From Apostichopus japonicus (Eukaryota > Echinodermata > Holothuroidea > Aspidochirotida > Stichopodidae): DNA of 64,000 bases. Each line of letters begins with the position of its first letter. Positions within the stretch are counted from its first letter, which is position 1. The position numbers and the translations under genes were made by a program. The stretch covers positions 15,666,310 through 15,730,309 of the forward strand of contig NC_092575.1 of assembly GCF_037975245.1 (NCBI RefSeq). Reading direction: 5' to 3'. Below the pieces are notes generated by a model that worked only from the letters and a program-made list of their open reading frames with translations, ran no database searches and was not told where the DNA came from. Below, in pieces: positions 1 through 64,000 of this stretch.

Positions 1-2430
1 GTGGTTTATAATGTGACGACTATAAAAAGTATCAATTTGGTATGAACAAATTTATCTCTCAATTAAGGGGGCATACTCCTATTAGAGTCTATATCCATCC
101 CCTCAATTGTTCTTCTTCAGGTAAGTGCCAACAAGCAGCGGAGAACATCTTTTTTGACCTGTTATCAATCATAATCTAGTTTTTTGTGGCTTGCATGTTG
201 GAGAACATGAATGGAAGTACATGTGGTGAGAAAATTGGGTCAATTGAGGCAGTTTTAGACCCCTTTAGGCTTCCCAGGAGTAGCGTAGGAAAACTGTTTA
301 CCACTGAGTGAAGAGGCTTGTTTACAAGTGACGAAAACTTCTGGCTCGAATAGCAAAATATCTACATGGTCATGATACAGAAAATTGTTAGTGCCATGAA
401 AGGCCAACTTGTCAGCTATCCGGTGATAGGTAGCATTGAGCTAGTGAAAACTTCTATCTAGACTTAGAGACCACATCACTTTTGTGATTTAGTGTGTAAG
501 TCAATGGGGCTTTTAATGGGTGTATGCTACTTTAAATATAAGGAACAATCTGTGATATACAGTGCACATTATGCAATCAATGAAATAACCACAGTACGTA
601 AAGACATACAGAAGTTGTGGCGGAATGGTTAGGGCACTGAACACAGGATTCCATGATCGTGGGTTCATGTACCAACCTGGTCGATACGTATGTATCTTTA
701 ATGAAGACACTTAATCTCAATTGCCTCTCTTCACCTAGGTGTATAGGGTACCCTGGGAGGTAATTAAAGATATAGCATTTGCACCGCTTTATGGCTGCAA
801 TGATATGGGATGTCCCCTGGGGAACATGTAGATGTAGCTAACCACATTGAGCATAATGTCTGATATGTGTTACCAAGGACCATAGATAGTGTTAGGTAAA
901 TACTATGCCAATGTTGCAATATAAATGGCTAATTTACATTACACTTACAGAGTGTGGCTATATGTTACATACTTAACCAAATGTCTTTAGGCCTTTGTTA
1001 CTTGACCACACTGTATGTCAAAAGTGAAAAAGGAAGGATATTTTTTGTGTAATGCAAAGAGATAGTTCACTTGAGTATTCAGCATTGATTTATAGAAAAA
1101 CTGTGGTGAGTCATAAACCAAAATTATGACAAATAATTTCTCAGCAGAAATTGTAGCATATACGTACACATAATACCGCACACCGGTTATATTCAATAAT
1201 GCACACCGGTCATACTACTAGTATGCTATAGTGCATGCCTAAACCCCACATAAGTGTAGTGCATAAGATCATTGTTTGTGTACTTGCGCACACCTTTGGG
1301 ATCAAGCAAAGTTCAAATTATCAGCAAATGATGTTCGATATATCGGGCAAGTCTTTAATTTGGACTTCAGTGTACTTGGAAAAAATTACAATCATTAAAT
1401 GGGGTCAGTGTGATTGAATGTGGGGACCTCATTTAAAGTGTACCCCAAAAAATTGACCTAGAAGGTAAGTTTCTACCATTCAAGACATAGCATATAGTTT
1501 GTGATAAAGTACTTCTAGAAATATTTTAACTACTTTGTTTTCTGTTCCACCCTAGTGTTGCTTCAAAGATAATAACATATTCAACTTGCATGTTCTGCAA
1601 TAATATTGTACCATCACATCTCATGGTCAGAAACTCAGAATACTATCACTTCCAAGTTCATAAAATGACTTATATTATGCTTTTGTTTTAAATGTAGTTG
1701 TCAGATGTTGTTAGACATAGAGATTTAATCTCTGGTCAATGGTTCTCTTTTAAGCTCACTTTTTTGTTTAGCTTGTCATGGTAATATTTTTATTTATCCT
1801 AATTCGAGATGATGATTTATAAGGATATTTTCTGGCCCTTTTAACAGCTAAGGTCATATAGAGCTACTGAAGCCTTTTTATACCATTTGATTTGACATGG
1901 GGTATTATTTTTATAAATAAATTATAAATAGTTATATGATATATTATTTTGTGTATATTAAATACATGTTATGTATATTTATATTTATATATTAATTAAG
2001 ATAATTTATTTGGCTAAAGTCCTATTTTTATATTTGAGCTGTGTACTCGCAAACTTTCCCTTTATCTGTCTGTCCACATCTTTTCCATGCTGCTATTTTG
2101 ATGAAACTGATGGAGCCCATAATGATGCATGATCTAATTGTTTGAAAACTGTTGAACACTGCCAACTTAGGAGCGTTTCAAAGTAATCCCATGAGTAGTC
2201 TCAAGATGTTTTATTGGAGAAGATTTTGACAATGTTGTAAAGATAAGTTTTCCCAATTGTCCAATAAATATATATTTTAGTTTTAAATGTTCTTAAACCT
2301 TTAGTGTTTGTTACTGTTCTTTATGAGATGAATTTTTAATGGAATGCTTATTTGTCACATTTTGCATTAATACTGAATGTTAATAAAAATTACCATGAAA
2401 CTTACAATGTGTGTCACTTTCTCATTTCTT
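1..2430 (+). repeat. Left arm of ~5 kb imperfect palindrome
   Basis: The sequence from base 1 recurs as its reverse complement ending near 5009. The outer 150 bp differ at about ten positions when aligned by eye. Homology runs inward to about 2430. This arm carries about 140 bp (near 1660-1797) that the other arm lacks. It also contains a tRNA-headed SINE (611-930) that the other arm shares at the mirrored place, so the SINE predates the inverted duplication. The arm may extend upstream of the window. No protein-coding gene was recognised in it. Confidence 0.95.
611..930 (+). repeat. tRNA-headed SINE (family A), copy in left palindrome arm
   Basis: A tRNA-like head has an A-box-like stretch (GGCGGAATGGTTAGGG) and a degenerate B box (GGGTTCATG). 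It is followed by the shared family body (CTCAATTGCCTCTCTTCACC, then a 'gggtaccctgggaggt' type stretch). The same body occurs at 59155-59470 and 61069-61500. It is mirrored in the right palindrome arm. Confidence 0.8.
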
Positions 2431-2667
2431 AACTAAAAAGTACTTAATCGTAAACTAGTCTTGTGACCTAAATAAGTAGTCACAGTTGCAATGACTAATA
2501 TTTTTGGTCACTGGACTAAGCTTTGGTCGATAGAGGCATCGTAGTAGGACTAATTTTAATTAGTCAGAAAACTCGATTTAATTAGTCACAAAACTAATGT
2601 TATATAGTCAAATGACTAGAAGAAACTGGTCGATAGAGGCATCGTTGTGACTAATTTTTTTTAGTCA
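2431..2667. repeat. Palindrome centre: GACTA/TAGTC-rich spacer with direct repeat
   Basis: The non-palindromic centre between the two arms is dense in GACTA and TAGTC pentamers. It contains GGTCGATAGAGGCATCGT twice, about 104 bp apart (near 2526 and 2629). Each copy is followed by GACTAAT...TTAGTC, which can form a small hairpin. A block with the same pentamer grammar occurs at about 7070-7195. Function unknown. Confidence 0.85.
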
Positions 2668-5009
2668 TATTGAGATAGTGACACAAATTATAAGTTTCAT
2701 GGAAATTTTTATTAACATTCAGTATTAATGCAAAATGTGACAAATAAGCATTCCATTTAAAAGTCATCTCATAAAGAAAGGTAACAAACACTGAAGGTTT
2801 AAGAACATTTAAAACTAAAATAAATATTTGTGGGACAATTGGGAAAACTTATTTTTACAAAATTGTCAAAATCTTTTCCCACAAAACATCTTGAAAATAC
2901 TTAAAAATATGGGATTACTTTTAAATGCTTAGCCATTAAGTTAGCAATGTTCAACAGTTTTCAAACAATTAGACCCCCTGATGACCTATTCCTACAATTT
3001 CTTAAAGACCCTTATTGTGCACTGACCATGCATCATTATGGGCTTCATCAGTTTCATCAAAATAGCAGCATGGAAGAGATACGGACAGACAGAAAAAGGG
3101 AAAAATTGCGAGTGCACAGCTCAAATATAAAAATAGAAGTTTAGCCTATATTAATTAATATTTAAATATAAATATATATAACATATATTTAATATACACA
3201 AAATAATATATCATATTTATAAATTTATTTATAAAAATAATACCCCATGTCAAATCAAATGGTATAAAAAGACCTTGAGTAGCTCTATATGACCTTAGCT
3301 GTTAAAAAGGGCCAGAAAATATCCTTATAATTATCATCTCGAATTAGGAACTTGGAAGTGATATTATTATGAGTTTCTGACCATGGATGTGATGGTACAA
3401 TATTAATGCAGAACATGTAAGTCGAATATGTTATTATCCTTGAAGCAACATTAGGGTGAAACGGAAAACAAAGTAGTTAAAACATTTCTAGAAGTACTTT
3501 ATCACAAACTATAAGCTATGTCTTGAATGGTAGAAACTGACCTTCTAGGTCAATTTTTGGGGTACATTTTAAATGAGGTCCCCACGTTCAATCACACTAA
3601 CCCCATTTAATGATTGTAATTTTTTCCAAGTACACTGAAGTCCAAATTAAAGACTTGCCCGATATATCGAACATCATTTGCTGATAATTTGAACTTTGCT
3701 TGATCCCCAAGGTGTGCGCAAGTACACAAACAATGATCTTATACACTACACTTATATGGGGCTTAGGCATGCACTATAGCATACAAGTAGTATTACCGGT
3801 GTGCATTATTGAATATAACCGGTGTGCGGTATTATGTGTACGTATATGCTACAATTTCTGCTGAGAAATTATTTGTCATAAGTTTGGTTTATGACTCACC
3901 ACAGTTTCTCTATAAATCAATGCTGAATACTCAAGTGAACTATCTCTTTGCATTACACACAAAAATATCCTTCCTTTTTCACTTTTGACATACAGTGTGG
4001 TCAAGTAACAAAGGCCTAAATAATGCATTTGGTTAAGTATGTAACATAGCCACACTCTGTAAATATAATGTAAATTAGCCATTTATATTGCAACATTGGC
4101 ACAGTATTTACCTAACACTATCTATGGTCCTTGGTAACACATATCAGACATTATGCTCAATATGGTTAGCTACATCTACATGTTCCCCAGCGGAGATCCC
4201 ATATCATTGCAGCCATAAAGCGGTGCAAATGCTATATTTTTTAATTACCTCCCAGGGTACCCTATACACCTGGGCAAAGAGAGGCAATTGAGATTAAGTG
4301 TCCTCATAAAGATACATACGTATCGACCAGGTTGGTACATGAACCCATGATCATGGAATCCTGTGTTCAGTGCCCAAACCATTCCGCCACAACTTCTGTA
4401 TGTCTTTACGTACTGTGGTTATTTCACTGATTGCATAATGCGCACTGTATATCACAGATTGTTCCTTATATTTAAGGTAGCATACGCCCATTAAAAGCCC
4501 CATTGACTTACACACTAAATCACAAAAGTGATGTGGTCTGTTAGTCTAGATAGAAGTTTTCACTAGCTCAATGCTACCTATCACCGGATAGCTGACAAGT
4601 TGGCCTTTCATGGCACTAACAATTTTCTGTATCATGACCATGTAGATATTTTGCTATTCGAGCCGGAAGTTTTCGTCACTTGTTAACAAACCTCTTCACT
4701 CAGTGGTAAACAGTTTTCCTACGCTACTCCTGGGAAGCCTAAAGGGGTCTAAAACTGCCTCAATTGACCCAATTTTCTCACCACATGTTCTTCCGTTCAT
4801 GTTCTCCAACATGCAAGCCACAAAAAACTAGATTATGATTGATAGCAGGTCAAAAAAGATGTTCTCCGCTGCTTTTTGGCACTGACCTGAAGGAGAACGA
4901 TCGAAGGGATGGATATAGACTCTAATAGGAGTATGCCACCTTAATTGAGAGATGAATTTTTTTCATACCAAATTGATACTTTTTATAGTCGTCACATTAT
5001 AGACCACAA
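2668..5009 (-). repeat. Right arm of ~5 kb imperfect palindrome
   Basis: This is the reverse complement of 1-2430 with scattered substitutions and indels. One indel is an extra ~53 bp around 2978-3030, absent from the left arm. The mirrored SINE lies at about 4080-4396. Homology to the left arm stops at 5009, where the left arm meets the window edge. The true outer end is therefore unknown. Confidence 0.95.
4080..4396 (-). repeat. tRNA-headed SINE (family A), copy in right palindrome arm
   Basis: Mirror copy of the SINE at 611-930. The head begins at 4396 on the minus strand (GTTGTGGCGGAATGG) and the 'GCCTCTCTTTGCCCAGGTG' body follows. It was duplicated together with the arm. Confidence 0.8.
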
Positions 5010-6936
5010 CAGAATTCTATGCAATTATCATTTTTGGTCCATAAAGATGTCTTTTCAGAGATTTCAGTATGCACTGTGCAGTGTGTAAATACACATGATA
5101 TGGGCAATACTGTGTAAGCAGTAACCAGGTCTACGTCTGCAACAACATTTCCAGTCACCAATTTTGATAAGCTTGACCAAGTTGGGTGCATTTATGAATT
5201 CTTGCAGGTTTTATTGGTATCCGGATCACAGTCCACTTGGTCTCGTCTGGCTTGCCATACCTTCAGAAACATCATCCAGAGAAGGGTCAGCAGGGAGGGC
5301 TTTTTCGTCTCTGGCTCTGAAATGTGATGAAAACTACTTTTGTTTAGCTCAGCCGGCTGATTCCTCCCAAACTGACCTACAGGACATACCCCAATGTATT
5401 CCTAAACTGTTTGGAACATGTTAAACTGATATTGCCTGTCACTCCAGTGCAACTGTTAAGTTACTAAGAATAAGAGAATTAACTTGAAGGTGTTCTTTGC
5501 CAAAACTGGATCATAGGGATTTGTAAACCACAGCCTAACTGTAACAGTATGTACAGTAGTCTAAAGGAAAGCTTACTGAAATGCTATCTAGATACACAGT
5601 TCACCTCAATAACATATCCAGTCCATTTAAAGGTTCATGCATAGGTTGTTACAATATATTAAAGACAGGTATTGGGGACAAGAGGTAGATAGGGGGCATA
5701 ATTTGTGATAAAACATTCAAATTTGTTGCTCGTCAAAGAACAACAATGTCAAATTACCTTATTCTCCATGGGTGGCAAGCACTGGTTCCTATAGTTACTA
5801 CAGTAGATCTCCCATGATGTATCAGGATATCTATTTCTGCTGTCAGAGTTGTTTGGAATTTGTTGTTACCTCATCTAACCAGTTGAGTCCATTGATACAA
5901 CAACCATTCAAAGTATATAGCTGTGAATGCTGAGGACTTGGCACATTATCTTTCTCTGAAAATTGACAAACAACAGAAAATTTATGATAGGCTGAGTAGG
6001 CTCAAAACCCCTTGATGCACATATGCAGGAGCAGAAAATGCATACCATTGTGGATTATTTGCTAAATAAGACTCAAAACATTCTCTGTCCAGGGTATTAG
6101 CACTCAGCAGCCACTCCACTTAAGATACAGAACCCTACAACATTGTGCTACAGCTGGTGTAGACTTGGTCTAGGAAGTAGGATACTAACATAGCGCCACT
6201 TACGGCCACTATGAACCTTAGGCCTAGGCCTAAGCTAACAACATTATGGGTATTTCATGCATTGAAACTGAGTTTTTGTCCTTAGTTTAACACATGGTAC
6301 TTCCAACTTTAGCAAAAATATCCTAAAATAAGAGTACCATATACTTAAGACTACATGAGCAGAGTGTAAGTCCCACACCACAGGCGCTCGTAACATTATA
6401 GAATATAGGCCTAGGGCCTAGTGTACTAGCTAATAATACACATTTATATAAAATATGTCATATAAGTGTGTATTACTGCTACTACAGTACTATTCATCTA
6501 CGAGCGCATGTGGGCTACACTAGGAAGACTAAGCTCCTACTAATCCTAGTCTAGCTTCGTCCTAGCGTTAGCAACAGTTTAGCTTACTAAGGCCTACCGT
6601 TATAATTTTACCCATACTTTCCAGCCTAACATATCGCCGATATTCAAACCTTCCTTGAACATTATGTCAATTGTTTCAATTATTATTTACTAGAATTTCA
6701 GTTGTGATTGAACTTACCTAACTGACGACAATTTGAAACTGCTTCTGACAATTTGTTAAATGATTAAGAATCTTCTCATTTTGTTGATAGCCCTGTTCTA
6801 TCTGCAGTTAGGCAATGACCGCAATGTACGACGTACCACGTACCACGTACGTGCATACAGTATACATGTAATCGCCGGTCGTCGTCTGATTTCTGGATAT
6901 CTGATCAGCTGAGCACACGGTATTCTACGGTACGAT

Positions 6937-6965
6937 GATTGGATAAAAATAATGACGTCATTGGT
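6937..6965. promoter_or_regulatory. CRE palindrome between two inverted CCAAT boxes
   Basis: TGACGTCA (6953-6960) is a full cAMP-response element. ATTGG (inverted CCAAT) lies at 6938-6942 and 6960-6964. This combination is typical of animal promoters. The nearest transcript-like feature is a minus-strand segment ending in a GTAAGTT donor at 6718, which would fit a gene running leftwards. That gene could not be assembled. Confidence 0.45.
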
Positions 6966-7069
6966 CAAAGCTGAAGGTTATAGAAAGTAAACAAACAGAA
7001 GACTAGAACATTCTCGTCACGCTTACATACATGACATGCATAGTGAGTGTCAAAAAAGTTCGTACAAAT

Positions 7070-7195
7070 TTATGTGACTAATTTATGTTAGTCGCGCGAC
7101 CATGCAAATTGGTCTGCAACTAATGAATTGGTAATGACTAGCTAAATCTAGTCACTGTGACTAGAATTTTGCCATTCGTGACTAACTAATATTTA
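7070..7195. repeat. GACTA/TAGTC-rich block resembling the palindrome centre
   Basis: GTGACTAATTTATGTTAGTC, CTAGTCACTGTGACTAG and several further GACTA/TAGTC pentamers cluster here. The grammar matches the centre of the 5-kb palindrome (2460-2665). It may be a related mobile-element end; no target duplication was identified. Confidence 0.5.
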
Positions 7196-10100
7196 CAGTG
7201 CACGCCCCTACCCCCTCCCCCTTAGGGAGAAGGGAGTTTAGCGTAGTTTCGATCATAGATCACATGCACTGTACATTACATAACATAATATAACTGGGTT
7301 TTACACAACTCAGTTATTGTATCCCTCCTGGACATGATATCTTGGTAACGTTACGAATATCCTTCTTATGTAATACATGTGAAAGGGGGGGGGGGGTAAA
7401 CTGGTACACAGGTACACAGGTACACAGGTACAGCAACCACACATATACGATCTTGCCTATATAAAATGAACCCAACTAAATGTCAAAACGTGAGGGACAC
7501 GATGTATTTATCCTCTTCCGTTTTCGTTAGAAATCTCATAAAAAGTTTCGTTATTTCTCAAAGCATCTGTAGGGCAAAGTTCACTATGTGGTAACAAAAA
7601 TCATGAAATCACTTGTATGTATAATACTATAAGGGCAAAATATTATAATCGATACACCAGATATATCTGTTTGTTTGTTCATATTAGGTTTTTTTTAAAT
7701 GTTTATGGGTTTTTTAGGGGGGGGGGTGTAGCATCGTATATGGTGACCTCTACATCTATGTCATGTTTTTAAAAGTGTTTACATTGCCCTTTCAACCTGT
7801 GCATTGATGTCCATTTTACCCACCAACTACCAACCTCTCTATACCATCACCATGCAAAGATGCAAATTGCAAATGTAAGCCTATCCATACTTTCGAACAG
7901 AATATAAAATTATTTAAAACCAAGATCAGGTCTTGTAAACTAACAAAGAAGATTCTCTTTATAAACGTATTAAAGTGGGTACAATATTATGACATTGTCT
8001 TTATATATAAGAAACTAACGCATTGACGTATTGTTTTCATTTGTCGCTGTGACTTCTAAACATAAAAAGCTTATCTCATTTTATGGTTGAACAAATGTGT
8101 ATTTGGTTATTTGGTCAAGTCAGGTTTTTTGAGTTAAGAAGTAACAACCAAACCGGTGTGACATGCTGGTATTGTGAAATATTTGGTTAAATTGGGAATG
8201 CGGTTTGGAAATGCACTTTAGGAATGTTTATGGGGGGAAATTATTATTCAGAATTATATCTTACTTGGAAATCTTCCGGAAACAATTATGAGTAAAGTTA
8301 GCCATTAGTAATAATATACACATATGCAAAGCTTAATATGATTAGTTTGATCTTACAGTTTCCATTAAGCATTGACTTGTTGTGTTTGAGATCTTAGACT
8401 TTAAGCCTCATTGAAGTTTGCATAGCCGATTAAAGTACTAGAGGAAAATAAATCCTGTTTCTACTCTTTAAACTGGTTATTTTCTTGCTTCATTATGGTC
8501 TTAGGCTGCCTCTCGGAACATTCCAATATTCAAATTGGTATTCGTTTTTGGAGATCCGAAACATAACGGAACACTGTCGAAAACAAATTTCAGTTTTGCC
8601 GAAGCTTTAGCTTGCCACCCATTATAATATGATAGATGAGCAAATAAACAAAATGAAAAAAATAGTCACGAAGCGACATGTCCCCACTGGGTTCTCCCTC
8701 CATGGGGAGTTAAGACTTTTTTATTTATTTCAAAAGATACTTAAACAAGTTCAGAAAACCATATCTAGCGTTGGGAACATGATATTCAGGTAGGGGTTTC
8801 AACTAGAAGTGTGAAAATATCGAGATATCAGTTTAAGGTATTAAGAGACTTCGCGTCATGTATAGACGTGAAGGTGATTCCTTGTTTGTTATGTATAATA
8901 TATTTTCCGTGGTCTCCTGTCAGTCTTCTGATTGAACATACTCTATAGATGTTTCTACCATTTGCCTTCCATAAAGGGTTATCAGTGAAGGGCTAAGCGT
9001 CTTTATCGTTGTGGGAATCTGAAGAGGAAATGCAAAGAAAGGGAGCGGGAAAAAGCGATATATGATCAAAGTTAGTGAAATATTTTATCGAAAAAAAAAA
9101 TGATGCAGAATGATATAAACGAGAATATATTGTTTCAGAGAGACTACTACTTTATATACAGTCAAGAAATGTCATAATTGATTTACCAATCGATATTTCT
9201 TAATTTATTTTATCATTTTGTTTTACAAACAAAAGGCGAAGAGAATCCGCTATTCTTTTATGTTAACTGGATGTTTGTTATGGTGATAGTATGATTTCAA
9301 TCGTGTCTGCCCAGATTCTAAAAAAAAGGTCTTACAATTTGGAATGATATATGAGCACAGAACTCTCCCTGATTCTTCTTCATTGGTTTCCTTAAGAATT
9401 TCTTGCCTATAGGTGACAGGTTGAAACTATTCAGGGGTTGTTTTTGTTAATTAGGTTGGATTTAATTGTCTTATGGGATGTCTAATTTGTCAAGAAGAAG
9501 GTTGCCTTGACCTGACTTTTGATGGTGAATGATTTTGACACTGTTTGACTTTGGAAGACTCAAATTTGTTATGATCATGTTCAAAAGGGTGGTTATTATC
9601 GTTTAGTGTGACCTTTTTGTTGAGGTTGAATTTGTAGTTGCTGTTTATGAGATCATTACCCAAAAAGACAAACAAACCGCTTTAATGATGTGACAACTTT
9701 TTCAATAAACCACAAGCCAGGTCAAACGTCAGTGATAACACACGAAGCCTTTGTAAACTTAGACACAAAAGCTTTTGCTCTGTTCTCATGTTGCAGTATT
9801 TAGCAAAGGACTCAAGGAGTACAAAAAATATATACAGAATGTCAGGTAAATTATAAATATTTACAAAATAATAATATAAAAAATCAGTCCAGTTTCATCA
9901 TATATGGTCATACGTGTACGGCGCCAAGTTTTTACTTAGTAATTTAATGTCCTTTTTTTACTATTTCTCTCCCCCCCCCCCCCGTCCCTGGGAAAAGTTG
10001 CCCAAGTTTTGTTAATGCAACAAAGCGCACCTTTTCATAAATTAGAAAAAGAAGAAACACTGTGCCATTTTTGTAGTAAAAATGGTTCTCTAATGTTGAA

Positions 10101-11090
10101 TATTTAAACCAACATCATGTATAAAGTGCCCTTTAATAAGCCAATTCAGAGAATTTACGACAAGCCTATATTGCGCAATACAGGCTTAAGTGAAATGTTG
10201 CCCCTCGGTAGCTGTTTAAAACGGTACTGTAGGCCTACAAGTATTGTTATACATATGAATTCGTCCTTCCGTCCGCTGTGTCTGATTTTACGTTACTGGT
10301 ATTATTTGTCGGCACATATAAATATTTAACAGGGAGAGTAATCAACGCGAAACAAAATGGCGTCCAAGTTATATGGCATTATTAGAAATAGATGGCAAAA
10401 ACTTTGTTTGACCCCATGGTAACACTAACAAGTTGATATTGGAAGGTAAAATAAATTACTATGTATGATAGTTGTATATACCTAGTCTATTATATAAACT
10501 ATAATCTCACAAACATAGATAGGTGTTATGTCGAATTAGACAAAAGACTAGTGTTAGAATGTACTATAGACCTACTGAAAAGGCAGCATTGTAATGAGCA
10601 GTGTAGTCAAAACAATGGTAGACACGGAATCACATGGAATGTTACTAATTAGTCTACCACACTGGATATCACATACAGAAAGTTATCCTTGGAGTACGCT
10701 GTACATGATGAAATATGACCTTTCATTTAACTACTGGTCACCATTGAATGTTTACAACAAACAACACAATTAATAATAAGTATATCATCTACTAACTTGT
10801 ACCACGGTAACTGGCAATGTTCCTTTCGAAATGTAAATGGTGTTTTATTTTAGCTCCCTCGACATGGATTCTAGCATTTGCAACTTTGGATACGATTAAA
10901 CTACGGAAGGCAGTACCCTAGACCTTTGCCTATAGCAGGTCCTACTAAATTCAAATATAGAGTAAATGATAGAATGGTGTGGTAGTATAGGTTTATGTCT
11001 ATCAGTGAGTTGATGTTAATATTTGAAACCCACTCTATTAATTCATCTGAATGACTTTGCTTATTCGTTGTCACGAAACTACAGTATGAC

Positions 11091-11199
<109 letters not shown>

Positions 11200-12617
11200 T
11201 CGATGCTGCAAAGTTTCATTAACTAGTAAACATAGGCAAGGGTTTAGTATTTTTGACTCAGCCAAAACTACATTTATTCTTTAATCATTCTGACATATGC
11301 AGTCATATGCGTTAAGGATTACAATTAATTATAAGGCTAATTTATCATAAACTTCGCAATTTGGTTACAATTTGGTGTACAAAGCACTAATCAACTAACG
11401 TAGCCTGACGCCAATGCTACCTTACTGCACTATTTGCATTAGAAAAGCTGAAATGACTTATTAAACACAACCATTCCAATACTAGAATTTGAGTTACAAA
11501 ATGGATCCCTCTTTTGGAACGTTTGGACGTTACTTTATGATTTCCCCTCAATGAACATGTCCCAATACCACTTTGAAGTGTTCCCCTCTTTCATCGATCA
11601 TACATGCAAATTGATGAAATGTGTACAAAGACGAGAACTTTCCCTCGGATGAATGGAGATGCAAAATCAGGAATTCCCATTACCGACAGATGAAATCAAG
11701 TAAAATCAATGACGAATAGAAAAAAGAATGCATACATGGTTGATTTAAAAATAACTCTCGTTTATTAATTTAGAAAGACAATATAAAATGAAATGGTTGC
11801 TCGTCGTTTGGTATAATCATACAAAACTATGTAAAATGAGGTGCATAATTGACAAAAGATGACAAAAGAGTAGTAAAACGAATTAAATAACAGACATTTC
11901 AAAAACGAATAATTACATCTATAAATTATTTGCATAATGAAGATTTTAATTTTTTTTCTCTAATAATTCTTCCTTCTTTTGCTCATAAAACTGTTAAGAA
12001 ATTGCTTTTGTATAAAGTACAAGAAATATTCAGATATTACCAGTTTATGTTTAAAAATCAATATTCTTTAACTTGTGACAACGTTCTATTGTTGCTTATT
12101 ATAAACCTAGCAAATGAAAGTCAATATTTTTTTTGATCAATTTCGAACATAAAACAATTTTGTTAGTCATCAAGAAAATGTTAGTTTACCACAGTACTGC
12201 ATCTCTTCAGGGGCGAGTATCATTGAATGCGTTTAATGAGATGGTTTGACAATTTGTTTCGCTGACCCTCCCCCCTCCCCAACCATGTAGCCCCTTTGCT
12301 CTCACGAATACACCGCCCATCCTATAAAGACTCTTGGGACCCAATATGGCTCCGAGAAGCTTAGGCTGAAAGGGATGAATTTATGGGAAATATCAAACTA
12401 CTTACTTATAAGTCATAATCTGATTTTGATCAGTTCCTTAGTTATATAGGCATTGACCTATGAATTGTTATACATAATGAAGTTCAGCATTGCTTTCAGC
12501 AGAAAGTGAAGCATTGCATTTTTCTCATATTTTGTGTTAGCTCGCTCTTTGGTTTTCGTTTTTTTAAATGTCAACCTATTAAAATTGAGCTATTCGTATC
12601 ATTAAATGACGCCTTAA

Positions 12618-12623
12618 TTTTAT
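12618..12623 (-). terminator. Poly(A) signal of the metalloproteinase gene
   Basis: AATAAA on the minus strand, about 87 bp downstream of the metalloproteinase stop codon (12710-12712). It is the nearest canonical hexamer. Confidence 0.55.
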
Positions 12624-12709
12624 TTCTGCTAAATGTCCGACCCAGAAATGAATGAATAAAATATATATAAATAATACACATCAGGATTTTTTTAGCCCAT
12701 GTGTATACT

Positions 12710-20085
<7,376 letters not shown>

Positions 20086-20311
20086 GATGGTGTCTCTTCC
20101 AGTGGTTTGCAGTTCAAATTCGTTCTGAAGTATATATATATATTTCACAGCACGGTACGTCTGGAACCTTAACTGTAAAAGTACCTTAATGAATTCTTTC
20201 CCGTTTGATTGCAACCAATCTAACAACACCTTATTAGTAAGCTTTTGCCAGGAAGTAATGTGTTGCTCGACTCAGGTGATTCTTTCTGATCGGGTTCAGA
20301 GCGGCGTAGGG

Positions 20312-20350
20312 TTTATATATACCCTGCTGCGTCTGTCTGTGGTCAACCAC
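20312..20350 (-). promoter_or_regulatory. Putative core promoter of the metalloproteinase gene
   Basis: TATATATAAA on the minus strand (20321-20312) lies about 230 bp upstream of the chosen start codon. That is compatible with transcription starting near 20285 and a 5' UTR of about 200 nt. Just upstream are two RUNX-type cores in inverted arrangement: TGTGGT at 20338-20343 and AACCAC at 20345-20350. RUNX sites occur in vertebrate MMP promoters. Their use here is inferred. Confidence 0.5.
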
Positions 20351-23300
20351 GCAGTAATGGACTTCTTCAGTATTTGACACACTGCGGAAACCATGAGGCT
20401 ATTAGCTGCGTACCTAGAATCTCCCTCCCATACGAAGCATGACTGTATAAGGCCAATGGTTTATTCGTTCATGCGTCATTACCTCGCTTTATGCGCATGC
20501 TCTTGATGGACACGAACATATCCGTTCATGTGTTCTTTGTAATAAACCTCATGATTCTATTTTTTTTTTAGTCTAAATGATTATATCATGATTATTAATA
20601 TTAAATCCACTGATAAAAGGACTTAAATTTTTAGGGCTTATTCGAATGCATGTTTAGGTATATACACCATGCACAATGCACACAGAGAAAGCACAGTAAC
20701 TGCAGATCTTAAAGTTTTGTACCAAAGTAAAAAATCTGGATCGTGCTATAAATCGGTAGCATGTGCTATTTAAGATAACAGAAAGAACTGAGGATATGTG
20801 TAATTCCAACAACTCCAGTTAACACATATCCTCAGTTGAAACAAAACCCTAACACAATTCTTATTAGATACTTAATTTTAAAGGTTGAAAAGTACGATAT
20901 TCAATATATACAAACCACAAATCATCCCTTGTTAATTCGGCAACAATTTTTTATACTATATACGGACACAACAAATTGATTTGCTTAGAGAATATGACTG
21001 TTTGTCTTTTTCCATTTTTCCGTTTCTGTATTCGATTTTCAACATAAGATTTGGAAACATTAAATACCGTTCACAAACCGTGGTTACGTTATATCGATCA
21101 ATATATGCACATTTGCCAGTAAATGATGTTCATCAAAGCATTATATGCACAATCAAATGCAAACAAATCTTGTTCTCTAATTATGAACTCTTTCATATTT
21201 TTGGCGAGTCATATTTGGTGTCGTAATATTCAGGAAAGAGACTATAACTATTTGACGTGATCTCAAATTTCAAGGCAGAATTGACGGCCCTTAAACTGCA
21301 AAAGTAAGCACACAAAAAGTTACAACCCCGGCCATGGTCCACACGATCAATTTGGGGACCTTAACTATATAGCCGCCAGGCTCCCGCGGTGCCCTATTTT
21401 TCATTTTTCTGTTAGCCTTGTACTTTTGGTGGTTCTGTAGAAAAGGCCCTATGATGAGCCACTCACTAAAGTTTGAAATAACGTGTCCAATAATGTTTAT
21501 TAATGAGATAAACAAAGGATGCGGTTGGGTCTTGAATTCAGTGAATCAAGTACAGGATATAGTGAGAGACCAAACTTCAAGGATACCCAGTAACTTTTCT
21601 GGATAATTCAAACAGCTCGTACGTGACACATGTAATAGAAGGCTGAGTCAATACACAGATTGGTTTACCCGGGGGAAAAGTAATTGCTTAACCATAAGTT
21701 CAGTTACCTGTCGGTGGAAATTGAACTACCTGAACAAGCGGCCTTGTCATGTTCTCGTTCGTTTTTCTTGTTTAGTGTGTTTTGTATTCTCACCCTACAA
21801 CGAATATCTTACCTTTGTGTTGTTTGTTGTTTATATTTTTTTTGGGGGGGGGGAGTGATTTGTTGTGACTTGTTCATGACACACCGGTAATGAATTAATC
21901 TTAAAATCAACATACAACCAATACCGTCTTTTTGCGATTTCAGTTATTTTCTGTAAACGGTTTCTATTGTAGAAATTGTCCCGAATTTGTACTCTTGTCT
22001 TTTGTGTGCTCGATGGCATGGACGTCCGCAGTAAGAAAACAAGTCCAAACAGTGCAAGCAAACTTTCTATACCACGTTAACAGTTAGAAAGAATTAACCA
22101 GTTAACTGGTTTACAGTTCAAGTTATCATGGAGCTATCGACATTGTTGAGTCCTTGATGTTAGTTATAACCTCTCTTTTTTGTACCATGATGTTTGTATT
22201 GACATAGCAGTCACTTATTAAATTAAGAAAACACTTGGAAACTTTGCAAATATTTACAAAATTAAATACTAACACTTTGAAACTACAAATTACTTATAGC
22301 ACAAAACAAGTATATAAAACCAATAGTTTCTACAATGATCTTTGATTCAGTTTAAAACAAGCGCTCAATCGCTTCAGTCCAATCACACTGTTACCATAGT
22401 ACTGCAAAGATACGGAAGTGATGTATTGTATACAGTCATTTGTATTGAATTTCCATCCGCTTTTTTTTTTGGGCTATTCAGTTTCTCTTCTTTTCTCAGT
22501 TAAAGTTATAAAACGAAATTTTGAACGGAAATGAATTGATGAGTGACCTCCACTTGTTCTTTCCTGAATAGCATGTAGACCGTTATTTTGACATTTGGTG
22601 GCCCCGGAAGCTATTGGTATTTTCTTAGCAACATATGTATACAGCCAAGGATCAGACCAGTGCATGCGTATTGCCATTAAAAGGTGATAAAGGTCTACGG
22701 ACACCTAGCCAATTTCCCCCATATTCAGTACATTTGGTTGTGTGTGATAATCTCATTCAAACTCTGTTGAAATGTTTTGGAAAGCTCTTTTTGTTTTCAA
22801 GACAAACACATTTGAAGCTTCGATAACTTGAACTTGGGGGGGTGGCTCATAAAATATGTGCAAACTATGACGTAGAGTGTTGTGCTCATCAAACATTTCT
22901 TATTTAAGCCCTTAATAAGTTAACCCCTATAAGTACAAGCCCTCGTACGTCATTTGAATAATGTAGTGTTCCTCTTTTCAAAGAAGACAATACAATATTT
23001 CAAAAATATCGCCTTGGGCCACAAACCTGTGTTCATAGTTTTTGAAACGAGAGTTGTAAAAACAAAAGTTTTAGTATGACAGAAAAGTAGGCAGTCGTTC
23101 CCTTTACATCATCAATGTGCATAATTAGCTAGTGTTTATTCATAAATGAAGCTAGAATTAAGAAAAGACTTGTCACATTGGTCAATCTTTGATGGGTCTT
23201 GATTGTAGTTTCAGCTATTTTCATGATTTCTAATGCCTATTAGAGTGGTTTGGATAATGTTGTTCCTAGTTGTCTGTAGACTCTTAAGCGTCGTTTGACC

Positions 23301-23521
23301 GAGTTTCGTATTTCACTCGTATTGCTTTGCCAAAAGTGAATTTATCGCAGTCGTAGCTATACTTTCAATTTGAATTGATTTGACAGTTTGAAATGCCTAG
23401 CATTTCATATTTTCGTGTCTTTGTTAGATGTAAGTAGTTACTCATAATTACCAGTATTATTATTATTATTCATGTCCTTGCAGGAAAACTATAGAGAATG
23501 TATGTTTAGTATCGATCCCAC

Positions 23522-23889
23522 CAGTGGCGTAGGAAGGTACTTTTGAGTGGGGGGGCTGAAGACTGATGGCCGGCCTGGGGGGTCTAAGGGGAGGGGGTTC
23601 CCCCTCCCCTTAGACCTGGAATTTTTTGCATTTCCAGGTGGCCTCAGATGCAATTTGGTGCAATATAGCCACACTTTAACACCCACTCCATTTTGTAAAC
23701 TTAATTTTGTATTTTCACCTGGCCTAAATGCAATTTGGTGCTCCAAATGAGATTTTTTTTTCTCATTTGGAAATGAAAAAGGGGTTTTCTGACTTGCGAA
23801 CCGGGGGGCGGAATGATACTTGCGCCCCTCCACATTTTTCACTGGGGGCTGGCGCCCCCCCCCCCAGCCCCCCGGTTCCTACGCCCTTG
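23522..23889 (-). mobile_element. hAT-like MITE, copy 2, with exact 8-bp TSD
   Basis: A 368-bp element of the same family as 13447-13809 in opposite orientation. Termini are CAGTGGCGTAGGAA and CCTACGCCCTTG. The target duplication GATCCCAC lies at 23514-23521 and 23890-23897. The interior shares the 'ggcctcagatgcaatttggtg' type core and ends in G- and C-runs. Confidence 0.93.
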
Positions 23890-24121
23890 GATCCCACTAT
23901 GAATCTCCATGAAGTAAATGCGTTTTTGAATTACTTATTTTCTTCCAAGGAATTGAAGATTTTGAGCACCTCCTATATACTCGGCCAGTGCCAAAGAAAT
24001 AAGTAACAATTTGTCTGAATAATAGTTACTTGTAACTGATGTGGTAATTAGTCAGTAAAAGTATGCTATAATTGTTAATACAGTCTATGTCCGACTCAAG
24101 TGTTAAGGAAAGTACTAATCT

Positions 24122-24410
24122 ATGTTTTCCCTACCCCCTTCCCTTAATCATCTCTTTGTCCCTCTACTGTTTATCTCCTACCTCTCCTCTTGCCCTCTTG
24201 GTTTCTTTCTTTCTTATATCCATCCCTTGTCTACTAATCCCCTTACATCTATCTCTTTGTGTTCACCCTGCTCATTAACCTGTCTGTATTCTGTGCGTGT
24301 TTATGTCCCTTCTGTTACTGTTACTTGTCATTTAGCCTTTGAAGAAGATCCTGCTAGGATCGAAACGTCAGACCAACTTACTTTTACACATTCTCTTACA
24401 CAGGCCTCTC
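24122..24410 (+). repeat. CT-rich dispersed repeat with hammerhead-like motif, copy 1
   Basis: A pyrimidine-rich block ends in TTTGAAGA, a short stem (GATCC/GGATC) and GAAACGTC. It is homologous over about 280 bp to the minus-strand copy at 42285-42690. The layout resembles the hammerhead core (CUGANGA, stem II, GAAA), here with the first C changed to T. Penelope-like retroelements are known to carry such ribozyme motifs. Assignment to that class is inference; no reverse transcriptase is present. Confidence 0.6.
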
Positions 24411-24714
24411 TAGTGGATAAGCAGTTTGCTAACAGTTTTATTTTATTTTGAAGGAAAATACTTGTCAGTTTACCAAAAGAATATTGACATAAATATTCAA
24501 GCTATTATGAGTGGTAATGGCACATTGCTCATGCACTTTTCTCTCGACTGAATCATAAGATGTAAATGTCTGATTATATTTCGCTCCATGGACAATGTAA
24601 TATTATCATTGACGGACCGTAGAATTAAATTCCCAACTTTCTTAAACAAAATACACAACTGACATTTTCATCCGTTCATATGGCGATTTAAAAACATTGT
24701 TGAAAAGTATTTGA

Positions 24715-24820
24715 GATATATGGGAGGGGAAAGGAAGATGAGTGACAGGAGGGGAGGGGGAGGGGAGATGTGAGGGAGGGAGGGGTGATGAGGAAGGAAG
24801 GTAAGACAAGAAGAAGGAAG
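24715..24820 (+). repeat. Purine-rich tract with G-quadruplex potential
   Basis: Almost pure A/G for ~100 bp. At about 24748-24785 there are at least five runs of three or more G separated by one to seven bases. Confidence 0.7.
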
Positions 24821-27354
24821 TGATATTGTGACTCAGTCACTAAAAGTGATAGAAATACTCTATTCTTTGATTTCACAAATATTTCCTCGATTTTGACTTT
24901 CAACAAGTACCGGGTACATACAATACGTCACTTCGTAATATATTTTAATATTCATTAAGTTCAATTTTAATGAATCTATTGAGAGTGTCATATGGGCTGA
25001 ATTCAATCCTGTTGCAGTCACAAATGGACGAGATTTTTCTTCGCGTTTCCATACACAGGCAAACATAATCAATTCGCCCCACTTATAAATCATATATCGC
25101 ACACAACAGCATACATCATACGGTGGTTGTCTATTATCATAATGGTAATGTGTCTGAAGAGGAACGCACTATTTTTTTTTCAAGGTATAAGTTCACCGGA
25201 TAGCAAGTAAAGAACAATTAAGTTTTCGGATTAAATGTTAACTGCATCATATATGGTTCCCATAACATCCTATTCCACAGGCAAGATAAGCACATTCCGG
25301 CAACATCCCGCTATTAATCATTTGCCGAATTATATGTTTATGAGAATGTTAGTGACGTCTCGGTGAATGTGTACTTTTAAAGATTTAGCAACACTGACAC
25401 TAACACTTAAATGCCGTTTAGTGTCAATGGGTGCACTGTACTCTTAAAGTCCATGGATCAATATCATGTGAAGTTGGTGGGGCACACCATGCATTTCATT
25501 ACATAGATTATCAAATAACAGATTACGTAAGCTACAATTACATAAAAATCAATTTGCTCATCGAAAGTTAGGTAAATTATAGGGAGGAAGAACACGAGCC
25601 ACTGACAAAAACGTGTTTCTGCAGCTCTTTAGTTTTTTTTTTTTTTTTTTGCGCTTAATTGTAAAAAGTTGATTCCGTCGATACGTTTGTTTTTTTTTTT
25701 TTTTTTTTTTTTTTTTGGGGGGGGGGGGGGATATTCATATACGTACGTGATGGTCATAATCATTTGTTTGGGGCGGGGGAAGTGCTTGGGGCAGTTCCGA
25801 TTTTTCTTAAATCGAGACTAAAATGTTCCTTCTCTTACAAAGCACCATCTTGTTGACAATAAGACGAATTATAAATGCACATGCGCAGAGATATGCGAAA
25901 GTATACAGGTGATATAAAAACAAGAAACGGTTGGCTATGTCTACGTGTTATGAAGCGTGTGTTATGAAGTGTGCTATGTGTTATGAAGCACGTATCTTAT
26001 AATCATGCAATATGGTAAGAGAATGACTTTAAATTACTGTTACTGTATATATGAAAGTATCCATCTACACATAATTAAAAAAAAAATGTTCATTGAAATG
26101 GAGATATTGAAGAAGCAGTTCTGTTATTGTTATTGTTACTCTATATGTAGGCCTGGTTGTAAATGATTTAATATGATGTGCATGTTTTTATGTATCCCTT
26201 GAGCCAGCATACTCTCAAAGACTCGCAAATGAAGTCGTGAAGCGATATGTTTCAATTATGAGATATGTGTAATTTTTTTAGTCTAGCTTTGCAGTACGTT
26301 ATCTAGTATTTTCTGGTAGATCGAACGTTACGGAATTTCTTCGCTTCTTTCCAACATCGTAAATGATCTTGCGATGCATTTCTATTAAAAAAATAGAACA
26401 CAGACTGGGCAGTGATATTCGAAATCAAATTTTCCGTTGGCCATTGCCAATATTTGGAACAAGAAGTCTGAAGCTGCTAAGCTCTGGCTGCAGTATGCAG
26501 ATTATGTGACTCTCGCCATAGCAATAATCATCATCAGCTTTTACGTTTGAACGACCGAGTCGGGGACTATTTGAGTGACGAGGTGTGCGGGGAAAGGCAG
26601 GGGGTGTTTGAAAGGGGGTGTTTGTAAGTGGGTTGCGAAGTTATGAACTCATTTTTATGATGATTTCCTTTTGTCTTTGAATTGTTCAGAGTTGCCAAGA
26701 GATGACGTAAGACATTTCAAATTAAAAACACATTTGGCAAAGAAATCACCCAAGTGGTAGATAGAGGAAAAAAACCTTTTGACCTGTCATTTCCGGAGGG
26801 AAGTAATTAAACTCGGGTTATCCTATATCTAGTGCGTCGGTTGGCATCATTTTATGTTTTGCATTCTGTATGAACAAAACTGATCTAATACTGAGCCTAG
26901 AAAACAGCCCATAACGATGAAGTTATAAATTGCTTTCATAGTTGAGTTTTATTTAGCTTCAATGAAGAGGAAAAGTCGACAAATCTTGACGGTTTCCGAT
27001 TTAGTTCCAATCGATATTAAATATGACACCTCTCTCAGTATAAAAAAAATAATCACTGGTCGACATATTTTTATTGAATCATATTGTCAATACAAAATAC
27101 ATCTCACGATGCCGTCTTAGCTTGATGAACAGTTTGCAATGGCACTTTATCGGGCGTGTTTTAAGTAATATCCGCTACCGTATACGTTTCCTGTTTGTAG
27201 AAGTTTGCCAAAAAGCTTAAACAAACTCCCTTGATGGAGAAACAATGTCATTGAAGTACAGGGATAAGAAACGTAAAACAGTCAAAATTAGATCCCTTTC
27301 TCTGGCCAATTATCTTTAACTAAAAAAAAACTGTTGCATGTTTGGATGTTAACC

Positions 27355-27680
27355 CGGCGCTCACTCCGGCTGCCCGCCGTAAGTTCGTGGATATTCGGCG
27401 CTCACTCAGGCTGCCCGCCATAAGTTCGTGGATATTCGGCGCTCACTCAGGCTGCCCGCCGTAACTTTGTGGATATTCGGCGTTCACTCAGGCTGCCCGC
27501 CGTAAGTTCGTGGATAGTCGGTGCTCAATCAGGCTGCCCATAAGTTCGTGGATATTCGGCGCTCACTCAGGCTGCCCGCCGTAAGATCGTGGATAGTCGG
27601 CGTTCACCCAGGCTGCCCGCCGTAAGATCGTGGATAGTCGGCGCTCACTCAGGCTGATGGTTTAAGTTCGTGGATAGTCG
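27355..27680 (+). repeat. Minisatellite, ~41-bp unit, about 8 copies
   Basis: The unit starts CGGCGCTCACTCAGGCTGCC and continues with CGCCGTAAGTTCGTGGATATT. Copies start at 27355, 27396 and so on, with a few base differences and one shortened unit near 27520. It is GC-richer than its surroundings. The last unit decays into unique sequence near 27650. Confidence 0.95.
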
Positions 27681-28252
27681 GGCTTAATTGCTTAAGACCA
27701 CGACTGATCAAGATCTTGTTAAGTTTAAGTCTCGTCGGCTTCAGTCGTAAAAACTGAATATGTAGCGTTTGCCCGACTGGTACAGTCGGTATAGTGTGCG
27801 GTGTTTCATGACTAGAACTGCAGAGTTATATATCACGGTGTATTCAATTTGTATTCAACCTAAGCGAGCTTCGATCGTTGACAGCAAAGTCAACGTTGTG
27901 TGATCCTGATCAGTCGGTCAGTGTGCGCAGGGTCAGTTGTAAGTCCATGGGTCTTAACGACAATCGAAAACTAGGTCACGTAGACCGAAAAGCGTCAGGA
28001 AGTTGTGATCAGGTGGGCAATATGCGGAGGGCTTTCATGGTTCGAATAAATAACTGTAGTAATGACAGCTTTTGTAATTCCCGAAACCCTAACATTTGCT
28101 ACAATATTTCAGCTATGTATCACATCTCTCTCTCCCTTTCTAGTGGTCTACATAACAGGCGTTATTGAGTGTTGGTCATTGCAAGAAGCAACATACGATA
28201 GTAAATTCGGACAGCTATTTAGCCTATATGTATGTATGCATTTTAGATCCAT

Positions 28253-28378
28253 TTAACGTCCATGATTATGAATTGTCAACAACTCTGTAACTGGACAACA
28301 TACATTAATCTTGGAGTGACTCGAACCGGGGACCTAATGATCGGAAGGCACCGGCGTTAACCACTGAGCTAACACTCC
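28253..28378 (-). repeat. tRNA-headed SINE (family B), copy 1
   Basis: Read on the minus strand it begins GGAGTGTTAGCTCAGTGG (A box) and contains GGTTCGAGTCACTCC (B box plus acceptor-like end). A shared tail ends TTCATAATCATGGACG. A second copy with the same head and tail lies at 50018-50150, so this is a dispersed element rather than a tRNA gene. Confidence 0.85.
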
Positions 28379-31300
28379 TAACATAGCTAACACAACTAAC
28401 GTAGCTAACACAGCTATTTAGACATTCTTAGTTACACATTGCAATACGCTTCGTTCTTGCTGTTTGAACATTACCTACAATATATGTAAGGATTACATTT
28501 CAACACATGTCTCAGTTAAACCTGCTAGCTATCAAGATGATAGACCGTACTTTCGTACGTGGTTGCGGCGCTTCGTATGTATAGTAAGAACAACTAAGAT
28601 GTTCCACAGCTTACCGAAACCATTCTGGTTTAATACGTTCCAATTCGGACGATAAAACTGACACAAACTTTACATGTTTCGTCTTGTAGTTTTAATTTGA
28701 CTATATCTGGGGTGCGGTGGAATATCTTTAATCCAAACTAACTAACTGACCTACCCTAAGAGAACGTCATTAAGTTGAAGGTGTTTCAATGCGTGCAAGC
28801 CGAGATCATACTATGGAGTAAATCCCAAGAAGGCACACTTAGCCTTCATTGTTCGTCTCTACATAATCGCTTTATTGGGACACACGCAAGCATGTTTTTC
28901 GTAAGATGTATTTGGTGTCTGATTTCAAGAGTATCATCCGTTAACAGACGTAAACAGAATTTCAGCGTATCCCATAATGGTTAAACATTTCAAGATAAGT
29001 ATGTTATAATGTTACCTATCATCACACATGTGATGTTGATCAAATTTTCATTGAATGGATGTTGTTATGTGACCATCAATCTTACAAAGCAGTTTGGGTA
29101 AACTTAATTACGAATATTACAAAATGTCACCCACAAGAGTTATCCAACATCACCTTCACACCTTCAGGCTCAGCTAACTATAGTACTGGCAATTTTTCTA
29201 TCAAGCTGTATATGATTATAAGGCTATTATTCTTACCGAGTTAGCGAAAAACAAAACGAAAGTTTATCCGCTTCTCCACATTTGACACACAGACAGTTTT
29301 CAACAATAACAGGATTGACATGCAGTAAAATTTCAAACTCATCTGTTCAATTAAGCCTAATGATTTACTTTGTCAATTTCGGATAATATCCGACAAAGGC
29401 CAATGTTTATTGGTACAGTTCTCTCGATGAACGCCGAGGCTAACAAAATGACATCTATCTTCGTATGTATAACAGTGTGAACGAAATTCGTCAAGAGTAA
29501 CTATTGTTTCAGTTTATCTGTCGTCTTGGGGCAGTCATGAGACTGCTCTTGCGGGTCGCATAAATTAGTCACTGATGATATCTGATGACGGTCATTTGAA
29601 AGGATATATGTGGTTTGTGAATTTAGTTTTCTGCTGATCATTCTATCCGTGTTGCCTGTATGACTACTTTTGTGGTATTCTCAAATCTCGAAGAGACCTG
29701 AATTCACATGAGTCATCTCCATTACAACGACTGTGGAACCACATCTATATTTAGACTAGTCGCATGACATGCCTGGAAACCTCTTTTTGTCTAAGGTCGC
29801 CCCAATGACCTGCTATATCTTAAGCATTTCCACGTAAAAAGACTTCCTCAAGTCGGTTTTACAGCAATGGCATCGCCGTGGAAAATGGTGCGGATGGAAA
29901 TGATGAAAACCCTTTTTTGGGGGGTCGTTTTGAGCAGCTCTGGCCACTAATCTTCCCATACCTCTTGGCTAAAAAAGAACATGTTACTGTTAAATTTTGA
30001 TTGAGTTATAATTTGACAGTGCCACATATGGTTAGTACTGTAGAGCAACTCAATCTATAGCAGTTCATTGGGGTTGCATCTAATCGGTACCTTCATCTGG
30101 AAGTATAGGAAATGATATACTCGATCCGCAGTAGGGTTCAAAGATAAAGAGAACATTAGGGAAACTAACGACATTTTGTTCAGACTTTCCATGACTTCAA
30201 TGGATTGCAATAATGTCAATGGATTGCAATATATATTTATCTGTCAACTAAGGAGATCAACGGGTACACCTTTGCATTCTTCCGATGGCATGTGCTGATT
30301 TTAGTTTGAGCTTCCTGGTAATTATTATATTATAAAAGATTATTGACTCGATCGGCAAATACAACTCAGACCATCAGAATGATCTTGTTGGTATAAGTCA
30401 CATGATATTTTAGACGTTCAGGTTGTCACCAAACTGTTCGGTCATGTTTGTAAACAATAGGCAGTAGGTTATTGTCCATAAAGTTCAAATCATCCTTGAA
30501 CAGGAAAGTCAATATCACCGACCTTGTTTTACCCATATTTATCAGCCTGGTGAGGCTTTTCGCTTTAGTCCGGAAACTTGCTTATTTTGGCAAGACTTTA
30601 AAACCGCGAATTGGCGTATGAGTCATCACAATCATTGTTGTTTTTTTTTTGGTTCTTGCGAAATGTTAAATACCAATTACCCACTTCATTTCACAGACTG
30701 TACGATTTAAATGGATGTATTTGTGTTAAATACTTAATGACATTTTAAAAATAGTTGATTCTGCGAATCCAACCACTGATGATCAGAGAATGCTAAGTAA
30801 GTGATATTTAGGTATACACATTAGTCATGCAAGTTGCAAGAGCCAGTTAATTCTAGGACTTTAGAAAAAGTAAACTTGGATTTCATTTCTTAGCCGTGCT
30901 TGTGTTTGAGTTCTTCTGAAGAAACCAGTAAGTCTGGAGGCAACTTTTGCTTGTTGTTTGTGGATTTAAAGGATTGAAATAACTACGACAATTGATTACA
31001 AAATATAAATCATTTAGCTTGATTTAATGTTAAACTGGACAAGTACAAAGTATTTGAATATCACGTCGCTTCGACTTTTACCCTGATTGTATAATGGATT
31101 GGTCACTTCGTCTTTGTAAAGATTGAACGTCTTAGATTAGTGGCAAGCCTGATAGAATGGGATCAGGGGTATAGGGACTCCGGGACAGGGGTGGATTAAG
31201 ATTAATCGAGTAATTATGGGATAGAGAATCTTGTACATGCAAAGACTTGAAAGAAAGAAAAATGGAAGTCAGGTTGGTATAACTTGTCCCTTTCCCGAGA

Positions 31301-32744
31301 TGGTTCTTAACGCAACAAGGTGTACGGAAGATGTGTGTGTGCGTCTCTATACGGACCCATTTCGAGACAACTGATTATGTTTTCCCTTTAATAATGATTT
31401 CATTAAAAGAAAAGGACTATAATCCCGATAGCTGGTGCCGACTGATATGTAATCCAGTCGCACTGCAGAGGCCCATTAGTTTTAAGTTGCTCATCACTAA
31501 AGGTTGAAAGTTTCGTATGGTATAGCAGTTCCGCAGAAATAACTTATTCTAGACAAGTCTATATAAAAACGAATCGAGACTACTCGAGTCTTGTGATTAC
31601 TCTTATTAATTTTATCGTTACTAGTCAACTTAAACAACTGTTTCTACTGAACCATGGTAAGATTCTTATGAATGAACCCCCCCCCCCCCACCCTTGCTAA
31701 ATTGCGGTGTTGCTAAATTAGACCCTAAATGATCTGCGGCCATTCCAAACGCTTTTGGGGGTTGTAGAAAACTACGTTTGACATTTGATTGTAATTTCTG
31801 CAATTCTAGCATATATGTGACAATAGCGATAACATTTATGTTAATTCAATGCTAATTGGAGAACTACCATAGTCGTCAATACATAAGAACTACAGCGCGC
31901 CTTGCTGCATCAAGGCTGATCCAAGTAGTCCAGTCTCGAGACGTGTAGTAAACTATACGAACCGATCTTCGACAATTTGTCGTGCGCACTACGCGGAACG
32001 CATTATAGTTGACATAACTCGATTTGCTATTGGTCGATTGGTAATCAAAAATATAAACAAAAACAAAGCATTAATATTTGATCTTTTTCCTTTGATTTCT
32101 TTCTGGGGTTTATTATTCAATGTTTGCACATGTCAATAAATAACTTAATGTCAATATACTTGCTAGCAATTCCACATTGTCATACACATAATGTTTGTCA
32201 GTAGAATATATACGTTTGAGCAAAACGTCCTACTATGGAAGAACGAAATATTCAGTAGCATAGCTCGACGATATGCTGTTACCACATTAATTGGGGACGC
32301 GATAGTGTTAATAGGATATTCCGGTGGCAGAAAATGTGATTGTTATACGGAACCCAACAATGTTCCACGTTACAAGTTGAAAGGTTACTATAGTTGAAGC
32401 TTGTGTTCCAATCCGTACTAGTCTTTTAGTTGTTTAACAGGTTACTACTTGAAGCCAGATGTCACCTTGATTACTGCTAGAAATGATCTGAAATAGACCG
32501 TAACAACTTGTCTGTGATTTAATGGTAATTCACATGTTCGTCAAAATTGTTTTACTTTTACAAATCCGTTACATGTTCATGGTCCTGTATTTAGATTCTT
32601 TGATAAGCTGTCAGCATTTCATGGGATTCAAGTTTTCACCAAGCTGTCCCAAATTACTGTTCATGAGATGACAATATATTTCTGATTATTAGTAAAACAT
32701 TTTATAATTTAATCGGTCGAATGTTTCCCCATTCTGATACTGAT

Positions 32745-32750
32745 TTTATT
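32745..32750 (-). terminator. Candidate poly(A) signal of the mosaic protease gene
   Basis: AATAAA on the minus strand about 470 bp beyond the protease stop codon. It would give a moderate-length 3' UTR. Confidence 0.35.
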
Positions 32751-33217
32751 ACACAAAACTAATTTCGCTAACGATCCTTAATCGAATTTTGCCTGTCCCT
32801 TTACATATTACTGTCCCAAACTCACACTATATACCCTGCGTACATTCCTCCACACTGACCTCCCCCTACTCCTCCTTTGACCGACCTGGTGCCAAATATG
32901 CGCATAGGCCTATTTAGGGACGGAATCCATACCATCGACGGATTCTCGGGGTAAGGCAGATCGGGTAGGCAAGGTTTTACAGCGGACCCGCTGTATCGGT
33001 TTGCCAAAATTCAACCAAAAATGTCTACACCTTTGTCAAAAGAAAATGTATGAAGACGCGGCTTCCACTTGTAGTGTAGAATAATTCCAGCAATTTGTTT
33101 AACAATCATCGTCTGCCACCGAAATATCCTTTAAAGCCTGGACACACGAGGGCTAATTACTTGAAATAAAATGGCAAAACTCAACATTTAAATCACAGCC
33201 TTTCATATTGAACGCGT

Positions 33218-45489
<12,272 letters not shown>

Positions 45490-47945
45490 CTTGATACGTG
45501 CAGAGGATGTGTTCCTAATGAATCTTTTCTTGTATAATTCCAGGTTATAAATGAAAAGTATTCCAACTTTACCTGTTATCATAATTGTCTGACTGTTTAT
45601 TTACTCTTCGCTTTCTTTTCACATATTGCCTCATACGAGGACGGTAAGATTGTTTCATAATGCTGTTGACGTTAATAAAATCTAATTAAGAACTTTTGAC
45701 CTTCAAACCACACTAACCGAAATGTCTCCGTCCTACGCGATGAATCGGAGTATTTCTGTTTTTACAATTCATATATTCTGATGTTTATTATTAATTCCAA
45801 TGAAATCTATTTTTAAGTGACTTAGATAGATTCGTTGACTTTATGTTTCCTTTTAGTATGTTACATTTCATTAAAGTGCGGGATGATACATTTCATATTC
45901 TAAAGCTTTTTCATTCCCAATATTATATTAACTTTAGGAGTTTTCTCACTTCTAGTTCCATTGAATATTTCAAACTTCTGTAAAATAAAGTAAACTAACA
46001 GAGGCGGCAATTGGTTTTATAATCACAGCTGTACAATATATAAGGTTCGGTGTATAGTGGGTGTGGCGGAATCCTCGAAAGATTCAGCAATTTTTAAGCA
46101 GCAGAAAACTACTGTCAGGAGTAGAAAACTGCTAGGAACAGCTTTCACGCTAAATAATTTATAATTTATTATGCGCTATATAAATATTACTTATTATTAT
46201 CTAATTTAAGTAATTTATCACATAAAGGCTACCCTCATTGGCGTATTCAGATCCGTGTGTTTAGGAAATTCTTGTTCTCTCGTAGCTATCGTTTAAACGA
46301 CAATGAAAATATATAAATATGAGAAACAGAGAGGAATCAAAATTCTCTTGAACATAATATTTCAAGCCATTAAGGATGGAGATGCTGAGAATTTCATGCT
46401 TGAAATGTTCATAGATATATCCTGTTCTCTTGAAGCGATTTGAATGTATAGAACTACTTTTCTGTGATGAATTTCTCAGTTAGCCTATACTACAGTACAT
46501 AAATCTGAGGAAATGTCAATTTGAAGAAGAATTGGCGGAGAAAACGATTTTGTTTTCTATTAGGATATCTGTTTTATTTCATTACTCTGACGTTCGTGGG
46601 TGAAAGACCACACTTCATGCGGAAGAAATTTTGAGACTCGGCCTCGATTTGACACCGGCGTTTCATTTTCACAGTGCCCCGTCTCCGCCCACGCATACGA
46701 CCTTGGAAGCAACAAAGGAGTTTTTGACCATGAAAATATTGTTGTAATAGTTGAACAATATACTTGATATGACCACAATCATTCTTCTTTCTTTTTTTTT
46801 TCTTCTTCTTTTTTCTTATTTGCTTTCGTTTTGCCACGATATTTCTTGAGAAATTAAGAAACTTGATATATTGGTCAGTATTTTACCTCATGAACAACAG
46901 ATGGATCAATGGATTTACTGTGGAACTTGGCCTATTCCTTTCTTTTAACAATTATATAGCATATGTGTCTATAGCAGGAGTTATTTTTATGGTCAAAACT
47001 TATATTCATGTATATCACTAAAGATTCAACAAGACATAGTGTACGAATCAATCGGAAAATTCCATTGCGTCATTTCAGGTTCCAATTAATATTGATCAAA
47101 GAGAACGTACTCAAGTTTACTCAGTCTCCTTAACTTTCTCGGCTAGATATACTTTCGTCGAAAATAACCTGATATACAAGACGCCGTTTAAGGTGACGTG
47201 CAGTTATTTCTCATTTCATATGTAGTTTCTTCGTAAGGAATCTTCAAGAAGAAATATACTTACCCATAAGATGAAGGACTGGGGAAAATGTAGTATTTAC
47301 CTTCACAACCAGAGACGGACCACAGATGTATACTGCCAATTTTCAAGAACTACCGTAGTTAGATGTAAGAGTTATAATTGAAATGTAATTCGTCCTGTAG
47401 CCAGTTGGGGTCAAGTTTCTAATGCTAGTACCACTCCACAGTGTCCTCCCGTATCATGCTTCAAAGCACTAATATACTAGCAGTATAAACAGTTCCTATA
47501 ACTTGTATCTGATAGAAACATGTTGGTACTGATTATACTGTCAGTACGAGTGTTCTGAAACAGGACATGAAAGTACAGTACATCTCACGAGATCTCACAG
47601 GTCGCCGTAGATCAGTCCTCATAGAATTTATTGAATCGTGGGCCCTAATGTTTCCGGACCGCATGATCTATGACACACGTTATGTATAGCATACCATCAC
47701 ATAAAACCATATATAGGCCTATTATACAATAAGAGAAGGCTTGATGAGTTGTGGAGTAATTTACATATAACCGTCCGTATGATTAAGTTACGTATAACCC
47801 TCCGTATGATTTATCTTTCCACTTTTATCACGTGGTATAAAAAGTTGGGTTCGATTGTAGTTCATTGCGATGTTGATATTAATACAATTGTAGAAGAAAA
47901 GAACGTTAATTAAAAGCTTTTGACCTTCAAACCACGTGCTTCGTA

Positions 47946-48007
47946 ATAATTAATACCGTATAAGTTAATTATTAATACCGTATCAGTAAATAATTAATAC
48001 CGTATAA
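47946..48007 (+). repeat. Three tandem copies of TAATTAATACCGTAT-type unit
   Basis: ATTAATACCGTAT occurs three times with a spacing of about 23 bp. Confidence 0.85.
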
Positions 48008-50017
48008 TCCTCTGATGTTCAATATTACATCCGGCAAGAGCTTGTTTAATTGAGGCCTGAAATAGTTTATCCTTGTACCCTAAATATAGCATAAAACAGC
48101 CTAATGACCATGAACATGACCATGTAAGCTCTCCTTCGTATAGCTTATATTAAATGTAATCTAACATGAATGTCATGAAAAGAGATTGTATATCTCATGT
48201 TGTAAAGTTTTCTTTTACTCAAGAGAAAGTCACAATGAAGAAATCTTTACATTTAACCTTTACGTTGCTATCTAAATTCAATTTTCCCATGACAAGGCAA
48301 TTAAAGAGTGTCTTATTTCACATGCAGGAAAAAAACATAAATAAATATAACCCTCCTCAGTTGTGAGATTGACTTTAAAATGTATGATACTGAAAATCAA
48401 AGATCAAGAGATGACAAGAGAAGATGAAGATGTGGTTTTGGTTTCGAAAAGACGAGGGTAGGTAGGGATATGTTGAGATGAGGCTTTATCGTGTCATGAG
48501 CATTGCTTTATTATTATTCGGACAGATTTAATTGTTAATGGTTTAATATATATCACCGAGTTAATAATATCGGTCGTTCGGTGTCGACTGAATAACGGTT
48601 CATCACCTCTACCAGTTTTAAAAAAATAGTCTAGGTCAAAATGTCTTTTTAATATGTTAAAGAGGAATATAATCTTAGCATTCTGGTGAAATTTGCATTC
48701 AATTCCTAAGTTAAGGTTTTGAGATATTGACAGTTGAAGTTGCCACCTTTCGTACCATAAGTGAACTTGGAGCAAACATGTGTGACGTTATTGATGCACA
48801 CTGATAAATAATGTTTTGTTTTGCGTCTAATTTTATACTCCATAATTGAATGCATCCATAATGTGAATGTACCATAGGTATTGGTATGTTATAAACTTCA
48901 CATCCCCTTTAGACAACTAGAAACCCTATCCAATCCAAGGTCAAATCAATAGACTGAAAAATAAGGAAAAAACAAAACATTATTTGTCAGTGTGCAACTA
49001 TGACATCACACCTGTTTGCTTCAAGTTCAATTTCGGTAGAATATCAGATAACATCAACTGTCAATATCTCAAAGGAATTGTACATAAGAATTGAAGGCGA
49101 ATTGCAATAGAATGCTTAGATGAGGTTCCTCTGTAACATATCAAAAAGAATTTTTTACCTGGACTATTCTATTAACTGATAAAGCCATGAGAAGCACTCG
49201 ATTACAAGTGAAACATTTACAAGGGCTCATCAATAACGTCATGTTGTCATCAAGTGCGCAATTAAAGTATGACTTGACAGCTAGCGAATCATATCTTGAT
49301 AAGTAAGAAAATATCGACACGATACACATACAATATATAACTCATTTTAAAAAACACTATTTTCCACACTATATCCCGTGCAGGACACGTAAGACAACAC
49401 TGGATGCAAACGATTAAAGGGATAACCCGGAGTCTCATATTCAAATGGTAAAGTTTATTGTCGATCGTCTTTTTAAAAAAAAATCAATATATCAACTCCT
49501 GTCTTGTTTCTTTGTGGAAAAAAATAACAACGTTAGTATTGTTCCTTTCATTTAGTGTCCTGTTCTTTTTTCCCTTTGTTGTCTTACTTTTTTTCGTACT
49601 AATAGATTAAATTAGACCTCTTATTAACTGTCATCAATTTTAAATGTCTGATGTAGTTATCTGATAGTAGTAACCATTTAAGTATTATTTTCTTCGTGTA
49701 GACATCTTAACGTACGACCATCATTATCGTCCGCGAGTTTTAGCTTCGGTCCGACAACTTGTCAGATTTTCATATTTGAAGTATGTTACCTTTCAAATAT
49801 TGTTCCCTAAGCATTGCAGAATAATACAGTTTACGGTATTAAACTATATACATATTGAGGGAGCATGCTCTGATAAATGGCTTGTTTGACGTGTTGCAAC
49901 ATGTTATGTATGTATATGTAAGTATATTAGATCCTCCTGCAAGCAGGAACTCGTGAAGAAGCATAATTGGCTTATCAAAGCAACAAGCTGACCGAAGTCA
50001 GTCTCTCACATTCATAT

Positions 50018-50150
50018 TTAACGTCCATGATTATGAATTGTTTATTGTCAACAACTCTGTAACTGGACGACATACATTAATCTGGGAGTGACTCGGACCG
50101 GGGACCTTATGATTGAAAGGCACCGGTGTTAGCCACTAAGCTAACACTCC
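50018..50150 (-). repeat. tRNA-headed SINE (family B), copy 2
   Basis: Minus strand: GGAGTGTTAGCTTAGTGG head with B-box-like GGTCCGAGTCACTCC and the same tail as 28253-28378. It has a small insertion (AATAAAC) in the tail. Confidence 0.85.
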
Positions 50151-50651
50151 GTTATGACACCATTCCTGACTGCATCGACCAGCGTAGTTCGGTTAATCGA
50201 GACGATGATGATGATGAGGATTTCATTTCCCTTTAATTCAATAGTAAACATAGGTCTCAATAAACGGATCAGTTCAATTGTTTTACAGACAAAAGGCAGA
50301 ACAGGGTAAAGTCCACATTTTTGTTATCACAATGATTTAACATGAATGTGTTGTGTACCCAAATTTCGCGCGTTTTAAATATTATATCAATCCTGGATGA
50401 ATGATATAGTCTGCTCTTTATACCAACCGATGACTGTGGAATACATCCAAAGCAAAGTTTGGAAGCATCGTAATAATTCGTCAGGCCTTTCAGTTTACTT
50501 CTAGGTAAGACAAGACAATATGTAATATCTATCAGTGTTATATGTAGACAGAAAACCCATACAAATTCCTTAGAAGATATGCAAACCTCGCTGATCTTTC
50601 ACGACCCTATACTAACAGGTTACCATAGCTTTGCATAAGAGAATAATTTCT

Positions 50652-50844
50652 TTTTTTTTTAAGGAAAAGTCGCCCAGGAAATAACCTGGTCACGAAAACC
50701 AAACTACCAAACGACTGATCCGCTCTCAGCCCAGTCCCCTTGCATCGGGACTGTGACTGTGTGATCATCGTCGGGTGTGCATCACCATTCCCCTCGAAAG
50801 GGAACAGATACTACACATGATCTTAGCCAAAAGGCCGAGAAGCG
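50652..50844 (-). mobile_element. U2-snRNA-headed retroelement with A-tail and 15-bp TSD
   Basis: On the minus strand the insert begins CGCTTCTCGGCCTTTTGGCT and continues AAGATCATGTGTAGTATCTG, the 5' end of U2 snRNA with one visible mismatch, including the branch-point-pairing GTAGTA. After CTGTTC it leaves U2 and enters a different structured body (CCCTTTCGAGGGG hairpin, a CAGTCCC/GGGGACTG hairpin, CCAGG/CCTGG stem). It ends in about ten A. AAGAGAATAATTTCT flanks both sides (50637-50651 and 50845-50859). There is no evident Sm site. This is a retrotransposed copy: either an snRNA-headed SINE or a U2 chimera. Confidence 0.88.
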
Positions 50845-51173
50845 AAGAGAATAATTTCTCATCCTGCAAGATTGACTAGATGTGATAAGGAAAATAACAG
50901 GACTTTTTCAATATGAAATAATTATAAAAAAAATTGAACTTGTGAACATAGTGAAATTGGGTAGAAGTGGATATAATTTATGTCTTTGCATGAATTTTAA
51001 TTTCTGTAGAACACTGGATTAGAAACATAACTTTCTTTAAATAATTACACGCAACATTTGAAGAAGAAAAATAAAGTAAACAAGAGTGCCACGTGTGAAA
51101 ATTTAGCATGAAACGTTTTATCTTTACAAAATGTCAGTGTTCTTCACCATTCTGTTTTGTCAACATATGAGGT

Positions 51174-53238
51174 ATGTCTAATCAAGCCCGCCGCATCTTT
51201 ATTTGGAGTTATCCAAGGACCGCTGCTGCCGCTCTTGGTAAATGTCTTAGCAATGTGGATGGAGTCCTTTATTGGCATGACCCGTACGGGAATTGTCTTA
51301 ACCAGGAGATGCTGGAATCTATCGATGTGGCTACATTATCTCCTCGACTACAGGAGTACCATGCTAAAGTAATGGAAGTTGCAGATTCCCCTGAATCTCA
51401 CGCATTCTTCGAAGAAAGCAAATCTCTTTCGGTAGATAACTTCACGTAAGTCTTTGAAAGACCATTCAAAACTATATTAGCTGAGAGAAAATAGTTTTGG
51501 AGCAGTTTTCATTTGTGATGTATAGCCACTTTGGTCTATATATTTTAGCGGTGGATATTTATGGTTAAAATATTAAAGAAAGCAAAATAGGGGGGAAAAT
51601 GTCCTCTTTCGTTATAGAAAGGTGCCTTACAATGACAAGGGACGGGTACAAACATTTCGACAATTGCTTAGCAACCAAACATATACGTAAACTTTAATTT
51701 TTTTCTTAAACCATTTTGGGGTATATATAATGACCCGTTTATTCAAATGCTCAATTGCAACATTGCTTTCACGTCATCTTGAATTCGTTTCATATACGTC
51801 TTTTATCTGAATACCGTTAAAGAAATATTAATTTGAAATGATCTGTATTGGCAAATTATTTTATACAATTCTTTTTCTTTTCAGTTATGAAAATGTCCAA
51901 AACATGTTGGAGGAAAATGTGGGAGATGAGAAAATCGTTATTATCAAAGATGCGGCGATGGGTATCGTAAATCACGAGCAGTACTTACCAAAGGTATACA
52001 TTAATATGACCTCATTATCACATTTTCTTTGTAAGTGTATAAATTATAATGTTGCTTTACTGGGACCATATAAAAGGACCTTTTGTATGAGTTTTCACGC
52101 TAAATAATGCGTCCAAGGTTATATCCCGATTTGATCATATAAAAAGATAAAAAGATATCGTGTTATGAATTTTCTCTAGAAACCTATAGAAATACATTAT
52201 ACTTATTAATTGGTGGTGTACAAATGCAGCCTTGTAACTTAATCACGCATTGTTCGAGGTTCGGTAAGAAACATTGGACAGTCTAATCATTTTCTTTAGT
52301 GCAATACTCGTAAAAGTTAAAAAGCCTTCTCTATGTATGACTCAATTCCAGCAGGCAGTTGTGTAATATAACATATTTTAGTTAAGTAAGTGAATAATAA
52401 TCATAAAACTCTAGTGAAGTAGATAATAGTTTTATCAAGAAAATATCAAACTAATTTAATGAGACTTGGTATAAAGTAAAAATAATGTATATGTGGCTAA
52501 TTTTGTTAATTTTGTTCCATTATGTCTCGGTTCCAGAAACCGGGCATTGAGAAAGTGCAGGGTTCAGCACGAGGTACTTACATATTTCAACATTGTATGA
52601 ACATAAGAGATGAACTTAGAGGCAGGATGTATTCCTTGACTTTCCTCTGTTTTGCACGTCTGTAGTTTGCTGCCATTCTTAAATATCTTTTGATTTTACA
52701 GGTTGCGACTCGACATGTCTTTTTGATCCGACATCCTCTTCGCGCCGTGGATTCATTTAGCAAGGCTACCCAGAGGATGTGTCAATGGATAGGCTACGGA
52801 GAGTTTGACTTTGAATTGCTTACAGATACCCCAGCGTCCCTGGACAAATACATGCGTCAGGAATACTGTAATACCCTCTGGAAGCACATACGAAACCAGA
52901 ATAACGATGAAACCATGATTGTAGATAGCGAAGACCTTGTTAACCATCCGGACAAGATCCTACCAGGATTATTCAAATTCTTAGGGCTGTCGTACAAAGA
53001 GAGTTATCTCGAGTGGCCAGCTGACGAGGAGATCCTTAAATCCTGGAAGTCATCGCTTCCGTCAATGGCAGCAAGTAAAGCCTTGAAGTTCCACGATCGC
53101 GCGTACAAATCATCCAGGTTCGTCGGTCACGATAATCCACTACCCCAAAAAGACGAACTACCAAAGGCGATGGTAGATTATATCGATACGTTGATGGAGG
53201 GATACGAGGAGATGTATGCATGTAGGGTTCAACCATAA
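51174..53238 (+). CDS. Sulfotransferase-like P-loop protein (3 exons, 305 aa)
   Basis: Exons: 51174-51445, 51885-51993, 52702-53238, with GT/AG borders; phases 2 then 0 match and give 918 nt with stop. Near the N-terminus, IFIWSYPRTAAAAL (residues 8-21) sits where sulfotransferases bind the PAPS 5'-phosphosulfate, followed by WHDPY. HVFLIRHPLRAVDSF (132-146) matches the PAPS 3'-phosphate-binding block. This fits the WSxPRxxST...HEPF type of sulfotransferase-like proteins better than classical cytosolic SULTs. There is no signal peptide or membrane segment, so it is predicted soluble. The usual Lys/Ser/Thr of the phosphate loop are replaced by Arg and a run of Ala, so catalysis is uncertain. 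The substrate is unknown. Confidence 0.82.
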
Positions 53239-53299
53239 CAGACGAGGAGTAATACATACCTTACTCTTCACTTGGCTCAAACGTTATTAGTCAAACACG

Positions 53300-56200
53300 C
53301 ATATCACTCCATACTCTTTTTTATTATACTTCCAATATTAACCTCTTAATTTCTGGATTTTCAGAACAACGTAAATAGCAGTCGTTTTGTAAGCCTTGTG
53401 CTATAGCTCTAGGAATAAGATCGAATTTTATAAATCAGCTTTGAAGACACATCTGTTTCACATTGATATACAGTATGATGCATTAGTGGATTTCATATTT
53501 AAGGCACATTGAAATGTTAAATTTCATTTGTAAGGTCTACCACCACAGAAGTAATTTATTTGGGCTGAATTTACGATAATTAACATGCTCCTTCTGGTGA
53601 CTCTTAAAAGCAAACATCAATATAGAGCTCAGGTCCTGCACCGAGAACTGTATAACAGATCTACGTGAGAGGTCCAGCCTAGTCTAGATTTTCACATATA
53701 AGAATTTGAGTTTGCGCTATAATTAAGTTACCATTCATGTTTACCTTATGCATGATTCATAGCTGCACTTACTTTCCATGAGTCCGATGGAAAGTGTCAT
53801 CTAGCGGTATTCCATTTCCAACAACGACATTTCCGAAATAATGTTAGACTACACCGAGACAAGCCCATTTTTATACTCCCACACACGCACGCATAAGCGT
53901 TCAAGCCAGTACCTATACACGCGGCCAGTGTGTACGTACATTCTGGACATATGAACTCCCGTTCGTATATTTACCCAACTTTATGATAGAGCCAACTTCA
54001 GGCGTATGTGCGCGGAAGTATGTTTGGCTATGTTGTGCGTCTAATTTACAATTCTACTTGAAACTAAACAAATTAGGCTAGGGCTTCGTAGGTTCCATCC
54101 CTGCTAAATCATGTGGCATCAATTACAAATGAATAACAAAAAACAGGAGTGTGTCTACATATGTATTTTAACCCTGTTTGAATCAATAAAGTCTACTTGC
54201 CTTTGAGCTTGCACACCAAGGACGTGCATGGGCAACATGTATAGCAATAATTAGGTTTACTGCAATTCTGGAATGGAGCATAAATCCAGGTACAAAGGTA
54301 ATGCCTTCAGTATTGTATTATACACCAGGAAGGTGCTTGAACCTTGTGTGGTAGTATTATAACGGTTACACTTAATAACCTTTTGTGAGCTACTTCGATG
54401 CTTCACCTTTCCACCAGTAGAGAAATTTCAGATTTTCGAAGTTGTTTTTTTTTTTCCCCGAAATTTATGACACCTTTCCATTAAAGTCTCATTATAGCCC
54501 ACTGTCACGGTTCACCCTAGGGACTGTATTTCATGCGATTAAAAAGAAACTAACTGCCGTGGATACATTGATAGCCTTTTTGCGGCTATAGCTAATCCCG
54601 TATTTCTTAAGGAAATTTCATGAAAGACTGGATTTAAGACTGGATTTAAGCGCCAGGTTATGCTTTGTTTGGATTTGCTTAATATGTAAGGTATTTGCGT
54701 AAAAACCTTTTGTATATAGACACCCGCGTCTCAAAATATCGTGTTGACCGGAATTGGTCACGTAACTAAGCAGGATAAGCAGGTGTGGCCTTGTTATTTA
54801 AAATGTCCTTTCTAATTTTCGGAAGGCGAAATTAGGGATATTTTGGAAATGTTTTCGTATAAAGTAAGCGGGGACATCATTTTGTACGCTAAGAACGATT
54901 TAGATTAGAAAGTTTCAGTTGAAATTATTGAAGTAACGTAGCCTGTAATTAATTGATTCCATTATTACTTTATTTTGTTGTCAATAAATATTGGTTGATC
55001 AAGCTAGCCCGAATTCGTTTATATATTCTATTCCAGTGTTCTCGATTCGTCTTAAACTAATTCAGTGATCACTATTTTGGAAGCGGTCACACCCTTTTTA
55101 TTGCAAATTAGGATTACTTGTTTAATTTTTTTGGAATATGGAAGCCATCGTTCCCGTACAATACACAGTATATAAACGGCGACGAATAAATGCTGCTTCT
55201 TTGCCGAACAAGCAAAGCGCCCCAAGAAAATTTGTCTAGTGTTTCTAGCACGATACATCGATGCAGGGAGTTGCCATCTAAGTGGCAACTTCTTGAACGA
55301 TTCAGGAAAGAATGGGTGGAAATCATAACCAGAATATTCCACTTAATTTGCATTTAGGATCGGTGTAACGTATCAGTTATGCATAAAAAGGAGTATTCCT
55401 AATATGCCTTAAAATATCTACCGTAAGATGGTAAAAGTATTAGCGCATGTGGGGTGCTGTTATATGACTGTTCTTATGGTGAGGTTGCTTTTGCCGTTTG
55501 TCTAAGAAGACGAACGAAAATATTCTTTCTTCCGTAGTACAGATAAGGACCGTAATAACCGTATGATAAATTAAAAGTCAGGAACAGTGTACTGTATGCA
55601 TAAAACAAAGTATATATTCCTAATAGAGCGAAACATTCACAGTAAGACTTCATTTTCAGTACTAAGTCACAAGTATATAGCACCTTCGGCGATGTAACAT
55701 AATTATCTCTAATCTGACCTTTGTTCAAGCACTTGCTACGCCACATTGATGGCTCCGTTTATAATTCTTACACACAAACACGTGGAGCGAGTACAAGCGG
55801 TAGTCGCCACATTGTTTTTGACAATATGATTTACGCAGTGCGTCCTTATACACTTAATGATAGTTCAAACTCGTGCAGGTACCCGTAAAAAATCAATTGA
55901 ATTGTATGATCTTTTCATGGAATTGCTTTACAGAAATTCTAAGTTGGCAATCGAAACTTTTTGTCGTAGTACAGATAGGGACCATACCTATTGGATAAAA
56001 AAGAACTCATACACAATTTAGATGTTAATTAATTTTGATTTAACGGTAGGGTACTAGTGTTTTGAACTAGATACAGGGATATGTTTGTTTTTGTTGTTTT
56101 TTTATTTTTTATTTAATTTTATTTTTATTTTTTAATACAGTAAGGTTTCACTTTCAGTAAGAAATCAAGTACAGTATGCGTCTTTGTCCCTGCAGACGAA

Positions 56201-56980
56201 GCATATATCTGCGTTTGTTATCAACGATGTTGCATATAGGGCCTAAGGCCCCGCTCTAATCATGAGTTTGTGATAGTATGTTTGGTCTTTCACATCAATA
56301 TTATATGTTATGGCGTTTTGTTTGAAGAAAGCATCAATCAGTGCTTAAATATTGAATATTCCAGGAGAGGAAACAGACGAAATAAAATAAAAACAAAGTA
56401 GAACATAGAGCATATATGTAAACATACACGCAGTACGTCTATAAATATAAAGACTTAACACAACACACACATGTCTGTTTTACATTTAGACCGAGGACCC
56501 CATTGTATTTTCCATTGTTCAAATCCACGTACCCTAACCTTCACAATACCCCATACATAGAATTCTTCCGAGGACGTGGTGATTCTTTAGAAATCACAAC
56601 CGGGGACCTGGAATTCTTTTTTTCAAGTCCTCGGTCAGAATACAAAACAAACGCACACAAACACACAACGCCAGTGCTTCATCAACTATCTTCATAAGAT
56701 ACAGAATAAATCGTTATGTTTCTAATGAGAACGACCTTGCCCTGCCTAGCCCTGTGTTATTATATTGACTGTTAATATTACAGATTTCACCAAATATCGA
56801 ACGCATACTAATGTTAGTTTAATAAAGACGTATTTGTTAACTTTTATCATCAGCCAAAAAGGCAATATCGTTCGTCCATTATTGACACATCGTTTCCTGT
56901 GACAATCTTCAACGTTAGTCTTTTTGTCTCTTTAATGTTTTACTTGGAAATTTTACCAACAGCCATCATGGCGTTGTTGT
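53300..56980. other. Intergenic DNA between sulfotransferase and lectin genes
   Basis: No gene recognised. AATAAA at 54185-54190 may end the sulfotransferase transcript (about 950 bp 3' UTR). Two diverged copies of a sequence containing GTAGTACAGATA.GGACC and a following TTTCA.TTTCAGTA block lie at about 55530-55690 and 55970-56170. Around 56488-56635, CCGAGGAC occurs twice with one inverted copy (GTCCTCGG). Confidence 0.5.
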
Positions 56981-56987
56981 TATATAA
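56981..56987 (+). promoter_or_regulatory. Putative TATA box of the lectin gene
   Basis: TATATAA about 90 bp upstream of the lectin start codon. Transcription would start near 57010 with a short 5' UTR. Confidence 0.45.
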
Positions 56988-57078
56988 TACAATGTAATCA
57001 CTACTGTTGTGTCATTAACAGAGGAAATACTCAACTAGCTGAACGAAACAAAAGATTCATTACATCGATAACTCCAAA

Positions 57079-60000
57079 ATGAAGCTCAAATTGTCAATGT
57101 TTGTATGGACTTGTATGCTGCCACTGTATACCAAGATGCTGGGTGAGTTGGGATAACAAATTATGCACGTGAAATGTCAAATTATATATGTTTCGTTATG
57201 GTATATTTATAGACGTTTCCGTGAGACAAGTTAGGTAATTATCTCTCCATATTCCCCCTCCCCAACCCCCCCCCCCCACCACTTGGTTTAATTCATGTCC
57301 AGTTCGATGGAGCTTTGGGACTTCCGTTGTTCTTAGTTTAACAAACACCCCTCCCCACCGCATGCGGCATCTGCCCCAGCCAACAAAAGAACTCGCCCCA
57401 TATTTTTGTTTATTACGAAGTAAAAAAATGAACAACATTATTTCTCACTAATGTCAAATGCAGCGCGTTCGTGTTTTATTTTATTTTGTTGTTGTTTATT
57501 TGTCTGTAAATTTGCATTGTTGAATCGTCAGAGATCTGCTATTCTTGTCTGTTAAGCTTCAGGGATATGTCCGTCTCCTGTGGGAAGTTCCGTTGACATT
57601 GTACTATTTATGGAAATTTCACATACCATTAGGCCTTAAGGCTAGCCTGCAGCTAAATAATATATTGATGCATAGCATTGTGATAATCTTGTGTGGATTC
57701 AGCATCATTTAATAACATTAAGCCTACCTTGTATTCAATAAAACACAGCGAGATAAGTATTGATTTAAGCTTGAATTCGGAATATTACGAATTATCAATC
57801 AATCTAATATACTTTATTGTGCACCCTTTGTAGGTTCTAAGTTATTCAATAAACCTCATCCTTTCCACAATTTGGTCAAAACTCTAACCGTGAGCCTCAT
57901 GCTGATTGCGTATACATATTAAGTTTGTACCTCCACTGAAATGTGTTGTCACCCTCTCAAAGCCCCGCTACTGGATTTAGCAGTATACTTGTTTACATGC
58001 ATCCAACTCTCGACCTTCTATGTCACATTTTGTTAATCTCTTTTCAGCCGTTCAGACTAGTTGCCTTTCTTCAAATATTAACGAGAAGCTTGCTGATTCT
58101 GTTCTAACGCACCCATGCGCAGGTCAGGCAATCTTGGTAAAGTCTCATGGAGTAATAGACGGGACCGAAGAAGGAATCCAAGATCACATAGCTTGCAATG
58201 GTAAAGTACAGTAGTAAACTTCTATTTCACATAGCTTGCAATTGTAAAGTATAATAGTAAACTCACATATCACTTTGATTGAGTAACATTGAATCTTTCT
58301 GACCCAGACATGTAATTCGATTTGGATATCATGTACCGATACATGGAGTTGGCGACCATGGTCCCAATGCCGCCCCTCCCCCCCCCCTCCCCTTGCGCAC
58401 GCGTCTGACGTTCGTTTGTCACTTTTCTTTGACGTATTTTGCTTCAGTTTGACCATATATTTAAGTATAAACTAAATCATTTACCTATAGTCACACAGGC
58501 TTGATTCAGTTACGCAACAATTATCAAAATTAGATAGTTTTGTTTATTTCTGACATCATATCAAACTATATTATAAAAAAATCGAAAAGTTGTAAAAGCT
58601 GCATCCTCTTTGAGACAAATATCGTATTTTCATTTATATTAAATGGTAATATCTGTTCATATGTCGGAGTTTTGTCACACTGCGAGTTCGTCGGGCTCAT
58701 TTTTTTTATTCCTTTTTTTTTTGTTATTATAAATCATGCTTACTTGTCATGTCTGACGAAGCAAATACTAGATAAGCCAAACTTTAACTGCAGTGCACGT
58801 ATCCATGGTCAAACGTGCGAGGTTTGTATTTAATATCAACCATTTTAAAGTCCTAATATAACTGATTGTTTGTCGTAGTAAGTAACTTCAGAATTTCTCT
58901 CAACAGATTGTTCGGCATGGAGCGCCGTTCCGGCGATGGCTAAGTTATATATGATACCAGATGTAACCAACTATTTCGAAGATTCGAGACAAATTTGTCA
59001 AAAGTGCGGAGGAGATGTTGCAGTCTTCAACGTGTCAGACGTTGTGGTAAGAAGACAGAAATCATTAAAAAATTATTTTGCTTGCATGTTTGAAACTATA
59101 CGTAGGTATTGTAATAACAATATATAGGCCTAGGACTCGTTAAGTGTGGTGGCCGAGAGCGTGGTGGCCAATTGGCTAAGGCGTCGGACTCGCGATCCAA
59201 GGATTGCTGGTTCTATTCATGCCTAGTTCATTGCGTTGTGTCCTTTGCCAAGATGCTTTATCTCACTTGCCTCTCTCCACCCAGGGGTTAAATGGGTACC
59301 TGTGAGGTGACTTGTCATTGGGCGCAGTATATAACTGCTGCGGACTGGAGGGATTGTCTCTGGGACAGGTTACCATTGACCAGGGGTGATATGTAACGTC
59401 TGTAAAGCGCTTTGAGACCTATCGCTGGTGTAAAGCGCTATATGAAAATCAAATATTATTATCATTATTTTCATTATTATTAATATTGGAATTGAGCAAG
59501 TATTCCCTTACACGTGAAAAGTTGGTGAAATGCCAGACGGGGAAACGCAGTGTAAAACACTAAGTCATGTGATTCTTTAACCGCAAAATACTAACATGCG
59601 TCATCCCTTATTGTTCAGGGTGAAATGACTGCCATTACCAATGCAATTGCCTGGAATTCTGTTGATATTATCTGGATTGGAATTAAGCGGAAGTCGGGAC
59701 TAAACCGAGATCAGTTCCAATGGTTGGATGGACGAGATTTCTTGTTAACTGACATGTACGTATTTTGTTATTATTACACTTGCCCCAATCGCCATGGTTT
59801 CATAATATATATAAAACAACTTAGAAATTCAGAGTAAATAACAGTATATCAATAACAGTTAATATTGCTTGTGCATAGTTATATTTTAATTTTGGCAATT
59901 TCAAACTTATTATTGATTTTGCTTTTGTTAATGACAAATCATGGAGCTGTTGTTGTCTTATTGATTACAGCCAATATGTGTAATCATGAAACAAGGTTTC

Positions 60001-61685
60001 GTTCGTTCAATCGATAATCATTATTTTCGAATGACGAAGCCAAAAATGCTTCAAATACTTCGGTATCCGTCAGATGAAGTATTACTGACGAAGGTTCCAG
60101 AGGGACCAAAATTTTCAATATATTTGTCAATTATGAGTCATATCTTATTTATAGATGAATGGATGGATCGATTGGTGGATACCATGGGCGGCGATCCTGG
60201 GGGATGGGGGGTTATATCCCCCCTATGAAAATGGGTGGAGGGGATGAAATACACTATATCCCCTCACCCCCCCCCCCACCAAATGCCAGGGATAAGAATA
60301 TTTTCATGCCTACATTTATGCATTATCGTGAATGTATGGCTCTATTTTAGCTTCATTTCTCGCCTACCATAAACGCAGTGCGATCTTTTCAAATAAAGCG
60401 TCTTTATAAAGCAAGAATAGTTTACTGTAGGCTTCATCGGCACAACTATTCTTTTGTTGTTATATATAACAACAAGCGGTATTATTGCGCCCACGGTATT
60501 GATATAGTACATATATGCACCCTCATAGTATTCATATAGGCCCTATAACTTTGTGTAATTGTGTATTGCATGTGTATAGGCCTATAATAGCCTGCATGAG
60601 GCTATTTTCTTCATCGAATAATATAAAAGAGCTCTCGAACATTCTAACGTATAGCGCCTGAAACAAGATTGACAGGGGCAATGAACAATTTTCCCAAAAT
60701 AACACCCGAAATTGGATCCTGATTATGAGATAATTCGGACATGATATCCCTATCTTAAAGTTGGGTGTATTCCGCTTGGAAACCTCGGGAAGTGCCGTTT
60801 CCGGCCATCTAGAGGGTTTGTAAATCCCAAAATTTTCTTGTACGCTTCGCACCAACCTATGGTGGCGCTACTCTTAGATAGTCAACAAGAGCATATCCCC
60901 CCCCCCCCCCCACTCGGAAGTACGGATCGCCGCCCATGGTGGATACGTGCCCTATTTTAGCATTTGGTCCTGGTTAATAATCTTTTCATTATGAGTGACA
61001 ATTATTATTAGTAATTGTTAAGCAATTATTTGGCAAATGTAAGGTGACTAGTACGTAGAAATATCAACGAGCGTTGTGGTCAAGTGGTTAAGGCAGTGGA
61101 CTGGAGATCTAAGGATTACAGGTTCGAGCTGTGGCCAGATCATTGCGTTGTGTCCTTATTTGGGGCAAGGAACTTTATCTCCATTGCCTCTCTTCACCCA
61201 TGTGTATAAATGGGGACTTGCGAGGTAACTTGTTAACTAGTTGCGTGCGCCGGTTTAGGGCTGCACCCTATGGGAAGTCCCCCGGGGACACATGGTTATG
61301 GTGCACTGTGGTGCCCCAGGAGAGATTGATTGAATTGTGCACACTTTGGTGTGTAGGTGTGACAAGTTACCAATGACCAAGGCTAAGTTGTACACGCTAT
61401 GGTACATTTAGCGCCTTTGAACAATTTCTGTTGATTTTGGCGCTACATAAATGTCTTCTGATTGATTGACTGGTTGATTGATTGATTGGTTGATTTACTG
61501 ATTTATTCAATGATTGATTATTTCTGCTTTCTCCTTGTCCCAACAGCTCTTGGGACCCTGGTCAGCCGAATGATCTGAATGGTAATCAAGACTGCCTTAC
61601 GTCATATCGATCGTTCTCGTGGCGTATACATGACCACAGCTGTAAGGAATATTTCCACGTACTTTGTCAAAGGGATCCTGACTAA
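57079..61685 (+). CDS. Secreted C-type lectin (5 exons, 210 aa)
   Basis: Exons: 57079-57142, 58048-58200, 58907-59046, 59619-59755, 61547-61685; phases 1, 1, 0, 2 all match, giving 633 nt with stop. Residues 1-22 form a hydrophobic signal peptide, so the product should be secreted. Residues 23-72 are a short module with three Cys that I do not recognise. From C74 a C-type lectin domain follows: YFEDSRQIC, CGGDVA, WIGI (138-141), WLDG, QPND (171-174) and closing cysteines at 181, 197 and 205. QPN occupies the sugar-specificity position (EPN usually mannose, QPD usually galactose). The usual WND is replaced by WRIHD, so calcium-dependent sugar binding is uncertain. Introns 3 and 4 carry two SINEs and a hAT MITE. 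Ligand unknown; a pathogen- or self-glycan role is only a family expectation. Confidence 0.9.
59155..59470 (+). repeat. tRNA-headed SINE (family A) in lectin intron 3
   Basis: Head with A box (GTGGCCAATTGGCTAAGG) and degenerate B box (GGTTCTATTCATGCC). The body includes TTGCGTTGTGTCC and a TAAAGCGCTTTGAGA...TAAAGCGCTATATGAAAA tail, ending in an ATTATT repeat. This is the best-preserved family A copy in the window. Confidence 0.9.
60183..60938 (+). mobile_element. hAT-like MITE (second family) with exact 8-bp TSD in lectin intron 4
   Basis: A 756-bp element with 15-bp terminal inverted repeats CATGGGCGGCGATCC / GGATCGCCGCCCATG. It is flanked by GTGGATAC at 60175-60182 and 60939-60946. Subterminal G-rich and C-rich blocks resemble the other MITEs. 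No transposase is encoded. Confidence 0.94.
61069..61500 (+). repeat. tRNA-headed SINE (family A variant) in lectin intron 4
   Basis: Head GAGCGTTGTGGTCAAGTGG with B box GGTTCGAGC and the shared TTGCGTTGTGTCC and CATTGCCTCTCTTCACCC body. A different 3' end contains GGCGCTACATAAATG and a GATT repeat, ending about 45 bp before lectin exon 5. Confidence 0.88.
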
Positions 61686-62319
61686 AATTCACTACCTTTG
61701 CATTCAATCATTGGATCCTAATACTCCGTGGTTTCTTGCTGTTTTTTTTTTTACATTTTTCTTTAGCTACTCTCTTCATGGAATCCGAAATTATCGTATA
61801 GATCAAAAGAATCCACACTTCCCAGGCCTTGTAAGTTGTATCTATAAGCATTTTCTATGTTGAAATTACTAGAGATATCATAAACAAAAGTACAAAAACA
61901 ATGCGGTCGTCCCCTTTGCCCCCCCCCCCCCATTCTTGGTTACGAGCGTTATCCACATTCTCTTAAAATACGCGAGAAGATTATACGGCGGAACCTTTTG
62001 AGTAGAATGGTTTATCCAGTCAGTCAGTCGTCGGTCGTAAGGCAGATATAAGCTTGTGTGTGCAGTGTTTTATGTTTGTAATGCAATGCTCAGTTGGAAC
62101 TGTAGCCGTAAACGTAACACATAAACAGGTTAAGAAATAATAACAAACATCAGTCTTTACTTATTAGAGGTTGCACAAATTTAAAAGCTTTAACTGAATA
62201 AACCATTAGGGTGTCAATTGGCCGATGTGTTTCCATATAGATAAGAGATGACATATTCTTGTATATGCGACAGTTGTAGCTATACATACATTGTAATATC
62301 ATTATAAATGAATACTCTG

Positions 62320-62490
62320 GCGCTCGCCGATGATCACCAATTAATTGCTAAAGCCATCAAATCATTTGATAATATCATCAAATAATTGCTGGTATCAACA
62401 ATTATTTGCTGATATACCAGGAAATGAATCGTTGATATCGACAATTTATTTGCTGATATCACCAAATAAATTCTTGATATCATCAAATAT
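62320..62490. repeat. Degenerate TGATATCA / AAATAATTGCTG repeats
   Basis: Five or six imperfect units built from the palindrome TGATATCA plus CAAATAATT, spaced by about 26-35 bp. Confidence 0.75.
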
Positions 62491-62949
62491 CGAATAAAAA
62501 GTCAAACAAACGGCTTGCCATACGTATACGCAAGGAAGACCGTAGTATCAAGGGCGAGGAACAAGCCCAAACCTGATTGGCTCGAAAAGACAGTATTGTT
62601 ACAAACTTCCATGAGCAAGGAAAAATAAAAAAGGGGCGGCGGCAGCGGTTCAAAACACGAGCCGTCCATGAGATCATCGACTACAAAATCTGTCCATCCG
62701 GATTTTCCCAACAGTACAAGCGGTAAACAAAATGAGTAAAATATGGTAGATCAAAATAGCAAGGTGAGAAGAAACTAAATTTGTAAATATAATCATACTT
62801 TATGTCTTTCTGTTGCGATTTTTTCCATATCTTTCTTTCATATTTAATATGTTATTTTTATGTAACTGAATATACATACTTCTTTCATGCATATAACAAT
62901 GCATTGAACACACGTCTATGGTAGACCCTGTGCAAATCATATCATAGTA

Positions 62950-63220
62950 TCATACTCGTATTAATTCGAATATATACGCGTATGAATTCAGCAGATTTAA
63001 TACGTGTGTATATATATCCGAATTAATACTTGTGTATATTCCAAATAAACGCGTGTATTGGCTATATGTTAATTAATACATGTATATATTCGAATTTATA
63101 CTCGTATATTTTCGATTGAATACAACCATATAAAACCGGCCTTCTGATTGGCTGCTATTATTGACCGGCGAGTAAATATTCGTTTTTAATGGGCATATCT
63201 TCGACTTAATACGCGAATTA
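62950..63220. repeat. Degenerate ~30-bp AT-rich tandem array
   Basis: Repeated AATACxxGTxTATATTCGAATT-type units (near 62955, 62995, 63020, 63045, 63075, 63095). Many are near-palindromic because TTCGAA sits at their centre. Confidence 0.7.
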
Positions 63221-64000
63221 GTATATTTGTCCCACAGAGCCTAAATATACCATACAGGTCCATATAGAGGGTAATGACTACTAGATATAAGCACAGTCAT
63301 ATAGTTTGAAATAGGCGATACCATGTTTCACGTTGTGTTCTTGTTAAACTGTCATATAGTTTTGCCAATAGAATATTTGTTTCGTCAAAATGAACATGTC
63401 AATTCCTTTTTAAATAACATTGTATTATATCTGTGAAATGTAGCTACATTACTTTAAAATCAGTGGTAAAGTAATAACTCTATCGCATTCGAAGAAGGGC
63501 TTTGAGCCCGCCAGCCTCGCCACCCACCCCCCCCCCCCTCTCCCACCCCCAAACTGCAACCAATTAACCTTGTTAACCAAGTTCACTCGACCAAGAAGAA
63601 ATTTACAGTAAGCCTAAGGAACGAACCATCACGTGATCAACAGTGTAATAGTTCACATGCATGTCTTACATATGCTGGTTGTTATTTCAACTTGTTGTAC
63701 GGTAGTGACGGTTTTTCCTTGTCAAGAAACGGAATGAAATGATGCTATCTGAGGTCCAGCAAACAAGAATGAAAGAAAAGAGAAAGGTCTTCCATACATA
63801 CAAGCAGTGTATCATAAAACAAAAGGAAGCCAATCGTAGACTAATGAATGACAAGAAGTTTCGATTGTGCAACAGTTCAAGATTCTTCAGCGATTTAATG
63901 TTTAATGTTTAATTTCAGATAACCTCTCGATCGAAACGAATTCTCTTTGTTTAGAAACGAAATTGTAAGACGATGAGGTAGGAAGGTTCATGCTGTAATT

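Follow-up and report, generated by a model that had tools for sequence, protein, structure and literature searches.

Mu killer of maize consists of inverted transposon copies able to produce a hairpin RNA against their own family. Long inverted arms with a short middle part also characterize the foldback transposons (FB, sea-urchin TU and Tetris). The locus analyzed here lies in a 64,000-nucleotide stretch of the sea cucumber Apostichopus japonicus (hereafter the window, C15:15666310-15730309 of a 671.6-Mb assembly). It resembles Mu killer in that its two transposon copies stand inverted to each other and might give rise to hairpin RNA, and it resembles foldback transposons in its arms and middle part. 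It differs from the latter in that its arms are two separate elements, with no target duplication for the whole unit. It also differs from Tetris, whose arms contain internal tandem repeats and whose duplications are 8–10 bp long (PMC4079207), whereas the family here makes 2-bp ones. A further described group is the CMCT clade, for which PMC12730594 gives CA..TG termini, 2–5-bp duplications and C(2)C and H(3)H motifs.

Our reading, to which we assign a probability of about 0.93, is that the structure derives from two independent tail-to-tail insertions of one EnSpm/CACTA-type transposon that were fused by a deletion (Table 1). On this reading it is neither an ancient nor a special hairpin element.

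Table 1. Parts of the fused pair, in window coordinates
Feature	Position	Strand	Remarks
Left transposon copy, in-window part	1..2673	+	Starts upstream at C15:15664033 with CACTGTAAACAT
139-bp left-copy segment	1658..1796	+	Also in L034 and L019 at 99.3%; lineage marker
SINE-like sequence in left copy	593..828	+	Head reads as tRNA-like; mirror at 4179-4414 in right copy
Left copy, 3' terminal ~250 bp ("centre" of the initial annotation)	2425..2673	+	Same end in other copies
Junction of copies	2671..2673	.	3-bp microhomology TGA, left 3' end / right interior
Right transposon copy, inverted, 4,530 bp	2671..7200	-	5' terminus at 7200, reverse complement CACTGTAAATAT
52-bp right-copy segment	2976..3027	-	In 16/20 fetched copies
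Right copy, 5' subterminal region and terminus	7075..7200	-	Second GACTAA/TTAGTC cluster of the window

Within the window, the arms align in inverted orientation in three blocks (E = 0 to 3e-98): 1-1663 with 5007-3344 (95.7% identity), 1797-2134 with 3349-3024 (90%) and 2133-2424 with 2973-2671 (88%). The near-palindrome described by the initial annotation is thus real, and its arms do differ by several percent: a global alignment of the window part shows 101 substitutions, 61 of them transitions and 40 transversions, over 2,265 aligned bases (4.5%). This alignment reaches base 1, and the outer limit is therefore invisible from the window alone. With 60 kb of upstream sequence added, the repeat extends on the left to window -2276 (the base preceding 1 being numbered 0) and on the right to 7200, a total of 9,477 bp (C15:15664033-15673509). 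The left copy measures 4,950 bp and the right 4,530 bp, and the identity between them, block by block with gaps counted, is 92.1%, 96.0% and 82.3%. The inverted repeat itself accordingly stands, but the arm length of about 2.4 kb does not; at their full lengths the copies are, as had been claimed, far longer than a MITE.

A query made from the left arm matches at least 53 places in the genome; as 40 of 3,119 candidates were scored, family counts are lower bounds. With the outer end as query, 20 of the 40 scored copies stop at an identical base and 38 have their outer end at 244-274 of the query, the two others being the window locus and its tandem duplicate. The exact terminal repeat CACTGTAAACAWTAGTTAGTCA, an inverted repeat found at both element ends and beginning CAC, has 83 matches, spread over 20 contigs, while its reversed form, used as a control, has 0. 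Fifty-eight of these matches form 29 face-to-face pairs, most of which (25/29) span 3,490-4,904 bp; the others span 5.5, 6.5, 8.5 and 13.5 kb. Family copies read CACTG...CAGTG. Among 20 copies fetched from elsewhere, 17 are single arms with both ends, CACTGTAAACATTAGTTAGTCACGA and TATTGACTAACTATTGTTTACAGTG, and they run from outer end through arm to "centre", which is oriented in them as it is beside the left arm. Of the 20, 18 could be scored for target duplications (L020 and L030, in which no 3' end was found, were excluded; L025 and L026, both included, share flanks). Matching 2-bp duplications flank 15 of the 18, versus 60 of 306 cross-pairs, the exceptions being L023, L034 and L037; a match extends to 3 bp in one copy and to 4 bp in none. 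Each arm of the window locus is one copy of this dispersed DNA-transposon family, and the suggestion that the structure is transposon-related holds.

Like EnSpm/CACTA (CMC) elements, the family has termini of the CAC..GTG form, duplicates 2 bp of its target and bears clustered subterminal motifs; we filed it as CACTA-like. The left copy's terminal 250 bp contain 9 motifs of the TTAGTC/GACTAA type (maximum 4 in 60 window shuffles), and in the 64-kb window the four hexamers cluster twice, once at each element end. A relative at C17:6653212-6667173 (13,962 bp, with family ends and a TA duplication) carries a 642-aa transposase-like ORF; its CRFC motif is of the C(2)C form and its HYMIH motif of the H(3)H form, as in the CMCT clade. 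The differences are that the termini are CACTG rather than CACTA, that the match of this ORF to Pfam Transposase_21 (tnp2) is weak and below the curated cutoff (E 0.035), and that no transposase was found in the window copies. A Pfam search with 10 ORFs of the arm region gave 0 matches, Rfam returned 0 families at gathering score for the arms (four lax matches in 1-6000 fall far below cutoff), and pattern scans of genome-contig and viral-contig collections found 0. We infer that the short copies are moved in trans by the 13.96-kb relative. The family also recalls Transib/ProtoRAG, in that its CACTGT resembles the CACTATG heptamer and the relative's ORF matches the RAG1 profile marginally, below cutoff (E 0.065). 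ProtoRAG target duplications, however, are 5 bp according to PMC8289069, whereas the family's are 2 bp, and a 5-bp duplication of this type was not found (0/18 copies matching over 4 bp).

The ~240-bp centre is not a spacer but the left copy's 3' terminal part, recognizable as the same end in other copies; a MITE at the centre was rejected for that reason. The left copy lacks the final 19 bp of its 3' terminal repeat and runs on, at a common TGA, into the interior of the right copy, which lacks its 3' ~250 bp. Variant letters beside the TGA in the right copy also occur in L018. The flanks of the whole 9.48-kb unit (..acg on the left, cac.. on the right) show no matching target duplication. A paralogous gene unit that lacks the pair, at C15 ~15.652-15.654 Mb, aligns to both flanks and has 417 or 967 bp separating the flank points; its identity of ~92% and its internal repeats keep it from serving as a clean empty site. 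A second version of the locus, 99.0% identical over 10.4 kb, lies 39.7 kb upstream (C15:15621945-15676067 region), within a tandem duplication that spans window -44365 to 8055 and on. The duplicate contains a second fused pair and an extra 3.2-kb internal duplication (99.9%), and the TGA junction occurs three times in the 90 kb examined. When the 20 fetched copies are considered, the fused two-arm structure recurs only in this tandem duplicate; a single one of the 20, L033, is accompanied by another copy in inverted orientation, 1.9 kb off and with ends intact. Two tail-to-tail copies at C17:4.395-4.397 Mb, 1.9 kb apart, retain their facing ends, the state one would expect ahead of such a deletion.

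Phylogenetic analysis placed the two arms in different lineages. The tree on Q860-3030 comprised 17 sequences, namely the two window copies and 15 of the 20 fetched copies (L020, L023, L028, L030 and L035, which are partial, were left out), and trees of three further segments comprised 21, 10 and 20. The right copy is sister to L018 (C4) in all four segments (support 0.989, 0.976, 0.919 and 0.960), and the left copy is sister to L034 (C17) in three (1.000, 0.970 and 0.846), the exception being Q1-770; left and right are sisters in none. Distances on Q860-3030 are 1.9% for left-L034, 2.0% for right-L018 and 3.1% for left-right. By raw distance, the right arm on Q3040-3850 is nearest to L021/L031 (2.6%), ahead of L018 (2.9%), and the left arm on Q3860-4525 is nearest to L019 (2.0%), ahead of L034 (2.1%). 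The indels of about 140 and 53 bp noted earlier were correctly sized (139 bp left-only and 52 bp right-only) but are not arm-specific: among fetched copies, the longer segment is in L019 and L034 only, and the shorter is absent from L019, L034, L020 and L030. Both are family variants that mark lineages. Divergence between the arms rises inward, from 59/1,652 (3.6%) in the outer part to 42/613 (6.9%) in the inner part (Fisher p 0.001), because the inner part of the left copy falls within the L019/L034 lineage in the trees; hairpin decay or conversion was rejected as its cause on this ground. The label "ancient" had rested on arm divergence, which dates the split of two transposon lineages and hence gives no age for the palindrome.

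The surroundings and the interior of the copies yielded several separate observations. Neighboring exons encode matrixin, hemopexin, CUB, trypsin and sulfotransferase, and tandem matrix-metalloproteinase-like units (matrixin and hemopexin exons, 85-96% alike) occupy window 12.9-20.3 kb and the upstream 60 kb. Host-gene exons were considered for window 5192-6900 and rejected, this segment being inside the transposon and common to a tandem repeat. The interior of the short copies (Q852-2729; window ~4472-6349) shares ~90% identity with a tandem repeat of 2,268 bp that forms arrays at C15:13.80-13.88 Mb, C16:32.97-33.00 Mb and C8:30.83-30.87 Mb; it gave 0 Rfam matches, and at L030 an array begins near a transposon end, across a 100-N gap. 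Diverged copies (65-67%) of the SINE-like sequence lie at window 61050-61294 and 59161-59308, and the 13.96-kb relative carries part of it. Elsewhere in the window are a short U2 snRNA match at 50770-50846 (minus strand), which covers the entire model within 77 bases at 51.2 bits and is probably a pseudogene with a deletion, and a 41-bp tandem repeat at 27355-27688 (~8 copies, G+C above surroundings). Two other inverted pairs, 13446-13809 with 23522-23890 (91%) and 24119-24391 with 42279-42543 (85%), are probably other dispersed repeats.

Other origins for the structure can be weighed against these results. The initial annotation had offered a giant foldback transposon, which would have moved the whole 9.48-kb unit with its 4.5-kb arms as one. 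Long inverted arms are as in foldback elements, and at both outer ends a genuine transposon terminus points outward, yet these ends have no target duplication in common, copies elsewhere are predominantly single arms, each bounded by two ends and a 2-bp duplication of its own, and the arms are not sisters; we give this origin next to no weight. An assembly chimera, of two haplotypes or from a fold-back read, deserves thought in marine invertebrates, in which high heterozygosity is common, but it is scarcely credible for a window inside a 29.3-Mb contig, with a junction that is found three times at a locus whose tandem duplicate is 99% identical, and with arms of different lineages that have different flanks. 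The annotation had rightly set aside a simple assembly fold-back.

It had also proposed an old inverted duplication, in which one copy would have been duplicated by fold-back priming at a break or by template switch and its arms would have diverged later. The arms are adjacent and inverted with 3-bp microhomology at the axis, and such a mechanism is established in yeast according to PMC10622511. Duplication predicts sister arms, unless conversion rewrote one arm over its entire length; instead, each arm falls in the trees beside a copy from a different contig and shares its 139- or 52-bp segment with that lineage, which makes this origin highly improbable. Aberrant (alternative) transposition, in which the ends of two separate elements are used together and the inner ends are lost, is known from other DNA transposons and would account for the missing ends being the facing 3' termini. 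We consider it unlikely here, as the elements are broken 19 and ~250 bp from their ends rather than at terminal nucleotides; internal breakpoints together with microhomology are better explained by end-joining. The junction probably originated by deletion.

Under the preferred reading of two insertions fused by a deletion, two non-autonomous CMC-group copies would have inserted independently, in opposite orientation and ~1 kb or less apart, close to tandemly arrayed matrix-metalloproteinase genes. The two 3' ends, which faced each other, would then have been lost by deletion (19 bp from the left copy and ~250 bp from the right), along with any DNA between the copies, and the ends would have been joined at the TGA. 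Tandem duplication would have placed a second version of the locus ~40 kb away. This is the order of events that we infer.

A transcript across both copies, if made, would form long dsRNA, the potential siRNA source that the initial annotation had in mind. It is conceivable, but in our analysis very unlikely, that the fused pair is transcribed across its junction and that a hypothetical hairpin RNA with ~4.5 kb of near-complementary arms silences the other family members in trans. If true, this would be a Mu-killer-like control locus in an invertebrate, and one silencing source would have become two when the locus was duplicated in tandem. The locus is a case in which two diverged transposon copies can be mistaken for an ancient giant palindrome; such cases can be told apart by their termini, by target duplications and by sister copies. 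The analysis delimits a CACTA-like family in this genome, together with a coding relative, and the fused inverted pair is a natural candidate locus for hairpin-silencing tests.
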